A DNA stretch of 64,000 nt from an uncultured Methanospirillum sp. (GTDB taxonomy: Archaea; Halobacteriota; Methanomicrobia; Methanomicrobiales; Methanospirillaceae), in NCBI RefSeq assembly GCF_963668475.1, contig NZ_OY764544.1, positions 1,798,001 to 1,862,000 on the forward strand, read 5' to 3'. Below, in pieces: positions 1 to 64,000 of the stretch. The stretch's first letter is position 1. The number at the start of each line of letters is the position of its first letter. Under the pieces are notes generated by a model. That model saw only the letters and a program-made list of their open reading frames with translations, ran no database searches and was not told the DNA's origin. Made by a program: the position numbers and the translations under genes.

Positions 1-349
1 CTTCATTAACCGGAGAGCAGGAGAGGAGAATCCGGTTTATTCCATACTCTTTCATTGACTCCTCAATCCGACTCAGCATCCTGGTTGCAACGCCCATCCG
101 CTGCATTGCTTCAGTAACCCTGACCCTCAGTATCCAGCTTGTTTCCGGGGCTTCACCTGATATTGATCCGACTAGATACCCTGCTGACTGATCTTCTACT
201 TCGGCAACAAGGAACAACCCGGGCCAGAGGGTCATCGCCTGGCGGACAAACACTGCTGCCTGGTACTGCGAGCCTGACTGACCCTGTTCAAGGAGGCATA
301 CATGAGGGTAGTCTGCCTCATCGATTGCTCGTACATCGATATGTTTCAT
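1..349 (-). CDS. GNAT-family N-acetyltransferase (3' part outside window)
   Basis: The minus strand is open from an ATG at 349 to the window edge, giving 116 residues with no stop. It starts MKHIDVRAIDEADYPHV, a typical RimI-like N-terminus, and near residues 79-92 carries VTEAMQRMGVATRM. This matches GNAT motif A, whose Q/R-x-x-G-x-G/A loop binds the acetyl-CoA pyrophosphate. The family transfers acetyl groups to protein N-termini or small amines; the substrate cannot be told here. The gene is divergent from the TPR gene at 427. The C-terminus lies beyond the window, so only the first three quarters of a usual domain are visible. Confidence in the fold is good, in any specific role low. Confidence 0.75.
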   Translation of the reverse strand, partial: MKHIDVRAIDEADYPHVCLLEQGQSGSQYQAAVFVRQAMTLWPGLFLVAEVEDQSAGYLVGSISGEAPETSWILRVRVTEAMQRMGVATRMLSRIEESMKEYGINRILLSCSPVNE

Positions 350-426
350 GGATTATTACGCTCCGGTGAGAGGGACTGGGGAGGATTGCCGTGCACTATA
401 AAAGGAGACCTGACAGAACATATCCT

Positions 427-1590
427 ATGGATATTATCAAGACGCTTTCGATATTGTTTCTCCTCCTTATGCTGGTACTCTCTTTTCAGGTGAGTGCTGA
501 TGAGAATATCTCTGCAACTGATTCAGAGTTCCAGGAAACCCTGACAGATACAGGAGAGATCGCAGAACAGAATGTCGTAGCAAATGATACTGGTGAACCA
601 GCTGAGCCAGAACCCGTGGAGGTGAACTCCTCCCCTCCTCTGCAAAATACTTCACCAGTGAAGATTGAATCTGTGAATAATACTGCTCCTGAAGGAAACA
701 AAACAAACCAGACCGGCCCGAGTGCCGCTGACATTCAGAAGGCGTTCAACGGATGGTACGAGAAGGCACTAAACGCTTCAATCAGCGGAAACAACAAGGC
801 TGCAGCAGATGCATTCGCAGCCGCACTCAGGCTCGACAAAGGATCAGAGAAGGCACTGACCGGGTATGGGGAAGTTCTCTCAAAACTCGGGCGTGATACC
901 GAAGCACTTGAGATCTATTCTAGGCTTCAGAACCTCTCACCAACAAACACAACCATCCTCATCCCGCTCGGAAGGGAACAGAACGCAGTCGGCAGCCATG
1001 AGGCAGCACTTGCCACCCTGCTGAATGCGACCGCAGCATACCCGAATGATACAGAAGGGTGGAACCAGCTTGCAGCAGCGTATGATGGGCTTACACGGTA
1101 CGAGGAGGCACTGACAACAGTCAGGAGATCACTCCAGATCTCGACCGACCAGGCCGGAGGATGGGGCCAGCTCGGTGCCATTCTTTCAGGACAGGGAAGA
1201 TTCTACGAAGCAATCGCAGCCTTTGAGAAGTCTCTCACCCTTGATCCAAAGAACGGAATTACCTGGGCAGACCTCGGCAACACATGGACTGCACTGGGCA
1301 GATATAAGGAGGCAGCACAGGCTTATGAGGCTGCAACAGAGAGCAGGCCGTCAGACACAACTCTCTGGCTGAAACTTGCAGCGGTGTACGAGAAAGAACA
1401 GAAGACAAAAGAGGCTGCTGAAGCGTACCGCAAGGGAGGAGTTATTTCTCCTTCAGATACAACAAACCAGTCTGTTTTGGAGCTGAACAAAACAGAAACA
1501 AAGCCTGATGCAAATATAACGGTGAATATGACAGGAGAGAGCACATCCAACTCTCCTGCTCATAACGAAACCAGTCAGACAAAAGAGTAA
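427..1590 (+). CDS. exported TPR-repeat protein
   Basis: From the ATG at 427 this is 387 residues. Residues 1-24 form a hydrophobic signal sequence ending in VSA. A Ser/Thr/Asn-rich linker with several N-x-S/T glycosylation sites follows, then about six tetratricopeptide repeats (roughly residues 110-335, with W/Y-x-x-L-G and EA-x-x-x-Y signatures), then another Asn/Thr-rich tail. TPR arrays bind peptides, so a surface or pseudoperiplasmic scaffold is likely; the partner is unknown. A GTG at 391 in the same frame would put 12 charged residues before the signal peptide. A TATA-like CTATAAAA at 395-402 lies about 25 bases before 427, which favours the 427 start on a leaderless or short-leader message. 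Confidence 0.8.
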   Translation: MDIIKTLSILFLLLMLVLSFQVSADENISATDSEFQETLTDTGEIAEQNVVANDTGEPAEPEPVEVNSSPPLQNTSPVKIESVNNTAPEGNKTNQTGPSAADIQKAFNGWYEKALNASISGNNKAAADAFAAALRLDKGSEKALTGYGEVLSKLGRDTEALEIYSRLQNLSPTNTTILIPLGREQNAVGSHEAALATLLNATAAYPNDTEGWNQLAAAYDGLTRYEEALTTVRRSLQISTDQAGGWGQLGAILSGQGRFYEAIAAFEKSLTLDPKNGITWADLGNTWTALGRYKEAAQAYEAATESRPSDTTLWLKLAAVYEKEQKTKEAAEAYRKGGVISPSDTTNQSVLELNKTETKPDANITVNMTGESTSNSPAHNETSQTKE

Positions 1591-1612
1591 TTTATCAGGG
1601 ACAGCGAGCAGA

Positions 1613-2011
1613 TCACTGCCACGTTATCCCTGCTTTGTTTCCAGGCGGACCCACAATCCGCTCGACTGCCTTGAGAAGGTTTGTGGCCTGGTACGGCTTG
1701 ACAACATACCCTTTTGCCCCGATTCTTCTGGCGAGATCGACCATCCCTTCCTCACCAACAGAGGTACAGAGCATCACCCGTGCTTCAGGATACTCCTCAC
1801 GAATCCTGCGCAGGGTATCTATTCCATTCAGATCCGGCATGATCAGATCCAGCATGGCAAGATCAGGGATCATCTCCCGGTAGAGCTGAATCCCTTCCTC
1901 ACCGCCGCTTGCCAGACCTGCTATCTCATAACCGGCAGAGACCAGAATATTCCTGAGAAGATTCCGGTCAAAGTCAGTATCATCTACAATAAGAACCCGA
2001 GGCATCCCCAT
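1613..2011 (-). CDS. stand-alone CheY-like response regulator receiver
   Basis: This 132-residue protein is a single receiver domain. The acidic pocket D10/D11, phospho-acceptor D55 in the LDLIMPD segment, T83 and K105 (VVKP) are all present, so it should be phosphorylated by a histidine kinase. It has no output domain and so would act through protein contacts, as CheY or Spo0F does. It ends in ERIVGPP, nearly the same tail as the receiver at 7194-7577, so the two are probably paralogues. It is the most downstream gene on the minus strand after the two receiver-kinase hybrids at 2172-5886, which are plausible phosphodonors. A second ATG at codon 3 is an equally good start. Confidence 0.9.
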   Translation of the reverse strand: MGMPRVLIVDDTDFDRNLLRNILVSAGYEIAGLASGGEEGIQLYREMIPDLAMLDLIMPDLNGIDTLRRIREEYPEARVMLCTSVGEEGMVDLARRIGAKGYVVKPYQATNLLKAVERIVGPPGNKAGITWQ

Positions 2012-2171
2012 CCCTCTTCTTTCCGATCATCTGCACCTGTTCCCCCATCAAACCCTCTGTTATTCAGAGATCAACAAGACCATATTCACCTGTACCTGCC
2101 TTCGATCTCCGTGGTGTACCCATAAATTACTTTTCTTTCGTTTGTCAGATGCTGAACAGGCCTGATCAGCG

Positions 2172-3239
2172 TCAGACCTGTTCAGGAAGGCTTATCCAGA
2201 AGGTGGCTCCTGAATCCGGAACGCCTTCAGCCCATATCTTCCCTCCATGCCGAAAGACGATCCGCTGCACGGTTGCAAGACCTATACCGTTTCCCGGGAA
2301 TTCCTCTTGAGAATGAAGCCGCTGGAGAGGGATGAAGAGAAGGTTCGCCTTTTCAGGCGGGAATCCTGCACCGTTATCCCTGACATAGAATGTCAGGCCC
2401 TTTCCACGCAGTGTTCCCGCCACTTCGATCCGTGCCTCGCTCCTCCTGCCGGTGTACTTCCACGCGTTGGTGAGCAGATTCTGTACTGCGATCAGGAGAA
2501 GACCTCTGTCTCCGACTGCCTCAAGGCCTGGCTCAACCGTCCAGATAACCTTCCGGTCAGGGTGCTCCTGTGACAGTCCCTCCAGAATTTCCGTGGCAAG
2601 GGCACTGATATCAACCGGTTCAATCACCAGTGAAGTCCTGGTTACCCGTGAGAGCCTGAGGAAGTCATTGACCAGTTTATCCATATTGGCTGCAGCCTGG
2701 CGAACCCGGTGAAGACACTCCTGCCCGTCAGGGGGCAGATATGTCATATATGACTCTTCAAGAATCCGGGAGAAGCCGTCTATGGCAATAAGGGGAGCCC
2801 TCAGGTCATGCGAGACCGAGTAACTGAATGAGTCAAGCTCGCGGTTGGCTGCTTCAAGTTCTGCTTCAAGCCGCGAGCGTTCCTGTGCCATCCGTATCGT
2901 CGCATGTAGATCCCGCTCCCTGAACGGTTTTATCAGGTACCCAAAGGGTTTTGCCTCCTTTGCACGCTCAAGGGTCTGATCATCTGCATACGCAGTGAGA
3001 AAGATCACAGGGATACGATACGAACCGGAGATACTTCCTGCTGCATCGATCCCGTCGATTGTGCCTGCAAGATGGATATCCATCAGCACAACATCAGGCC
3101 TGACCTCACCGGCGAGTTTCACCGCTTCTTCGCCGGTCGGAACCGGACCGGCGACATCGTATCCGAACTTTCTGAGTTTGGAGGCGATAGACTCCGCTAC
3201 AATTGCCTCATCCTCTACAATCAGTATCTGTGTCGCAAT
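2172..3239 (-). CDS. hybrid receiver-histidine kinase, apparent ATT start
   Basis: Order: receiver (about 1-125, phospho-acceptor Asp near 54 in LMDIHL), short coiled coil, HisKA with the phospho-His in SVSHDLRAP, and HATPase_c (DNGAGF, GNGIGLATVQ), similar to phytochrome-type kinases. The first ATG/GTG/TTG start is a GTG at 3122. Starting there would remove beta-strand 1 and the acidic pocket of the receiver. The frame stays open upstream and encodes exactly that part (ILIVEDEAIVAESIASKL) back to an in-frame TAG just before AAG-GGG-GGG-ATA-ATT. The most likely initiator is therefore ATT at 3237-3239 behind a G-rich ribosome site, giving 355 residues; a frameshift in the seven-G run is the alternative. 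It starts 16 bases after the larger kinase gene ends, so the two are probably co-transcribed. Confidence 0.8.
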   Translation of the reverse strand: MATQILIVEDEAIVAESIASKLRKFGYDVAGPVPTGEEAVKLAGEVRPDVVLMDIHLAGTIDGIDAAGSISGSYRIPVIFLTAYADDQTLERAKEAKPFGYLIKPFRERDLHATIRMAQERSRLEAELEAANRELDSFSYSVSHDLRAPLIAIDGFSRILEESYMTYLPPDGQECLHRVRQAAANMDKLVNDFLRLSRVTRTSLVIEPVDISALATEILEGLSQEHPDRKVIWTVEPGLEAVGDRGLLLIAVQNLLTNAWKYTGRRSEARIEVAGTLRGKGLTFYVRDNGAGFPPEKANLLFIPLQRLHSQEEFPGNGIGLATVQRIVFRHGGKIWAEGVPDSGATFWISLPEQV

Positions 3240-3255
3240 TATCCCCCCCTTCTAT

Positions 3256-5886
3256 TCAGTGATCAGGAAACCGTATGGTGAAATGTGCTCCTGGACCATC
3301 TCCATTACCGACAGTTACAGACCCCAGCAACTGACGGGTCAGAACACGTACGAGTCGCATTCCAAGGCTGTTTGACGAATCGATGGAGAAATCAGGAGGA
3401 AGACCGACTCCGTCATCCCCATAGGCGAGCACGAAATACCCCTCCTCGTGCTCCATGCAGACCCTGATAAGTCCCTTCCCCTTTCCGGTGAAGGCGTACT
3501 TCATCGAGTTCACCATCAGTTCATTGATAATCAGACCCAGGGTGACCACAGTATCCAGGCTGAACCGTATATCACCGACTTCGATCTCTGTCCTGATATC
3601 CCTTACGGTTGCGATGCTGCTGATAACCTCTTCAGCAAGGTTCTCAAGGTACGATGAAAACGGGATGTCAGAGAGTGACTCACTGCGGTACAGTGTCTCA
3701 TGCACCAGGGCCATCGATGCGATACGCTGCTCACAGTCATGAATCGCTGAAATAACACGCTCATCCTCGATGTACTCCTCCTGAAGCTGGAGCAGGCTTG
3801 AGATCACCTGCATGTTGTTCTTGACCCGGTGATGGAGTTCACGGAAGAGGACATCCTTCTCCTCTATCGTCCGTTTGAGCTTCTCCTGGTACTGCTTCAT
3901 CTCGGTGATGTCCACGATCACACCGCGGACCCCGTCATACACGGTGTCGCGGAAGACCGGGGAGAGTGAGAGCAGAACAGAACGCTCTCCACCGTCTTTT
4001 GCCCTGACGGTAAATCCCCCGTTTCTGACAGCAGGATCTGCACGGACCTCATCCATAACACGCGCAAGTTCTCCCTGATCTGCATCGCTGAAGAACCGGA
4101 GAAACGACTCACCGATAAGCGTTGCATCATCAGATGATGAGAGCAGGGCATGTGCTCCCCGATTGCAGAAGGTAACCCGGCCGCTCGCATCAGTCTCAAA
4201 GACCGGTTCAGGCAGAAGGTCTGCAAGTTCACGGAAGTGCCGTTCACTCTCTGCCAGCGCCCGTTCTGCGAGTTTCTGTTCGGTCCGGTCACGTATGATC
4301 AGGAGAACTGCAGGATCACCCGCCTGTGTTATCGGGACTGCAATCAGTTCTGCAAAGATCTCTCTGCCTGATATGCTCCACATCACCGCTTCGCACGAGT
4401 TCGGGCTCCGGATTGAGAAACTCTGGGAGAGCATCTCGGTCACTGCCGGATATGATGACTCATCAAAGTACTCGTTTAGCGGCCTGGTCATAAACTTATC
4501 AAACGAGTGCACACCAAAGAGGCAGAGTGCAGCCGGGTTGAGATACACAGGCCGGTTTTCTGAGGAAAGAATTGCAATTGCGTCTGGTGATGACTCGGAG
4601 AGTTGCATATACCGCTCTTCGCTCTCAATGAGTGCATCACGCAGGGCATCTTCGGCCTGGATCCTGGCGATCACGTTTCCGATCTGTGAGACCACCGTCT
4701 CCAGGGAGTCACGACAGTTGACCGGGACCTCCTTCATGCCATCAGATCCCAGCACAAACCATCCGATAACCTCATCATAGCGCTGGACAGGGACAAGTGC
4801 CATCGAGAGAAACGGAGAGTCTGAACGGCTCATATCGGTCTGACTGTAGTACCGGGACGCACCTGAGAGGACAGCAAGGAGATCGATGTTCTCGTTCTGC
4901 CAGGCCTCCATGAACTGATAGAGTGAGCGACGGTGGGGACCAGAGTCATACGCTTTCGTTACCGCACCAGTGGTACGGTCACGAAGATACACCGCCCCGG
5001 TCTCCAGCCCGGTAAGCTTCACCACTGCCCTCAGTGACATCTCAAGCACCATATCAGCAGACGAGACCATCGCCAGTTCAAGAGCGAGATCACGCTGGAT
5101 CGATATCTGTCGTGCCACCTCTTTCTGGGCACTAATGTCACGCCCTACTGCCAGGATCTCCCTTGGTTCAAACGAGGAGTCGAAGAGGAGCCTGAGTGTC
5201 CAATGAAGATATGATGCAGAGCCGTTTGGACGAACCTGCCTGATCTCTGCATACACAACCGGATTATCAGGGTCGCAGACATCAGGGGCATCCTTCAGGT
5301 TCTCCCCGCCCTCCCCGAAGAGGGAGAAGAAGTCTGAACCAACGAGGTCACCGGGTTCACAGGAGAGGTATGAGGCAAAAGAGGTGTTGACGAATCTTAT
5401 CATCCCTTCAGGATCCATCTGGCAGATGAACTCGGTCTGATCCTCAACAACAGCACGGTAGAGCTGCTCACTTTCAAGGAGGGCACGTTCAGCCCTGAAC
5501 TGTCGTGCCGCCTTTCCTATGTCATGCGCGAGTTCGGCAAAGAGTTCCTCAGCATTGCCTCCCTTCTGCAGGTAAAAGTCTGCACCGTTGTTGATGGCAT
5601 CAATTACCACTTCCTCACGACTTTTGCCTGTGAAGACGATGACCGGAATATCAGGATCCACCTCCCGTATCGCCTTGAGGAGGGTGATGCCATCCATATC
5701 AGGCATATCATAATCCACTACCAGGCAGTCATAGGAGAAGAGCTGCCCACTCTGGATGGCATCCACAGGATCGTCTGTTATATCAACCTCAAGAGAATGA
5801 ATAATCGTCAGATAATCGCGAATTGCATGGAGCATTGCCGGCTCGTCATCAACAAAAAGAACACGGACGGCATGATCAAACCCCAT
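3256..5886 (-). CDS. receiver-PAS-GAF-PAS-PAS HisKA_2 sensor kinase
   Basis: This is an 876-residue cytoplasmic protein without membrane segments. Order: receiver (1-125, VDDEPA and DYDMPD), PAS (about 140-265), GAF (about 280-425), two more PAS domains (about 440-560 and 570-685), then a HisKA_2 histidine-kinase core. The H-box starts near 685 with HHRVKNNMQV, the N-box INELMVNSMKYAF lies near 787 and the G-box near 825. The HHRVKNN form is typical of methanogen and cyanobacterial light/redox-type kinases. It probably passes phosphate to its own receiver, to the hybrid at 2172-3239, or to the receiver at 1613-2011. The signal is unknown. An 18-bp perfect palindrome lies just upstream of the start. 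Confidence 0.9.
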   Translation of the reverse strand: MGFDHAVRVLFVDDEPAMLHAIRDYLTIIHSLEVDITDDPVDAIQSGQLFSYDCLVVDYDMPDMDGITLLKAIREVDPDIPVIVFTGKSREEVVIDAINNGADFYLQKGGNAEELFAELAHDIGKAARQFRAERALLESEQLYRAVVEDQTEFICQMDPEGMIRFVNTSFASYLSCEPGDLVGSDFFSLFGEGGENLKDAPDVCDPDNPVVYAEIRQVRPNGSASYLHWTLRLLFDSSFEPREILAVGRDISAQKEVARQISIQRDLALELAMVSSADMVLEMSLRAVVKLTGLETGAVYLRDRTTGAVTKAYDSGPHRRSLYQFMEAWQNENIDLLAVLSGASRYYSQTDMSRSDSPFLSMALVPVQRYDEVIGWFVLGSDGMKEVPVNCRDSLETVVSQIGNVIARIQAEDALRDALIESEERYMQLSESSPDAIAILSSENRPVYLNPAALCLFGVHSFDKFMTRPLNEYFDESSYPAVTEMLSQSFSIRSPNSCEAVMWSISGREIFAELIAVPITQAGDPAVLLIIRDRTEQKLAERALAESERHFRELADLLPEPVFETDASGRVTFCNRGAHALLSSSDDATLIGESFLRFFSDADQGELARVMDEVRADPAVRNGGFTVRAKDGGERSVLLSLSPVFRDTVYDGVRGVIVDITEMKQYQEKLKRTIEEKDVLFRELHHRVKNNMQVISSLLQLQEEYIEDERVISAIHDCEQRIASMALVHETLYRSESLSDIPFSSYLENLAEEVISSIATVRDIRTEIEVGDIRFSLDTVVTLGLIINELMVNSMKYAFTGKGKGLIRVCMEHEEGYFVLAYGDDGVGLPPDFSIDSSNSLGMRLVRVLTRQLLGSVTVGNGDGPGAHFTIRFPDH

Positions 5887-5904
5887 GATTACGGCCCTGT
5901 ATTC

Positions 5905-5922
5905 TGCGGCGATATCGCCGCA
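5905..5922. promoter_or_regulatory. 18-bp perfect palindrome upstream of the sensor kinase
   Basis: TGCGGCGATATCGCCGCA is a perfect inverted repeat without spacer, 19 bases before the ATG of the kinase at 5886 and about 90 bases before the divergent membrane-protein gene. Its symmetry and position fit a dimeric regulator's operator. A hairpin in the 5' leader that affects translation is the other reading. No binding protein can be named from sequence. Confidence 0.4.
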
Positions 5923-6010
5923 ATGACCTGACGCTGGTATTTTATTCGCGATACTACGATCATGCTTATCTTATCCGAATTAGTACAATGATACGTTACA
6001 CAGAAGCATT

Positions 6011-6433
6011 ATGAAGCAACACACATATTTTCTTCTGCTTGGGTTCATCGCACTGATCGAAGTGGGCATATTTATCTGGTCTGTTGAACACCTCGAACCA
6101 CTGGTGATGATCGGTGCCGTTATCATTGGAGTGCTTGCGGCATGGATCGTACGGCAGCTCGTCGATGAGGTGGTTGCCGATGAACGGACTCACCTGATCA
6201 CAGAGAAGGCAGCACTCAGAACCCTTCAGGTCCTTGGTGTGATCCTCTTCTCGTATGCACTCGGAGGTGCTGTCATCAGCCTCAGGGGTGAGGTTTTCGG
6301 CCCGTTTTCGTATCAGGTGGCCAGGTTTGCATTCATCCTCATGTTTATTGTCTTTCTCATGATCATCGTATACGTCATCTTTCTCTCCTGGTATGAACGA
6401 AAATACGGGGCCGGGGGGGAGGATGAAGAATAA
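6011..6433 (+). CDS. four-helix membrane protein, DUF2178-like
   Basis: This 140-residue protein has four hydrophobic helices (about 8-25, 32-50, 75-95 and 105-127) and a short acidic C-terminus. Between helices 2 and 3 it has a DERTHLITEKAALRT-type segment, which is characteristic of the small archaeal and bacterial membrane proteins called DUF2178. In many genomes such a protein sits directly before a small YozG/XRE repressor, and here the HTH gene overlaps its end by 11 bases, so the two are translationally linked. The biochemical role of the family is not known. Confidence 0.75.
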   Translation: MKQHTYFLLLGFIALIEVGIFIWSVEHLEPLVMIGAVIIGVLAAWIVRQLVDEVVADERTHLITEKAALRTLQVLGVILFSYALGGAVISLRGEVFGPFSYQVARFAFILMFIVFLMIIVYVIFLSWYERKYGAGGEDEE

Positions 6434-6653
6434 GATCAAGGTCTTTCGTGCAATGAACGATCTTACGCAGGAAGATCTGGCCAGGGATGTAGGAGTGACC
6501 AGGCAGACTATTCTTGCAATTGAGAAGGGGAAGTATGATCCCTCACTCGAACTCGCTTTCAGGATCTCATCGAGGTTTGGAGTTCACATCGAAGAGATTT
6601 TTACCTATGAAGAGATTGTGGGAGAGGGACAGGGATCTGGAGACCATCCCTGA
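6423..6653 (+). CDS. small XRE/Cro-type HTH regulator
   Basis: From the ATG at 6423 this is 76 residues, almost all one helix-turn-helix domain: KIKVFRAMNDLTQEDLARDVGV, then TRQTILAIEKGKYDPSLELAF, then a short tail (HIEEIFTYEE). It matches the compact YozG-like regulators paired with DUF2178 membrane proteins. The ATG lies in the 3' end of the upstream gene behind a GGGGGGGAGG tract, which can serve as ribosome site and explains the coupling. A start at 6393 would add ten Gly/Asn residues with no domain value. It probably regulates its own operon, perhaps under control of the membrane partner. Confidence 0.88.
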   Translation: MKNKIKVFRAMNDLTQEDLARDVGVTRQTILAIEKGKYDPSLELAFRISSRFGVHIEEIFTYEEIVGEGQGSGDHP

Positions 6654-7193
6654 CCGTAACCGATCCGAACAGGCAGACTTTTTGAGTTCTTATCTGACAA
6701 AACGGCAAGCATACTTGCCGGATAGGAAAGTAGATATAACACAATGTAAATACTACTATACATGCGCAGGCAGAGACCTGCACAGAAGAACAGGAGGTGA
6801 TACCAGAATCTTGTTGCATGTAACCCCACACCAACCCATCCGGTATGCCATCTTCATCAGAGGGTAATGTATGCCAGAACCTATGCCTCCCGATACGCCG
6901 TGTAGAAACACCCCCCATCCAGCACTCCCCGCATAATACAACCATGCACGGCTGACGGAGTCAATATACACCCCATACCCTTCAAGGCTGAGGATCCGTG
7001 TGGACACCACCGATCCAGACACAATATTCCCCGGATATACGGTTCCTGTCGATAACAGGAACCTCCTCAGCCGGCATAACCGCCAGACACTCACGAAAGT
7101 CTCAAAAGTTGTTCTCTCTCCTTGTTACATTGTATCAGATTTGATGCAGAATACATTCTGCTTCGAGGATTTACACAAAAAATCATGCCTTGA
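6654..7193. other. 540-base gap with hairpins and a very strong ribosome site
   Basis: No convincing gene fills this gap. It holds an inverted repeat at 6703-6720, a TATA-like TACTACTATACATG at 6751-6764, a small inverted repeat GCAGG/CCTGC at 6766-6781, and a near-perfect archaeal Shine-Dalgarno AGGAGGTGAT at 6792-6801. After that site are only tiny frames: GTG-led (8 codons) and TTG-led from 6811 (18 codons, ending 6867). This looks like a promoter plus leader whose gene is lost, a leader peptide, or a small RNA. The reverse strand has a 112-codon frame with poor coding character that I do not accept. Confidence 0.4.
6703..6720. repeat. inverted repeat (7-bp stem, 4-base loop)
   Basis: CGGCAAG, CATA, CTTGCCG form a perfect 7-bp hairpin 50 bases after the HTH gene. 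Outer TATC and GATA can extend it with a bulge. There is no T-run after it, so it is more likely an operator or RNA stabiliser than a simple terminator. Confidence 0.45.
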
Positions 7194-7577
7194 TCAGACG
7201 GGAGCGTCTGACAGTGGTGGACCTATCATACGCTCCACTTCCTGGAGCAGACGGTGTGCAGGATATGGTTTTGGAAAGAATGCAAAAGCCCCTGATCTCC
7301 GTGCAAGATCTGCCACCACCTCGTGACCGAACGAGGAGCAGACCATGACAGGAATTGAGGGATAGGCAGCACGGATGGAACGAAGAAGGTCGATGCCGTT
7401 CATATCAGGCATCACGATATCCAGGGTTACAAGAGAGGGTTTTATTGACCTGAGAAGTTTCACTGCTTCAGTGCCTGACGAGGCAGATCCGATGACAGGA
7501 TATCCGGCTTCGTTCAGGATGGTTCTGAGTTGTTCGCGTTGAACCGGGTTATCATCCACGATCATAATTCCACTCAT
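7194..7577 (-). CDS. stand-alone CheY-like response regulator receiver
   Basis: From the ATG at 7577 this is 127 residues: one receiver with D8/D9, phospho-acceptor D53 (LDIVMPD), S81/S82 and K103 (PKP). The frame runs upstream to 7688, but those 37 residues (Trp- and His-rich, before MSGIMIVDD) do not belong to the fold and overlap the next gene's 3' end, so I start at 7577. It has no output domain. Its layout and C-terminus (ERMIGPP) closely match the receiver at 1613-2011. No kinase is adjacent. It should accept phosphate from one of the sensor kinases. Confidence 0.9.
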   Translation of the reverse strand: MSGIMIVDDNPVQREQLRTILNEAGYPVIGSASSGTEAVKLLRSIKPSLVTLDIVMPDMNGIDLLRSIRAAYPSIPVMVCSSFGHEVVADLARRSGAFAFFPKPYPAHRLLQEVERMIGPPLSDAPV

Positions 7578-7666
7578 ACCTAAAAATTTCCAGTTTAGTA
7601 TGCTTATGGAATGTTTCCATATTGAGTATAAAGAAATATGCCATGCAATATCCCAAATCGTGCGAT

Positions 7667-8893
7667 TTACGTGAAATAGAGAAGCCATAGGGCGTAGACC
7701 AGGGCCTGAAGAAGAGTCAGCGGGAGACCGGCCAGAAGAAAGTCACGAAACCGGATTGAAAAGCCCGCCTTTTCAGCCTGCTGAATGACGATAACGTTGC
7801 TTGCAGCACCGAGGATGGTCAGATTCCCTGCAATCGTGGAGCCAGCAGCAAGGGCCAGCATGGATCCCGATGAGAGGCCCGATGCTGCGATAAACGGCTG
7901 AAAAAGGGCGATAAACGGGACGTTCGAGATCAGCTGAGAGAGGATGATGCTTGCTGCGAGGATCAGGGGGATCGTGGTAAGATCAGTGAACGGCACCGAC
8001 GACTGAAACCAGCCTGAATCATACACACTCTGCATCAGGACAAACATTGCTGCAAAGAAGATCAGGGTTCTCCAGTCGATCTGTCTGATGATGGTTGCCC
8101 GTTGTTCTGCCAGAAGAAGGATGGGCAAGGCAGCACAGAGGGCGATGGTCCCGAGAGGAAACAGGGGGAGGTCGAAGAATGAGCCGGTTATCCTGATACC
8201 AATCAGAGAGAGAAGGATCGCAAGGGAGAGAATAGTCACTCTGGCAAGCCGTGTATCAGGATCCAGCGGGAGATCAGGAGGCACAAAGGTTCCATCATCC
8301 ACCTTCATCCACCTGGACCTCATCATCAGCACGATCAGGCAGAGGCTGATGATCGTCGGGACGAGCAGACCCGCTGCAAATGACACAAAAGGCTCAGGAG
8401 GATTCCAGTACGTCGCAACCAGGAAATTCTGGGGGTTTCCAATAGGGCTCGGTACACTCCCGGTGGTCAGGGAGAAGCAGAGGACCAGGAGCACTGCTGC
8501 CGGGGGGATACGATACCTGCTGGCAAGAGAGAGTGCAAGGGGAGTACCGATGATCGCAACGGTGTCGTTGATCAAAAATGCAGACGACACGGCTATTACG
8601 AAGATAAAAACAGGGAGCAGCCGATCACGGGTCCCGGCAACCCGGCAGATCTGATCAGAGATCCGGGCAAGAAGCCCACTGGCAGAAACGGCCTCACCCA
8701 CGACAAACATCCCGAAGAGGAAGATCATCACATCAGGATTGATCGCAGACAGGGCTTCAGGGAGGCTGATCTCCCCGGTGAGGAGGACAAGAACCGCTCC
8801 GACGGTCATCACCTGCCATATGCGGAAGGTAAACCGTCCTATCTGTCTGACGGTGATGAAGAGAAAGACAAGGCCCAGGATAAGGAGACTCAG
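7667..8893 (-). CDS. SLC13/ArsB-like ion transporter
   Basis: This is an integral membrane protein with about 10-11 helices, of the ion-transporter superfamily that includes ArsB, NhaD and SLC13 permeases. Hallmarks are INPDVMIFLFGMFVVGEA near the N-terminus and two similar halves with helix-breaking Ser/Gly-Pro motifs (SSAFLINDTVA, GSVPSPIGNPQN; LSQLISNVPFIALF, AGNLTILGAASNVI). The substrate (anion, arsenite or Na+/H+) cannot be fixed. The first usual start is GTG at 8812, but the same frame encodes a further helix (LSLLILGLVFLFITVRQIGRF) ending in WQVM that fits the family N-terminus. I therefore extend to the CTG at 8893. An ATG at 8915 is one base out of frame with it, so an N-terminal frameshift is possible. 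Confidence 0.8.
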   Translation of the reverse strand: MSLLILGLVFLFITVRQIGRFTFRIWQVMTVGAVLVLLTGEISLPEALSAINPDVMIFLFGMFVVGEAVSASGLLARISDQICRVAGTRDRLLPVFIFVIAVSSAFLINDTVAIIGTPLALSLASRYRIPPAAVLLVLCFSLTTGSVPSPIGNPQNFLVATYWNPPEPFVSFAAGLLVPTIISLCLIVLMMRSRWMKVDDGTFVPPDLPLDPDTRLARVTILSLAILLSLIGIRITGSFFDLPLFPLGTIALCAALPILLLAEQRATIIRQIDWRTLIFFAAMFVLMQSVYDSGWFQSSVPFTDLTTIPLILAASIILSQLISNVPFIALFQPFIAASGLSSGSMLALAAGSTIAGNLTILGAASNVIVIQQAEKAGFSIRFRDFLLAGLPLTLLQALVYALWLLYFT

Positions 8894-9002
8894 ATGCGTG
8901 CAGAAAAGTAGTCATCCCTGATATTTGAGTTCCACGTTCTACGGGCCATCCGGGGCCATAACCCTAATGCCGCAAAACGGCACACGTAGCTGAGATTATT
9001 GT

Positions 9003-10295
9003 ATGACGGATCGCATTCTCATTCCTTTCATCATTCTCATCGGACTCCTGCTTGTTCCTGCTGCTCTTGCAGCAGACAACAAAGTTCCCCATGGGGGGAC
9101 CGTGTATGTGGGAGAAGCAGACCTTGACCTCTCCAGTTGCGATGTTCATACCGGCGACGAGATCGCCTGGTGGGATTCAGGAAACGCCCAGGGAACGCCA
9201 ACCGCCCGGTCCAGGGTGACTGATATCCAGCATTTCAGCGTTGACACTGACACATTCAAAGGCCACACAGGTCAATGGTACGCCTTAATTACCAAAAAGC
9301 CGGTCTTCACGGTTGAAGACCCCACGCTTGAGGTTGCCCTGGTTGAGAACGGGATGGACACTGACCCAGACATGATCAAACGTGGAAACCTCGTCTCGTT
9401 CAAGATAGCAACCAACCTTGCAGGGATAAGCCAGCGTGCAGGATCGTCAGGTGCCCCGGTATCCATCAACCTCACCGGACCGAACGACACGGTGTTCCAC
9501 ACGATCACCTCCTCGCAGACCGGCGACTTCAACCTCGAAAAGGTGTACGTCTACGCATCCCCGTATGACACCGGTGCCGTGTGGGATACCTCTGATGCAA
9601 AGAAGTTCCCAGACGGAGAATATACGATCTCTGCGGTCACCAATGTCAACAAGATCAACGAGAACAACCCTGATTCAGGGGCCACCGTCACCGAGGAGAA
9701 GACGTACACACTCTCAAAGACAGGGGTAAAAGGGAAGGATAATTCTGATAAGACCGTTAGTAGCAAGGACAAGAGCGGGGATGTGAAGACCGAGAGTGTC
9801 ACAACCGAGAAGAAATCTTCAAAGAAGGCTGCAAACGTTTCAGAAGATGCTACACCGAAGATAACCTCTGAACCCACTCCTGAAGAGACGAGCAGCAAGA
9901 GTTCAAAGAGTAAAAAGTCTGTAGACGAGGAAGAGACCCCTACCGAAAAGCCCACAAAGAAGGTGACAAGCGAACCGACATCTGAGGGCAAGACTAACAA
10001 GACCAAGAAGTTAACGGCAGAAGAACTGGAAAAGCAGGAAAATCTGACCGAACAGAAGACCCAGAAACCAACCAGGGAACCAACCGAGGTCCAGACATCC
10101 ATTGTCACCCCGATACCAACCAAAGAAGTGACTGATGAACCGACACCGGTCATCACCCCTCATCCAAAGAAGACCTACGCTCACCCGCCAACCCCGTCTG
10201 CAACAGCCACACAGGCAAGTCCGCTACCGGTCGGAGTGATCTGCGCAGCACTCGGCGCAGCAGCCCTGCTCATCGGATCAAAGCGGAGCCAGTGA
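9003..10295 (+). CDS. surface protein with DUF3821 domain and C-terminal anchor
   Basis: This 430-residue protein has a signal peptide (1-22, ending LAADN), then a DUF3821-type beta domain (about 25-240) opening with GGTVYVGEADLDLSSC. That domain is common in putative S-layer or envelope proteins of Methanomicrobiales. Residues 245-395 are a Lys/Glu/Thr/Ser/Pro-rich low-complexity stalk with repeated EPT-x-E and KPTK-type motifs, probably glycosylated. The last 25 residues are PLPVGV, a hydrophobic helix and a KRSQ basic end, resembling an archaeosortase-type or plain membrane anchor. The gene stands alone, divergent from the transporter. It is probably a cell-surface structural protein; no enzyme activity is visible. 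Confidence 0.85.
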   Translation: MTDRILIPFIILIGLLLVPAALAADNKVPHGGTVYVGEADLDLSSCDVHTGDEIAWWDSGNAQGTPTARSRVTDIQHFSVDTDTFKGHTGQWYALITKKPVFTVEDPTLEVALVENGMDTDPDMIKRGNLVSFKIATNLAGISQRAGSSGAPVSINLTGPNDTVFHTITSSQTGDFNLEKVYVYASPYDTGAVWDTSDAKKFPDGEYTISAVTNVNKINENNPDSGATVTEEKTYTLSKTGVKGKDNSDKTVSSKDKSGDVKTESVTTEKKSSKKAANVSEDATPKITSEPTPEETSSKSSKSKKSVDEEETPTEKPTKKVTSEPTSEGKTNKTKKLTAEELEKQENLTEQKTQKPTREPTEVQTSIVTPIPTKEVTDEPTPVITPHPKKTYAHPPTPSATATQASPLPVGVICAALGAAALLIGSKRSQ

Positions 10296-10372
10296 GCCCC
10301 AATACATCTCTTTTCTTTCTACAGCCCGTCCGGCCATCACCCTCATTACCGCGTATGCCCTAGTATATTCCC

Positions 10373-11860
10373 ATGAAGCGTGCACTGCTCTCAGTCTGGA
10401 ACAAGGATGGGATCATCGATCTCGCAAAGGCGCTCTCTGCAGCCGGAATTGAGATCCTGAGTTCAGGTGGGACGGCAAAGACTCTGGAGAAGGAGGGCAT
10501 CCCGATCATCGAGGTCTCTGACTACACCGGACATCCTGAGATGATGGACGGCAGGGTCAAGACGCTCCATCCCAGGATTCACGGCGGGCTTCTGGGAAGG
10601 CGGGGAAAAGACGAGGCAGAGATGGAGAAGAACAACATCCAGCCTATCGACCTGCTCGTCGTCAACCTCTACCCGTTCGAAGAGATGGCAAAACAGGCAC
10701 TGCCTCTGGAAGAACTGATCGAGTTCATCGACATCGGCGGACCAGCCATGATACGGGCTGCTGCCAAGAACTTCAAGGACGTTGTTGTCGTCACCGATCC
10801 TTCAGATTATCCTGCACTCATCACGGCAATAAAGAGCGGAGCAGGGTTCGGATACGAGGAGCGTCTCGCCCTCGCCTGCAAGGTCTTCACAAAGATGGCA
10901 GCATATGACGGGGCCATATCCAACTATCTCCAGAGTCTTGAGGGAAAATTCCCTGACACGCTCTCTGTGCAGTACAGGAACGGGAGATCGCTCAGGTACG
11001 GAGAGAACCCGCACCAGGAGGCTGCCGTGTACGGAGAGTCCGGAATTGCAGGGGCAGTCCCGGCCCAGGGGAAGGCGATGTCATACAACAACTACCTTGA
11101 CCTGGATGCCGCCGTCTCGCTTCTCAGAGAGTTCTCAGAGACTGCAGCGGTCATCATCAAGCACAACAACCCCTGCGGGGTTGCAACGGGCAAAGATGTC
11201 TGCACAGCCTACCTTACCGCACGGGAGTCTGATCCGGTCTCTGCGTACGGAGGAATCGTGGCTGTCAACCAGGAGGTCGGCGAGGATCTCGCACGCGAGA
11301 TAGCATCCACCTTCATCGAGGTTCTGGTCGCCCCATCCTACGCACCGGGAGCACTCCCCATCCTGGCAAAGAAAGAGAACATGAGGGTGCTCAAGCTCCC
11401 TGACCCGGTGGATCATACCGAGATCAGGACAATAGACGGTGGAGCCCTTGCTCAGCGGAACACCACATTCAGGGAGGACTGGGAGGTCGTCTCTGACCGG
11501 GACCCGACTGCAGCAGAAGAGGCTGCCATGCACCTCGCCATGAAGGTCTGCAAGCACACCAAGAGCAACGCAATCATCTTTGCAGACAGCACGAAGGCGA
11601 TTGGTATCGGGGCAGGACAGATGAACCGTGTTGATTCAGCACGTATCGCGGTCTCCAGATCGCTCTCACCACTCAAGGGCACGGCAGTGGCATCTGATGC
11701 GTTCCTCCCGTTCCCGGATACCCTGCAGGTCGCTGCAGAGGCAGGAGCAACAGCCCTCATCCAGCCAGGCGGTTCAATCAGGGATGAAGAGGTGATCGCT
11801 GAGGCGAACAGGCTCAACATCGCAATGGTCTTCACCGGGGTCAGATATTTCAGACACTGA
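10373..11860 (+). CDS. purH: bifunctional AICAR transformylase/IMP cyclohydrolase
   Basis: This 495-residue PurH catalyses the last two steps of IMP synthesis: formyl transfer to AICAR, then ring closure. The N-terminal MGS-like cyclohydrolase domain (1-about 145) has LSAAGIEILSSGGTAKTL and DGRVKTLHPRIHGG. The C-terminal transformylase domain has SLRYGENPHQEAA and IIKHNNPCGVATG with the catalytic Lys-His pair, and ends in IAMVFTGVRYFRH. Many methanogens use PurP and PurO instead, so a full PurH probably reflects an old transfer from bacteria. PurN at 23624-24262 is another folate-type purine enzyme in this window. A T-rich run follows the stop. Confidence 0.97.
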   Translation: MKRALLSVWNKDGIIDLAKALSAAGIEILSSGGTAKTLEKEGIPIIEVSDYTGHPEMMDGRVKTLHPRIHGGLLGRRGKDEAEMEKNNIQPIDLLVVNLYPFEEMAKQALPLEELIEFIDIGGPAMIRAAAKNFKDVVVVTDPSDYPALITAIKSGAGFGYEERLALACKVFTKMAAYDGAISNYLQSLEGKFPDTLSVQYRNGRSLRYGENPHQEAAVYGESGIAGAVPAQGKAMSYNNYLDLDAAVSLLREFSETAAVIIKHNNPCGVATGKDVCTAYLTARESDPVSAYGGIVAVNQEVGEDLAREIASTFIEVLVAPSYAPGALPILAKKENMRVLKLPDPVDHTEIRTIDGGALAQRNTTFREDWEVVSDRDPTAAEEAAMHLAMKVCKHTKSNAIIFADSTKAIGIGAGQMNRVDSARIAVSRSLSPLKGTAVASDAFLPFPDTLQVAAEAGATALIQPGGSIRDEEVIAEANRLNIAMVFTGVRYFRH

Positions 11861-11879
11861 TCCACAAATCCCAACTCTC

Positions 11880-11885
11880 TTTTTT
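11880..11885 (+). terminator. T-run terminator after purH
   Basis: A CTCTTTTTTG run 20 bases after the purH stop is typical of archaeal oligo-T transcription termination. The next gene, at 11940, is on the same strand and would need its own promoter. Confidence 0.4.
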
Positions 11886-11939
11886 GCCGGTGCGCTCCGT
11901 CATATATTTGAGGACCACAACAGCACCTTGTAATCATTC

Positions 11940-12554
11940 ATGGATTCGTGTATCCCGCTGCAGGACCTGATGCTGATGATGATCTCCCGGATCGAGGAGG
12001 TCGCAAAATCGATTGATCAGCGCCAGGTGGAGTGTATTCTCACCGAGATTAACCGGGCTGAACGGATCTTTGTGCTTGGTGCAGGCAGATCTGGGTTTGT
12101 TGCAAAGTCATTCGGGATGCGTCTCATGCACCTTGGCCTGACCGCATATGTTGTCGGAGAGACGGTCACCCCTGCCTTCAACGAGCGTGACGTTCTAATC
12201 GCCTTTTCAGGCTCAGGAAAGACGAAGTCTGTGCTTGAGGCATGCCAGACAACCCGCCAGATCGGGGGATCGCTCTGCCTGATCACAGGAACGAAGAGTT
12301 CCCCGATGGCTGACCTTGCCACCTGCGTTGTCTACCTCATGACCGATGATGAGAGCATCCGCACCGGGTCTGATCACTTCGATCTCCGCCAGCTGAAAGG
12401 GGAACACCGATCCATATCACACCCGTCAACCCCGCTCGGCACACTCTTTGAGACATCAGCGATGATATTTGCGGATTCGATCATCTCTGCGCTGATCGAG
12501 CTGAAAAAATGCAGTATCGATGATATCATTCACCGGTACTCCAACATGCAGTAA
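11940..12554 (+). CDS. hxlB: 6-phospho-3-hexuloisomerase
   Basis: This 204-residue SIS-domain protein interconverts 3-hexulose-6-phosphate and fructose-6-phosphate. With hexulose-phosphate synthase it forms the ribulose monophosphate route, which archaea use to make ribose phosphates or to fix formaldehyde. FVLGAGRSGFVAKSFGMRLMHLG is the SIS core, IAFSGSGKT the second sugar-phosphate loop, and TPLGTLFE near residue 165 is the catalytic Glu/His region typical of this isomerase subgroup. The synthase is not adjacent. Length matches the family (about 180-210). Confidence 0.92.
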   Translation: MDSCIPLQDLMLMMISRIEEVAKSIDQRQVECILTEINRAERIFVLGAGRSGFVAKSFGMRLMHLGLTAYVVGETVTPAFNERDVLIAFSGSGKTKSVLEACQTTRQIGGSLCLITGTKSSPMADLATCVVYLMTDDESIRTGSDHFDLRQLKGEHRSISHPSTPLGTLFETSAMIFADSIISALIELKKCSIDDIIHRYSNMQ

Positions 12555-12594
12555 CAAACACGGACTTTTTATTCAGGAAGGCCTTATACGGAGT

Positions 12595-13035
12595 ATGGCT
12601 GACAGCCTTGCAGAACAGACCGCCCCGGTGATCAGGATCATGACCGTCGTGCCGGTACTGATTTACATTGTGCTTGCGTTGTTTCTCACCATCGTGGCAG
12701 TGATATCACTCGGAATAACATTGTTTGAGATCATCTCACTGGTTACCACCCAGAACTGGGAAGAGGGGATCATCCAGGTGGTATACTCTATCCTGCTCAC
12801 CGTCATCATCATCGAACTCTTTGAGACGGTTATCGTGTACCTGCGGACAAAGCGGGTTCCGGTCAGGGCAATCCTCATCGCAGGACTTACCGCGATGATC
12901 AGGCATGTGATCATCTTCAACATATCAAACGCCCAACCGATCGAGATCATCGGCCCTGCCGTGATGCTTGCGGTCCTTATTGCAGGTGTATATCTGCTTA
13001 GGGAAGAGATCGACACCGGGAATATCAGGATCTGA
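12595..13035 (+). CDS. PsiE-like four-helix membrane protein
   Basis: From the ATG at 12595 this is 146 residues with four hydrophobic helices (about 15-45, 62-82, 95-112 and 118-136). The pattern, with LLTVIIIELFETVIVYL in helix 2 and an R-H pair before helix 3, matches the phosphate-starvation-inducible PsiE family, whose biochemical function is unknown. The frame extends upstream into the hexuloisomerase gene, but those residues are not conserved in kind. It lies 40 bases after hxlB and may be co-transcribed. It converges on the methyltransferase gene at 13043. Confidence 0.75.
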   Translation: MADSLAEQTAPVIRIMTVVPVLIYIVLALFLTIVAVISLGITLFEIISLVTTQNWEEGIIQVVYSILLTVIIIELFETVIVYLRTKRVPVRAILIAGLTAMIRHVIIFNISNAQPIEIIGPAVMLAVLIAGVYLLREEIDTGNIRI

Positions 13036-13042
13036 CGCCGGT

Positions 13043-13624
13043 TCACCGGCAGGGAGTTAGCTTGAGTATCATCAGGAGCTCTCCTCCATCCACCCTCTCT
13101 TCTGCCACAGCAAGACTCTCAAACCCATTCCTCCGGATCAGATCACCAACCTCATCAGGCCCGGTCAGAGACGAGATAAGAAGGAGCACCCTGCCACCAG
13201 GTGTGATGATGCCGGGTATCTGCTGCAGAAACCTGGCAATAACATCCCTGCCTGACGGGCCCCCATCAAGGGCGAGCTCAAGCCAGTCATCGATCCGCTC
13301 AGACGGTTCAGTAGGAAGGTATGGCGGGTTGAAGAGGATCAGATCAAACGGCCCGCAGAGCCCGGCTGTGAGATCTGTCAGAATTACCGGGACACCGGTG
13401 GCATGAGCGATAGCGGCTGCATGGGGATTTCTATCGGTTGCAACCAGCAGATGACAGGATGAAAGGAGTCCTGAAGAGACATAGCCTGACCCGACACCGA
13501 TCTCAAGCACCCGGTCAGATGATCGGACCTCCTTTTTTGCTGTTTCAAGGAGGAGAAAAGAGTCTTCGGCAGGCTGGTAGACCTGACTGCCGTCAGCCTG
13601 AAAGGGCGTTTGCGATTGTGGCAT
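13043..13624 (-). CDS. HemK/PrmC-type N5-glutamine methyltransferase
   Basis: From the ATG at 13624 this is 193 residues. It opens VYQPAEDSFLLLETA, the archaeal/eukaryal Mtq2-like signature, then the SAM site VLEIGVGSGYVS and the catalytic NPPY (LILFNPPYLP), which holds the target glutamine amide. In archaea and eukaryotes this enzyme methylates the GGQ glutamine of release factor aRF1/eRF1. The 24 residues upstream of M13624 are Pro/Ser-rich and overlap the ksgA 3' end further, so I leave them out. The start overlaps ksgA by 32 bases and it is last in the translation operon. Confidence 0.9.
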   Translation of the reverse strand: MPQSQTPFQADGSQVYQPAEDSFLLLETAKKEVRSSDRVLEIGVGSGYVSSGLLSSCHLLVATDRNPHAAAIAHATGVPVILTDLTAGLCGPFDLILFNPPYLPTEPSERIDDWLELALDGGPSGRDVIARFLQQIPGIITPGGRVLLLISSLTGPDEVGDLIRRNGFESLAVAEERVDGGELLMILKLTPCR

Positions 13625-14363
13625 AATCCTCGAGATAGAGTTCCTCGGGACGGGATGAGAGGATAGCAGGATCCAGACCGGAGAGCAGGGATGCAATCAG
13701 GTCAGCACCGAAGATACCCCCCGTGTTCTTCAGGATACTCCGCACCGTCTTTCTCCGGCCTGCATACAGGTTCTTCACAACCTCTGCATACACAGACCGG
13801 TCATTAACCGGGAAGAGCGGCGGGCGTGGCTCTATCCTGACGACCGTCGAGTATACCGCGGGCGGAGGAGAGAACGCCCCGGGAGGGAGATCAAAGCACC
13901 GGCTTGCACGGGCAAAGGTCTGCACCATCACCGTGAGCCTGCCACAGTCGCGGGTCCCGATATCTGCAAGCATCCGGTCTGCAAACTCCTTCTGGTACAT
14001 GAGAACCGCAGCCTCAAACCCGATATCAAGCAGACGGAACGTGATCTTGGATGATGCAGAATAGGGAAGGTTTGCAACAACAATATCAAACGGCGGGATA
14101 TCAACCCTCGTGGCATCACCAGGAACCAGTGTAAGAGCTCCCGATTCTATCGCCTGGGTAAACTCATGCTTCAGAAAAGTAACCAGGGACCCGTCGAGTT
14201 CTACTGCGATAACCCGTGCCCCCCTGGCAAGCAGAGCACGGGTAAGCACACCCCTGCCGGGCCCTATCTCCAGAACCCGGCGATCCGCAAGATCAAGAAC
14301 TGACGCAATCCGTTCTACCGCATTGCAGTCAGCAAGAAAGTGCTGATCCCGGTACGCACTCAT
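13593..14363 (-). CDS. rsmA: 16S rRNA dimethyladenosine transferase KsgA/Dim1
   Basis: This 256-residue enzyme dimethylates the two adjacent adenosines near the 3' end of 16S rRNA, a late small-subunit maturation step. It begins YRDQHFLADCNAVERI, has SAM motif I LEIGPGRGVLT, the acidic VELDGSLV, and the NLPYSASSKI active-site motif, followed by the helical C-terminal domain that grips rRNA. Length is usual for the archaeal form. It overlaps the DUF655 gene upstream by 4 bases and the HemK gene downstream by 32 bases, so all three are translationally linked. Confidence 0.96.
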   Translation of the reverse strand: MSAYRDQHFLADCNAVERIASVLDLADRRVLEIGPGRGVLTRALLARGARVIAVELDGSLVTFLKHEFTQAIESGALTLVPGDATRVDIPPFDIVVANLPYSASSKITFRLLDIGFEAAVLMYQKEFADRMLADIGTRDCGRLTVMVQTFARASRCFDLPPGAFSPPPAVYSTVVRIEPRPPLFPVNDRSVYAEVVKNLYAGRRKTVRSILKNTGGIFGADLIASLLSGLDPAILSSRPEELYLEDYATIANALSG

Positions 14364-14932
14364 CGTGAGGTGAAGAGGTGATACTTCACCGTCTGATCCT
14401 GAAGTTCTTCCAGAATCCGGTTGAGAATCATCTTTTCAGGGTGGGGAAGAGACTTGATCCGTGTTGAGATATCAGCAAAATTCTCAAACGGTTTCTTCTC
14501 CCTTGACTCGATGATCTCCCACATCAGTTTCTTTCCGATGCCAGGAAGCAGGTGAAGCATGTGAAGTTTGGGTGTGATAGAGATCGACTTGTTGTAGAAG
14601 TTGACATACTCACTCTCCCGTTCCTTGACGATCTTCTCGATGACGAAGGGAAGTTCTGATAAAGCCCCGTTGGTCAGTTCGTGATACCCAATCCTGCGTT
14701 TGACCCGCTCGATCTTCTCGCGTTCACCGCTCCCGATGTAGATCAGCTCACCGATCGCCACATCCAGTGTCTTTGGGATCAGTTCAAGAAGCTTGAACTG
14801 CTCCACACCGATTGCCTGCACAACCGGCTCTCGCTTATATATGGGACGCGGATCGCCAGGATACCCTTTGGGAAGGATATCAAGAACAACTGCGTTGATC
14901 TCCTTCTTCTCAGCCCGCTCAGTCTTCATCAT
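14360..14932 (-). CDS. DUF655 family RNA/DNA-binding protein
   Basis: This 190-residue archaeal protein has an N-terminal beta domain (about 10-100, including LDILPKGYPGDPR and GELIYIGSGERE) and a C-terminal helix-hairpin-helix-like part (LHLLPGIGKKLMWEIIESRE near 127-146, then FENFADISTRI). DUF655 proteins lie between rpoF and ksgA in most Euryarchaeota, as here, so a role in transcription-translation coupling or ribosome maturation is likely but unproven. It overlaps ksgA by 4 bases and begins 8 bases after rpoF ends. Two ATGs at codons 1 and 2 are both possible. Confidence 0.88.
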   Translation of the reverse strand: MMKTERAEKKEINAVVLDILPKGYPGDPRPIYKREPVVQAIGVEQFKLLELIPKTLDVAIGELIYIGSGEREKIERVKRRIGYHELTNGALSELPFVIEKIVKERESEYVNFYNKSISITPKLHMLHLLPGIGKKLMWEIIESREKKPFENFADISTRIKSLPHPEKMILNRILEELQDQTVKYHLFTSR

Positions 14933-14940
14933 GAGCGCAC

Positions 14941-15294
14941 CTAGTTGAAGTGAGTTATAACGAGATCGATGATCTGGTCGAGTTCCTCGGTTGTGTGCGC
15001 AAACTTATCCTTGCCAAAGACGGCTCTAACCTCGTCTCTGGTCCTGGGCATTGTGTTTGCAATCCGAAGTGCTACATCAGGTTTTACCTTTTCAACCTGG
15101 AGCAGTGCATCAACAAGACTGCGGGACTTCGCTGCAGAGGTCCGGGAGATCTGGTTGGCATGTTCGATGCTCCTGCGGAGCTCATACGACATCTCTTTTC
15201 CTTTTTCCAGACGGACTGCTTCAACATTGAGCAGTTCCTCTTTCAGTTCAGGAACAGTGATCGCATTTTCTTCAATAATTCCTTTGATCTTCAT
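14941..15294 (-). CDS. rpoF: DNA-directed RNA polymerase subunit F (Rpo4)
   Basis: This 117-residue protein is the archaeal Rpb4 homologue. With subunit E it forms the polymerase stalk that helps DNA melting and RNA contact. The N-terminal MKIKGIIEENAITVPELKEEL and the C-terminal HRDC-like helices (VKPDVALRIANTMPRTRDEVRAVF) are typical. Context is classic: L21e upstream and DUF655 and KsgA downstream on the same strand. Confidence 0.95.
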   Translation of the reverse strand: MKIKGIIEENAITVPELKEELLNVEAVRLEKGKEMSYELRRSIEHANQISRTSAAKSRSLVDALLQVEKVKPDVALRIANTMPRTRDEVRAVFGKDKFAHTTEELDQIIDLVITHFN

Positions 15295-15314
15295 GCCAAC
15301 CGACCTATCTTCCG

Positions 15315-15608
15315 TTAGTACTGCTGCGCCTTAAGGTGCTGGGGACGTGAGATAATTGTCTTCATCTTGTTGCCGTCGTAGATCTGCACGAGCCATGCAC
15401 GGCCTCTGCGACCAACAACTGAACCAGTCTTGCCGTGGAAGCGTGCATGAGGCATTCCCTTCTGAATGCTTGGCTCACAAACGATGTGAACCTTCTGTCC
15501 CATGTCAAACTCCTGGATGACGGTGGTGACCGGCAGAACGCCGCGCTTTCTCAGATCTTTCTTAAACTTATACCGGGTCTTCTTCCTCGGTCCATTGTGA
15601 AGTGCCAT
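15315..15608 (-). CDS. rpl21e: 50S ribosomal protein L21e
   Basis: This 97-residue basic protein belongs to the archaeal/eukaryal large-subunit L21e family. It shows a Lys/Arg-rich N-terminus, FDMGQKVHIVCEPSIQKGMP and the SH3-like segment FHGKTGSVVGRRGRAWLVQI. Length agrees with the family. It follows pus10 by 10 bases and precedes rpoF by 20, within one long operon. Confidence 0.97.
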   Translation of the reverse strand: MALHNGPRKKTRYKFKKDLRKRGVLPVTTVIQEFDMGQKVHIVCEPSIQKGMPHARFHGKTGSVVGRRGRAWLVQIYDGNKMKTIISRPQHLKAQQY

Positions 15609-15618
15609 TTCCGTTCAC

Positions 15619-16842
15619 CTACTCGATTCCCTGCACATCGACAACATCTAGTTGTACGACTCGTGCCGGTGTTCCCAGGATCTCTGATAGACTGGGCGTG
15701 GTCCGCCCCTGGTCACCTGATATTAACTCCTTGATGTACAGACCGGCCTCTCCTGTTACTTCGAACGCGAAGAGGTTCGCTTCACGGCCTGCCCATATGA
15801 GATCAAGGACAACCCTCTCCCGTACCTTGTCTGCCCTCCGGTGGGCAACCCGGGCCGGGGTGCGCTGATGTATCGTGGCACCCGTCAGCTGTTCTGCGGC
15901 TGCAGAGAGGGTTTCTTCGGGGATGGAGCCGTCTATATCGACCAGAATCCTGTATTTTTTATGCCCTTTGTGCGTCTTAAGGGTTTCCACCTCACCCCGT
16001 TCGGTCCATCTGAGATCCTTTACCCCAACTCTGCCGCCGGCAGCCTCGTTGATCCTCTTTTCAAGGGTTTCAACGTCTGCCTGTCTCAGCCGGGGTTCAG
16101 AGATCTCGATGATGAACGGGCGGCCGGATCCGATCATCACTGCATCGATGTCCTCGCGTCCGGCGCCGTGAAGTGTTGCTGCTGTGCCTTCGAAGATCTC
16201 GCAGAGGGGCCTTCCTATCAATTCCTCCACCGAGTCTGCGTATTGTTTGCCGGTCCCGTTGCATGCCTCGCAGCCTGCGCCCTTGCATGTCCTGCAGAAC
16301 CAGTGAGTCTGGGGAATTCCCCGCTCGTACTTGAAATACCTGCCATAGAGGAAGATCGGGCGGATCTGAACCTCTGCAATCTCTTCATGAAGGTTCAGGA
16401 CCACAACCACGTCAGGGTTCTTCAGTTCGACCTGAAGCCCGTTCCGTGCTGATACGGCCTTACCTACCTCACGGTTGATCTCAGACTTGAGAGGCTCGGG
16501 GTCCTGCAGCGCCATATCACTCCAGATCATCTCCTCTGCTTCGGTGATCAACGGAGGAATCCGTGATCCGATCAGAAAGGTCTTGCACTCGATCCCTACA
16601 AGAGACGAGATGACCCGCTCTGCCCACTCTGCCGTGTGATCAAAGAAGTTGTTACAGATCCAACAGGGTTCAGACGGTGGAGTGTACGGTTCATTTGCCT
16701 CAAGTACAGACGCGATCCGGATCGCGCTTCCGCGCATATCATTCGATAATCCGTGCGAACGCTTTGCTACGAGGCGACCGAGACAGTGATCACAGATCGG
16801 CCCGTATTCCTGTACTTTGCGGTATAATTCAGTCAGTTCCAT
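15619..16842 (-). CDS. pus10: tRNA pseudouridine synthase Pus10
   Basis: This 407-residue archaeal Pus10 makes pseudouridine at positions 54 and 55 of the tRNA T-loop. The N-terminal THUMP/zinc part shows CDHCLGRL, CWICNNFF and CRTCKGAGCEACNGTG. The catalytic core has GREDIDAVMIGSGRPF with the catalytic Asp after GRE. Its start overlaps the end of trmY by 10 bases. TrmY methylates the Psi54 that Pus10 makes, so the pair are successive enzymes of one modification (m1Psi54). Confidence 0.96.
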   Translation of the reverse strand: MELTELYRKVQEYGPICDHCLGRLVAKRSHGLSNDMRGSAIRIASVLEANEPYTPPSEPCWICNNFFDHTAEWAERVISSLVGIECKTFLIGSRIPPLITEAEEMIWSDMALQDPEPLKSEINREVGKAVSARNGLQVELKNPDVVVVLNLHEEIAEVQIRPIFLYGRYFKYERGIPQTHWFCRTCKGAGCEACNGTGKQYADSVEELIGRPLCEIFEGTAATLHGAGREDIDAVMIGSGRPFIIEISEPRLRQADVETLEKRINEAAGGRVGVKDLRWTERGEVETLKTHKGHKKYRILVDIDGSIPEETLSAAAEQLTGATIHQRTPARVAHRRADKVRERVVLDLIWAGREANLFAFEVTGEAGLYIKELISGDQGRTTPSLSEILGTPARVVQLDVVDVQGIE

Positions 16843-17417
16843 CCGGATCTTCTCCGATCGATCTCATTGTAGAGCAGGACAATTGCGTGGTCGGCATGCA
16901 GAATCTGCGGCCCCAGCGAGTATCTGGGCAGATCCCGGATCAACAGTTCCTCTTCAGGCGTGAAGTTCTGATGATCAGAGAGGAGAAAACCTTCTGGAAG
17001 GCCTTCAACTCCTGTATTCCTGATGTCTGTTCCGCCTTCGTCAAGCACTCCGAACCGGTGCTCACCAAGAAGGGTCTCAAGTCCCGCCTTCCTGACCGAG
17101 ACACCGGGGCTAACCTCCCGGAAGAGGCTGCCTGCCGGGATCTCGAGGGCTTTCTTGATGAAGGACGCACTGCTCCGCTCATCAGGGCTCAGGCTGCGAA
17201 CACTGGCCCCCTCAAACCTGACGGTTTTAGTTGCACCAGGTCCGCCTGCAAGGATCAGGAAACAGGAGGCATCCTCCCTGATGCCGTGCGAGAGGAAGAG
17301 CGAGGCCTGTACGCACCGGCAGAGGAGATCCATCCTGCCACCGCTGCTTGGAAGGTCGTTCAGGCTAAATGAGGCGTCATTCTTTGCCTGGTGACCTGTC
17401 ACCGCAAAAAAGACCAT
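16833..17417 (-). CDS. trmY: tRNA (pseudouridine(54)-N1)-methyltransferase
   Basis: This 194-residue SPOUT-class enzyme (formerly DUF358) uses SAM to convert Psi54 to m1Psi54 in archaeal tRNA. It starts VFFAVTGHQAKNDASFSLNDLPSSGGRMD, characteristic of TrmY. The C-terminal trefoil-knot region includes LLSDHQNFTPEEELLI and SLGPQILHADHAIVLLYNEID. It lies between srp54 (4-base gap) and pus10 (10-base overlap). Confidence 0.95.
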   Translation of the reverse strand: MVFFAVTGHQAKNDASFSLNDLPSSGGRMDLLCRCVQASLFLSHGIREDASCFLILAGGPGATKTVRFEGASVRSLSPDERSSASFIKKALEIPAGSLFREVSPGVSVRKAGLETLLGEHRFGVLDEGGTDIRNTGVEGLPEGFLLSDHQNFTPEEELLIRDLPRYSLGPQILHADHAIVLLYNEIDRRRSGWN

Positions 17418-17421
17418 GGGA

Positions 17422-18735
17422 TCAGGAGAAGCGGCCGAACTTCTTCATAAGCCGTTGCATCCCCTTCTCCCCTCCTTTCAGGTTTTTGAAGGTGCGTTTC
17501 ATCATCTTGTAGTACTTGATGAGTTCACGCACCTCTTCAAGAGTCGCACCGGCACCCATGGCAATCCTCTGCACACGTGAACCGTTCATCACCGTGGGAT
17601 CATCCATCTCGATGTTGGTCATCGAATCCATGATGATCCGGTACCGTTCCATCTTGGTTGAGGTGACATCGATAGCGCCATCAGGAACCTCCATGCCTCC
17701 GAGCGGAAGCATGCTGAGCACCTGCTTGAGTGGCCCCATCTTGTTCACTGCCTCGAGCTGCTTGTACATATCCCGAAGCGTGAACTTGCCTGAGAGCATC
17801 GCGTTGACGTCGATGTCCTCCTCCTGGATGCTCTCCTGGACCTTCTCGGCAAGGGCCTTGAGGTCACCCATACCAAGCAGACGCGAGATGAAGCTGTCAG
17901 GATCAAACCACTCGAGATCCTCAACAGTCTCACCGGCACCAACAAAGACGATACCCGCTCCGGTCTCGGAGACAGCTGAGAGGGCGCCTCCTCCCTTGGC
18001 GGTACCGTCCATCTTGGTGATGATGACACCATCTATCTGGACGGCCTCGTGGAACCGGCGTGCCTGCTCACGTGCCTGCTGACCGAGTGCTGCATCAAGG
18101 ACAAGCCAGCGGTGGGTGGCATGGGTCATCTCATTGAGATCGATGATCTCCTGGATCAGCTCATCCTCAAGGGCGTGACGCCCCTGAGTATCCACGATGA
18201 TGACCTCGTCCTTGAGGTGCTGGAGACCTTCTGCCACGATCTTCCTGGCATCGGTCTCTTTGGGGTTGCCAAAACAGTTCACCTGCACCCGGTCACAAAG
18301 GGTCTTGATCTGGGTGTAGGCACCGGGCCTGAAGGTATCGGCACAGATCACACCGACCCGGAGACCCTTCTTCTTGAAGTACCGGGCGATCTTGGCGGTG
18401 GTGGTGGTCTTACCAGACCCCTGCAGACCAGCCATCAGGATGGTCTGCCTGCCGAGCTGGACATCGACCTTACCGCCGACGAGGTGAACGAGCTCCTCGT
18501 ACACGATCTTGAGCACATGCTCACGTGCAGTAACCCCTTTCGGTGGTTCCTCCTCGAGAGAACGTTTCTTGATCGTCTGGGAGAGCTGCATCACCTGCTT
18601 GACGTTGACATCGGCCTGCAGGAGGGCACGTTGAAGATCCTTGACCAGTTCCTCAACAGCCACCCGGTCGATGACCGTCTTTCCGGCAAGTTTCTTCAGG
18701 GCATCCTTGAGGTTGGTGCCGAGATTTCCGAGCAT
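17422..18735 (-). CDS. srp54: signal recognition particle protein SRP54
   Basis: This 437-residue SRP GTPase recognises signal sequences and 7S RNA. It has N-domain helices (1-90), a G domain with GLQGSGKTTTTAKIARYF (G1), DTQGRHALEDELI (G3, with Gln where DTAGR is usual) and TKMDGTAKGGGALS (G4/G5), and a C-terminal methionine-rich M domain with LGGMEV, MTNIEMDDP and SRVQRIAMGAG. The ATG overlaps the ftsY stop by one base (TGATG), so SRP and its receptor are made together. The C-tail MQRLMKKFGRFS is typical of archaea. Confidence 0.97.
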   Translation of the reverse strand: MLGNLGTNLKDALKKLAGKTVIDRVAVEELVKDLQRALLQADVNVKQVMQLSQTIKKRSLEEEPPKGVTAREHVLKIVYEELVHLVGGKVDVQLGRQTILMAGLQGSGKTTTTAKIARYFKKKGLRVGVICADTFRPGAYTQIKTLCDRVQVNCFGNPKETDARKIVAEGLQHLKDEVIIVDTQGRHALEDELIQEIIDLNEMTHATHRWLVLDAALGQQAREQARRFHEAVQIDGVIITKMDGTAKGGGALSAVSETGAGIVFVGAGETVEDLEWFDPDSFISRLLGMGDLKALAEKVQESIQEEDIDVNAMLSGKFTLRDMYKQLEAVNKMGPLKQVLSMLPLGGMEVPDGAIDVTSTKMERYRIIMDSMTNIEMDDPTVMNGSRVQRIAMGAGATLEEVRELIKYYKMMKRTFKNLKGGEKGMQRLMKKFGRFS

Positions 18736-19823
18736 CAGGCCTCACCTGCAAGGAGGTCAGCGACGATCGCCTTCGGCTCAAAGGGCACGATGTCATCGTA
18801 CCCCTGGCCGACACCGATGAAGATGAGTGGTTTTCCAACCGCATGGGCGATCGAGATCGCTGCCCCGCCCTTCGGGTCCATGTCAACCTTGGTCAGCATC
18901 ACAGCGTCCATGCCGACAGACTTTGCAAACTCTTCGGCACGGATGACCGCGTCGTTACCTGCAACAGCCTCGTCAACATACACGATGAGATCAGGCTGAA
19001 TGACCCTGCGGATCTTGGCGAGCTGGTTCATCAGATTAACACGGTTGTGGAACCTTCCGGCTGTATCTCCAAGAACCACATCGATGTTGTGGGCTTTTGC
19101 ATACTGCACGGTGTCAAAGAGAACAGCAGAGGGGTCAGACCCCTCCTGGTGCTGAATAACCTTGAGACCGAGCCTCTCGCCATGAACATCGATCTGCTCT
19201 ATCGCACCGGCACGGAAGGTATCTCCCGCACCAATAGCGACAGTCAGCCCGTTCTTGGTGAGATAGTGTGCAACCTTCGCAACCGACGTGGTCTTTCCGG
19301 TTCCGTTCACCCCGGTGAAGAGGATCTTTACCGGTTTCTCACGTGATGCGATGAAGTCAAGAATATTGACCCCTTCACCGAGAACTGACAGAAGAGCATC
19401 GGAGAGGGCATTCGTGATAACCGAGTCGACCGAGGTTCCGATCTTGCGTTTTGATCCGGTGAGATCTGCACGGACCTTTGTCAGGATAGCATCGGTTGCA
19501 GAAAAGGCGACATCGCTCTCTAAGAGGCCGATCTCTAGATCAGAGAGGGACTCCTCGATGTCTTTTTCAGAGATGATAAACTCGCGGTCTCTGACGAGCG
19601 AGACCACCTTCTGGGCAAACCCAGGAGCCTTCTTCTCTTTGGCACCCTCATCAGCGTGAGCCACCGGTAGAGCCGGTTCCGGCTCTGAAGCCTGAGAGAC
19701 TGCCGGAGATTCCGGAATCTCCCGGGTAACAGAAGCAGCCCCATCATCTGCAGGCTGCTCACTGATGGTGGTCTCCAGTCGCTGCCTGACCGAGAAGAGT
19801 TTCTCTTTAAGCGCTTTGAACAT
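18735..19823 (-). CDS. ftsY: SRP receptor FtsY
   Basis: This 362-residue protein docks SRP-ribosome complexes at the membrane. Residues 1-70 form an acidic, Pro/Glu/Ala-rich A region, then N-domain helices, then a G domain: FTGVNGTGKTTSVAKVAHYL (G1), DTAGRFHNRVNLMNQL (G3), LTKVDMDPKGGAAIS (G4/G5) and GVGQGYDDIVPF. It overlaps srp54 by one base and follows prefoldin alpha by 28 bases. Confidence 0.97.
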   Translation of the reverse strand: MFKALKEKLFSVRQRLETTISEQPADDGAASVTREIPESPAVSQASEPEPALPVAHADEGAKEKKAPGFAQKVVSLVRDREFIISEKDIEESLSDLEIGLLESDVAFSATDAILTKVRADLTGSKRKIGTSVDSVITNALSDALLSVLGEGVNILDFIASREKPVKILFTGVNGTGKTTSVAKVAHYLTKNGLTVAIGAGDTFRAGAIEQIDVHGERLGLKVIQHQEGSDPSAVLFDTVQYAKAHNIDVVLGDTAGRFHNRVNLMNQLAKIRRVIQPDLIVYVDEAVAGNDAVIRAEEFAKSVGMDAVMLTKVDMDPKGGAAISIAHAVGKPLIFIGVGQGYDDIVPFEPKAIVADLLAGEA

Positions 19824-19851
19824 CAGAGACCACTCAAGTCCTTAAAAGGCC

Positions 19852-20304
19852 TTATCGCGGCCCTGCACCGCCGGCACCCTGTTCCTGCTGGGCCTGGCGG
19901 TAGAGCTGCTCAAGACGCTTGGAGATGTCTTTGACCTGGGCGTCAATCTTCTGGAGTGCTTCGCTCAGATTCTTGCTTGATGCTTCCATCTCAACGATGC
20001 GATCCTGGAGGTAACTGGCACCGCCCTCGCTGGTCTTCTGGAGAATGATCTCTGAGCCGATGTTGACGTAGACCTCATCCGGGTGTTCTACCCGTGCCCG
20101 GACGTTTACGCCTCCGCCGACCGGCATCAGGATCGTGGAGTCTCCTGCCTCTAAAAGAGCCTTCAGGGTCTCAATTGCGGCATTCCCTTCCCGGATCCCC
20201 TCTTCCATGATACCGAGCTGGCGTGAGTATATCTCTGCCTGCTGGTTGTACTGGTTCAGGTATGCCTGAAGGGACTGAACTTCACGGGGATCAACGGGTG
20301 CCAT
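19852..20304 (-). CDS. pfdA: prefoldin subunit alpha
   Basis: This is a 150-residue subunit of the hexameric chaperone that captures unfolded proteins for the thermosome. It has two long coiled-coil helices (about 5-50 and 95-140) joined by a beta hairpin with ILMPVGGGVNVRARV. The C-terminus is Gln/Gly-rich. The frame opens at a GTG at 20313, but the ATG at 20304 (MAPVDPREVQSL) fits the family better and has GGTGAGTGATC upstream as ribosome site. Its neighbours (LX upstream, ftsY downstream) are the usual archaeal arrangement. Confidence 0.94.
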   Translation of the reverse strand: MAPVDPREVQSLQAYLNQYNQQAEIYSRQLGIMEEGIREGNAAIETLKALLEAGDSTILMPVGGGVNVRARVEHPDEVYVNIGSEIILQKTSEGGASYLQDRIVEMEASSKNLSEALQKIDAQVKDISKRLEQLYRQAQQEQGAGGAGPR

Positions 20305-20309
20305 CGGGA

Positions 20310-20501
20310 TCACTCACCTGCACATTCAGTGATGGTATCGATCTGAATATACATGCGTTTAAGGCGGTGTTTGCTTCCGATCAGGTTGTAGATCCGTTCC
20401 TGTGCCTGCTTCTCATTCGGGGCAACAAGAACCTTGGTGTATGGCTTCCATCCACGCAGTTCCTGGTATTTGCCCGTGACTTCGTACTTCTTCTGGTCCA
20501 T
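20310..20501 (-). CDS. rplX: 50S ribosomal protein LX (L18Ae/L20a)
   Basis: This 63-residue protein is the short archaeal L18Ae. The family signature is visible as YEVTGKYQELRGWKPYTKVL, then NEKQAQERIYNLIGSKHRLKR. Length is in the normal range for archaea (55-80). It lies 3 bases after the aIF6 gene and 5 bases before prefoldin alpha. Confidence 0.95.
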   Translation of the reverse strand: MDQKKYEVTGKYQELRGWKPYTKVLVAPNEKQAQERIYNLIGSKHRLKRMYIQIDTITECAGE

Positions 20502-20504
20502 AGT

Positions 20505-21167
20505 TCACTCCTCAAATCCGAAAATATCTTCTATTCTTCCGAGTTCATAGCCGCTTGTCTCTGTTCCTGCAAGGTACCCTTTAGTATTTGCCACGAGACC
20601 GGTCCCGACCATTGCATTCCCCATGTTGATCGAGCCTTTTCCCACAGGCAGCTCGCAGACCTTCTCAAGAGTGCTCATCTCATGGAGGCTGCTACGTGGA
20701 CTGACCACGACACCGTTGTTGGTTGCAACCGCAGCCATCCCGACAACCTTCACATCTCCAAGGGTGAGAGGGGTTATCGGGACCTTCAGAAACTCACCGA
20801 TCTCTTTCTGAAGCTTCTTGTCCATTTCAGGATGAACAGCAGCGAACTTGTCACACGCGAGTATGACATTGCCGGCTGCGTTCATTCCATGTTCAAGGAA
20901 GAAGAGTTCGCGGTATTCGCCAAGCCGGTCGGCTTCTGCCTGCGTCGCAAGACCGGAGACCACAAACCCATTGCTGTTTCCGGCAAGGAGGGAGCCGATG
21001 ATCGGACTGCCCTGGATGTTTGTCCTGACTATCTCCAGATCAAAGGCCTCACGGTAATGAACCTCGAGCTCTTCAGGTGCCTCGAACGGAATGACCGCGA
21101 TGTCCTCAAAGACGCGGGTAAATACGCCAATATGGGAGTCGCCTGATATCGAGACCGTGCGGTCCAT
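20505..21167 (-). CDS. eif6: translation initiation factor aIF6
   Basis: From the ATG at 21167 this is a 220-residue anti-association factor that binds the 50S subunit and stops premature joining with 30S. The pentein repeats are visible, with SHIGVFTRVFEDIAV, NIQGSPIIGSLLAGNSNG, LTLGDVKVVGMAAVATNNG, SINMGNAMVGTGLVANTKG and GYELGRIEDIFGF. Fourteen extra residues upstream in frame overlap L31e and do not belong. Only one base separates the L31e stop from this ATG (TGAGATG). Confidence 0.97.
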   Translation of the reverse strand: MDRTVSISGDSHIGVFTRVFEDIAVIPFEAPEELEVHYREAFDLEIVRTNIQGSPIIGSLLAGNSNGFVVSGLATQAEADRLGEYRELFFLEHGMNAAGNVILACDKFAAVHPEMDKKLQKEIGEFLKVPITPLTLGDVKVVGMAAVATNNGVVVSPRSSLHEMSTLEKVCELPVGKGSINMGNAMVGTGLVANTKGYLAGTETSGYELGRIEDIFGFEE

Positions 21168-21168
21168 C

Positions 21169-21432
21169 TCACTCCTCAGCCAGTTCCGCCTGCACCTGAC
21201 CGTCTTCAAGCTTCATAGCTTTGACACGGATCCGTGCTGGCGGCTTCTGGGAACCACGGGACCAGACCTTCTCGTTGATTGAGGCGTGAAGTTTCACATC
21301 CTCGCTCTTCATGTGGTGTCCCAGAAACTCCCTGATATCCTTCATTGCCTTTGCGCTGCGTCTCCAGCGGGGAACGCGCCGAACCGATCCCAGTGGAATG
21401 ACATATATCTGCTCTTTCAGATTATCGACCAT
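21169..21432 (-). CDS. rpl31e: 50S ribosomal protein L31e
   Basis: This 87-residue protein matches archaeal L31e: [20 protein letters not shown] near the start, then [20 protein letters not shown] and [20 protein letters not shown]. The family lies at the peptide exit tunnel. It is preceded 4 bases earlier by the L39e stop and followed by aIF6, the standard archaeal order. Confidence 0.97.
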
Positions 21433-21436
21433 ATTC

Positions 21437-21589
21437 TTACACCTTCAGGGTGCTGCGGCGCCAGCTGTGACGTGCGGGGTGAGTCATCACTTTTCTCTTC
21501 GTCTTTATCATAACCCACTGCGGCACACGCCTGTTCTGCTGGGTCTTTTTAGAAAGCCGGATCTTCCGGCACTTTGAAACTTTGCTCAT
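21437..21589 (-). CDS. rpl39e: 50S ribosomal protein L39e
   Basis: This short gene encodes 50 very basic residues, starting [20 protein letters not shown] and containing [13 protein letters not shown] and a [10 protein letters not shown] end. These are the L39e signatures, including the WR-x-T-x-L end. L39e lines the exit tunnel. Its ATG overlaps the stop of the PP-loop gene (ATGA), and it is followed by L31e after 4 bases. Confidence 0.97.
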
Positions 21590-22188
21590 TGTATTTCTCC
21601 AGATGACCGTCTTGCGGTCACGAGGGATTGCTCATGATTCGGGGGGAACACCGAAGAGACAGGGATTCCCCGACTCTCCAGTTCACACCTGATCTCATGT
21701 TCATAGTCCCCGCTGCGGATTTGTCCGGTCTCCCCGTATCTGATCTCGAGGTACCGGGCAGCAAGCCGCTGTACCTCCCGCTTCGGATACCCGATAAGCG
21801 GGCGGACATAGGAACATCCACATCCGTCTGATATACTCCTGACTTCGTCATTGGTCAGAAGTGGTACCCGGTCACCAAACCTGGTACCATCGCCAACAAC
21901 CTCGTAGGAGGTGCAGAGGATACGGACCGCCTCCCGGTGGATCCGCTGGATTGCCTGTGACGGATGCCCGCACACCACGACTGTATCTGCTACCTCCGTA
22001 AGGAGGCCGGATGGAAATATCCGTTTATGGTGCGGGAATCCGAGTACTGCCGCCGCCTGTTCGATCTGCTCAATTGCAGATTCAGGAGAGAAGACAAAGG
22101 TGTTCAGTTCAACCTCATAGTTCTCTGCAAGCAGAATTGCTGCAAGAGAACTGTCTTTTCCGCCTGAGAACAGGACGCCGGCCTTCAT
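21586..22188 (-). CDS. PP-loop ATP-pyrophosphatase family protein
   Basis: This 200-residue protein begins [17 protein letters not shown], the SGGKDS pyrophosphate loop of N-type ATP pyrophosphatases. That superfamily includes ThiI, MnmA, QueC, GMP synthetase and diphthamide synthase. Later motifs are [29 protein letters not shown] and [13 protein letters not shown]. In archaea this subgroup regularly sits between pdcd5 and rpl39e, as here, which suggests a modification role in translation. The substrate is unknown. It overlaps both neighbours by 4 bases. Confidence 0.85.
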
Positions 22189-22517
22189 CCTTTACGTCTG
22201 ATATTGAATTCGCGCTTGGCAGGCGTTACCTGTTTAAGGATGACTTTCAGCTGCTCGTCATTGATCTTTGTCTTGATCCTTCCGCTCTGGGCAAGCATGA
22301 TCAGCTGCTGCTCTACAGACTTGGCGAAATCAGGCTTGGTGAGCTTGATGGTGTTCAACCTCTCCCGGGCTTCAGGCTCAAGGATCTGTACGAGTGCCGA
22401 GTGAATCTGGGCCTCATACTGACGCTGCCGTTCGGCCTCATCCTGCTGGGAAGCAGCCTGCTGCTGCATCTCCATCATTCGACGCCGTCGGATCTCTGCT
22501 AATTCATCATCTCCCAT
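22185..22517 (-). CDS. PDCD5/TFAR19-related DNA-binding protein
   Basis: This 110-residue helical protein has an N-terminal Glu/Arg/Gln-rich helix (LAEIRRRRMMEMQQQAAS), then ILEPEARERLNTIKLTKPDFAKSVEQ and SGRIKTKINDEQLKVILKQV. This is the archaeal PDCD5 family (often annotated as DNA-binding protein). Its exact role is not settled. It lies between rps19e and the PP-loop gene in the conserved cluster. Confidence 0.94.
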   Translation of the reverse strand: MGDDELAEIRRRRMMEMQQQAASQQDEAERQRQYEAQIHSALVQILEPEARERLNTIKLTKPDFAKSVEQQLIMLAQSGRIKTKINDEQLKVILKQVTPAKREFNIRRKG

Positions 22518-22533
22518 TCAGGAGTACCTTCGT

Positions 22534-22956
22534 TTACGCGGACTCAGAGACGATACTATACGCTACTCCGTCAAGGAACGATGCGCCTGCAGGAGTGACG
22601 ACTCTGCCGCTCTTCTGCTGGGCGATGTACCCTGCCTTTTCGAGCTGCTGAACCGCCTTTCTCAGGACGGAACCGCTCCCCTTCACCGTCTTGTTCGGCT
22701 TGGAGCCTCTGTTCTTGCTTCCGCCATAGGCAGACCGCATCCGCTCAACACCGACCGGGCCGTCAATGTATACGCGCCTCAGTACAGCTGCTGCCCGGGT
22801 GTACCACCAGTCAGAATCTTCAGGTGGCATCCCCTTGTGGGCACCGGTCTTTGCAAAGGCTGCCCATTCAGGAGCAGTTATTTCAGGTTTTTCCTTCAGT
22901 TCCGCTGCGACGCGTGAAATCAGCTTCTCAGCTGGAACATCATATACAGTTGTCAT
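22534..22956 (-). CDS. rps19e: 30S ribosomal protein S19e
   Basis: This 140-residue protein is the archaeal/eukaryal S19e winged-helix protein: VYDVPAEKLISRVAAELKEK, PPEDSDWWYTRAAAVLRRVY, GPVGVERMRSAYGG and KAVQQLEKAGYIAQQKSGRV. It is the first gene of the long minus-strand operon that runs through srp54. A clear TATA box lies upstream at 23012-23023. Confidence 0.97.
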   Translation of the reverse strand: MTTVYDVPAEKLISRVAAELKEKPEITAPEWAAFAKTGAHKGMPPEDSDWWYTRAAAVLRRVYIDGPVGVERMRSAYGGSKNRGSKPNKTVKGSGSVLRKAVQQLEKAGYIAQQKSGRVVTPAGASFLDGVAYSIVSESA

Positions 22957-23011
22957 CGATAGTCCACACTCTCAATGCAGATAGTCGTCTCTACTTATTC
23001 GTATGAAGTGT

Positions 23012-23023
23012 TCTTATATATTT
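23012..23023 (-). promoter_or_regulatory. TATA-box promoter of the rps19e operon
   Basis: On the minus strand GCGAAATATATAAGAAC is a very good archaeal BRE/TATA combination. Initiation about 25 bases on (near 22990) would leave a 35-base leader before the S19e ATG at 22956. The box overlaps the stop codon of the YhbY gene, so the ribosomal run has its own promoter inside the end of the preceding operon. Confidence 0.65.
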
Positions 23024-23310
23024 CGCGGACGGCTTCCGGAGGCAGAGCCTGAATCTCCAAGCACCATCGTTCTTCCACGCACCTGGAGGAGAACTGTGCC
23101 GCTCTCTGTTGCGACCGATGCAGGATCCACATCAACCGACTCAAGCCACTTCACCTTGATGGTCTTCCGGGTCTTGATCTGACTGCGGATCTCTTCGATG
23201 ATCGTCTCGGTCATTCCCTGTTTGCCAACCCAGATGGTCGGTTTGAGGTCATGATATCCCCCGGCAGGGGCTGATGTCTTCTTTCGGGAACTTATTCTGT
23301 CTTGACTCAT
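23014..23310 (-). CDS. YhbY/CRM-domain RNA-binding protein
   Basis: This 98-residue protein is a single CRM (CRS1-YhbY) domain: HDLKPTIWVGKQGMTETIIEEIRSQIKTRKTIKVKW, with the GKQG loop where GxxG is usual, and VATESGTVLLQVRGRTMVL. Bacterial YhbY binds pre-50S particles, so a ribosome-assembly role is likely. It overlaps the RNase P gene by 4 bases (ATGA). Confidence 0.93.
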   Translation of the reverse strand: MSQDRISSRKKTSAPAGGYHDLKPTIWVGKQGMTETIIEEIRSQIKTRKTIKVKWLESVDVDPASVATESGTVLLQVRGRTMVLGDSGSASGSRPRNI

Positions 23311-23624
23311 GGTTTATTCCGATATAGCGGGTAGCGGCGGCGATATCCACAGGCCATGCAGGTGACGACCACACGGCTTTTGTGTATGCGGGTCTGCACG
23401 GTCACACCGGGAACAAAGAACCGGTAGCAACTGCGGCAGAACTGCCGTCTGAGTTCGTGAGGCATGCGGATCCGCTCCTTCATCGCGATCCGCCGGGCGA
23501 GTGCCACGCACCGGTCACTCCAGACAGGGTTCTCGGGAAAGAACCGCGAAGCCTGGATGAAGAGGATGCGGACCCGCTCCCCTGCAATCTGCCTGCGATC
23601 CGAACGCTGGTGACGTTTGGCCAT
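23307..23624 (-). CDS. rnp4: ribonuclease P protein component 4 (Rpp21/Rpr2)
   Basis: This 105-residue zinc-ribbon protein is a subunit of the archaeal RNase P that matures tRNA 5' ends. It has RVRILFIQASRFF and RCVALARRIAMKERIRMP helices, then two zinc-binding knuckles, CRSC and CMAC, separated by the VPGVTVQTRIHKSRVVV strand pair. The start overlaps the purN stop by one base and the end overlaps yhbY by 4. Confidence 0.95.
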   Translation of the reverse strand: MAKRHQRSDRRQIAGERVRILFIQASRFFPENPVWSDRCVALARRIAMKERIRMPHELRRQFCRSCYRFFVPGVTVQTRIHKSRVVVTCMACGYRRRYPLYRNKP

Positions 23625-24262
23625 CAGTCACACCGGTTCGGGGTGGGGGAGCTGCTGATTCTCACAGCCCTTCCTTCGATCCTGAGCCTCTCTTCAAAGA
23701 AGAGACGTATCGCTTCAGGGAATGCCTTGTGCTCCTCGACAAGGATACGGTCTGCAAGGATATCACCGTCATCACCTTCAAGGATGGGAACGGTCCGCTG
23801 GATGATCACCGGGCCGGCATCCATATCCTCGGTCACGAAGTGCACCGTGCACCCGGCAACCTTGACACCGTATTGTATCGCCTGATCCTGGGCGTGAAGC
23901 CCGGCAAAGGAGGGGAGCAGACTCGGATGAATGTTCACCATCCGTCCCGAGTATCTCCTGACGATCTCGCTCCCCAGGATCCTCATGTACCCGGCAAGCA
24001 CGACGAGATCAGGGTCATACTTCTGAATCGCAGCGATGAGGGCCGACTCATACAACTGCTTGTTTGTGAACGATCTGAACGCAACAACCTCACCCGGTAT
24101 CCCTGCGGCACGCGCACGTTCAATAGCATATGCATCAGGGTTGTCGGTGATGAGGGCGGTGCAGACCGCAGGGATGTATCCGTCAGAGACACGGTCAATG
24201 ATGGCCTGAAAGTTGGAGCCTCTCCCGGAAGCAAGTACGACAAACGTCTTCTCTGCCTTCAT
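23624..24262 (-). CDS. purN: phosphoribosylglycinamide formyltransferase
   Basis: This 212-residue PurN uses formyl-tetrahydrofolate to formylate GAR, the third step of purine synthesis. The N-terminus VVLASGRGSNFQAIIDRVSDG, the catalytic NIHPSLLPSFAGLHAQDQAI and the VHFVTEDMDAGPVI segment with the essential Asp are all present. It overlaps the CBS-transporter gene by 4 bases and rnp4 by one, so it is part of the same transcript. Confidence 0.96.
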   Translation of the reverse strand: MKAEKTFVVLASGRGSNFQAIIDRVSDGYIPAVCTALITDNPDAYAIERARAAGIPGEVVAFRSFTNKQLYESALIAAIQKYDPDLVVLAGYMRILGSEIVRRYSGRMVNIHPSLLPSFAGLHAQDQAIQYGVKVAGCTVHFVTEDMDAGPVIIQRTVPILEGDDGDILADRILVEEHKAFPEAIRLFFEERLRIEGRAVRISSSPTPNRCD

Positions 24263-25542
24263 GCTGCACCCTTCTCAGGAACATTCCGGGGACGGGAGAT
24301 CAACAGTTTTATCCTGGTTATCCGCTTCCCTTTCATCTGAATCACGATCAGTCGTATACCCCCGTCCAGATCACAGGACTCACCAATTCGTGGAATATAT
24401 CCCAACTGATCGATGATAAGGCCTGCTATCGTTTCATACGTCTCGCATTCAGGCAGATCAAGTTCAAGTTCCTTGTTGAGATCTGAAACCCACATCCTGG
24501 CATCCAGCGAGTAGACCCCTTCTGCAACCCGTATCAGTTCAGGCTCTTCGGTATCGAACTCGTCAAGGATATCTCCCACAAGTTCCTCAACGATATCCTC
24601 TACCGTGATGATCCCGACAAACGCCCCATACTCGTCAAGGACGATGGCCATGTGGTTTTTACGTGCCTTCATCTCACGAAGGAGATCATCTATCTTCTTG
24701 GTCTCAGGGACATAGACCGGTTCAGAACAGAGATCAACAAGCGGGTGATGGGTCCTTCCGTCCATCACGGCTGTAAAAACGTCCTTGATGTTGAGAATAC
24801 CCCTGATGGTATCGATGTTCTCATGGTAGACAGGAATTCGTGAGAAACCGGTTTTCTTGAAGACCTCAAGGGCGTCCTCGGGGGAGAGGGTATCTTCTGC
24901 CATCACCACGTCGATACGCGGTGTCATCGCTTCCCTGACCCTGGTGTCAGCAAACTCAAAGACTGAGTGGAGCATCTCCTGCTCGTCCTTCTCAATAGTC
25001 CCCTCCTCCTGGCCGACATCGATCCACTCCTTGATCTCCTCCTCGGTGATGAGGTGCTGCGAGAAGACCGGACCGCCGGTCATCTTTCCTGCAGCCGTAT
25101 TGAAGATCCAGATGAGCGGGCTGAACACCCGGGAGAGCAGGTAGACAGTGGGCGAGACACCGAGAGCCGTGCTAGTCGGGTTCCTGCTCGCGTACATCTT
25201 GGGCAGAATCTCACCAAAGACCAGCATGAGGAGTACCACAACCACGGTTGCGATGGCAACCGCGGCAGCCCCGGGCCCGAAGACGCCGATCGCAACCGCG
25301 GTCACAACCGAGGCGGCAAGGATGTTCACGATATTGTTGCCGATCAGGATCGTGAGGAGGAACCGGTCAGGGTTCTTTTTCAGTGTCAGGAGGGCCTGGG
25401 CACCCGGCACTCCATCGTTGATGAGGGTCCTGACCTTTGCACGGGTTGTCGAGAAGAGGGCCACTTCAGAGCCGGAGAAGAACGCAGAACAGATAACCGC
25501 CAGAATAAAGATGCCTATGTAGAGATAATATTCGATCGTCAC
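24259..25542 (-). CDS. CNNM/HlyC-type membrane protein with CBS pair and CorC domain
   Basis: This 427-residue protein has a DUF21/CNNM transmembrane domain (1-about 185) beginning with a TM helix then [30 protein letters not shown] and [13 protein letters not shown]. Then comes a pair of CBS domains (about 205-325; [15 protein letters not shown]) that may sense adenine nucleotides, and a C-terminal CorC_HlyC domain (about 340-420; [18 protein letters not shown]). The family is linked to Mg2+/Co2+ export or Na+/Mg2+ exchange; the ion here is inferred. It is the first gene of the purN-rnp4-yhbY run. Confidence 0.9.
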
Positions 25543-25798
25543 TGAAAACCTGACCCCCGCAGACCAGAAGCGGCTGGCAGATATATTCGTATGGATGCCT
25601 GGGATACCTGTGATATTCCCATAAAGAACTCAAACACCGTCCGGGAGATACAGATCTCCTCAACTCTGATTAATGAGAGCGGGCCACAGAAATATAATCT
25701 TTTTCTCAATCTTTTCTGTCTCCACCAGGAGATCGCCCACTGGCTGAACGGATCAGAATGTGAATCTGTTCTGAATCTGAACCGGATCAGAATATGGA

Positions 25799-26623
25799 TC
25801 AGGCCAGATGATCCCTGACAAACCTGACATCTTCAGAGATCATCCTGATCTTCTCCTCAGCAGAGAGGGGATCTCCGACAGAGAGGTCGTTGATCTCCAG
25901 CGTGACAAGCCCGTCGTACCCGGCACCGACAAGGGACAGGAGTGATTGCTCTGCCCATGAATTCCCCTTCACCGGCAGATGCATCACTGCCCCTGATGCC
26001 CCTGACAGGTGAACATTTGCAATCCTGCCCTCTGCACTCGAGAGGAACTCATCAAGCACATCACTGCCACGCGATGAAACATGGCAGGCATCAAGGGTGA
26101 CAGAAAGCCACTCGCGATCCTCAAGGAGATTAGAGATCTCTTCAGGTGTTGTGAGCAGGGCGTTGACCTGCGGCTCCATGTTCTCGATCGCGACAGAGAC
26201 CTGTGATGACTCTGCAAGATCGGCTATCTCATCGAGCATATGATCAAGGCGGTGGTAATCGAGCTCTGTCGGCGGCCTTTTCGATGTTCTCCGTCCCGGG
26301 TGGATCGTGCAGACCGCAGCACCGAGGGATTCTGCCAGTCGTATTGAGTGTTGTATCCACTTGATCGAGGCCTCAACTACGTCAGGATTGATCGAGCAGG
26401 GGTTGAGATCAAGGACCGGGGCATGCACTGACAGGTGTGAGGGAAGCGGGTACTGCCTGACCACATGGTTCAGACGGTCCTCCGGGAGTCCTGAAAGCCA
26501 CCAGTCCGGTGTTTCTGGCCAGAACTCGAGGGTATCAGCGCCTGTTCTCCTGACCGCATCAAAGATCAGGTCAAGAGGATGATCGTGGAAGAACATCGTC
26601 GAGAAGGAGATCTCCATTACCAT
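25799..26623 (-). CDS. TIM-barrel sugar-phosphate isomerase/epimerase-like protein
   Basis: This 274-residue protein is of the xylose isomerase-like/AP endonuclease 2 superfamily. Metal-site residues appear in LSVHAPVLDLNP, CTIHPGRR, VAIENMEP, VTLDACHVSSRG, NVHLSG and VTLEINDL, at the expected strand ends of the barrel. Members include epimerases, isomerases and endonuclease IV. The sequence is not close enough to Nfo to claim a DNA repair role. It diverges from xseA at 26661. The 256-base gap downstream (25543-25798) holds no gene that I can support. Confidence 0.85.
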   Translation of the reverse strand: MVMEISFSTMFFHDHPLDLIFDAVRRTGADTLEFWPETPDWWLSGLPEDRLNHVVRQYPLPSHLSVHAPVLDLNPCSINPDVVEASIKWIQHSIRLAESLGAAVCTIHPGRRTSKRPPTELDYHRLDHMLDEIADLAESSQVSVAIENMEPQVNALLTTPEEISNLLEDREWLSVTLDACHVSSRGSDVLDEFLSSAEGRIANVHLSGASGAVMHLPVKGNSWAEQSLLSLVGAGYDGLVTLEINDLSVGDPLSAEEKIRMISEDVRFVRDHLA

Positions 26624-26660
26624 TGATTATCTATACCGGGGGAAATAACCTCAGGTGAAG

Positions 26661-28055
26661 ATGGATCAGCAGACTCTGGATTCCTGGGGAGCTCAGGAGA
26701 AACCTGCGGTCATGCGGGTATCTGAAGTTACTGCAGTGATATCCAGACTTCTTGATACCCCGGCTCTGACCAACATCAGGGTGATCGGCGAGATCACCAA
26801 CTACAAGAAACACGGGTCAGGGCATCTCTACTTCTCACTTTCAGAGCGGCAGGGGAGTAAAGAGTTCGTGATCAGGTGCACGATCTGGAAGACCGCTGCC
26901 AAGTACCTCCCCTGGACACCCGAGGACGGGATGATCGTCGAGGCGTTCGGGACCATCAACCACTACGAAGGGGGAGGGCAGTACAACCTGAACGTCACCC
27001 AGATGTGGCAGTCAGGGGCAGGCGAGAAGGCCCTGCTCATCGAACGGTGGAAGAAGGAACTCGGGCTGAAAGGATACTTCTCTCCTGACCGAAAACGTCC
27101 TCTCCCTGATTACCCGGTCAGGATTGGGGTTGTCACATCAGAGACCGGTGTCGTCATCCATGACATCCAGAACGTGCTCTCCTGCAGGTTCCCGGTCGAG
27201 ATCGTCCTCTCGCCGACTGCAGTGCAGGGCCCGACCGCCCATGAGGAGATTGCAGCCGCAATACGGCGGGTTGCACCAATGGTGGATCTCGTGATCGTCG
27301 GGAGAGGAGGGGGCAGTTTTGAGGACCTCTTCGCCTTCAACAACCCTGCTGTCGTGGAGGCTATCGCCACCTGCCCGGTCCCGGTCATTGCAGCCATAGG
27401 GCACGAGGTCGATGTGACCCTGGCAGATCTCGCTGCAGATGTGAGGGCATCAACACCGTCACATGCTGCCGAGCTTGCAGTCCGTGATAGGAAGACAGAA
27501 CTCGAACAGATATCCCAGATCAGGAGCCGGATCGTAAGAAGACTCCTCTCCAGGATGGAGCAGGCAGACGAGGAACTCAACGATCTGCGTGACCGGTTCT
27601 TACCGGTGAGGATGGAGCGGAGACTTGCTGAACGAAGGCAGAACCTGGTTGACATCACCGATCGGATGAGCAGCCTCTCTGAACTCTCGCTCGGCAGGCT
27701 GAAGGTCCAGGCCACTGAACTCCGGGCCAGGCTTGAGGCGAGGAATCCGGCAGGTATTCTTATGAGGGAGATTCCTGAACGGAGGATCAGGGTTGCAGAT
27801 CTGGACAGGCAACTCAGCCACGGGGCAGGTTCATTTCTTGCACGGTACCGTGCAGAACTAGATTCCTTATCAAAGATCCTTGAGGCACGGAGCCCGTATG
27901 CTGCTGCCAGGGACGGATACTGCATCGTCCTTATGGACGGCAGGGCAGTCACCTCTGCAGGTGTGCTCTCACAGGGCGAGATGGTGGAACTCAAATTCAG
28001 AGACGGGGCTGCATCGGCAGTCATTGAGCAGGTGAAACCGAATGAAGAAGTATGA
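26661..28055 (+). CDS. xseA: exodeoxyribonuclease VII large subunit
   Basis: This is the 464-residue catalytic subunit of ExoVII, which degrades single-stranded DNA to acid-soluble oligonucleotides. It has an N-terminal OB-fold (about 20-110; MRVSEVTAVISRLLD, IRVIGEITNYKKHGSGHLYF), the catalytic domain with YPVRIGVVTSETGVVIHDI, VDLVIVGRGGGSFEDL and IAAIGHEVDVTLADLAADVRA, a coiled-coil region (about 275-400) and a short C-terminus. ATG at 26661 is 2 codons after a possible GTG start at 26655; AGGTG at 26653 suits the ATG. ExoVII is a bacterial enzyme, so an archaeal xseAB is probably an old transfer. Confidence 0.95.
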   Translation: MDQQTLDSWGAQEKPAVMRVSEVTAVISRLLDTPALTNIRVIGEITNYKKHGSGHLYFSLSERQGSKEFVIRCTIWKTAAKYLPWTPEDGMIVEAFGTINHYEGGGQYNLNVTQMWQSGAGEKALLIERWKKELGLKGYFSPDRKRPLPDYPVRIGVVTSETGVVIHDIQNVLSCRFPVEIVLSPTAVQGPTAHEEIAAAIRRVAPMVDLVIVGRGGGSFEDLFAFNNPAVVEAIATCPVPVIAAIGHEVDVTLADLAADVRASTPSHAAELAVRDRKTELEQISQIRSRIVRRLLSRMEQADEELNDLRDRFLPVRMERRLAERRQNLVDITDRMSSLSELSLGRLKVQATELRARLEARNPAGILMREIPERRIRVADLDRQLSHGAGSFLARYRAELDSLSKILEARSPYAAARDGYCIVLMDGRAVTSAGVLSQGEMVELKFRDGAASAVIEQVKPNEEV

Positions 28056-28221
28056 GGAACTGGTGAGCGATCTCAAGGAGATCGTCAAGAAGATTGAGGA
28101 CGGAGAGACGAGCCTTGATGAGATGATCACGCTGTATGAACAGGGGAGTGTGCTCATCAAGCAGTGCGAAGAGCGGCTGGCTGAGGCAGAGATGAAGATC
28201 AGCAAACTTTCAAAGGAGTAA
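28042..28221 (+). CDS. xseB: exodeoxyribonuclease VII small subunit
   Basis: This 59-residue gene starts at an ATG overlapping the last 14 bases of xseA. It begins MKKYEELVSDLKEIVKKIED and continues with GETSLDEMITLYEQG and ERLAEAEMKISKL, the standard two-helix XseB pattern (ESLEE-like turn, Y-E-x-G). The small subunit coats the coiled coil of XseA. The overlap ensures co-translation. The next gene, a lipoprotein, starts 2 bases after its stop. Confidence 0.95.
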   Translation: MKKYEELVSDLKEIVKKIEDGETSLDEMITLYEQGSVLIKQCEERLAEAEMKISKLSKE

Positions 28222-28223
28222 TT

Positions 28224-28643
28224 ATGAGAACAATTCTGCTCATTCTGGTTCTTCTGCTCGGAGGAATGGTCGCACTATCAGGCTGCACAAAGTATGCCGA
28301 TCCTGAGCTGAAGATAACGACAAACCTCTCAAAGGTATCTGATGACCCGGGCACAGGAAACATCACCTATGATGTGAAGCTGACAGTCGCCAATACCGGG
28401 ACCAACAACGCGTACAGGGTCAAGGTCATGACGATCCTCTCAACTGCGAAGGATCAGCCAGAATACAGGTTTACAAACAGGAATACCGATGTCGGGGATG
28501 TGGAGAAAGGAGATGTCAAGTCATTTACCGAGCGAATGACCATTCCTGCAACGAAGACGAATTATGATCTCATCGTTGCCGGAACACAGCAGCCCACAGT
28601 AGAGACTCAGATCATGTCAGTCTCTTCAAACGTGATGGGGTAG
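28224..28643 (+). CDS. small exported lipoprotein, beta-sandwich type
   Basis: This 139-residue protein has an N-terminal hydrophobic helix and a lipobox-like LSGC (Cys near 21), suggesting a lipid-anchored protein outside the membrane. The rest (about 25-139) reads as beta strands, with VKLTVANTGTNNAYRVKV resembling CARDB or DUF3426-type domains that pack against partners. Function unknown. It begins 2 bases after xseB and may be in the same transcript, which does not imply a shared function. Confidence 0.75.
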   Translation: MRTILLILVLLLGGMVALSGCTKYADPELKITTNLSKVSDDPGTGNITYDVKLTVANTGTNNAYRVKVMTILSTAKDQPEYRFTNRNTDVGDVEKGDVKSFTERMTIPATKTNYDLIVAGTQQPTVETQIMSVSSNVMG

Positions 28644-28692
28644 GTCAGGCTACTCCAATACTTTTATCAATCCTCATGGAGAAGATGAGTCT

Positions 28693-28998
28693 GTGAGTGC
28701 CACCAACCGTGTCCTTCTGATCCTGGATGTTGTCAAGGGGATCATTGCGGTTCTCTTCGGCAACATAGGACTGCCACCTCTGGTCAGGTACCTGATCGGT
28801 ATGATCCAGTCTGTGCAGATTCAGCTGGAGACTAATACTCTTATAATCAGCCTTGTCTGTCTGCTTATTACGGTTGTTGCGTATCATAAGACAGAGAATA
28901 AGATCATCAAGGCCCTGGTAGTGATATGCCTCTTTGTCCCGGTGTTGCTTATCTTCCTCTCGTACTTCACCGTGATGAAGGTCCCGATGCCGTTCTGA
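28693..28998 (+). CDS. small membrane protein of unknown function
   Basis: This protein starts with GTG and has 101 residues. It has three hydrophobic segments (about 8-35, 48-65 and 72-93) and a short loop HKTENKI. I do not recognise a family. It follows the lipoprotein gene by 49 bases and converges on the RhuM gene, just outside the defence island. Confidence 0.6.
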   Translation: MSATNRVLLILDVVKGIIAVLFGNIGLPPLVRYLIGMIQSVQIQLETNTLIISLVCLLITVVAYHKTENKIIKALVVICLFVPVLLIFLSYFTVMKVPMPF

Positions 28999-29045
28999 TA
29001 TTTTGGGACCGGTTTTCCGGACATTGGGCCGGGTATCAGAGAGGA

Positions 29046-30095
29046 TTATATCTGATTGTCTTTTGCCTCCTCCCCTGATTTCAGTTCATGAACAAGTTCT
29101 TCAAACTCTTTTTCCGCTTCCTGTTCTGCTAATTCTAGACGATGAGTGTTAAAGAGAAGGTACTGTTCACGTGCCAGTTCACGAGCGGTTTCCATGTTGA
29201 TCGCACCTGCGTGGCTTAAGATAGCCCGCTCATTAAATGACAGGAACCGATCAAGCCTTTCACGCCAGTCCTTCATATATACCGGGTTTTTCCGTTTGGC
29301 CTGATCTTCAGCATAATCAAGCCACATACTCACAATCCGGTTTAACTCATTGAGTTCATCCTTATTCAGATAATTCTTGGCAACCGTGACATCCCGTTGT
29401 CTGACAATAGCACCTTTAAAGCTGGTAACACCCATATTCGGCTTCGTCGCATCAGCACGCTCAGCAATAAGTTCAGCTGCAGTATGCCCTGATATGGCGA
29501 AGTGGATCTTATTCTGAACTATCTGAAAGAACTCTTTAGTTGAAGGATCTTTAGGATCATAATCAATGGAGAGGGTATAAATTTCTTTGACCTTTTGATA
29601 AAACCGCTTTTCAGATGCACGGATATCCCGGATACGCTCAAGCAGTTCATCAAAATAATCGGCTCCGAGGGTTTTGCCCTCCTTGAGCCGCTCATCATTC
29701 ATCGCAAATCCTTTGATGAGGTACTCATGGAGTCGTTCAGTTGCCCATCGTCTGAACTGTGTTCCCCGATGACTCCGAACCCTGTACCCGATGGCAATGA
29801 TCATCTCCAGGTTGCAATGAGAGACCATGCGGGATACCTCCCTGTTTCCTTCTTTTTGAACTATTAAGTAATCCTTAATAGTTCGTTCGGGTGATAATTC
29901 ACCATCATTTAAGATATTACCAATGTGGATGTTGATATTAGGGATAGTTGTCTGATAGAGATCAGCGATTTGAGCCTGGGTCATCCAGATAGTCTCACCC
30001 TCGATGAGAATCTGGAGTTTTGTCTTCCCATCTTCAGATTGATACATGAGGAGAGGGGATGAGGATAAAGGGGAGGGTTCAGTTTTTTCTGACAT
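29046..30095 (-). CDS. RhuM-family protein of the restriction locus
   Basis: This 349-residue protein opens with a variable Ser/Pro tail, then the RhuM core: LIEGETIWMTQAQIADLYQT, NINIHIGNILNDGEL, CNLEMIIAIGYRVRSHRGTQFRRWAT and EYLIKGFAMNDERLK. The N-terminal part resembles a winged-helix DNA-binding module as in Fic/KilA-N/RhuM proteins. The helical C-terminal part includes LDYAEDQAKRK and a MKDWRERLDRFL segment. RhuM was named in a Salmonella island; its biochemical role is unknown. It lies 42 bases after hsdR and is the last gene of the island, so it is probably an accessory or anti-phage effector. Confidence 0.9.
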   Translation of the reverse strand: MSEKTEPSPLSSSPLLMYQSEDGKTKLQILIEGETIWMTQAQIADLYQTTIPNINIHIGNILNDGELSPERTIKDYLIVQKEGNREVSRMVSHCNLEMIIAIGYRVRSHRGTQFRRWATERLHEYLIKGFAMNDERLKEGKTLGADYFDELLERIRDIRASEKRFYQKVKEIYTLSIDYDPKDPSTKEFFQIVQNKIHFAISGHTAAELIAERADATKPNMGVTSFKGAIVRQRDVTVAKNYLNKDELNELNRIVSMWLDYAEDQAKRKNPVYMKDWRERLDRFLSFNERAILSHAGAINMETARELAREQYLLFNTHRLELAEQEAEKEFEELVHELKSGEEAKDNQI

Positions 30096-30137
30096 GATCC
30101 ACCTCCAATACGGTATTCTGGTTTTTCATATTCCTCA

Positions 30138-33100
30138 TCATCCTGACCCGTATCCCTCTTTCACATAGTACGGTGAAGGTATCTCCGGATACACACGGTA
30201 GATATGCTCATAGACGATCTCTGCTCTCTTCTCCACTTCTTCATCAGTATATGACTCAACCGGAAGACCGGTCTCTTCACTATACAGGTAATTCCGGATA
30301 GATACCAGGACCGAATCCCGTGTTGCCTCTTTCTCACGCCAGTGGTCAATCTTTAGTTTTTCAGCCTTGAGGGTTTTTAACAGTTCAACAGAGACTTTTT
30401 TGATCCGCTTAATCTCTCCAGGGGTCAGTTTTTCTTTCCGAAGGAGATCATAGATAGCAAGAGTCTCTTCATCCAGTTCTTCCCTGATGGCCCGGTGTGA
30501 TTCATCATCCAGATCCTGAATAAATTTCAGAAGTCTGTTCCAGGTCTCTTCTATCGTTACCCTATCCTTCTCATTATTATATTCATCAATAATTTCTTCA
30601 TAGTGTTTCTGAAAATCGGTTCGGAGCGGATTTTGAGATAAGAGTCGCTCAACTTTCCTGTCGATGATTTCTTTGAGCATCTGGACAGCAGAATTTTTTG
30701 ATCTACTCCTGGAGAACTCCTGTTTCAGACGATAGAAGTCAATCCCACTTATATCATAGACTTTTCCGGGTTCCTGGTCAGGATCTGGATGAACATCAAT
30801 CACACCATCAACGACTTCGTGCAGCTTTTTGATGATATACGAGATGTCTGCCTGCTGGCGATCATCCTGCAGGCTCTTGTAGATGATATTGATGGCATCG
30901 TACTCCTGCCGGTGATCATTCACCCCTGATATGTTGATACATGCCTTGAATTTTTTGAATACTTCCCGGCAGATCACTTCAAACCGTTTTCTGGTCTGGT
31001 CGTTCCGATTTGCTACCTCTTTTGCAGCGATGATAGCAGCATTTCGCTCAAACCCTGTTTTCGTGATGATATCATCCAGGGAAGCATTTCCTGCCTGCAG
31101 AAAACTCCTGATAAATCCGATCGCCTCAACAAGATCAACAAGGAGCTCTTCATCCGGTCTGGTCGGATTGGTTTTGCTATCTTCCTCTTTTCTTCCGGCA
31201 TCTCCGGCCCCTGCAAAGGTTGCAAGGGCTTTACGAAGATTTTTGAGGATGCCGCAATAATCAACGATCAACCCGTTATTCTTCCCTTCTGCAACCCTGT
31301 TAGCCCGGGCGATGGCCTGCATCAAAGTATGGGCTTTGAGTGGTTTATCCAGATAGAGCGTTGACAGACTGGGAACATCAAAGCCGGTCAGCCACATGGC
31401 ACAGACGATGGCGATCCGGAACGGATGTTCGGGCTTTTTAAATGCTGATTCAAGGTCTATCCGCTTCCTGTCATCAAGGGAGAATCCTTCACGGATGAGC
31501 CTTCGATGCTCTTTTATCTCCTCTTCAAGACCCCATTTCCTGAACTTCTCCACTTCGTTCTGCTCTTCACTGATGACAACGACCATCTGGGTCTCTTCCA
31601 TCCAGGCGATCTGCTTTCTCTGGAAGATCTCTTCCTGGTCATCTGCAGCATGTTTCACTTCAGATTTCAGTAGATCAATCCGGTTCTGCCAGCATTTTTT
31701 GAGGAGTTTGTGCATCCTGACACAGGTGATCTTGTCGATACAGACCACCATTGCTTTCCCTGATTCCCAGGCCGTGGAGTAATGGTCTACGAGATCATGG
31801 GCGACCTGGCGGAGACGTTTTTCAGCGGTGATGATATGGTAATCACGTTTGAGTTCGTTTTCTATCCGCTGCTGAACGTTGATGTCGTCAAAATCTGCTT
31901 CTTCAGACTTTGAGATCTCCTCGATTTTTTTGAGGATCTGGTCGTTGAGATCAGTTGTAGCAATCCCGAGTTTTTCTCCCCGGGCATCGTAATAGAGGGG
32001 AACTGTCGCTCCATCCTCAACAGCCCGCTGAAAGTCATAGGTGGAGACATAATCACCAAACACCCGTTTTGTGATCTCGTCATCTTTGAAGAGAGGGGTT
32101 CCGGTAAACCCGATGAAACTGGCATTGGGAAGGGAATTTCTCATGTTGAGAGCAAGGGTTCCGTACTGGGTCCGGTGTGCCTCATCGGTGATGACGATGA
32201 TATCATCCCGGCTGGTGTACCCTTCATCAGGGTTTACATCCTGGTTGAACTTCTGGATAAGGGTAAAGATATGGGATTTATGGAGAGTGAGGAGGTGTGC
32301 AAGATGCTTTCCATCTGCTGCCCGGCAGGGGTCTTTGTCATGGTTGACCAGTCTGCACCCGGCAAAGGTCTTGTAGATCTGCCCGTCCAGGTCATCCCGG
32401 TCTGTGCAGATGAGGAAGGTGAAATTTCCTCCGAGTTTGCGGTGGATCTTCCTGGTGAAAAAGACCATCGAGTAGCTCTTCCCTGACCCCTGGGTATGCC
32501 AGAATACCCCGAGTTTTCCTTCCCGCTTCTTTCGGTCCTTTACTGCCTCGATGGCCTGGTTGACTCCAAGGAACTGGTGATTTCGCCCAAGAATCTTGAC
32601 GGTGGGGCCGAGTGAGTCATCAAAGAGGATGAAGTTCTCAAAGATGTCCATGAAGTTCTTTTTGTCACAGACTCCCTTGAGCAGGGTCTCCATGTCCACA
32701 ACCCCCGAATCCTGTTCAGAGAGACGTTTCCACTCGTGGAAGTGCTCGTACTTGCTTGAGAGCGATCCGATCTTTGCCTTGTCTCCGTTGGCAAGCAGGA
32801 TGATGGCGTTATAGTGGAAGATATGAGGGACGGTGTCTTTATAATCTGAAAAATTCTTCCGGTATGCAACCTCAAGGTCATGGTGCATGTTCTTGCACTC
32901 GATGAAGAGGAGCGGGATTCCGTTCACAAACCCGATGATGTCCGGACGTTTGCGGTAGATATCTCCCTTAACCCAGAGTTCCCTGACACAGAGGAAGTGG
33001 TTGTTCTCCGGGTGAGCATAATCAAATATCTTCAGAACCGCATGTTTCTCCTGGTTCTTCCCGTTTCGGTACCTGACCTTGACCCCGTTCTTCAGGAGTT

Positions 33101-33386
33101 CGTACTTCTCCTGGTTTGTTGAAAGGAGGGTCTGGGCAGAGCTGATTTCGGTTATCTGCCTGAGGGCACTCTCGTATGCCTCATCAGGGAGATCAGGGTT
33201 CAGGGTCTGGAGGGCGTTGCTCAGGTACCGGGTCAGGATGATCTCTTTCTCTGACCGTCTGCCGAGGGTTCCGTCCACACCGAGGATCTCTTCGTTATAG
33301 GCATAGACCGATTCCCATTCGAGTGTATTGTTGAGATAGTTGGCGGTGGTCTGCTGGACGAGGAGGTCTTCGGTGTAGGGGGTCAT
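30138..33386 (-). CDS. hsdR: type I restriction enzyme R subunit
   Basis: This 1082-residue motor-nuclease subunit has a PD-(D/E)xK nuclease near 148-165 (RPDIIGFVNGIPLLFIECKN, with E163-x-K165), then SF2 helicase motor domains: Walker A HTQGSGKS near 297-303, motif II DEAH at 401-404, SFIGFTGTPLF, and LDKPLKAHTLMQAIARANR in RecA2. A helical C-terminal domain (about 850-1082) contacts the methylase. With HsdM and HsdS it translocates DNA and cuts when unmethylated. It overlaps hsdS by 4 bases (ATGA). Length is usual for the family. Confidence 0.96.
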   Translation of the reverse strand: MTPYTEDLLVQQTTANYLNNTLEWESVYAYNEEILGVDGTLGRRSEKEIILTRYLSNALQTLNPDLPDEAYESALRQITEISSAQTLLSTNQEKYELLKNGVKVRYRNGKNQEKHAVLKIFDYAHPENNHFLCVRELWVKGDIYRKRPDIIGFVNGIPLLFIECKNMHHDLEVAYRKNFSDYKDTVPHIFHYNAIILLANGDKAKIGSLSSKYEHFHEWKRLSEQDSGVVDMETLLKGVCDKKNFMDIFENFILFDDSLGPTVKILGRNHQFLGVNQAIEAVKDRKKREGKLGVFWHTQGSGKSYSMVFFTRKIHRKLGGNFTFLICTDRDDLDGQIYKTFAGCRLVNHDKDPCRAADGKHLAHLLTLHKSHIFTLIQKFNQDVNPDEGYTSRDDIIVITDEAHRTQYGTLALNMRNSLPNASFIGFTGTPLFKDDEITKRVFGDYVSTYDFQRAVEDGATVPLYYDARGEKLGIATTDLNDQILKKIEEISKSEEADFDDINVQQRIENELKRDYHIITAEKRLRQVAHDLVDHYSTAWESGKAMVVCIDKITCVRMHKLLKKCWQNRIDLLKSEVKHAADDQEEIFQRKQIAWMEETQMVVVISEEQNEVEKFRKWGLEEEIKEHRRLIREGFSLDDRKRIDLESAFKKPEHPFRIAIVCAMWLTGFDVPSLSTLYLDKPLKAHTLMQAIARANRVAEGKNNGLIVDYCGILKNLRKALATFAGAGDAGRKEEDSKTNPTRPDEELLVDLVEAIGFIRSFLQAGNASLDDIITKTGFERNAAIIAAKEVANRNDQTRKRFEVICREVFKKFKACINISGVNDHRQEYDAINIIYKSLQDDRQQADISYIIKKLHEVVDGVIDVHPDPDQEPGKVYDISGIDFYRLKQEFSRSRSKNSAVQMLKEIIDRKVERLLSQNPLRTDFQKHYEEIIDEYNNEKDRVTIEETWNRLLKFIQDLDDESHRAIREELDEETLAIYDLLRKEKLTPGEIKRIKKVSVELLKTLKAEKLKIDHWREKEATRDSVLVSIRNYLYSEETGLPVESYTDEEVEKRAEIVYEHIYRVYPEIPSPYYVKEGYGSG

Positions 33387-34597
33387 ACCGGGATTACTCC
33401 GTTCATGAGGCGGGGAAGGAGGAGGTCACGGGCTTCTTGAAGTTTAATTTGCTGATTTTTTAAAGCACGGATGAATTCAAAATTGTTATTGCATATTTCT
33501 CCAAATTCTAAAGCGGTATTTTTTGTTGGAAGAATAATTGACATATCTCTAAATCTCCCTTTACTAATTTCCTTATAAGTTGATCCACTTGCATTAGAAC
33601 GAATTTCTTCAACTCTTGAAATTAAATTATATGCTATATACCATTTACTCCAGGCATCTATTGGAATGATATTAATAAATCCCTGATTCGTTGATGCTTC
33701 TTTATCCATAACTCCAAAGAAACCTATAGAAGCACGACTTGTCATTAGAATTGTTCCAGCATCTACGATTTTCGCCGATGAATTTTTTAACCCAAATTGA
33801 GTAATTTTTCGTTCCGTATCTGGCAAATATAGGCAATCATTGTTTGTAATATCAGTGGGAGTAGCCCAGATAACATCACCATTCCAAAAGTCAGGATTCG
33901 ATGAGGAAGGCGTTCCTCCTCCAAGAGTATGACAAACTTCAGATATTTTGCACAATTGCCATCCTTCCGGCACCCCATCCACGATCTTTGTATGCTCATA
34001 ACCGGGAAACCGGAGCCTGACGAACCATTCCTGATAGAGGAGGCGGGCGGCTTCTTCGAGGAGTTGGATCCGGCGGCGGTTGTTTTCAATGAGGTCGTTA
34101 TAAGGCGAAATAATCTTTACTATTTGCTTTTGTTTTTCAATTGATGGGATCTTTATTTTTAGATCAGGAAATTTGGATATTGGTATTCTATCTACAGTTG
34201 AACCCGAAATTACAATCGGTTCAACAGTTGATCTCCAAATTGGAGAGATAAGATAGTATAAAAGGAATTTCGGATCTACCATATCCCTATTTGGTCGTAT
34301 AAGTGCGAGCCTTCTTCCTAGACAACCTCGAAATTCACTAGGAATTAGAGCATATCTATGGAGAGTAGCTTCGTAAGTAAAAACTATGTCATCTTCTTGC
34401 GGATTTACCCTTCGAATCCATTTTGGATAATCTTTTTCAGAGATATTTTTTATTTCAGAAAAATCAAGTGCTCCTTTTTCGGTAAGATTTTTAATTCCTA
34501 AAAAAATTGGTCCTTCTATAGCATCTGGAGGTGTTGCATGAGGTCCATCAAATATCCCATGAGTAATATCTTTGATAGGCCCAGAAAACCCATTCAT
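33383..34597 (-). CDS. hsdS: type I restriction specificity subunit S
   Basis: From the ATG at 34597 this is 404 residues: two target-recognition domains (about 1-145 and 190-340), each followed by a long conserved helix (IEKQKQIVKIISPYNDLIENNRRRIQLLEEA; NFEFIRALKNQQIKLQEARDLLLPRL). The two TRDs define the two halves of the bipartite recognition site. A longer frame to 34726 adds 43 Trp/Arg-rich residues that overlap the DUF1016 gene and are not family-like. The gene is visibly richer in A+T than hsdM and hsdR, as hsdS genes often are because they diversify and exchange TRDs. Confidence 0.94.
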   Translation of the reverse strand: MNGFSGPIKDITHGIFDGPHATPPDAIEGPIFLGIKNLTEKGALDFSEIKNISEKDYPKWIRRVNPQEDDIVFTYEATLHRYALIPSEFRGCLGRRLALIRPNRDMVDPKFLLYYLISPIWRSTVEPIVISGSTVDRIPISKFPDLKIKIPSIEKQKQIVKIISPYNDLIENNRRRIQLLEEAARLLYQEWFVRLRFPGYEHTKIVDGVPEGWQLCKISEVCHTLGGGTPSSSNPDFWNGDVIWATPTDITNNDCLYLPDTERKITQFGLKNSSAKIVDAGTILMTSRASIGFFGVMDKEASTNQGFINIIPIDAWSKWYIAYNLISRVEEIRSNASGSTYKEISKGRFRDMSIILPTKNTALEFGEICNNNFEFIRALKNQQIKLQEARDLLLPRLMNGVIPV

Positions 34598-34598
34598 C

Positions 34599-35741
34599 TC
34601 ACACCTCTCCCCCGATCTGCCCCTCAATGAACCTCTCCATATCCTCTTTCTTCGGCAACTCCGGAAGATACCGGGAGACAAACAGATTATTATCCATCCC
34701 GGCAAGGGCATACTCCACCAGGGCATGATCCTTATGGGTACACAGGAGAATTCCGACCGGAGGATTATCCCCTTCGATCATCATGCTCTCCCGGTACCAG
34801 CTTACGTAGGTGTTTAACTGCCCGATGTTCTCATGACTGAACGGTTCGAGGTTGAGTTCAACGAGAACATGACATTTCAAAATCCGGTGATAAAACACGA
34901 GATCTACGAAGTAATATGAATCCCCGATCAGGATCCGTTTCTGCCGTCCCTCAAAGCAGAACCCGTGACACAGTTCAAGAAGAAACTTCTCTAGTTTGTC
35001 AAGGAGTTGATCCTCAAGATGAGACTCACCCATCACCTCCCGGGGTTTCAGCCCCAGAAACTTAACGACATATGGATCCCGGATATTCAGGCCGGGTGAC
35101 ATCTTCCCGGCTTTACCATGGGCCATCACAGCTAGGGCTATTGTATCTCTTGACTGCCCGGACCGTTCATAGTACTGACTATGGATCTGGTGTCTCAGTT
35201 CACGGATCGACCAGTTCCCCCGAATGCATTCCACCTCGTAAAAGGCCCTCTTGGTCTCGTCCTCTATCTCAGTGAGTTTTGCTAAATGGCTGAACGAGAG
35301 CAGGGTTATGAGAACCGATCCATCGGGATGCAATTGTGGTGACACCGTCTCCACAATTGTATCCCCCAAAGGACTATCCGAACCCTCTGCCAGACCAGAA
35401 AATTGTGGAAGTAGTGACTCCATAATCCAGGGATATATCTGATAAAACCTCTGATACCGGTGGATTTCATGACGCTCACACCTGGGAACACCCTGCAATG
35501 AGAGCGTATCAGAAAGCCAGTCTATGAGCCGTGTACCATACTCTGCCCGGTCTGACCCTGACCGTGCATACTCCTCGATATAATACCCAATCATCCAGTT
35601 CCGGAGCGTAAGAATGAGATTTACTTTCCGGTGTGCCTGGTTTGCTAACTCATAGTGAATACGGCTGATAACCGTAACAAGATCCGGAAAGGTGAGTGAA
35701 TACGTATTCATGGAACTGTCTTCTGAAGTTTTTTCGATCAT
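34599..35741 (-). CDS. DUF1016/YhcG PD-(D/E)xK nuclease
   Basis: This 380-residue protein begins with the DUF1016 N-terminal helical domain (VTVISRIHYELANQAHRKVN, LILTLRNWMIGYYIEEYARSG, LIDWLSDTLSLQG). After NWSIRELRHQIHSQYYERSG comes the PDDEXK_nuclease_DUF1016 domain, with ELCHGFCFEGRQKRILIGDS, FVDLVFYHRILKCHVLVELN and GILLCTHKDHALVEYAL. The catalytic Asp, Glu and Lys-equivalent lie in DLVFYHR-x-L and LVELNL. The family is often tied to restriction loci. Here only one base separates its stop from the hsdS ATG, so it is translated with the restriction genes. Confidence 0.93.
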   Translation of the reverse strand: MIEKTSEDSSMNTYSLTFPDLVTVISRIHYELANQAHRKVNLILTLRNWMIGYYIEEYARSGSDRAEYGTRLIDWLSDTLSLQGVPRCERHEIHRYQRFYQIYPWIMESLLPQFSGLAEGSDSPLGDTIVETVSPQLHPDGSVLITLLSFSHLAKLTEIEDETKRAFYEVECIRGNWSIRELRHQIHSQYYERSGQSRDTIALAVMAHGKAGKMSPGLNIRDPYVVKFLGLKPREVMGESHLEDQLLDKLEKFLLELCHGFCFEGRQKRILIGDSYYFVDLVFYHRILKCHVLVELNLEPFSHENIGQLNTYVSWYRESMMIEGDNPPVGILLCTHKDHALVEYALAGMDNNLFVSRYLPELPKKEDMERFIEGQIGGEV

Positions 35742-35864
35742 TGTTTCTTATTATTCAAAGTTCACAAGCACAGATCTCAATAATATGCATTCAATCTCCC
35801 TTAATTTGAGAAAGAGTATCCATATGCTGATGAAATAATTTCATTCAAAGAATAAGCGAACATC

Positions 35865-36266
35865 TCAACCCTTGACATCAGCAGGACGAATACGACCTTT
35901 TGGGGTTTTATCAAAATCAGCATCAAAACTTACGATATAGAGGCCATATCTATCTGCCAGAGTATACTGATACCCATCATCAAAGTCAAGGTGAAAAATC
36001 TCCATATTTTCAACTACAGAATATATGTCATCATATTTTACATGCAACACTGGTAATTCGCATTTGATGATAAGATCATCTACAAATTCTTTGAAGACAC
36101 TTTTCCTCCCTTTCTTTGCAAGGATCAACCCAATTGAATGAAGCGAAAAATCGCTGATGACACAATCCTTTAAGGGAATTCTTTCGAAAAACGAGCGAGC
36201 TTCAGAGGATGAATCCTGACCAAGGAGGATTAGAAGGGGAATATTGGTATCAATCAGATACTTCAT
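35865..36266 (-). CDS. PIN-domain toxin (VapC-like)
   Basis: From the ATG at 36266 this is a 133-residue PIN-domain RNase: MKYLIDTNIPLLILLG (first catalytic Asp at 6), a middle acidic residue in SSEARSFFER, then FHLDFDDGYQYTLADRYG and IVSFDADFDKT with the remaining metal-binding acids. Free VapC-like toxins cut tRNA or rRNA and halt growth. The 17 residues before M36266 are basic and do not fit, so I exclude them. It overlaps the antitoxin by 17 bases. This subgroup, with VISDFSLHSIGL, is common in methanogens and cyanobacteria. Confidence 0.88.
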   Translation of the reverse strand: MKYLIDTNIPLLILLGQDSSSEARSFFERIPLKDCVISDFSLHSIGLILAKKGRKSVFKEFVDDLIIKCELPVLHVKYDDIYSVVENMEIFHLDFDDGYQYTLADRYGLYIVSFDADFDKTPKGRIRPADVKG

Positions 36267-36474
36267 CAGAGTCACGCCAGAGGAGGGCTTTTTTCTGAAG
36301 AGAAAAAACATCTTCATGAAGATCAGAAAGACCGCCAGCCCAGCTGAAACTGGGTTTCACTACTTTTTCTCTCTGGATATCTAGTAATAGAGAGTCTATA
36401 TAATCCAGTACCTTCTGCTGATATTCAGGAGGGAGCTCTCGTGCCCGACGTTCCAATACACCATTTTCTGTCAT
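36250..36474 (-). CDS. DUF2281-type antitoxin (VapB-like)
   Basis: This 74-residue protein has the DUF2281 signature near its start (RARELPPEYQQKVLDYIDSLL) and a C-terminal part with FSWAGGLSDL, in which an acidic/Trp tail normally binds the toxin groove. It lies directly before the PIN gene, overlapping it by 17 bases, as expected of an antitoxin-toxin pair. A TATA box is present at 36531-36540, so the pair can be transcribed independently of hsdM. It lies within the restriction operon, between hsdM and the DUF1016 gene. Confidence 0.85.
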   Translation of the reverse strand: MTENGVLERRARELPPEYQQKVLDYIDSLLLDIQREKVVKPSFSWAGGLSDLHEDVFSLQKKALLWRDSDEVSD

Positions 36475-36530
36475 GAATCCCTCTCTGTAATATTTTTATA
36501 ACCTATATCCAATGTACCCATTAAGGTTTG

Positions 36531-36540
36531 TCATATATAT
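36531..36540 (-). promoter_or_regulatory. TATA box of the antitoxin-toxin pair
   Basis: On the minus strand the sequence is CCGGATATATATGACAAACC. The ATATATATGA box is about 57 bases before the antitoxin ATG, so a start near 36508 would leave a 34-base leader. It lies in the 207-base gap between hsdM and the pair; I see no gene there. Confidence 0.5.
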
Positions 36541-36681
36541 CCGGATTGTCCAGAGATACAGTAGCTCACCCAGATATTCCCGGCGTCATCTGAATGAAAC
36601 AATTCCCTTACTGTTCATTCTTATACGAAGACCTAACTCTCCATCCCGATCCTGAATACCAAACCCCACATATCATTTCAG

Positions 36682-38778
36682 TCATATCCCGAGTTCTTTG
36701 AAATTCTTCTGGATCGTCTCTGCGAGCTCTGCTGCCTCTGCATTCAGTCCTTCCAGTTCGATATGAATATCCCGGAGAGCCTCTTCAAAATCAAACTCCT
36801 CATCCACCTCTTCAGGAGCAACACCCACATACCTCCCCGGAGTCAGGCTCCAGTCATTCGCCTCTATCTCTGCACGGGAGACCAATTTCACCAGTCCCGG
36901 AGTGTCCCGGTATCTTCCCTCAGGAAACCGGTCAACAAGCCAGTGAGCCTGTTTCCAGAAATACTTCACCTGTTTCAGATCAGAAACCAGATCGCTCCTG
37001 ATACCTTCAGCCTCCTTCAGGGTCCGGTTCATATCACGCCCTGACCAGAGGTCATTATCTCTTGCCTGCCCATCCTTCTCACTGGACTCAATGAGCCGGT
37101 TTGCAAGTTTAGATATCAGATCTACCTGTGTAATCAGATTGTGACTGGAATCAGCAAGAGCAGAAAGCCGGTCAACTGCTTTCTTTAATTCTCCGTTCGA
37201 AGTATCCTGATTCTCCCAGAGCTTTCGTTCATGGGAGGTAGCCTTTGTAAATCCACCGGTATCATCAGAAAACCGTGAAACTTCACCGTCAAGATCGGAA
37301 AAGATCTCCCTGGCTGCATGGTCTTCAGGCAGCCTGATGATATACGGGCGTGCGGTATCGAGAAGAAGATTCATCTTTCGGCAGAACTGATTGAGGAGGT
37401 TCTCATCTCCTGAATGCACAGAAGATTCAGCCTCATTCAGCATGGTTTCACAGTATCGGGAGACCAGATCCAGGTACCGGTCCGTCTCACCCCGGAACAG
37501 CCATACGATAGCGAGGATGTTCTGCTCCTGCTCAGGGCTGAAATCGTAGATCTTTCTCGTCACTTTCCGAAAGACATTTCGTGCATCGATCATCAGGACC
37601 GAGTCTTTCATCTCCTCCGGCTTGGCCCTGCTTAAAAACCAGAGTTCACACGGGACCGTTCTCGTATAGAAGAAGTTCGACCTGATTGAGACCATGACCT
37701 CAACCGCCCCGGTCTCTACCAGTTTCTGCCTGACCTTCGCTTCGTCCCGTCCGGCACTTGACGCCTGGGAAGACATCACAAACCCGGCCCGGCCGTGATC
37801 GTTCAGATAGCTGTAAAAATAACTGATCCAGAGATAGTTCCCGTTTGAGACTTTATCATCCTTGTTCACTCCGGGAAGCCCGAACGGGAGCCGGGGATCG
37901 TTCTTCACCTTATCGGCATCCACTTCATCAACATTGAAGGGAGGATTTGCCATCACATAATCTGCTTTCGCAAAGAGTTCATGTGGATCCTGGTAATAGG
38001 TGATCGCCTTCAGGATATCACCTTCCAGACCGTGAACGGTCAGATTCATCTTGGCAAGCCTGATAGTGGTTGCATTCTTCTCCATGCCCTTGAACGTCAG
38101 ATGCTCGGTCGGACTCTGATTGAGCCGTTCCACAAAATGAGCACTCTGAACAAACATCCCTCCTGAACCACAGGCAGGATCGAGGACGATTCCCTCTTTC
38201 GGTTCGATGACATTGGCGATAAGTGAGACAAGGGAGACAGGAGTGAAAAATTCTCCGTTGTCGTGGGCCTTCAGATCAGCAAACTGGGTGAGAAAATACT
38301 CATAAATCCTGCCAAACACATCACCGGATGCCTGTTTCAACTCATCAGGGTTCAGGATCTGAAGAGTCTGCTTCAGAACATCATTCTCCAGGGACCGGTA
38401 TTCTTCCTTTGGGAGAACTCCTTCAAGAGCATAATCCTCTTCTATTGACTCCATCGCAGCGATGATTGCTCCGGCCCGATCGCTGCTATCAGGAAGAGAG
38501 ACCAGGTAATCATACTGCGCTTCAGGGCGGAGATAGATAGCACTCTTCTGGGAGAAATCCTCCTTGGTCAGTGAGCGGGTTTTACCACCACGTTTGGGAA
38601 GAGTCTTTTCTATCTCATCCTTCACCATGAGATACCGGCTGTATGCATGACGAAGGAAGATAAGTCCCATCACCGGGAGGAAGTATTCATTGCTTGCAAA
38701 GTTGGAGTTGGCACGAAGATTATCAGCTGACTTCCAGAGACGTTTCTCGATGGCTTCGATGAGTTCTAGTTGTGGCAT
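36682..38778 (-). CDS. hsdM: type I restriction N6-adenine methylase subunit M
   Basis: This 698-residue HsdM has an N-terminal helical domain (1-140; LIEAIEKRLWKSADNLRANS), then the SAM motif VLDPACGSGGMF near 198-209, the catalytic NPPF at 278-281 and EFFTPVSLVSLIANVI before motif I. About 200 extra C-terminal residues (480-698) form a largely helical region with LADSSHNLITQVDLISKLANRL and a VEEEFDF-like acidic end. This makes it longer than the usual 500-residue HsdM and matches the long subgroup that docks HsdS differently. It is the first gene of the island on the minus strand. Confidence 0.96.
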   Translation of the reverse strand: MPQLELIEAIEKRLWKSADNLRANSNFASNEYFLPVMGLIFLRHAYSRYLMVKDEIEKTLPKRGGKTRSLTKEDFSQKSAIYLRPEAQYDYLVSLPDSSDRAGAIIAAMESIEEDYALEGVLPKEEYRSLENDVLKQTLQILNPDELKQASGDVFGRIYEYFLTQFADLKAHDNGEFFTPVSLVSLIANVIEPKEGIVLDPACGSGGMFVQSAHFVERLNQSPTEHLTFKGMEKNATTIRLAKMNLTVHGLEGDILKAITYYQDPHELFAKADYVMANPPFNVDEVDADKVKNDPRLPFGLPGVNKDDKVSNGNYLWISYFYSYLNDHGRAGFVMSSQASSAGRDEAKVRQKLVETGAVEVMVSIRSNFFYTRTVPCELWFLSRAKPEEMKDSVLMIDARNVFRKVTRKIYDFSPEQEQNILAIVWLFRGETDRYLDLVSRYCETMLNEAESSVHSGDENLLNQFCRKMNLLLDTARPYIIRLPEDHAAREIFSDLDGEVSRFSDDTGGFTKATSHERKLWENQDTSNGELKKAVDRLSALADSSHNLITQVDLISKLANRLIESSEKDGQARDNDLWSGRDMNRTLKEAEGIRSDLVSDLKQVKYFWKQAHWLVDRFPEGRYRDTPGLVKLVSRAEIEANDWSLTPGRYVGVAPEEVDEEFDFEEALRDIHIELEGLNAEAAELAETIQKNFKELGI

Positions 38779-39015
38779 GGTATACGCTGGTTATCCCGGG
38801 GTGTGAGTAGTATCTGAATTCCATCACTCTTCACTTCTCACCTGTATTAACCATTCCGAAAAACTGGTAAAAAAGTCATTCGCCGGTTATCCTTATACCA
38901 GGATGTTTTTTTCGATTCCCTCACCCCCACATTCTGCTACCAGATACCACCAGATAATGCAATTAATTGCGATAACTAAAAAATGATATTGATAGCCTTC
39001 TGTCGTATATCCTTC
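38779..39015. other. gap upstream of hsdM, no gene seen
   Basis: About 240 bases between the hsdM start and the decayed cyclase tail. It is A+T-rich in parts and includes a GGTATAAGG-like element on the minus strand (near 38895-38905) that could be the hsdM promoter. I see no gene here. Confidence 0.4.
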
Positions 39016-39175
39016 CTATTCCGGATAGATCGCAAAACCCCGGGCAGGGGACCCGGACTCATAGACCTGGTCAGAGTTTATGAGGAATTCGACTGGGTAC
39101 TTATCCGTAAACAATATTGGTATCAGGCGATACTGATCACGGCTTACCATGAGATCGGAGAACCTGTATCAGTAT
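39016..39175 (-). pseudogene. decayed 3' end of a cyclase-family gene, copy A
   Basis: Minus-strand homology with the last about 70 codons of the intact cyclase gene at 50660-51499 begins at the stop (TAG here, TAA there) and runs to about 39175. Compared with the intact gene there is a one-base deletion in the codons for the ARVF region and a gap of about 50 bases where the codons for ESGALIVVSFPKPR should be, so it cannot be translated. The shared stretch around CTGATCACGGCTTACC is nearly unchanged. It is the oldest of the two remnants (see 46225-46440). Confidence 0.75.
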
Positions 39176-39214
39176 AAGGTGGCCAGGTCTTCTAACCTCC
39201 TGCCAAATAGCAGG

Positions 39215-39226
39215 GATATATATATC
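39215..39226 (+). promoter_or_regulatory. TATA box of the PKD surface protein
   Basis: GATATATATATCGAAAAATATAAT at 39215-39238 is a strong archaeal TATA element. Initiation about 25 bases on (near 39245) falls after an ATG at 39237 and before the ATG at 39324, supporting the latter as the true start. Confidence 0.55.
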
Positions 39227-39323
39227 GAAAAATATAATGATCGACCTATACGAGCCTCTACAACTGGTGATTAAGTCTCCGTATGAAAGTTTTTCCAAGA
39301 ACCCGGCAGGCGTAGTGAGATCT

Positions 39324-41822
39324 ATGAACATACCTTATTTTATTGAGAAGAAGAGAGAATATGCGACCATATGCAGCAACCTGTTTTTCCTGCTGCTGAC
39401 CGGATGTATATGCATAGTCGGAATCGGTTATACCATTGCTGATTCAGTGGTTATATCCAATAATTCGACATTCATCAATGACAGACCAACAAATTTCCCT
39501 TTCACTGATGTCGGGCTCCCTCCAGGTTTCAGTTATTCAGAAGATCCGGATATAAGGACACACCCTCATTTCAGACCAGATGGGGGTGAGGCTGGACATA
39601 ATGGTACCAGCGTTTCTTCAAAGGCATCCCTACAGGAAAGAGAGGCCACAGATTCACAAGCAAATGCCATGGCCCTGAAACTCACATGGCAGAGATGCCT
39701 TGGAGGGTCAGATTTTGATTCACCCCGTTCGATACAACAGAGTTCAGACGGAGGATTCCTCATCGGAGGATTCGCTTGTTCTGCTGATGGCGATTGCGTA
39801 GATAATCATGGTTCGGAAGATTTTTTTGTCGCTAAAGTGGAGGCATCTGGGGATATTGCATGGAAAAAATGTTTTGGAGGGTCATTATATGAAGAAGCAT
39901 ATAAAATCATCTCCACGTCCGATGGTGGGTGCCTTGTAGGAGGAATTACCCCCTCGAATGATGGAGACGTCACCGGATACCATGGGGAGTTTGATATCTG
40001 GGTGGTAAAACTGGATGGATCAGGAAACCTGGTATGGCAGAAATGCCTCGGCGGATCATCGGAAGATTGGTTCAAATTCGTGACTCATACTGTTGATGGA
40101 GGATTCCTGATCGTAGGTTATTCCTATTCCAATGATGGAGACGTCACCGGAAACCATGGGGATCGTGACATCTGGGTAGTGAAACTCGATTCTTCAGGAG
40201 AACTCATATGGCAGAAATGTCTTGGGGGATCATTGGATGAAGCTCCCACTTCAGCCATACAGACCGCTGATGGAGGATTCCTCATCGGAGGAAACACATA
40301 CTCATCAGATGGAGACGTCACCGGAAACCACGGCCAGACAGACTTCTGGGTGGTAAAACTGGATGGATCAGGAAACCTGGCATGGCAGAAATGTCTTGGG
40401 GGATCATATGATGAAACTCTCAATACAGCCATGCAGACCGCTGATGGAGGGTATCTGGTAGCCGGAGTCGCAACGTCCAATAATGGTAATGTATCAGGAA
40501 ACTTTGGAGGTGGAGATATCTGGGCAGTGAAACTCGATTCTTCAGGAGAACTCATATGGCAGAAGTGTTTAGGAGGAACATTGTATGAAACTCCTTATTC
40601 ACTCATTCAGACCACCGATGGAGGATTCCTCATCGGAGGATTCACATATTCACCTGATGGAGACGTCACCGGATACCATGGGGAGACAGATATCTGGGTG
40701 GTAAAACTGGATGGATCAGGAAACCTGGTATGGCAGAAATGTCTTGGGGGATCAGCGGATGAAGCTCCCACTTCAGCCATACAGACCGCTGATGGAGGAT
40801 TCCTCATCGGAGGATACACATACTCAGATGATGGAGACGTCACCGGAAACCATGGGGAGACAGATATCTGGATAGTGAAACTAGACCCAGCCGGAGAACT
40901 GAAATGGCAGAAATGCATAGGGGGATCAGCGGATGAATCTTCCAAATCAATCATCCAGATTTCTGATAACCAGTATGTAGTCTGCGGAGGTGTATCTTCA
41001 TCTGATGGAGATATTGTAGGAAATCATGGGGATTTTGACTACTGGCTGGGACTCATCAATGTAAACCATCAGGTAACTGCCACATCCGACTCCATGACAA
41101 TCGCATATCCCCCCGGAACCCGGTCATATGAAGAAGGAACCGATGCAGCATACCTTGCACAGGCAAAACCGGGTGCAGATCTCGTGAATGTCTCGGTTGA
41201 TGGCATTCAGGTTGGCCCGGTGAGCAACTGGACGTTCTCGCAGATCTCTTCCGATCATACCTTTGCAACAACAGGTCAGCTGACCCCGGGGCAGGTCCAT
41301 GCATTCTTCACAGTTAACAAAACCTGGGGAGCTGTTCCACTGACTGTTCAGTTCACAAACCAGTCGCTTGGAGATCCGAGATCGTTCTTATGGAATTTCG
41401 GTGATGGAGAGACGTCAACCGAACAAGATCCGATCCATACCTATACAACTCCGGGAACATACTCTGTCACACTTCAGGCAAACAATGCCTGGACCGGAGG
41501 AGTAGCTACCTTATCCCATGCCCTGACCGCAACAGCCGGGATTGTTCCCTCTCCAACCCCGACACCGGTCCCGGGGGAGATAACCGCAGCATTTTCAGCA
41601 GACCGGACGAGAGATTCTGCTCCAATGCAGGTATTGTTTTCGGATCGGTCAACAGGAAACCCGACATCCTGGGTATGGAACTTTGGTGACGGAACCTTCT
41701 CTGCTTCGCAGAATACTACCCACATTTATTCGACCAAAGGGACGTATTCGGTCAGCCTTACCGCTCAGAACAGTGCCTATTCAGGCAGTATAGAAAAAAG
41801 CGGATACATAACGGTTACATAA
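39324..41822 (+). CDS. secreted repeat protein with two PKD domains
   Basis: From the ATG at 39324 this is 832 residues. The N-terminus has a basic stretch and a hydrophobic helix (TM or signal, about 16-38). Residues about 130-580 contain seven to eight repeats of about 58 residues with the pattern WQKCLGGS, QTADGGFLIGG, DGDVTGNHGETDIWVVKLD; these resemble delta-60 or beta-propeller blades. Then come two PKD domains (about 680-745 and 755-832; WNFGDGETS and WNFGDGTFS motifs) linked by a Thr/Pro spacer. Such methanogen proteins are cell-surface or adhesion proteins. Repeat units are also very similar at DNA level, so copy number may vary. An ATG at 39237 would add 29 residues before the signal. 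Confidence 0.85.
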   Translation: MNIPYFIEKKREYATICSNLFFLLLTGCICIVGIGYTIADSVVISNNSTFINDRPTNFPFTDVGLPPGFSYSEDPDIRTHPHFRPDGGEAGHNGTSVSSKASLQEREATDSQANAMALKLTWQRCLGGSDFDSPRSIQQSSDGGFLIGGFACSADGDCVDNHGSEDFFVAKVEASGDIAWKKCFGGSLYEEAYKIISTSDGGCLVGGITPSNDGDVTGYHGEFDIWVVKLDGSGNLVWQKCLGGSSEDWFKFVTHTVDGGFLIVGYSYSNDGDVTGNHGDRDIWVVKLDSSGELIWQKCLGGSLDEAPTSAIQTADGGFLIGGNTYSSDGDVTGNHGQTDFWVVKLDGSGNLAWQKCLGGSYDETLNTAMQTADGGYLVAGVATSNNGNVSGNFGGGDIWAVKLDSSGELIWQKCLGGTLYETPYSLIQTTDGGFLIGGFTYSPDGDVTGYHGETDIWVVKLDGSGNLVWQKCLGGSADEAPTSAIQTADGGFLIGGYTYSDDGDVTGNHGETDIWIVKLDPAGELKWQKCIGGSADESSKSIIQISDNQYVVCGGVSSSDGDIVGNHGDFDYWLGLINVNHQVTATSDSMTIAYPPGTRSYEEGTDAAYLAQAKPGADLVNVSVDGIQVGPVSNWTFSQISSDHTFATTGQLTPGQVHAFFTVNKTWGAVPLTVQFTNQSLGDPRSFLWNFGDGETSTEQDPIHTYTTPGTYSVTLQANNAWTGGVATLSHALTATAGIVPSPTPTPVPGEITAAFSADRTRDSAPMQVLFSDRSTGNPTSWVWNFGDGTFSASQNTTHIYSTKGTYSVSLTAQNSAYSGSIEKSGYITVT

Positions 41823-42021
41823 ACCTGTTAACCCCAATACCCTTTTTTCAATTATTTAAGAAGGGATGGCCTCCCGACCACACCTAGATTCCATAACTGG
41901 CAGGTCCGGCGTGGACATTTTTTCTCGGGGGGCATATGCGTATCTTTTACAAGCGTCAACTGATTCAGGTACCAGAGTGTTTAACCGAAAAAAGGAGACA
42001 TAACCAGGAGAAAATAAGGAT

Positions 42022-42453
42022 TTACACGTTCTCCCGGGAGAGTGTGATAAGGAGCGCTTTCATATCCGGGCCATCCTCGAAATATTTAAGCTTTAATTCA
42101 TTATCGTTGTTCATTTTGCCGATTATGACTCCGGCAACGTAATCTACCAGGTAAATCGTTCCATCATCATCTACAATTCCGGAGAATGACTCGTTATATG
42201 ATTTCCCGTCCTTCTTCAGGTACTCTTTTGCACCAGTAAATGCCTGACCTTTCTGCTCTGTGATGTTATAGGTGACCGAGTCAAATTCAACGAAACCGTC
42301 GACCTTTGTGTGTCCGATTGCCGTACCATTCCATATCCCGACTAAATCCGGAGTAGAAACAGTTGTCGTTGCCTTTGTTTCTGCAGAAGCAGTTAAGACC
42401 AGACTCCCTACGATGACAAGGAGGATAATGAGGATAGCACCTGCGATCTTCAT
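42022..42453 (-). CDS. small exported protein of unknown function
   Basis: From the ATG at 42453 this is 143 residues with an N-terminal signal helix (1-24, ending TASAE) and a beta-rich body: DLVGIWNGTAIGHTKVDGFV, then FSGIVDDDGTIYLVDYVAGVIIGKM and a C-terminal KALLITLSREN. The pattern resembles lipocalin-like or beta-barrel proteins of Methanomicrobiales, but I do not recognise the family. It is convergent with the PKD gene; the 200 bases between them contain an oligo-T (41845-41850) and no gene. The next gene upstream (42704) is on the same strand with a 250-base gap. Confidence 0.7.
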   Translation of the reverse strand: MKIAGAILIILLVIVGSLVLTASAETKATTTVSTPDLVGIWNGTAIGHTKVDGFVEFDSVTYNITEQKGQAFTGAKEYLKKDGKSYNESFSGIVDDDGTIYLVDYVAGVIIGKMNNDNELKLKYFEDGPDMKALLITLSRENV

Positions 42454-42680
42454 GATGGATACTACATCATACCGCAATATATAGAATCGGTGACTGCAAC
42501 TTCAGAGACACCAATCAGAATTGTCAGTCGATCTGTCCCATTCAGAGGTTCTTTGTCATAAATCGCATTTTGAAACCTGGCGGGTTGGAAGTAGAATTAT
42601 TCTTTCAGACAGAATGTATCCGGATTCAGCCATCACGTACCATATGTGATACCACTTCTTTTCCTATGAGTCCTTTTCCA

Positions 42681-42719
42681 GTTCTACCTGGGGCCCTCAA
42701 CGGTCACCGTTGGGGTTTT
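42681..42719 (+). repeat. palindromic element, copy 1
   Basis: The element begins GTTCTACCTGGGGCCC, followed by an inverted repeat CAACGGT-C-ACCGTTG with flanking GGGG/CCCT, then a T-run. It is repeated at 51615-51653 in the same orientation with compensating changes in the stem. It overlaps the last codons of the hydrolase gene on the other strand. It may be a bidirectional terminator or a dispersed repeat. Confidence 0.5.
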
Positions 42720-43513
42720 TGAAGCGACAGGAAATCAAGCGTTCGAGCAGCGATCTGATCCGGAACCTGGTACATCATACCATGCCCTCCTCCGGGCACT
42801 TCGACACATGTGGCATCGTTCAGATGAGAGGCGATCGTCTCTCCATCTTCAACCGGAGTAATACAATCTTCTTCTCCGGTCAGAAGAAGCACGGGTTTGC
42901 TGATGCCTGCAAGGGCTTCATCAGAGATCTCCCAGGCACCTATCGCATCCAGTTGCCGGAGAATTGCAGGTATATTTACAGGATGAGCAGAAGGAGGAAA
43001 CACATCTGACAGGTCAGGATGCTCGTTCAGAAATTCCGGAGGAAACCGTGCACGAGGGGGGATGATTCCCGGATTTTCGGGGTCGAACCATGAGGTGATC
43101 CGATTGTACACACTGATACCGGACCGGGATGCACTACAGAGCACGAGTGAACTTACCAAATCCGGATGAGATACGGCAAGTTGCAATCCGATCATTGAAC
43201 CAAGGGAATACCCGAAGATATGGCATGGAGAGGTACCAAGCCTTTTCAAAAGGAGACAGGCGTCGTTAGCCATAACCTGAATCGACACTTCAGCATTCTC
43301 ACCTGATGAATACCCGGTCCCCCGGATATCATAGATGATCACCCGATATTCCTGTGAAAACTGTGAAATCAGCCTTCGATCCCATCCAGACATCGTCCCA
43401 CCCATTGCCATAATCATAAGGAGGGGTTCTCCGGATCCGATGGACCGGTACGCGGTCCTTATTGGTCCGGTCTGAAGGTGATGAACAGGGTAGTCAGTCA
43501 GAGGATCGGTCAT
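42704..43513 (-). CDS. alpha/beta hydrolase
   Basis: This 269-residue alpha/beta hydrolase has nucleophile Ser103 (GYSLGS), acid Asp216 (GEEDCITP) and His244 (GGGHGMMYQ) in the normal order, plus the oxyanion loop near MAMGGTMSGWD. It resembles ester or C-C bond hydrolases; the substrate cannot be fixed. No signal peptide is seen, so it is probably cytoplasmic. The stop codon lies inside the palindromic element at 42681-42719. The neighbour upstream (43630) is an MFS exporter on the same strand, about 116 bases away. Confidence 0.88.
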   Translation of the reverse strand: MTDPLTDYPVHHLQTGPIRTAYRSIGSGEPLLMIMAMGGTMSGWDRRLISQFSQEYRVIIYDIRGTGYSSGENAEVSIQVMANDACLLLKRLGTSPCHIFGYSLGSMIGLQLAVSHPDLVSSLVLCSASRSGISVYNRITSWFDPENPGIIPPRARFPPEFLNEHPDLSDVFPPSAHPVNIPAILRQLDAIGAWEISDEALAGISKPVLLLTGEEDCITPVEDGETIASHLNDATCVEVPGGGHGMMYQVPDQIAARTLDFLSLQKPQR

Positions 43514-43629
43514 GAACTCAGAGGTACCATCGTGCCATCATCTCATATTCCGTGTCTGCCATACATGATTCAGAACACTCCGGTTGTGATTTACTCAGTT
43601 CTGTCTGGCAATTATTCAGAGGTAGCATC

Positions 43630-45126
43630 TCATTCTCCCGTTCTGTCAGACCGTGACACCGGTTGCGGATCAGGGAGATAATCAGGATGTACCTGCGGGT
43701 ACGCGAAGAACGCAATGATCAGGATGAGGATACTCACAAGAAACGCAAATGAAAATGCCCAGTGAAACCCGGCTGCGAGGTTTACAACATCAACGGAGGC
43801 AAGTTTTTCCATATTGATACCACTGGAAAGGGGAAGGTCCGGAATACCCAGCATAAAGATGATATTAAAAATGGGTATACCGATGATCAGGGGAATGAAC
43901 CGTGAGAGACTGATAAAACTTGATATCATCCCCTGATATTTTTTGGACACCGAATGGATGACCATATTTGACGCCGAAGTCCAGATCAGACCTGACCCGA
44001 TACCAATCAAAAGCAGGCAGGCAACCATATACCAGTAATTCATGAAGATCCTGATGTAGTACACCAGGAAGTATCCAAGAATAAGAGGGATACAGGCTAT
44101 GATATTGATGTATCTTCCCCCGATTTTGTTAAATAAATTCCCCGCACAAAAACCTCCGGCCATTAACGCAATGGGAAATGAAGTAAATATAAGGCCTGTC
44201 ACATAGGGAGAGAACTTCATTACAAGTTGCAGATAGAAAGGAATCAGGTATACAAGACCGTTGAAGTCGATGAACATCAGGATTGTCAACGCATTTATCA
44301 GAAAGAAATTTCTCTGCGTAAACAGGCGTAGTTCAAGGAGCGGTTTAGGGCTTCTTAGTTCGCATACCCCAAATAAACAAAGAGAGCAGATGGCAAGAAG
44401 CATCGCCCCGATGATCGCCGGATGCGTCCATCCAAATGTCTGACCCGCTGAAACGGTAAACAACAGAAAGGCAAGTCCGAGAAAGAATAAGACAGCACCG
44501 ACCCAGTCAAACCCGGGTCTCCATTCAACCCCGGCCAGATCAGGAATAACTGCCAGTCCAAGGAGAATGGCACCGATGCCGATTGGGATATTGATGTAAA
44601 AGATCCAGCTCCAGGAGAGATACTGGATGAGTATCCCACCTGCAGTAGGACCAAGAGCCATTCCAAGACCGGCAAACGTGAATATAGTCCCCATTGCCTT
44701 TCCTCTCATCTCCATCGGAAGGAATGCAGCCACCATTGCAGGACCGATTGCTGTTATCATCGAAGCACCGATTCCCTGAATGACCCGTGAGGCGACTAAT
44801 GCCTCAAATGAATCCAAGAAGACAGGGAGATAGCCACAGAAAAAAGAACCCAGGGTGAAGATCGCAAATCCTGATAAAAAAAGCTTTTTGTACCCGATGA
44901 TATCAGATATGCCCCCAAATATCAGAACAAGACCGGCCATTACCAGAACATACACTGTCAGGATAGAACTTGCAGTTCCAGGGAGAATATTGAACAGTTT
45001 TGAGATTGTTGGATTAGCGACACTCACGATGGTTGCATCAAATGCAGCGATAAAATTGGCGAGAGAGATTGAGACAATGAGGAGCGTGAATCTGGTATGA
45101 TGGGAGTGATCCCCCAGCAGATGCAT
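43630..45126 (-). CDS. MFS multidrug efflux protein, DHA2/EmrB-like
   Basis: This 498-residue transporter has about 14 transmembrane helices. Motif A is GGISDIIGYKKLF, and the DHA2 hallmark LGPTAGGILIQYLSWSWIFYINIPIG is complete, with the AFDATIVSVANPTI motif in TM1. These proteins expel drugs or small acids with proton entry. The substrate is unknown. A hydrolase follows on the same strand after 116 bases, so the two may form a small detoxification unit. Confidence 0.9.
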   Translation of the reverse strand: MHLLGDHSHHTRFTLLIVSISLANFIAAFDATIVSVANPTISKLFNILPGTASSILTVYVLVMAGLVLIFGGISDIIGYKKLFLSGFAIFTLGSFFCGYLPVFLDSFEALVASRVIQGIGASMITAIGPAMVAAFLPMEMRGKAMGTIFTFAGLGMALGPTAGGILIQYLSWSWIFYINIPIGIGAILLGLAVIPDLAGVEWRPGFDWVGAVLFFLGLAFLLFTVSAGQTFGWTHPAIIGAMLLAICSLCLFGVCELRSPKPLLELRLFTQRNFFLINALTILMFIDFNGLVYLIPFYLQLVMKFSPYVTGLIFTSFPIALMAGGFCAGNLFNKIGGRYINIIACIPLILGYFLVYYIRIFMNYWYMVACLLLIGIGSGLIWTSASNMVIHSVSKKYQGMISSFISLSRFIPLIIGIPIFNIIFMLGIPDLPLSSGINMEKLASVDVVNLAAGFHWAFSFAFLVSILILIIAFFAYPQVHPDYLPDPQPVSRSDRTGE

Positions 45127-45236
45127 ACTACCTCTTTGCTTTTCGTGAATATGAGCCTGACGAAGTAATTCAGACCATTACCAGGGGTATTGAAATATGA
45201 ATTGGGTCAGGAGTATCCTGACGGTTTAATCATTTA

Positions 45237-46106
45237 TTAGTTATTTATAGCAGAAGTAAACGCTGCCCATGCTCCATCTGCATTACTTGCAGTACTTTGC
45301 AATAAATTTAAGTTGAACTTAATATCACTCATTGAATCCCGTTCTGAAAGTGTGCTTGATGCGGTTGAGTAGAACAATTTCGAACTTCCTAACGCGGTTT
45401 TCAATTTTGTTTTTGCTTCTTCACGGTCTTTTGAGACATTGAACTTCTGCAACCTTGCAATATCCACATCGATATCCTTCTTGTATCCATTTACGAGCGA
45501 TAGTGCCTCATCCCATTTTTGTGCTTTTATCGCTGCACCTAACGTCTTTTGTTCATCCATGTATTTCGTTGCCAGATTCGCAAGTTTCAGATCATCCTGC
45601 CCAACTGACTCTGTATCATTAGATTGAGAGGCGCCTGAATCTTCAATAGTAAATGTTTTATTAATCAGTGATTGCCCGTCAAATTGAACATCAACTTTCC
45701 ACGTCCCTGGAAACCGTGCTGGTGGATTATTTGCGATGTTAATCTCTGCAAACAGAATACATGGAGAGATGGTGTGACCAATCGGATTACTCCCGGTGAT
45801 GGGAACTGATTTGTATAATATGTCACCCGGCCTATACCAGACAAAGGATACATCGTGAGGGCCGGTTACAGAATTCAGATCAATCCAGGCATAGACAGCC
45901 TTGTCTGACGTTGAAAATGTATCTTTTTGCGGACCCGGAACTTTTGTAAACGGATTTACTTGAGAAGTGATAATAAAGTCATCAACGGTTGGCGCTGCAA
46001 AAACCGGGAGAATTATACAGAAAATTGCTAACAGGAGCAATAAAAGAGATGTTGATCGTGAAATTGTCAATATTTGCCCTATTCTTTTAAAGTTTTCTGA
46101 CGGCAT
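45237..46106 (-). CDS. exported protein with N-terminal beta domain and helical C-terminus
   Basis: From the ATG at 46106 this is 289 residues. A signal helix (about 18-38, ending FAAPTVDD) is followed by a beta domain (45-150; FVWYRPGDILYKSVPITG, PGTWKVDVQFDGQSLINKTFTI) like those that precede helper domains in archaeal envelope proteins. After an acidic linker, a helical C-terminal domain (170-289) begins LANLATKYMDEQKTLGAAI. I do not recognise the family. A TTG one codon upstream is possible as start. It is next to the second decayed cyclase tail at 46225. Confidence 0.7.
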   Translation of the reverse strand: MPSENFKRIGQILTISRSTSLLLLLLAIFCIILPVFAAPTVDDFIITSQVNPFTKVPGPQKDTFSTSDKAVYAWIDLNSVTGPHDVSFVWYRPGDILYKSVPITGSNPIGHTISPCILFAEINIANNPPARFPGTWKVDVQFDGQSLINKTFTIEDSGASQSNDTESVGQDDLKLANLATKYMDEQKTLGAAIKAQKWDEALSLVNGYKKDIDVDIARLQKFNVSKDREEAKTKLKTALGSSKLFYSTASSTLSERDSMSDIKFNLNLLQSTASNADGAWAAFTSAINN

Positions 46107-46224
46107 CAATGGGTTTAGGCTGATTAACCCTATAAATGTATTGCGTCATCACCAGAGAGAAACGTGTGAGGAGCGGACTGAACAATTTGACGTGCCAGAT
46201 TCAGTAAAATAAAGGGAGAATCTC

Positions 46225-46440
46225 TTATTCCGGACAGATCACAAACACCCTGGCAGGGAACCCGGAATTGTCACGGGGTTTAGGGAACGAGACCACGACC
46301 AAGGACCCGTACTCCGGGACCTGGTCGAGATTTGTGAGGAGTTCGACCTGGTGCTTGTCCTTTGAGAGGATGTATGTCTCAAGTGGATACTGATCACGGT
46401 TTACAACCAGGCCGGGATCGGTATCTGTCGTTTCATGCCA
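46225..46440 (-). pseudogene. 3' end of a cyclase-family gene, copy B
   Basis: Minus-strand codons from about 46437 to the TAA at 46225-46227 encode 71 residues in clean frame: HETTDTDPGLVVNRDQYPLE, then QVELLTNLDQVPEYGSLVVV and ending FPARVFVICPE. They closely match the C-terminus of the intact cyclase at 50660-51499. Homology stops just upstream of HETT, with no start codon, and the catalytic N-terminal part is missing. It is younger than copy A because its reading frame is intact. Confidence 0.85.
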
Positions 46441-46547
46441 TTTAGCCTTAAATACTCCCCTACATTTTCAAATGAGACAAATCATTACTGATATTCGTAA
46501 CCAAAACTACAGAAAGGTTTAGACATACATACCACCTATGTGATGTC

Positions 46548-47186
46548 ATGGCCCCCGATAAGATCGACACCCGGGTTACAGATCTTATTACTGCTCTCAT
46601 TAATATGGATCGGTTGACATTACGGGAGATACTAAAGCCTGAAGATGGGACCGTAATTAATGAACATACCATCGATACATTAATCGTTCCTGCTCTGGAT
46701 GAGATTGGCCAAAAATGGGAGGATGGAACAGTTGCCATCTCACAGGTATACATGGCCGGAATCCTCATCGAAGAGATGATCTCCAGTGTCATTCCGGATA
46801 TCAGATCAGACGAGAAAAATAAGGAAAAAATTGCAACTGTTGTTCTCGAGGATTACCATATGCTCGGAGAGCGGATCGTAACTGCGTACCTCATAGGTGC
46901 AGGATATGCTCCGTTGCGATACGGACGACGGGATGTGCAGGAGGTATTATCGCTCGTATCTCAGGACAATATCAAATATCTCGCCATATCAACACTCATG
47001 CTCCCTTCAGCATTACGGATCAAGGAAGTAACATCCGGCCTTGCAGGGAAGGGAGTGAAAGTGATAGTCGGAGGAGCACCGTTCAGATTCGATCCTGAAC
47101 TGGGAAAAGAAGTAGGAGCTGACAGGGTCTGTTTTACTGCATCAGACGCTGTAACTGCGATTCGTGAACTTGAGGCGATACCATGA
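46548..47186 (+). CDS. MtaC-like corrinoid protein
   Basis: This 212-residue protein has the methionine-synthase cap (about 1-85; helical, with WEDGTVAISQVYMAG) and a B12-binding Rossmann domain (95-212). The lower-ligand motif D-x-H-x-x-G is present as DYHMLG at 102-107, followed by AGYAPLRYGRRDVQEVL and VKVIVGGAPFRFDPELG. Related proteins (MtaC, MtbC, MtmC) carry the methyl group in methylotrophic pathways. It overlaps the next gene by 4 bases (ATGA). No substrate methyltransferase (MtaB/MttB type) is nearby, so a sensing or non-catabolic role is likely. Confidence 0.9.
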   Translation: MAPDKIDTRVTDLITALINMDRLTLREILKPEDGTVINEHTIDTLIVPALDEIGQKWEDGTVAISQVYMAGILIEEMISSVIPDIRSDEKNKEKIATVVLEDYHMLGERIVTAYLIGAGYAPLRYGRRDVQEVLSLVSQDNIKYLAISTLMLPSALRIKEVTSGLAGKGVKVIVGGAPFRFDPELGKEVGADRVCFTASDAVTAIRELEAIP

Positions 47187-48223
47187 CCATGACCTCCAGG
47201 GAACGGATTCTGACAACACTCAGCCATAAAGAACCAGACCGTGTTCCGCTAATTCTCAATCCCACCATGCATCCTGCACGTGACCTGGGCATTCCCTTTA
47301 AAGAGTACTTCAGATCACCTGAACTCGTTGCCCAGGGCCTGATCACTTCCCGGGAGAAGTTCGGTACCGATGCATACATCGGATTCCATTACACTCCGGT
47401 AGAATACGAAGCATTCGGCGGGGATGTCATCTTCAGAGATGATGGCCCTCCAAACAGTGGAAGACCGGTTATCAATACCGGGGAGATAATTGACAACCTG
47501 CAGGTTCCCCTGATCCATGAAACACCCTGCCTTCAGATGGTACTGGATATGATCCGGATTCTGAAAGCAAAATCACCAGATGATGCACCGATATTTGGTG
47601 TAGCACTCTCTCCACTTTCACTTCCGGTTATGCAGATGGGATTTGAGGATTATATCAAACTCATGTACACCGACGAGATCAGGTTTCAAAAGCTCATAGC
47701 CGTAAACAGCAGCTTTTTTTTGGACTGGGCAGCAGCACAGATAGAGGCTGGTGCTGATGGAATTGTCTATTATGATCCGGTCTCATCTCCTACCATCATT
47801 CCCCTTGAACTATACCGGAAAACAGGTCTGAAAATTGCACAAAACCTTATCCATCAGGTTCCAGGGCCTGTTGTTTCTGCATTTGCATCAGCCCGGGTTC
47901 TTCCCATCCTTGATGATGTTCTCACGACAGGAACAGTCGGAATCGCTGTTTGGGCTGGAGGAAATGAAAATATCAAAGAGATCAAATTAAAAAGCACAGG
48001 AAAAGTTACTATCATCGGAAATCTGAACGGCATAGAAATGCGACACTGGACCCGGGAACAGGCCTTTTCTATTGTGAAAAAGGCCATACAAGGTCTTGCA
48101 AAAGGCGGAGGTTTTATTTTGAGCGACACACATGGTGAAATTCCACTCCAGGTACCTGATGAGGTCCTGTATGCTATCCGGGATGCTGCAAGAGAGTATG
48201 GGGGGTATCCGATTTCTGTCTGA
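47183..48223 (+). CDS. URO-D/MtaA-like methyltransferase without the usual zinc ligands
   Basis: This 346-residue protein is of the uroporphyrinogen-decarboxylase/cobalamin methyltransferase superfamily: MTSRERILTTLSHKEPDRVPL at the start, then YIGFHYTPVEYEAFGGDV and a barrel core with VSSPTIIPLELYRKTG, GKVTIIGNLNG and GGGFILSDTHGEIP. MtaA/MtbA use His-x-Cys and a later Cys to bind zinc. Where the first would be, this sequence has VVSAFASARVLP, and the second site reads ILSDTHGEIP. So the zinc-thiolate chemistry with coenzyme M is doubtful. It is coupled to the corrinoid gene by a 4-base overlap and followed by the kinase 7 bases on. Confidence 0.85.
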   Translation: MTMTSRERILTTLSHKEPDRVPLILNPTMHPARDLGIPFKEYFRSPELVAQGLITSREKFGTDAYIGFHYTPVEYEAFGGDVIFRDDGPPNSGRPVINTGEIIDNLQVPLIHETPCLQMVLDMIRILKAKSPDDAPIFGVALSPLSLPVMQMGFEDYIKLMYTDEIRFQKLIAVNSSFFLDWAAAQIEAGADGIVYYDPVSSPTIIPLELYRKTGLKIAQNLIHQVPGPVVSAFASARVLPILDDVLTTGTVGIAVWAGGNENIKEIKLKSTGKVTIIGNLNGIEMRHWTREQAFSIVKKAIQGLAKGGGFILSDTHGEIPLQVPDEVLYAIRDAAREYGGYPISV

Positions 48224-48230
48224 AGTTGAT

Positions 48231-50441
48231 GTGAGTGATCGTATCCTCTTTATTTGTGAAACCCTTGAAGAGGAGATCACCAGAGTTATTGCCGATATTC
48301 AGGCACAAAACGTCAGGATATGTGTCTTTCCTCATTATTGTACTTCTGGATTTCATCGGTCAGACACCATTAGTTCATTCCTGAAAGAACAGATCCAGCC
48401 AGGTCAGACCGGCCTATTTTTCGGTGATGCAGAGCCCGGAGCACAAGGCCTTTTACCACCCGGGATCTCTCATGCCGGTCCAGACACATGTTCAGAACTC
48501 CTGGCACCAGGAGAATATATTCAATCGCTCATAATTCAGGGAGCATTCATCATCAATTCAGGATGGCTCCGGTCCTGGGAGAAGTATGTCATTAAGATGG
48601 GATTTGATCCCAAAAAACCCACCTCTTACTACTCTTCAAGCCTGAAAGAGATTGTTGTGCTTGATTGCGGGCTGGTATCCATTCCTAAAGAACGAATCTC
48701 ATCACTGGAGACTTTTTCAGGCCTGCCTATCAGAGTAATTCCGGTTGGTCTTTCTCATCTCTCCGGAGTTGTCCGTGCTGAAATCCTTCAGTTGCAGGCA
48801 GAAAATATTAAGGACGAGTGCAAAAAAGAAATCTCTTCAGCACTTGAGACAACCGCCCGTCAGATGGCGGTTTTAACGCTTCTCAGCGATATCTCCCAGG
48901 TCAGTGAAGAGAAAGAAGTTATCTCCCGTATTCTTACGACCTGTCAATTACTGTTTGCCCCACGTTTTGTCGGTTATCTTCCAATTGAGTCAGAAGGCCC
49001 AGAAGAGATGATAATCATGCCACTCGGTTCAGAGGGTGGTATGAAGGAGGAACTGCTCTTATCAGTAATCGGTAAGGACTATCTCTTTTATGAAGATGGA
49101 ACCGGTTTCTGTGTTCCAATTGCGTATCTCAGGGAAACAGTTGGTATTCTTGAGATATCCGGGGTATCAGTTCCTGACCGTATCAGGGAGTACCTCAACC
49201 TGACTCTTTCATTTACCCGCTTCCTTGGTCTTGTAATAAAAAATGCCAGGTCCTGGCATGAATTGAGACAAACCCGGGATGCCCTTGAGAATGCAAATAC
49301 CGAACTACATGATAAGAATGAAGAGTTAGTTGCGATCTCTCAGGAACTCCAGTCCTCAAACCAGGAACTGATTACAAGTCAGAAAGAACTGAGTGAGAGA
49401 GAACAATTTATCAAAACAATTGTGAATTCTGCACGGGTAGGAATTGCTGTAGTAGATCCAGATTTTCGCATCCTGTTCTGGAATCCTGAGATGGAGAGAT
49501 TGTTTGGTATATTATATTCCGATTGTATTAAAAAATCAATTTCTGATGTGATTCCTCATTTCCTTTTAGAGCAGACACATTCACTTCTTATTCAGGGCCT
49601 TTCAGGTCAAACAGTACAGGCACCGGATTATGAACTACCTGAATCGTTATCCGGGAAGAAAACCTGGATGTCAGCGATATTTAACCCGATATTTGACATA
49701 AGTCAGAACATCATCGGGGTCATCATTAATGTCAACGATATCACAATCCGAAAGGAGTCAGAACGTGATCTTGAACGTGCGTATGATGCAATCCATACTG
49801 CTCAGTCAAAACTCGCAATTTTAAGCAGCGTAACAAGGCATGACATTCTCAATCGGATCATGGTCATATCATATTATAGCGAAATACTCACGGAGAACTT
49901 CACTGATGAAGTGATACTGAAGCAATTAAAGAGAATGTCAATTGCCAGCAAGGATATTCAACATCTCATTGAATTTACCAAGGAATACCAGGAACTCGGA
50001 TATACAAAACCAACATGGCAACGAATTGGTAATGTCATGAACAGAAACTCTATTCAGTCTGTCCTGACAGGGATAGACCTTTCATTTCAGGGTGATGAAT
50101 TCGAGATTTACGTAGACCCCATGCTGGAAAAAGTTCTGTATAATCTGGTGGAGAATTCAAAGCGTCATGGAGAGACAGTTACTGCAATTTCCATCAACAC
50201 AGAGCCGGCTGGTGATGACCTTATTGTAACCTATTCAGATAACGGAGTAGGGGTTGCAGAGGAGGAGAAGAAACTTATCTTCAAGCAGGGGCATGGGAAA
50301 AATACCGGGATGGGTCTGTTTCTGATCAGTGAAATCCTGGGGCTGACCAATATCTCGATCAGGGAGTGCGGTGTGCCAGGCGAAGGAGTCAGGTTCGAGA
50401 TGAAGGTTCCCAAGAGTGGATGGCGCAGGATCGCAGAATAA
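48231..50441 (+). CDS. corrinoid-linked sensor histidine kinase (DUF1638-like-GAF-PAS-HK)
   Basis: From the GTG at 48231 this is 736 residues. The N-terminal 190 residues resemble DUF1638 (ILFICETLEEEITRVI near the start, GAFIINSGWLRSWEKY, VVLDCGLVSIP, LPIRVIPVGLSHL), a family found beside corrinoid methyltransferases; Cys at 9, 37, 87 and 146 are candidate ligands. GAF follows (about 215-340), then coiled coil, PAS (393-510) and a kinase core with His537 (TRHDIL) and HATPase (about 640-730; DNGVGV, KNTGMGLFLISE). It has no TM helix, so it is cytoplasmic. An ATG at 48198 would overlap the URO-D gene by 26 bases. The context suggests it senses the corrinoid pair upstream. Confidence 0.85.
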   Translation: MSDRILFICETLEEEITRVIADIQAQNVRICVFPHYCTSGFHRSDTISSFLKEQIQPGQTGLFFGDAEPGAQGLLPPGISHAGPDTCSELLAPGEYIQSLIIQGAFIINSGWLRSWEKYVIKMGFDPKKPTSYYSSSLKEIVVLDCGLVSIPKERISSLETFSGLPIRVIPVGLSHLSGVVRAEILQLQAENIKDECKKEISSALETTARQMAVLTLLSDISQVSEEKEVISRILTTCQLLFAPRFVGYLPIESEGPEEMIIMPLGSEGGMKEELLLSVIGKDYLFYEDGTGFCVPIAYLRETVGILEISGVSVPDRIREYLNLTLSFTRFLGLVIKNARSWHELRQTRDALENANTELHDKNEELVAISQELQSSNQELITSQKELSEREQFIKTIVNSARVGIAVVDPDFRILFWNPEMERLFGILYSDCIKKSISDVIPHFLLEQTHSLLIQGLSGQTVQAPDYELPESLSGKKTWMSAIFNPIFDISQNIIGVIINVNDITIRKESERDLERAYDAIHTAQSKLAILSSVTRHDILNRIMVISYYSEILTENFTDEVILKQLKRMSIASKDIQHLIEFTKEYQELGYTKPTWQRIGNVMNRNSIQSVLTGIDLSFQGDEFEIYVDPMLEKVLYNLVENSKRHGETVTAISINTEPAGDDLIVTYSDNGVGVAEEEKKLIFKQGHGKNTGMGLFLISEILGLTNISIRECGVPGEGVRFEMKVPKSGWRRIAE

Positions 50442-50659
50442 AGATCGCTGATCTGAAAAATGGTTCAGAATGTTCTGATAATGTCAGGATAGTGTTCAAA
50501 TAGAGAAATATTATGAAGGGTTATTGATTTGATAAACCAGTCATTTATTGATTGTAACCCTGATCTCCGATCTGATACTGTGTCTTTTTGTGTATACAAA
50601 GAAATTATAACCCGATTCGGGTATGTATACCCAATTTATTAACCGTTTGTCACATTCTC

Positions 50660-51499
50660 TTATTCCGGACAGATCGCAAACACCCTGGCTGGGAACCCGG
50701 ACCCGTCACGAGGTTTTGGGAACGAGACCACGATTAATGCCCCTGATTCAGGAACCTGGTTGAGATTTGTGAGGAGTTCAACCTGGTATCTGTCCTGTGA
50801 AAGAATATAGGTCTCAAGCGGATACTGATCACGGCTTACCACGAGACCCGGGTCAGTATCTGTCGTTTCATGCCCTGATGCAGTGATGTTGCACTGTTCA
50901 TACAGGTATGTCAGGACCTCCTGGCTCCATCCCGGATAATGGGCCATTCCTTCAGCGTCAAGGTTCTGCATCGCATCCTGATCAGGCCATCGTGTGGACC
51001 AGTCGGTTCTGAGTGCAACAAACGAGCCCTGGGGAATGTGTCCGTACTTCTTCTCCCATGCTCTGATGTCATCCATTGAGACGACATAATCCGGATTCTC
51101 CTTCACCTTCTGGTGGATGTCAATGACAACAAGCGGGAGGATCATCTCCTTTGGGCTGATCTGATCGAGTGTCCGGAGACCTTTAATGAAATGTGCCGGT
51201 GGGTCGACATGGGTTCCCCATTGCCCCACATGAGAGTAATCCTGCATGTAAAAGCCAGATCCTAGCGTTCCATTGCCGGGTTCGTATGAGTACAATGTCT
51301 CCACCGTCTCATCAGGAGCTCCTTTCCAGTGAGGGATTCCAGGCTCAAACGTATGGGTAAGATCTACATAGGTTGAATTCTGCAATGTTTCCCAGACAGC
51401 GGTAAGGTTCTGAGGCTCTGAACCTGCTGATACCGGGCTGCAAACCAGCATCCCGGCAGAGATCATGATGATGAGAAGATGAAGTATCCCTGAAGACAT
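50660..51499 (-). CDS. exported cyclase-family hydrolase
   Basis: This 279-residue protein has a signal peptide (1-25) and the cyclase/kynurenine-formamidase fold (PF04199-type): STYVDLTHTFEPGIPHWKG, and the metal motif HVGQWGTHVDPPAHF, with ALRTDWSTRW, GHETTDTDP and the C-terminal FPARVFAICPE. Members hydrolyse formamides or cyclic amides with a metal. Location outside the membrane is inferred from the signal peptide. Two decayed copies of its 3' part lie at 39016-39175 and 46225-46440, so this family was duplicated or moved here. It converges on the kinase; the 218 bases between hold GGGTAT/ATACCC at 50619-50632 and no gene. Confidence 0.92.
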   Translation of the reverse strand: MSSGILHLLIIMISAGMLVCSPVSAGSEPQNLTAVWETLQNSTYVDLTHTFEPGIPHWKGAPDETVETLYSYEPGNGTLGSGFYMQDYSHVGQWGTHVDPPAHFIKGLRTLDQISPKEMILPLVVIDIHQKVKENPDYVVSMDDIRAWEKKYGHIPQGSFVALRTDWSTRWPDQDAMQNLDAEGMAHYPGWSQEVLTYLYEQCNITASGHETTDTDPGLVVSRDQYPLETYILSQDRYQVELLTNLNQVPESGALIVVSFPKPRDGSGFPARVFAICPE

Positions 51500-51614
51500 A
51501 CTGATGATGTATCATTGTGGAGCAGATGAATGTGCTGTCCCACTATACAGAACTAGGACGAAGTCAGGGTAAAACCAGAATGATTCCTTTTTACATCAAA
51601 AATCCTTCTCATCG

Positions 51615-51653
51615 GTTCTGCCTGGGGCCCCCGACGGGGCACCGTTGGGGTTT
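51615..51653 (+). repeat. palindromic element, copy 2
   Basis: The element begins GTTCTGCCTGGGGCCC, then CCCCGACGG-GGCA-CCGTTGGGG, then TTTC. It matches copy 1 (42681-42719) in flank and stem but differs at bases that still pair (including a G-T pair), so the hairpin rather than the exact bases appears conserved. It sits in the gap between the divergent cyclase and NudC genes. Confidence 0.5.
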
Positions 51654-51722
51654 CAAGAGAGAAGAGCACCCGGTCATGAAGGTGAGTACTTCAGAGATCA
51701 TCGCATATACATACTGAGTTTC

Positions 51723-52565
51723 ATGGAACACTATCCATTCTTCGCTGTCACTCCCCTCTTTCCGGTTTACCCGGAACCGGAGAGCCCATCATCTGCACAT
51801 ACACGCTGGATCATGGTCCAGGGTAATTCCGTATTCTTTCAGAGCAATTCAGAACCAGGCACCATCCTCATGCAGGAACCAGTCCCAAAGAACCTGACAT
51901 CAGGAGATCATGTATACCTTGGCACTTGTGATGATCTCATTTATTATGTTGTTGAGATCGCTCCAGATACATCGATGCCTGCCGGATGGCAGCTCTCAGG
52001 GGTCAGGGAGCTTTCAGAAAAGGTCCCTGATAATGAAGTTGCCATAGCCTCGTATGCTGTCCGGATTCTGGACTTTGACAGATCAACAGCCTTCTGTGGA
52101 AGATGTGGATCAAAAACAAACCCGGTCTGTACAGAGCGTGCACGGATCTGCCCGTCCTGTAGCCGGACCATCTACCCGAGAATCTCCCCGGCCATCATCG
52201 TTCTGATCAAAAAAGATGAGGAGATCCTGCTTGCACACTCCCCCCGCTTTCCATCCGGGTTCTATTCAGTCATCGCCGGTTTCAATGAGCCGGGAGAGAA
52301 CCTTGAGCAGACGATTCATCGCGAAGTCCGTGAAGAGGTCGGAATTTCGGTCAAAAATATCAGGTACTTCGCGAGTGAGCCGTGGCCGTTTCCTGATTCA
52401 CTCATGATAGGGTTTGTCGCGGATTATGCAGGCGGAGAGATACAGATTGATAAAAATGAGATTGATGATGCCGGATGGTATACCAGGGATACCCTGCCTG
52501 AGTTTCCATCAAAGGTGAGCATCTCCCGGGCTCTCATCGATGCCTGGATCAGAAGAGAGATCTGA
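51723..52565 (+). CDS. nudC: NAD(H) pyrophosphatase/NAD-cap RNA hydrolase NudC-like
   Basis: From the ATG at 51723 this is 280 residues: an N-terminal NudC-like domain (1-110), a four-Cys zinc ribbon (CGRCG ... CPSC, near 130-160), and a Nudix domain with a perfect box GFNEPGENLEQTIHREVREE plus VGI (G-x5-E-x7-REV-x-EE-x-GI). A SEPWPFPDSLMIGF segment follows, the NudC-specific SQPWPFPxS motif. The enzyme splits NADH and NAD-capped RNA. A longer frame from 51645 adds 26 residues that cover the palindromic element and are not family-like. Confidence 0.94.
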   Translation: MEHYPFFAVTPLFPVYPEPESPSSAHTRWIMVQGNSVFFQSNSEPGTILMQEPVPKNLTSGDHVYLGTCDDLIYYVVEIAPDTSMPAGWQLSGVRELSEKVPDNEVAIASYAVRILDFDRSTAFCGRCGSKTNPVCTERARICPSCSRTIYPRISPAIIVLIKKDEEILLAHSPRFPSGFYSVIAGFNEPGENLEQTIHREVREEVGISVKNIRYFASEPWPFPDSLMIGFVADYAGGEIQIDKNEIDDAGWYTRDTLPEFPSKVSISRALIDAWIRREI

Positions 52566-52637
52566 TCAGAGACTGTTTCAGGTCTGCAAACCTGAAGCAA
52601 CACAGAAAAACAGTTGTAGTCATTCACAGGATGTCTG

Positions 52638-53477
52638 ATGGATACCAATACCAGAGCATCAATAACCAGTTTCAAATGGCTGATGAACACCGACGGTCCT
52701 GAAACCTATGAACAATACATCGTCCCGACATGGATGACTGACTGGACGCCTGAACTCATCAAAGCCGGATCTATCGGCCCTGACACCCGGGTTCTGGATG
52801 TTGCCTGTGGTACAGGAATTGTTGCACGAATGGCAGCCGAGATTCCCGGAAAGAACGGGAGATTTTTCGGGATCGACATCAATGAGGGGATGCTACGACT
52901 TGCCAGAAGATATGCGGCAGAGAAGGGCGTAAAATGCGGATTCTATCTGGGGAATGCAACCCGGATGCCATTCTCTTCAGGAGGATTTGGCACCGTTCTG
53001 TGCCAGCAGGGGCTGCAGTTCTTTCCTGACCGGTCTGCTGCCCTGCAGGAGATGAGACGGGTTCTTGCACCGGACGGAACACTTGCAATCAGCGTATGGG
53101 GACGGGCAGAGAGGAGCCCGCATGTGGGTGCCATATGCGAAGCATTCACCAAATACCTTGGAGAGGATTCGACAACGATGTTCAGGGTTGCCTGTTCACT
53201 CTCTAATCCCCACCTCCTGCAAAGACTGGTGGAGGATGCAGGATTTTCTAACATACAGATCAGAACAGGGGTGAAGACTGCCCGCCATCCATCACTTGCT
53301 GAGTTCCTCCCTGCATACTTCTCTATCTTTCCGGTTGCTGCTCAGATAACAGCAATGGCTGAAGAGGACAGGACCCGGATGTTCAGAATCATAGAGAGTG
53401 CTCTTGGACCATGGAAGGAGAACGAAGGTATTGCAGTGCCGACTGAAAACTGCATTCTGACCGCGGTAAAGAGATAA
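52638..53477 (+). CDS. class I SAM-dependent methyltransferase
   Basis: This 279-residue protein has a UbiE/COQ5-like methyltransferase fold: SAM motif I VLDVACGTGIVARMAA, motif II GIDINEGMLRLARRYA, GNATRMPFSSGGFGTVLCQQ and VLAPDGTLAISVWG. The substrate is unknown. It starts 72 bases after nudC, in the same direction. No other biosynthetic genes flank it. Confidence 0.9.
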   Translation: MDTNTRASITSFKWLMNTDGPETYEQYIVPTWMTDWTPELIKAGSIGPDTRVLDVACGTGIVARMAAEIPGKNGRFFGIDINEGMLRLARRYAAEKGVKCGFYLGNATRMPFSSGGFGTVLCQQGLQFFPDRSAALQEMRRVLAPDGTLAISVWGRAERSPHVGAICEAFTKYLGEDSTTMFRVACSLSNPHLLQRLVEDAGFSNIQIRTGVKTARHPSLAEFLPAYFSIFPVAAQITAMAEEDRTRMFRIIESALGPWKENEGIAVPTENCILTAVKR

Positions 53478-53853
53478 TCACCGATCCCGCCCCTGGAGAT
53501 ATCTGCATATGATACCCCTGATCCAGGATATCATGTCAGAAGGAATAACCCATATAGAACTGGCCAAACAAAGATCGGGATGACGATCTGTCTACAATCA
53601 AGAAAGAACCAGGTAGGATAAACCGGAGCGAAGAAAGCCAGGCAGCCAAATAGTTACTGTAAGCCCGAGAAGAAGATCAAGTATATTTTGCCCTCCTTTT
53701 TACAAACCAGTTTTTTACATTCCGGTTCTATCCTTTGGATCTTTTACGATAAGCGAGAAGAGTATCTTCCGGAATCATCTCATCAGGACAAAGAACCGGA
53801 ATAGTAAAAACAAGGGATAAAGGTCTGGCTCTTGCCAGGGTCTGCATTACAGA
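53478..53853. other. 376-base gap, no supported gene
   Basis: I see only a 24-codon frame at about 53511-53585 (ending KQRSG) with no clear ribosome site, a T-rich stretch at 53694-53716 that may end transcription of the methyltransferase gene, and no tRNA or conserved hairpin. Confidence 0.3.
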
Positions 53854-55389
53854 TTATTGTACATCCACAGAGCCTGATTTATAATATGCCCCGTCCTTGA
53901 TGTATCTGCTGCCCGAGTACGTATTACTTGAGATGTAAGCCGACCTTCCCGGCATCACTGCCTCTACAGATCTGCTGACCGGGGATCCCTGCACCGAATC
54001 AACCATCCATCGTCCATCGAGGGATGTTGCATTTGCATCAGTGAAATCGATCACCATCTTTGAGACACCATTGATCCGGGATGTTGACATTGAATTTCTG
54101 GGCTTTCCAGCAGTAATGTTGCTGTTAACCCCGGTCTCTACTGAATGCTGGTTATACGTCCCACCCTCTGCCTTCCGCTGCGTTGTTGCCCCTGATAACA
54201 GGATATCCTCAGATAATATGGCCGTATTGTCGGCAAATTCACCAAGCACCCATCCATCCATGGTAGCAGGAATTGCTGACTTGTTTGTTCCCTGCTGCAC
54301 AGCTGATGCTTCGGTCGAACCCTCTGCAAATTCTAAATACGCGAAGGGGTCATCCGGATTTGTCTGGGGGCATATTGCGTAACTAATGGATCTCCCGGTC
54401 CCTTTTGTCTGTCCATATGCTCCAAAGAGGTTCTTATTATAGATCGCTGCTCCGGTATGATCAAGCGATGTAACGTCATGAGCCACCACCTCTTCCAATG
54501 ACTGGTTGCCATGCACATTCATGTTCTCAATCGGCCACTCTTCTCCATATGAATTGACCCTGAGAGTCGTTCCTGACCCGCCACGGAGTTGGTGATGCCC
54601 GAATGATTCATTATCCCCGCTTATCGCATACCCATAATAATTCCCGATCGTACCATGATCAACCCATAAAAAATCACCAGCATAGTGATCGTAGTGGAAA
54701 ATTGCCGTGGATTCATTTCTGACATCACCTGCAGGGTTCCATTCAAGACCCGGAACTCCCGGGGCAGATACCTCTGAAGAGTTGGGTTCTATTGTATGGT
54801 ATGATCTGCACAGGTGATCGATAGATCCGGATTCATGATCGCCGGTGACCAGAGCCACCGTCCCGTATTCGTCTGTTTGAACCTCAATTCCAATATTCCC
54901 TGAATACCGGCCAGCATCACTCCACAGCTCATCAGGAAGGCCGGTTCCTGCATAGGCAACATACTGGTCTTTGCTGATTGCATGACCCTGGAGGAGAATC
55001 TTGTCTGCATTCTCAACCTGAACCGTTCCTAAGGCAACACATTCGCTCGAAGTATTGCTGCTCTGAAGCAGATAACTCCAGTTTGTAGTATCTGTTCCTA
55101 CGATCTTCAGTTCAACAAATGCATACGCACCTGCAGAATTGTTTACTTCAACCAGTTTGGTCAGATTTCCGGTCCCATTGATCAATGAGACCTTCTGGTT
55201 TTTCATATCAAGTGTCTTTGGAATTGCCCTGGTTTCCTGAAACATCGGCGGTACAGAAAGCCCTACCTCCAGTGCAGCCTGCGATGAATTAAACGAGATG
55301 TTTTCATTCTGCGGCTGCGCAGATGTTCCTGATGAGAGAAAGAGAATTCCAAATAGAAACAATCCGGTAATATACCATCGTGTACCCAT
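53854..55389 (-). CDS. large exported Asn/Ser-rich surface protein of unknown family
   Basis: From the ATG at 55389 this is 511 residues. A signal peptide (about 1-25, ending SSGTSA) is followed by a body rich in Asn, Ser, Thr and Gly with many N-x-S/T glycosylation sequons and almost no Cys. Segments such as DNESFGHHQLRGGSGTTL, VAHDVTSLDHTGAAIYNK and the C-terminal SRYIKDGAYYKSGSVD suggest a beta-helix or beta-sandwich fold. I do not recognise the family. There is no C-terminal anchor, so it may be secreted or held by other S-layer proteins. A TTG at 55401 is an alternative start. It is convergent with the methyltransferase. Confidence 0.75.
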   Translation of the reverse strand: MGTRWYITGLFLFGILFLSSGTSAQPQNENISFNSSQAALEVGLSVPPMFQETRAIPKTLDMKNQKVSLINGTGNLTKLVEVNNSAGAYAFVELKIVGTDTTNWSYLLQSSNTSSECVALGTVQVENADKILLQGHAISKDQYVAYAGTGLPDELWSDAGRYSGNIGIEVQTDEYGTVALVTGDHESGSIDHLCRSYHTIEPNSSEVSAPGVPGLEWNPAGDVRNESTAIFHYDHYAGDFLWVDHGTIGNYYGYAISGDNESFGHHQLRGGSGTTLRVNSYGEEWPIENMNVHGNQSLEEVVAHDVTSLDHTGAAIYNKNLFGAYGQTKGTGRSISYAICPQTNPDDPFAYLEFAEGSTEASAVQQGTNKSAIPATMDGWVLGEFADNTAILSEDILLSGATTQRKAEGGTYNQHSVETGVNSNITAGKPRNSMSTSRINGVSKMVIDFTDANATSLDGRWMVDSVQGSPVSRSVEAVMPGRSAYISSNTYSGSRYIKDGAYYKSGSVDVQ

Positions 55390-55668
55390 ACCCAACACCA
55401 ATAAACTAATTTTATTGCTATAATTGCATAAAAAAGGTTCTCAGATCAGGAGACCACATACATCAGAAATGAAGATGGTCCTGAAATATCCGGCAGGACA
55501 CCGGGACACACCATAAGCAACGAGTAGTCAGGGCCTGTCTGTTCTACTTCCCGGGATTTGTGAACACCGTATCAATACAAGCATACAGGCATAAGGTCGC
55601 AGTTCGACGAAAATCATCTCCGTTCTTTCAAATGAGATGTTTTTTATCTTTCCGAATAAACCGGGTAC

Positions 55669-56526
55669 ATGGTCTTTTACCCGGATATTTCGAGTCTGTA
55701 TCAGTACCGGGGCCGGATAGTTCTTCTCCTGATGATTCTCGGATATACAGGCCTTTATATCCTCAATATTCTCCTGCCACAGGATCTCTGCTTTCCCTTC
55801 CAGTTCTCAAACCTCACATCCCGGATATGGTCATGGACTGAACTTGTTCTGGGAATGCTGGCATTGATCATTCTTGCAGTAAACCGGCATGCGGTATCCA
55901 AAAATGAGGTTTGCACGGGAATCATCCTTGGAATAATCAGCGGGACGAGTCATTATCTCATGAATCAGAGCCTGACTAACGGATTCCTCACCGCAATACT
56001 GGTAGTGGTCTGTTATTCATCTGCTCTGCTCCTGATTCGATCCAGATCAGAAAGGACGATCATCAGTTTTCAGGAGTCTCCGGGCACCATTGCATGGCTC
56101 ATTCTCTTTGGAATCATCATCTCGATTCCGTTTGCCTCACTTAATCTTGCGTTTTTTTATCTGAACACCGGGCTGCAGCCCTTTACCGGAGGAATATCTG
56201 CAGGTATTCTCGCATGCAATCCTGCCCTATCAGAAGAGATTATCTTCAGGTTATTCCCCGTGATCCTGGTCATTACACTGCTCCGGTCTGAGTGCTCAGA
56301 ACGAGTTGCACTCGTGGCAGCGGTCTGTATCGGGGTAATACCACACAGTCTGAACCATCTCCCTGACCTGTTCATCACCAATCCGGTTGCAGCGATGAGC
56401 ATGTGGGTTCTGACTTCACTCCTCTTCGGTCTTCCCCTCTGCCTGCTGCAATTGTATAAGGGATTGCCATCAGCCTGTGGATTTCACTGGTTTGTTGATA
56501 TGACCAGGTTTCTGTTTGGATATTGA
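55669..56526 (+). CDS. CPBP intramembrane metalloprotease (CAAX protease-like)
   Basis: This 285-residue membrane protein has seven or eight helices. The CPBP/Abi motifs are present: motif 1 EEIIFR near residue 188, with the FRLFP variant, HSLNHL for motif 2, and a later HWFVDMTRF. The family cleaves substrates within the membrane (prenylated proteins, bacteriocin immunity). The function here cannot be told. It stands alone, divergent from the surface-protein gene; the 280 bases between hold no gene I can support. Confidence 0.87.
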   Translation: MVFYPDISSLYQYRGRIVLLLMILGYTGLYILNILLPQDLCFPFQFSNLTSRIWSWTELVLGMLALIILAVNRHAVSKNEVCTGIILGIISGTSHYLMNQSLTNGFLTAILVVVCYSSALLLIRSRSERTIISFQESPGTIAWLILFGIIISIPFASLNLAFFYLNTGLQPFTGGISAGILACNPALSEEIIFRLFPVILVITLLRSECSERVALVAAVCIGVIPHSLNHLPDLFITNPVAAMSMWVLTSLLFGLPLCLLQLYKGLPSACGFHWFVDMTRFLFGY

Positions 56527-56706
56527 AATTGTATACGATGGATCAGCTGACTTACGGTATGAAGAGTAATGTGTGAATACCTATTGACCACATATCAGGC
56601 CATTCAGACGCTATGCAATATTTTTCTGAGTGATTCGAGGAGTAACCGGTCGGCAAAAAGGGGAGATCCTTTTGAAGATCAGGATTCCAGCGCAATGTCA
56701 TCCGGA

Positions 56707-57297
56707 TCATTCATTCTCTGACTGGACTGCAGGGCAGAAGTTGCAGAGGGAGTACGGGACCTCTTTCTCTTTGTCTCTGATCAGGCAGTAGAAGACCCCA
56801 TCCTTATCCTCAACTCTGAATCCACCCGGAAACGGCATTCCGACAGGATGCCCTGGTTCTTCAAGGATAAACATCGTGAAAGCCCCGATGAGATAGTAGA
56901 AGAGCCGGTGCCTGATGGTGTACGGGATCGGCATCCTGCTGACTGTGTCATCCCACTCTGTGCATCCGGTAGGGATGATCTCACAGAATGCCCTGAAGGT
57001 CTCCAGATCAGGAATCGATTCTGACATGGTTTTGAACCTGCCTGACCGATGATATGTCATAAGCCGGTGATATCCTCCAAGAATCTGGTCACTCAGGTAT
57101 GGGCCGACCTGCTCCCGGTATGATCGGGGGAGCCTAATCAGTTCGGTATGAAGTCTGCCACCGATGACCTGCAGATCATGCAGGGTATACCTGGCGACCT
57201 CTCTGCCCAGGATATCACCGAGTTCTCCCTTTGTTCCGGCACGGGAGAGGTTTTTGGAGACCTCAATGGTTAGGGCAATATCATCAACACCTGTCAT
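56707..57297 (-). CDS. DUF2115 family protein
   Basis: This 196-residue protein has the DUF2115 (UPF0305) layout: helical N-terminal part with VARYTLHDLQVIGGRLHTEL, then GQYLSD-like segment, PGHPVGMPFPGGFRVEDKDG and a C-terminal ILRD...LCNFCPAVQ-type Cys pair. These proteins are limited to methanogens and their function is not known. The two Cys in LCNFCPA may bind metal or a disulphide. It is a single gene, 100 bases from the sensor kinase and on the same strand. Confidence 0.82.
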   Translation of the reverse strand: MTGVDDIALTIEVSKNLSRAGTKGELGDILGREVARYTLHDLQVIGGRLHTELIRLPRSYREQVGPYLSDQILGGYHRLMTYHRSGRFKTMSESIPDLETFRAFCEIIPTGCTEWDDTVSRMPIPYTIRHRLFYYLIGAFTMFILEEPGHPVGMPFPGGFRVEDKDGVFYCLIRDKEKEVPYSLCNFCPAVQSENE

Positions 57298-57407
57298 CTA
57301 TGCTTCCTTGTTATGAGTATCCCGAGATCGTATCTGAAAAAGGAGGTTAGTCGCTATCCCCTTTAGAAGATACTGATCACCCCGAGAAAACCGGTCAGGT
57401 TGAAAGA

Positions 57408-59690
57408 TCAGACCCCACGTTTCCACTTCTCTTTCGGCACAATTATCTCAAACCTTACACCTTCTCCAGGTAATCCGGTCTCCCTGATAGTCACTTCCGT
57501 TATAGCCAGGATCTGCTTAGAAACAAACAGTCCGACCCCGGTATGTTTTCCAAATGACCAGTCAAAGATGCGGGGTTTATCTTCTTCATCAATTCCAACT
57601 CCATTATCCTCATACACAATTAACAGATCTGCATCCCGGATTGTTGCCCTGAATATGATATCAGTCACATGCTCCCCATGTCGTGAAGAGTTTTCAACGA
57701 GCGTGTAGAATACCTTCTCAAACATAGGATCAGCCAGTATTTCCACAGGAACCAGATCAAGGTGCCAGTTGAATGTAATTGTCGGGAGAAGCAGGTGAAC
57801 ACGGTTAATTATTGTCTCCAGATTTTGCCATATTGGTTCAGTTGTCCCGATATTCTCATAAACCCGGGTAAATTCTATCTGAGCCTGAACAGATCGTGTC
57901 AGATCCATACATGAACGCAGGTATGATTGAGTAGGCCCTTCAGGAGTATCTTCCAGGCATATCTCCAGGTATCCCAGGAGCCCGGTAATCTGGTTGAGGA
58001 TGTCATGGCGGGTTATCCCGGTCAGGAGATTTAGTCTGATATTTGCCTGCCTGAATGCTTCCTGTGTTGCATGGAGTTCGCGGGTCCGGGCGGCAACGAT
58101 GGTTTCAAGATCCTCATACAGCCGGGTCAGTTTGTCTTCGGCATCTTTCCTGAGAGTGATATCAGTAAAACTGGCTCTGATTACTTTTGGACCAAGGCTT
58201 GGGAGATGGACAATTGTTACATCACAATAGATCTCTTTCTTATCATACGTGGTAATTAACCGCTCAAAACCAATAATCTGACCTGATAATACCTTATCAA
58301 GATGTTCCCGAATGATTGACGGGAGATTATTATCAAGTTCATTTGCTTTAGTATAAAATTCGGAATAATTCAGTGAGCGTAACTGTTCCATCGAACATCC
58401 AAGCAGACTCAATGCTTTAGGGTTCGCTTCAACAAATCCATTTTTATCCAGATCATATACGATGATGGCATCAGGGGCATTATTTATGAGTGTCCGGTAT
58501 CTCTCTTCACTTTCATGAAGACGTTTTTCTGCTGACAACCGGTGCCTCCGATTCAGGATAAGACCGGCGATTAACAGAGTTTCAGAAACGATTATGATGA
58601 TAATCCATACGATAACGAATGAGTACTTTTCCCAGACTGAATCTTCCCGGTTTACAATAATGCTACCTTTAGGAAGGATTGCCGGATCAATATTGAATCG
58701 TGAGAGTTCATTCCAGTCAAACTTGTATATCCTGAGATCTTCAGGGTCGAGTTCACCTTGATTTGTGATATTACCCTGTAATGCCTGGAGAGCCAGAGAC
58801 CCAATCTCCTTTCCATACATCTCCGGACTGAGCAGATATCCTCCGACAATTCCTCTATTTACATATGTTTCACTGGGCCCGAATATTGGAGCCTGTGCTA
58901 TGGTATATATCCGGCTCAATGAATCTTCAGGGCTAAAGTGGTTTCCATTGATATCCTGTGCATAACTGATATATAATATCGCAGAATCCCGTGGAATTTT
59001 TGATATTTGAGGCAATAGTTCATTGTGAGACTGGTTTATGAGATATGTTACCGGAACAGAGAGGTTCATATCAGAGATCTGCTGTTTCAGAGCCTCTAAT
59101 TCATCAATCTCATCAGGTCCTGATCCGGATATTACATAGATCTGTCTGGTATGAGGAAACAATGAGAGTATTGTCTCAATATTTTTTCCTGTGCTATATC
59201 CCTTCTCTGGAACCACCGGGGTGATTGTCAGGTTATGTATCACTCCGGGATCTACATCGCTGATGATTGGGATACCTTGTACAAGTTCCAGGGGCATCCC
59301 GGACAACAGATCGATTGCAAGGATATCTTTTGTAATTATTACATCCGGTTTGAGGGCTTGGATCTTGTATCTATACAGATCATCTATCTTTGAAAGATAC
59401 GTCTCATCACGATAATCAGGAATATTCAGGTACTCGGTTACGAATCGTAGGGGAACAGAAGAGTTCTTTTTGAGTTCTTCGCTGATCCCTGTGATAAAAA
59501 GAGTTTCATAAGGACTTTTACCGTCGGTTGATACGAGTAATAGAATCGTTTTGACTGAACTTTCTGAAAAATCTGAGTGCGCCGGATCATCTGATTGAAG
59601 AATGAGTTCTGAGGATGCCGGGATTGAAAACAGAGAAACGAGAACCAGCATCAGGATTACTCTTTTAAAAACCTGAATATTCTGCTCCAT
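57408..59690 (-). CDS. membrane sensor kinase with ABC-type ligand-binding sensor
   Basis: This 760-residue protein has a signal/TM start (1-28), an extracytoplasmic ABC-type substrate-binding domain (about 50-335; TILLLVSTDGKSPYETLFIT, GIPIISDVDPGVIHNL, YSTGKNIETILSLFP), a TM helix near 356-380, PAS (about 390-510), coiled coil, then a kinase core with His562 (TRHDIL) and HATPase (near 690-750; EDNGVGID, HTGVGLFVSKQ). It should sense a small external ligand such as an amino acid or peptide. Its kinase core is very like that of the kinase at 48231-50441. There is no adjacent response regulator; the free receivers elsewhere are possible partners. Confidence 0.9.
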   Translation of the reverse strand: MEQNIQVFKRVILMLVLVSLFSIPASSELILQSDDPAHSDFSESSVKTILLLVSTDGKSPYETLFITGISEELKKNSSVPLRFVTEYLNIPDYRDETYLSKIDDLYRYKIQALKPDVIITKDILAIDLLSGMPLELVQGIPIISDVDPGVIHNLTITPVVPEKGYSTGKNIETILSLFPHTRQIYVISGSGPDEIDELEALKQQISDMNLSVPVTYLINQSHNELLPQISKIPRDSAILYISYAQDINGNHFSPEDSLSRIYTIAQAPIFGPSETYVNRGIVGGYLLSPEMYGKEIGSLALQALQGNITNQGELDPEDLRIYKFDWNELSRFNIDPAILPKGSIIVNREDSVWEKYSFVIVWIIIIIVSETLLIAGLILNRRHRLSAEKRLHESEERYRTLINNAPDAIIVYDLDKNGFVEANPKALSLLGCSMEQLRSLNYSEFYTKANELDNNLPSIIREHLDKVLSGQIIGFERLITTYDKKEIYCDVTIVHLPSLGPKVIRASFTDITLRKDAEDKLTRLYEDLETIVAARTRELHATQEAFRQANIRLNLLTGITRHDILNQITGLLGYLEICLEDTPEGPTQSYLRSCMDLTRSVQAQIEFTRVYENIGTTEPIWQNLETIINRVHLLLPTITFNWHLDLVPVEILADPMFEKVFYTLVENSSRHGEHVTDIIFRATIRDADLLIVYEDNGVGIDEEDKPRIFDWSFGKHTGVGLFVSKQILAITEVTIRETGLPGEGVRFEIIVPKEKWKRGV

Positions 59691-59829
59691 AATTCAACGA
59701 ATCCCGGTATCCTGTTCCATAAAAAGTTGTTCTTAAGGCGATGAAGATCGGATCATTCATTGAAATCAGTTCAGAGTACCTGACAATCTATCAAACCACT
59801 ACTGGACAGGTAACCAATCTTCCTTCTGA

Positions 59830-60075
59830 TTACCCTTCCATACTGATCTCAATCGCAGCAAGAGCCTTACCACAAACCGGTCCTGACCGGGCCTTTTCAA
59901 GGATCAGATCAATTTTGCGAGAGGCTTGAGGGGTAAAATACGATTCACTGCATTGTTCACAGATATACGCAGGAACATCCTTTATTACGATAATTTCCGA
60001 TCCTTTTCTGACCATAAACTCATTTTTTCCTTCAACCAGAGTTCCTTTACAGAATGAGCATACATTTGGAATCAT
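59830..60075 (-). CDS. YgiT-type zinc-finger antitoxin
   Basis: From the ATG at 60075 this is 81 residues: two Cys pairs (CSFCKG, ... CEQCSES) that bind zinc, separated by a strand-rich KNEFMVRKGSEIIVIKDVP, and a C-terminal helix SRKIDLILEKARSG. This matches YgiT/MqsA-like antitoxins with the DUF4258 toxin as partner. The ATG overlaps (ATGA) the stop of the toxin gene at 60072, as is normal for this pair, which proves the start. The toxin gene has been destroyed (see 60072-60340), so this is an orphan antitoxin. Confidence 0.88.
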   Translation of the reverse strand: MIPNVCSFCKGTLVEGKNEFMVRKGSEIIVIKDVPAYICEQCSESYFTPQASRKIDLILEKARSGPVCGKALAAIEISMEG

Positions 60076-60340
60076 CTTCTTCTCTCCCGATAATTTATCC
60101 ATTCTTCTTCATTCGGATGATAACAGGTGATTATTCAAATATGATCGATGCATAAGCCTATCACTATATGGAAGGGAATACCTTGTACGATCGATAGTAC
60201 CAATGCAGAGGGACAAGGTTCATCATCCTCGTATAATTCAATTACATCTCTCCTTTACAGATCGCCATCTCAAGCATACTTGTTGAAATGGATCGTTCAG
60301 CCATGCGTTTCCGTGCATGATCGGCTATCAGGTAGGAATC
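60072..60340 (-). pseudogene. broken DUF4258-type toxin gene
   Basis: Minus-strand codons give pieces of a DUF4258 protein in two frames: ADHARKRMAERSISTSMLEMAICKG (upper part), then VIELYEDDEPCPSALVLSIV, FHIVIGLCIDHI, a stop TGA where W or similar is expected, and IITCYHPNEEEWINYR. The frame change falls in GGAGAGATG (near 60250), consistent with a gained GA pair relative to an intact GGAGATG. An in-frame TAA also precedes GAT at 60340, so the N-terminus is lost too. The stop overlaps the YgiT ATG by 4 bases, the normal arrangement of the pair. The toxin cannot be made. Confidence 0.85.
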
Positions 60341-60577
60341 TTATCTGATACTGTCAATAACAACCTGATAATTCATCGTTACGTAATCATCCATTACCTT
60401 TCATTGTTCATGAAGGGATCGGACATCAGATCATAAATCACAGGGAAGATTATTGATCTAATACATAGAATCTGGCGGACTCTATAAACAAGCATAATAA
60501 TTTGAGATTACAGACGTCCCATCCATGAGCGATTCATAACGTAGGCATACCTTCTGGATTATTCCAGAGCGTTTGCA

Positions 60578-60727
60578 TTACACCCTCATCTCATCAAACA
60601 ACGCTGCCTTCTTCTTCGGCCAGTACTCAAGCAGATTCCAGACCTGCATAAGAGCAGCCACAAACCGCCCGGCATCTTCTCCCGGAATCTCGATCACAAC
60701 CGATTTGATCCCGCCATTCTCCAGGGT
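60578..60727 (-). pseudogene. 3' remnant of an unrecognised gene
   Basis: Fifty codons (49 residues plus the stop) are open on the minus strand from just after a TAA at 60728-60730 to the TAA at 60578. The peptide TLENGGIKSVVIEIP, RFVAALMQVWNLLEYWPKK and ALFDEMRV looks like a real C-terminus (good codon use, no low complexity), but there is no start and no upstream part. It is bounded by the ATPase promoter region. I cannot name the family. Confidence 0.55.
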
Positions 60728-60806
60728 TTAGATCTTAGCCGAAAGTTACTTACCCAGTCTGGACAAATTGAGAATTTAATTCCCAATATGTCCATAGTGA
60801 TACTCA

Positions 60807-61982
60807 ATGATCTCAAGAACAGCCGGAAAAAAGATACTGGAGTTGGTTGCAGGATTTCCTGCAGTGATCATAACCGGGCCACGTCAGTCCGGGAAAACCA
60901 CACTGGTCAAATCTCTGTTCCCCACAAAACCATACATCCTTCTTGAAGACCCTGACACCCGGAGATTTGCAGAGGAGGATCCCAGGAGTTTTCTGGCACA
61001 GTTTCAGGATACCGGGGCAGTTATTGATGAAGCACAGTATGTTCCGGAGTTGTTCTCATATTTACAGGGGATTCTGGATCACAATAATTCTCCAGGCCTA
61101 TTCATTCTGACAGGTTCACAGAACTTTCTCATGATGGAACGTATATCCCAGTCTCTTGCTGGGAGAATCGGTATCATTCGGCTACTGCCACTATCAATGA
61201 ATGAACTGATCCAGGCAGGGTTTCAATACGACAGATACGAAGAATATCTATACAGGGGCTTTTATCCCCGGCTATATAACTCAACGATTCTCCCGTCTGA
61301 CTATTACTCGTCGTATGTTCAGACATATCTTGAACGGGATCTCAGGCAACTGAAACAGGTCCATAATCTCACCACGTTTCAGACCTTTCTCAGGATGTGT
61401 GCCAACCGGGTCGGGCAGATCGTAAATTTTTCATCTATTGGTAGTGATTGCGGCATAAACCATAAGACTGTCAAGGAATGGATATCTCTTCTTGAAACAT
61501 CAGGGATTGTTTTTCTCTTAAAGGTCCACCATAAGAACTTCAATAAACGCCTGATTCAGATGCCAAAGGTATATTTTTCCGATCCCGGACTGGCGGCATA
61601 TCTTGCAGGGATAAAATCTGCTGAAGAGATCGTGACTCATCCATTGAAAGGAGGTTTGTTTGAGACACTGATCATAGGAGAGTTATTAAAATTCCGGCTT
61701 AACAGGGGCCTTGAACCGAATCTCTTCTTCTGGCGGGATAAAACCGGACATGAGATCGACTGTATCATTGAATTATCGATAGATGAGGCGATCCCGGTAG
61801 AGATAAAGGCTGGAAGAACTATTGCCGGGGATTATTTCAAGAATCTCATGTACTGGAATAAACTGTCTGGTCAGAGTCCAGACCGGTCATTTGTTGTGTA
61901 CGGAGGGGATCAGAACCAGAACCGGAGGGAAGGGAGAGTGATTGGGTACGGGGATCTCGATCAGGTGTTCGAATTATTGTGA
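60807..61982 (+). CDS. AAA+ ATPase with DUF4143 domain
   Basis: This 391-residue protein has an N-terminal ATPase (Walker A GPRQSGKTT near 23-31, Walker B AVIDEAQ near 71-77, ILTGSQNF sensor 1) and a C-terminal DUF4143 domain (about 190-391; FQTFLRMCANRVGQIVNFSS, GCGINHKTVKEWISLLE, FSDPGLAAYLAG, FWRDKTGHEIDCIIE, GRTIAGDYF). The DUF4143 part resembles a nuclease fold with EID. The family is very common in archaea and is sometimes linked with toxin-antitoxin or defence loci; the function is unknown. GTGAT at 60797-60801 serves as ribosome site. Confidence 0.9.
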   Translation: MISRTAGKKILELVAGFPAVIITGPRQSGKTTLVKSLFPTKPYILLEDPDTRRFAEEDPRSFLAQFQDTGAVIDEAQYVPELFSYLQGILDHNNSPGLFILTGSQNFLMMERISQSLAGRIGIIRLLPLSMNELIQAGFQYDRYEEYLYRGFYPRLYNSTILPSDYYSSYVQTYLERDLRQLKQVHNLTTFQTFLRMCANRVGQIVNFSSIGSDCGINHKTVKEWISLLETSGIVFLLKVHHKNFNKRLIQMPKVYFSDPGLAAYLAGIKSAEEIVTHPLKGGLFETLIIGELLKFRLNRGLEPNLFFWRDKTGHEIDCIIELSIDEAIPVEIKAGRTIAGDYFKNLMYWNKLSGQSPDRSFVVYGGDQNQNRREGRVIGYGDLDQVFELL

Positions 61983-62253
61983 AGAGTGTGACCGTATTGC
62001 TGCCTGGTACCGGGTAGCTCTAGTGAAATGATACCCATTCTCTGCCCGGTGAGCTGATTCTTGATACTGCGAAGATGTTGGGTAAGAGAGGTGCATCGGC
62101 ATGAAGAAGAAGTGATACCATTCCAACTTCCAGTTAAGGTAGAGGCGGGGGATAGTTTTGATATCGATCTCCATGGTTTCCTTCAGGTATCTGAAAGAGC
62201 AGACTATGAGGGAATGATTTTACGGATTGGTAAGGATATCCGGACTCCGGAGA
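61983..62253. other. gap between convergent ATPase and peptidase genes
   Basis: This 270-base gap holds a plus-strand frame (62061-62336) that contains VIPFQLPVKVEAGDSFDIDL and ADYEGMILRIGKDI. The peptide looks protein-like but overlaps the peptidase gene by 83 bases and has no good ribosome site, so it is a remnant at best. Nothing else is supported. Confidence 0.3.
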
Positions 62254-62970
62254 TTATGCCTGCCACTCGTCATGACCCAACGGAGCCAGGTTTAATTCAT
62301 CCCGGTATGTCTGCCAGTGAGACATATGGTGAGTGAGAAGATCCCGAAACCGATCATTATGTCTTTTCTCTATAAGATGAGTCATCTCATGGAGAACGAT
62401 GTAATCAATACAATGAACCGGTTTTTTTATCAATTCAAGATTAATCAATATCCTCCCGGTCTTTGGATTACAACTCCCCCATTTCGTCTTCATCTTTCTC
62501 ACTCCAAAGGCAGTGACCTTGACATCAAGGACGGCTTCCCATTTTTTAATCATCGGAGTTACGATATTCTTTAGTTCTTCACGGTACCATTGAGTCAGGA
62601 TCTTCTCCCTCTTCTCTGTTGTAGAACCGGGACGAACTTTGAGGATTAATGTTTTTGATTTTTTTACGATGACACCCTGTTTATCTTTGCTTTCATCTAT
62701 GGAGAGAAGATACCGTTTTCCGAGGTAGTAATGACTCTCCCGGGGAACATACTCACGCTTTGATTGTCGCTGCTGGTTCTGAAAGGTAGCAATCTGTTTT
62801 CGTATCCATGACAACTTCGAGATGACTGCAATCCGGACCGCTTCGTCATCGACGTTTACCGGGACTGCGACACGGACACGGCCATTCGGGGGATAGACAC
62901 CGAAATGGATGTTTTTGATATCTTTCCTTGCGATCTCAACATCAATCTCTGCGATCGTTAGATGTGGCAT
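62254..62970 (-). CDS. YgjP/WelP-type zinc metallopeptidase (DUF45)
   Basis: This 238-residue protein has the DUF45 pattern: DIKNIHFGVYPPNGRVRVAV near the start, MKTKWGSCNPKTGRILINLEL, and the zinc motif HEMTHLIEKRH. The fold is a gluzincin-like minimal metallopeptidase. In many genomes it follows hsdR of type I systems, as here: its ATG overlaps the hsdR stop by one base. A role in processing or control of the restriction enzyme is often suggested but not proven. The third zinc ligand would be the last His of HEMTHLIEKRH. Confidence 0.9.
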   Translation of the reverse strand: MPHLTIAEIDVEIARKDIKNIHFGVYPPNGRVRVAVPVNVDDEAVRIAVISKLSWIRKQIATFQNQQRQSKREYVPRESHYYLGKRYLLSIDESKDKQGVIVKKSKTLILKVRPGSTTEKREKILTQWYREELKNIVTPMIKKWEAVLDVKVTAFGVRKMKTKWGSCNPKTGRILINLELIKKPVHCIDYIVLHEMTHLIEKRHNDRFRDLLTHHMSHWQTYRDELNLAPLGHDEWQA

Positions 62971-64000
62971 CAGGTTAATTCGGGCTGGTTCTTTGCTATC
63001 TCAATAATGCTGTCGGTGAGGTCATCATCGTTCAGATCCTTATACACAAAATTGCGGAGTTCTTTCTTCTTCATAGGATTATCAGGCCAGCCATCCTGTT
63101 TATACTCCAGAATCGTTTCATATACCTGTAGTGCCTTATCGAAATCCTCATTCAGGTTATTATAGAGCACCTTCTTCGCTGGCGTATTGATTTTATCAGG
63201 GTAATCCTTGCCAGGTTCAACGGTTGCCTGTGCAAGTTTGATGAGCTCCTGGATGTGCGTATCAAGAAATTTGTCATAGCTCTCTGATTGTGTTTTTCGT
63301 TCTTTAATGAGAGCAGTCAGGACTTCGGATAATTTGCTATAATATGCCGGGTCTATCGGAGTTTTATTCAGAATGATCTTTCTGATGTTGCGTTCGATGG
63401 TTTCAGCGGCCAGTTGCTTATTATTCTTAATGTCATCAGAAAGGCCGTCAAGACCTTTTACCCCGTTTTTGATAAGGAGATCAATGATAGGAAGTTCAGG
63501 GATAGACTTTCGTTTCTTTACCGGGTTTGCACCGATGTAGGTGTCGATGAGCCGACGCATGAAGGGATCGTACTGTTTGAGATCGATATCCTCACCACTT
63601 GCCTGTTTGATGGCATTCATGACATTGGTGTAATGATTCACTTCCTCTTTGATCGCTTTTGCCTCGAAGACAGAATAGCCGGCCTGTGTCATGTCATTTG
63701 CGATATTGGTATATGCCCGGATGAGCGACTCGGTCAGGGTATAGAGGTTCTGTCTCCTCTCCTCGGTATTTTTGAGTGAGTCGATGGTATCGGGATCTTC
63801 TCCGCAGAAGTAATGGATGTAATCGGCGGTGTTCTTTGGCCGGGGGACATGTTCACAGAGGAGTCGTATCTTTTCCAGCACCTCTTCAAGTCGCTCCTGT
63901 GCTGTATCGACCCGGTTTTTCAGGAGTCCTTCTACATCCTTCTTCTCAAATCTTGAAAATGCTCCGGAGGTGTAGTCCTTGATTGACTGCTCAAGGCTTT
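62970..64000 (-). CDS. hsdR: C-terminal part of a second type I restriction R subunit (runs off the window)
   Basis: The frame stays open to the window end (about 343 codons), so this is the 3' part of a larger gene. It is helical: ENAFSRFEKKDVEGLLKN-like start, VLEKIRLLCEHVPRPKNTADYIHYFCGED, ALKEEVNHYTNVMNAIK and IRKIILNKTPIDPAYYSKLSEVL. This is the C-terminal helical domain of HsdR subunits (EcoR124-like), unlike the hsdR at 30138, so the two systems are different families. The stop overlaps the YgjP peptidase start by one base. The helicase and nuclease parts lie outside. Confidence 0.85.
   Translation of the reverse strand, partial: SLEQSIKDYTSGAFSRFEKKDVEGLLKNRVDTAQERLEEVLEKIRLLCEHVPRPKNTADYIHYFCGEDPDTIDSLKNTEERRQNLYTLTESLIRAYTNIANDMTQAGYSVFEAKAIKEEVNHYTNVMNAIKQASGEDIDLKQYDPFMRRLIDTYIGANPVKKRKSIPELPIIDLLIKNGVKGLDGLSDDIKNNKQLAAETIERNIRKIILNKTPIDPAYYSKLSEVLTALIKERKTQSESYDKFLDTHIQELIKLAQATVEPGKDYPDKINTPAKKVLYNNLNEDFDKALQVYETILEYKQDGWPDNPMKKKELRNFVYKDLNDDDLTDSIIEIAKNQPELT

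Follow-up and report, generated by a model that had tools for sequence, protein, structure and literature searches.

Positions 46548..50441 of the window, a 64,000-nucleotide stretch of a contig from an uncultured Methanospirillum sp., encode a corrinoid protein (CORR), a URO-D superfamily protein and a histidine kinase with a DUF1638-like head and a GAF region. Sequence comparison gives about an even chance that CORR and the URO-D protein form the sensory input of the kinase and report a methyl group on the corrinoid. The trio is found again in distantly related archaea and bacteria together with a kinase or other signaling parts, and is thus likely to be a sensor of methyl chemistry. The features are as follows.

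46548..47186, plus strand: CORR, a corrinoid protein of 212 aa with a helical cap and a B12-binding domain (PF02310 and PF02607 above cut-off)
46851..46868, plus strand: DYHMLG, matching the cobalt-ligand motif DxHxxG (D, H and G are kept in all 100 cassette CORR sequences)
47183..48223, plus strand: URO-D superfamily protein, 346 aa, lacking the His-x-Cys zinc motif and carrying DTHGEIP (PF01208, 3.3e-49; motif comparison)
48231..50441, plus strand: histidine kinase with a DUF1638-like head, GAF and PAS, 736 aa from a GTG start (ATG 48198 possible)
48231..48842, plus strand: DUF1638-like head, residues 1–204 (sub-threshold PF07796 match; model pLDDT 93.7)
48828..49331, plus strand: GAF region, residues 200–367 (model pLDDT 86.5; matches GAF structures)
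49407..49742, plus strand: PAS domain, residues 393–504 (PF00989, 5.4e-14)
49773..50438, plus strand: transmitter, with an RHDILN box containing His537 and HATPase_c (His537 alignment; PF02518)

A sequence-only reading had placed the three genes in one operon, joined by a 4-base overlap and a 7-base gap. The open reading frames are present and their order is kept in relatives. CORR and URO-D share bases 47183–47186, and the gap before the kinase gene is 48224–48230 provided that GTG 48231 is the start codon; the alternative start at ATG 48198 gives a 26-base overlap with the URO-D gene. By a first-start rule, gene spacing ranges from -59 to +84 across the 24 Methanomicrobiales neighborhoods and the best 80 named loci, where the starts of the relatives are unclear. 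Scanning the window against Rfam and for tRNAs gave no matches, and no receiver or response regulator gene was found among the scanned window neighbors of the operon.

The order CORR, URO-D, DUF1638-like/GAF/histidine kinase is conserved in 23 of 24 related Methanomicrobiales neighborhoods; in the remaining one the contig stops within URO-D. In the best 80 named loci, 74 of which are bacterial, CORR is followed by URO-D and a DUF and/or GAF match in 75 cases, the URO-D partner is present in 77, and ten loci display GAF with no detected DUF. Another methanogen family has all cassette parts in 13 of 16 loci, thus the three genes are not usually found apart. Methanospirillum stamsii (L058) and Zoogloea ramigera (L095) are among the cultivated organisms that carry the cassette. 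The exceptions are L101 (neither URO-D nor head), L131 (no head) and L063 (no URO-D), and there are three divergent orphan kinases with no adjoining CORR or URO-D. The kinase head also co-occurs with CORR: both are present in 25 of 199 Methanomicrobiales genomes, CORR alone in none and the head alone in four, a count that is partly circular since the head profile is derived from heads adjoining CORR. Mirror-tree correlations cover 78 loci (63 in the transmitter comparison) and are without species-tree control. The 30 Pfam-named flanking proteins of relatives, which were hand-chosen and are not a random sample, include no substrate or acceptor methyltransferase, no transporter, no RACE and no cobamide transport or synthesis gene; a methyltransferase just outside the operon in relatives, which had been named as a contrary sign, is therefore not seen among them.

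The host genome as a whole, searched for the substrate methyltransferases MtaB and MttB, has no match to either, as had been noted for the vicinity of the operon. CORR is the sole PF02607 protein of the genome. There is one URO-D gene in the operon and one strong match in the whole genome. Methylotrophy genes were considered and rejected, with no MTTB or MtaB in the genome and a URO-D protein that lacks the zinc motif. Both RACo genes adjoin CdhD-family genes far from the operon and thus are not dedicated partners of the module, but could still reactivate CORR. A free-standing DUF1638 was not found by PF07796, a negative that says little because the same search missed the head of the kinase itself. 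The head profile matches the kinase and nothing else in the genome. According to Anderson et al. 2009 (PMC2686161), corrinoid proteins and CoM methyltransferases of the methylotrophic kind are also missing from three Methanomicrobiales.

CORR displays B12-binding (PF02310) and B12-binding_2 (PF02607) domains. The DYHMLG motif recognized earlier is at residues 102–107. CORR therefore has the two-domain B12 fold and DxHxxG that define MtaC/MtbC/MttC-type corrinoid proteins. Its scores are below the curated values for TIGR02370 (51.7 versus 215.3), MtbC (48.8 versus 350) and MtaC (32.1 versus 420), and below the CarH family cut-off (29.6 versus 400 bits). The solved relatives are methylamine corrinoid proteins (4.1e-25); similarities to GGDEF-linked 8j2y (6.8e-12) and to 8jbs (7.6e-06) are far weaker. 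A natural fusion of CORR with URO-D is found once, in L122. Motif counts are from 100 CORR and 95 URO-D sequences, after removal of five loci that repeat archaeal contigs.

The URO-D protein is below the NCBIfam cut-offs for TIGR01463 (91 versus 235.4 bits), MtaA (69.7 versus 400) and MtbA (63.6 versus 600). Where 4ay7 has HIC, the aligned residues of the window protein are FAS, and the third zinc ligand is outside of the MtaA alignments. No invariant Cys is found among 24 relatives, and position 236 is Ser in 93 of the 95 cassette sequences. Because the His-x-Cys zinc motif is missing, the earlier description of this protein as MtaA-like is valid at the superfamily level and fails at the level of a CoM methyltransferase. 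The sequence D-x-HGE-x-P is nearly invariant in the 95 proteins, and His at position 233 is kept in 81 of them and is absent from the window protein. The near-invariant motif and the full barrel length suggest that URO-D still has a working site.

The third gene had been described as a GAF-PAS kinase with a DUF1638-like N-domain, and this description broadly holds. PAS and HATPase_c are above the Pfam cut-offs, and DUF1638 (PF07796) falls just short, at 24.6–24.7 bits against a gathering threshold of 27.0. GAF is not matched by Pfam in the window kinase and is assigned from the predicted fold of residues 200–367. PF07796 matches 55 of 64 cassette proteins at E 0.01; a profile built from cassette heads matched 19 proteins, every one PF07796. 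By profile comparison the cassette head is homologous to DUF1638. The window head has Cys9, Cys37 and Cys87, with Glu at position 68 in place of Cys68; all four cysteines are present together in 53 of 81 heads (81 of 85 heads and 67 of 81 GAF pieces were used in the comparisons). The PAS domain is missing in most Methanomicrobiales relatives. His537 is invariant across 24 aligned kinases and, with PF02518, identifies a histidine kinase domain. The kinase may be cytoplasmic, as first read from the sequence.

The outputs attached to the DUF-GAF head vary. Among 64 proteins (the window protein plus 63 others, taken from 72 usable ones after exclusion of nine that were short or near-duplicates), HATPase is found in 48, HisKA in 37 and GGDEF in 9. 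The first domain is a receiver in six of the ten downstream genes that were inspected. Exchangeable outputs on one head fit a sensory input. The control set of 20 catalytic-type corrinoid loci has no DUF head and a single kinase-like gene after URO-D; in addition, in L199 a kinase adjoins CORR on the opposite strand, and in L207 another lies further away. Gene order, co-occurrence and exchange of outputs thus support by comparison the proposal that the corrinoid pair may be the input of the kinase.

In the proposed mechanism the URO-D protein would transfer a methyl group between the CORR cobalt and a putative donor that is probably oxygen-linked. The state of CORR would be read by the DUF1638 head docked on it. 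The GAF domain would then relay the signal to the transmitter for phosphorylation of a response regulator whose gene lies elsewhere. A head of this type may instead control a diguanylate cyclase in other species, or an effector that starts with a receiver domain and is encoded by the adjoining gene. A broader reading is tentative and somewhat less probable than the sensory role of the pair itself: cross-domain enzyme-coupled sensors in which a non-thiol URO-D methyltransferase takes the methyl group of a specific compound and parks it on a dedicated CORR, whose state is read by a Cys-rich DUF1638 head that in turn controls kinases or cyclic-di-GMP enzymes. If so, methylated compounds would be sensed through reaction and not through binding.

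Corrinoid methyltransferase modules are known as metabolic machinery, and the known corrinoid regulators are mainly light sensors. If a corrinoid/URO-D pair is devoted to signaling, prokaryotic signaling would gain a new kind of input, in a cassette that spans methanogens to Chloroflexi and Proteobacteria and is joined to kinases or diguanylate cyclases. Under the sensor reading, DUF1638 heads would also gain a role, as would a set of genes filed by profiles under URO-D/MtaA and some genetically unlinked methanogen kinases. The trio is small and can be rebuilt from purified proteins, thus the question is directly testable.

A sensor of cobalt redox state or oxygen is unlikely, although it is the strongest of the alternatives. 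CORR would cycle through the Co(I), Co(II) and Co(III) states, URO-D would serve as its scaffold or as a partner that reduces it, and the redox state would be read by the Cys-rich head. Loss of the thiol-type zinc motif and the four-cysteine heads fit this, as does the tie of DUF1638 to corrinoid reactivation, a redox step, in the accounts of PMC5764234 and PMC12478193; the apparently working URO-D site and retention of the cassette by strict anaerobes argue against it. A cobamide-availability sensor, with the kinase reporting corrinoid loading of CORR, draws on the same gene set and the conserved corrinoid motif. It is considerably less probable, since it leaves the conserved URO-D partner unexplained and no cobamide transport or synthesis gene is among the 30 named flanking proteins. 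Least probable is a CarH-kind photoreceptor that reads photolysis of an alkyl-corrinoid. Some hosts are named Chloroploca, Oscillochloris and Thiocapsa, which are phototroph genera. Light-responsive cobalamin domains are described with DGC or GAF partners (PMC11796333), but methanogens retain the cassette, CORR is closer to methylamine corrinoid proteins than to 8j2y or 8jbs, and light sensing does not need a URO-D protein.

The pair could also be metabolic, with its own regulator in the operon, like the mec cassette of dichloromethane degraders; this is improbable, less so than cobamide sensing. As described in PMC9768040, mec unites a corrinoid protein, the MtaA/CmuA-family MecE, a sensor kinase of a two-component regulator and likely reactivation proteins, and a URO-D protein can itself serve as substrate methyltransferase by the account in PMC10418091. 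The mec cassette is catabolic and has a second methyltransferase and a transporter. Its MecA kinase carries a PocR domain and not DUF1638 (PMC9768040), which argues against the parallel. The 30 named flanking proteins lack an acceptor methyltransferase, transporter and RACE, and in other loci the kinase output is swapped for GGDEF.

The sensor reading may also be set against known systems. No description of the CORR/URO-D/DUF1638-GAF trio was found in the open-licence PubMed Central literature, which is a weak negative. The cassette shares superfamilies with MtaA/MtbA and MtaC/MtbC/MttC of methylotrophic methanogens and keeps the CORR DxHxxG. Unlike them it lacks His-x-Cys, is below the NCBIfam cut-offs and has a kinase as partner in place of a substrate methyltransferase. 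In type 1 mlp clusters, URO-D and corrinoid proteins likewise share an operon, in non-methylotrophs included; two Mlps and RACE are needed, and the sites are His-Cys-Cys with few Mlp1 exceptions (PMC10418091). The window operon has one URO-D, no RACE gene and a kinase, and thus falls outside the definition of at least two Mlps, a corrinoid protein and Ram/RACE in the same direction within 2 kb. The corrinoid domain is also regulatory, with varied outputs, in CarH and other cobalamin-domain regulators; those described in PMC11796333 combine it with the output in one protein and have no URO-D/DUF1638 partner.

The free-standing DUF1638 of split methionine synthase is a homologous domain beside a corrinoid protein, and genetic evidence reported in PMC5764234 links the family to B12 reactivation in methionine synthase. 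Cys9, Cys68 and Cys87 are common to cassette heads and free-standing DUF1638, with Cys68 lost from the window head. Unlike the free-standing proteins, the cassette head is fused to GAF plus either a transmitter or a cyclase, and has the extra Cys37.

The three co-directional open reading frames described here encode a corrinoid protein, a URO-D superfamily protein and a sensor kinase, in one operon as the sequence-only reading had proposed. The corrinoid protein and its relatives are termed CORR, and the three genes together the cassette.

46548–50441, + strand: three co-directional genes, i.e.
CORR, 212 aa, with both corrinoid Pfam domains and the DYHMLG motif
URO-D superfamily protein, 346 aa, with PF01208 at 3.3e-49
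histidine kinase, 736 aa counted from the GTG at 48231, with PAS and HATPase domains (Pfam)

The N-terminal head of the kinase matches DUF1638 (PF07796) slightly below the curated Pfam score, and its predicted fold has a mean pLDDT of 93.7. The GAF region has no Pfam match; its predicted fold (mean pLDDT 86.5) resembles GAF-bearing structures, among them PDE5A, Lcd1, KdpD and NifA, in a structure comparison. Another kinase in the window (57408–59690, − strand) resembles the cassette kinase in its transmitter, and its N-terminus matches ABC substrate-binding proteins (PF04392).

CORR relatives above 120 bits are found in 25 of 199 genomes of the Methanomicrobiales, the host included. The three-gene order, which was to be checked across this order, is kept, with a head of the same type, in 23 of the 24 other CORR-bearing genomes; in the remaining one the contig stops within URO-D. 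The 4-base CORR/URO-D overlap is present in 21 of these 24 neighbourhoods. A head-profile search finds 29 of the 199 genomes: the 25 with CORR, one with a decayed cassette (G153, locus L217, where CORR has no match, the start of URO-D is shortened and the kinase is split) and three of genus g30 (L218, L219, L220), in which a divergent DUF1638-GAF-kinase has no adjacent CORR or URO-D. The profile was built from CORR-adjacent heads, thus recovery of those is expected and the informative part is the fewness of the others. Among eight genomes of the host's genus, four have CORR and head and four have neither; within the genus the cassette is present in G149 (contig C36), and it is present on a contig of Methanospirillum stamsii (L058).

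In the phylum (392 genomes), CORR scores at least 153 bits in 30 genomes, and the next match down is at 104.5. Fifteen of the 30 belong to a single family, f8, whose many additional corrinoid proteins suggest Methanosarcinaceae. CORR, URO-D, DUF, GAF and transmitter matches are present in 13 of the 16 f8 loci fetched, including L174, where the DUF and GAF-transmitter parts are on separate reading frames. In L176 and L177, URO-D (a short frame in L176) is combined with a GAF kinase in which no DUF is detected, and L185 (genome G276) is a decayed cassette with URO-D absent and CORR shortened. At L173 an additional CORR-like gene (6808–7467, 176 bits) lies immediately before the cassette CORR.

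A search of named genomes confirmed 247 CORR relatives, and the best 80 were kept. Judged by title, 74 of these are bacterial, from Chloroflexi, Beta-, Gamma- and Deltaproteobacteria, Verrucomicrobia, Lentisphaerae, Bacteroidetes, Planctomycetota and others. Among the best 80, URO-D is close to CORR in 77, DUF and/or GAF in 76, URO-D plus DUF or GAF in 75, and URO-D plus both in 62. The exceptions despite ample sequence are L101 (no URO-D or head), L131 (URO-D, no head) and L063 (head, no URO-D); in L064, L078, L082, L102 and L121 the sequence stops shortly after CORR or URO-D. GAF without a detected DUF is found in ten loci, i.e. six from Desulfotignum, two from Lentisphaerae, L135, and L118 at a contig end. 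The Desulfotignum loci (L086, L087, L088, L089, L090, L111) display, besides CORR and URO-D, a protein of 239–259 aa with GAF only, and five of the six have several kinase-like genes upstream. Here the signal may be passed between separate proteins.

The DUF-GAF head appears to be an input with exchangeable outputs. In 64 DUF-GAF proteins scanned, DUF1638 is matched in 55, HATPase_c in 48, HisKA in 37 and GGDEF in nine. Six of ten author-selected downstream genes from nine bacterial loci have a receiver domain at the start, with HATPase, HisKA plus HATPase, or PAS-GGDEF-EAL behind it; the rest are a kinase with receiver matches, a kinase without, and two genes from L083 (an SMC-like protein and one without assignment). 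Ten further flanking genes include seven for signalling, with a chemoreceptor, PAS kinases and receivers represented, the other three being HMG-CoA reductase, a TPR protein and one without assignment. Ten flanking proteins scanned in f8 include one MASE3 kinase; the other nine are two ThiF, MoaE, NadA, isocitrate dehydrogenase, two CBS proteins, an OB-fold protein and one without assignment.

Twenty loci around catalytic-type corrinoid proteins (86–105 bits) served as the control. None has the DUF head, and only L191 has a kinase-like gene behind CORR and URO-D. In L199 a kinase is beside CORR on the opposite strand, and in L207 one is farther away. L191 is a divergent version, in which the corrinoid protein is accompanied by URO-D (154 bits) and by a GAF-kinase of 421 aa that has no detected DUF1638 head. 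The cassette is very probably a dedicated signalling system based on the corrinoid protein.

The host genome is a single contig of 3.93 Mb, and CORR is its sole PF02607 match. The cassette gene is the only URO-D above cut-off, a weak second match being a MetE-type protein. Profile searches of this genome for MTTB and MtaB gave no match. Its two RACo activases each adjoin CdhD-family genes, in two separate clusters (L186, L187), one with CdhC. In Methanospirillum hungatei JF1, 82 histidine kinases are reported, generally without linkage to partners (PMC4704411).

All 100 cassette CORR proteins compared keep the D, H and G of DxHxxG. In the URO-D superfamily, S- and Se-methyltransferases have a His-Cys-Cys zinc site, and in O-methyltransferases one or both Cys are replaced (PMC10418091). 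The HIC of MtaA (4ay7) aligns with FAS in the window protein, the MtaA alignments stopping short of the third zinc ligand. Among 95 cassette URO-D proteins, 81 have His at position 233 (the window protein does not), 93 have Ser at 236 and 94 have His at 317, and all have Gly, Glu and Pro at 318, 319 and 321, respectively. This C-terminal motif falls at the GHG of uroporphyrinogen decarboxylases in profile alignments. Because of these motif changes an MtaA-type CoM methyltransferase is rejected, and "MtaA-like" does not hold in that sense; more probably the protein uses an oxygen-linked donor or has changed in function.

A head-profile search of a protein collection (7996 candidates scored) gave 19 proteins, all PF07796, and Cys9, Cys68 and Cys87 are present in all 19. 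In 81 kinase heads these are found in 81, 63 and 61, respectively. Cys37 is an addition of the kinase heads (78 of 81), and all four occur jointly in 53, with a tolerance of two alignment columns; the window head has Glu at 68. In Phaeobacter the fitness of a free-standing DUF1638 protein is correlated with methionine synthase genes, and in alpha-Proteobacteria DUF1638 co-occurs with a RamA-like protein (PMC5764234). Those authors considered it likely part of B12 reactivation, though they made no specific proposal, and it was later listed as a predicted cobalamin recharger (PMC12478193). This tie to B12 reactivation, with the kinase head beside a corrinoid gene, points to the corrinoid as what the head may read.

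Given a dedicated signalling cassette, the signal is somewhat more likely than not the methyl state of CORR, supplied by the URO-D protein; the main rival is the redox state of the cobalt. Since the methyl-state step is conditional on the signalling step, a cassette that would report a URO-D-fed methyl state has, overall, an even chance of being correct. Ordinary two-component machinery makes up the transmitter half. For the input half, i.e. corrinoid protein, URO-D partner and predicted DUF1638 reader, searches of the open-licence PubMed Central literature gave no counterpart, and this input is rated as a putative new kind. The mec cassette also joins corrinoid genes and a kinase within one catabolic cluster; as described there, however, that kinase has a PocR domain and adjacent catabolic partners, unlike the DUF1638 head here (PMC9768040).

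Distance correlations over 63 loci are 0.88 for CORR-head, 0.83 for CORR-URO-D and 0.84 for head-URO-D, and those with the transmitter are 0.72 (CORR), 0.67 (head) and 0.59 (URO-D); they are support only, since common descent alone can yield such values. The contrast is weaker in the 38 bacterial loci alone, where CORR-transmitter (0.81) exceeds CORR-URO-D (0.78). In Candidatus Brocadia (L122, 1285–2985), CORR and URO-D are fused in one 566-aa reading frame, CORR first, and this natural fusion suggests that the two associate physically.
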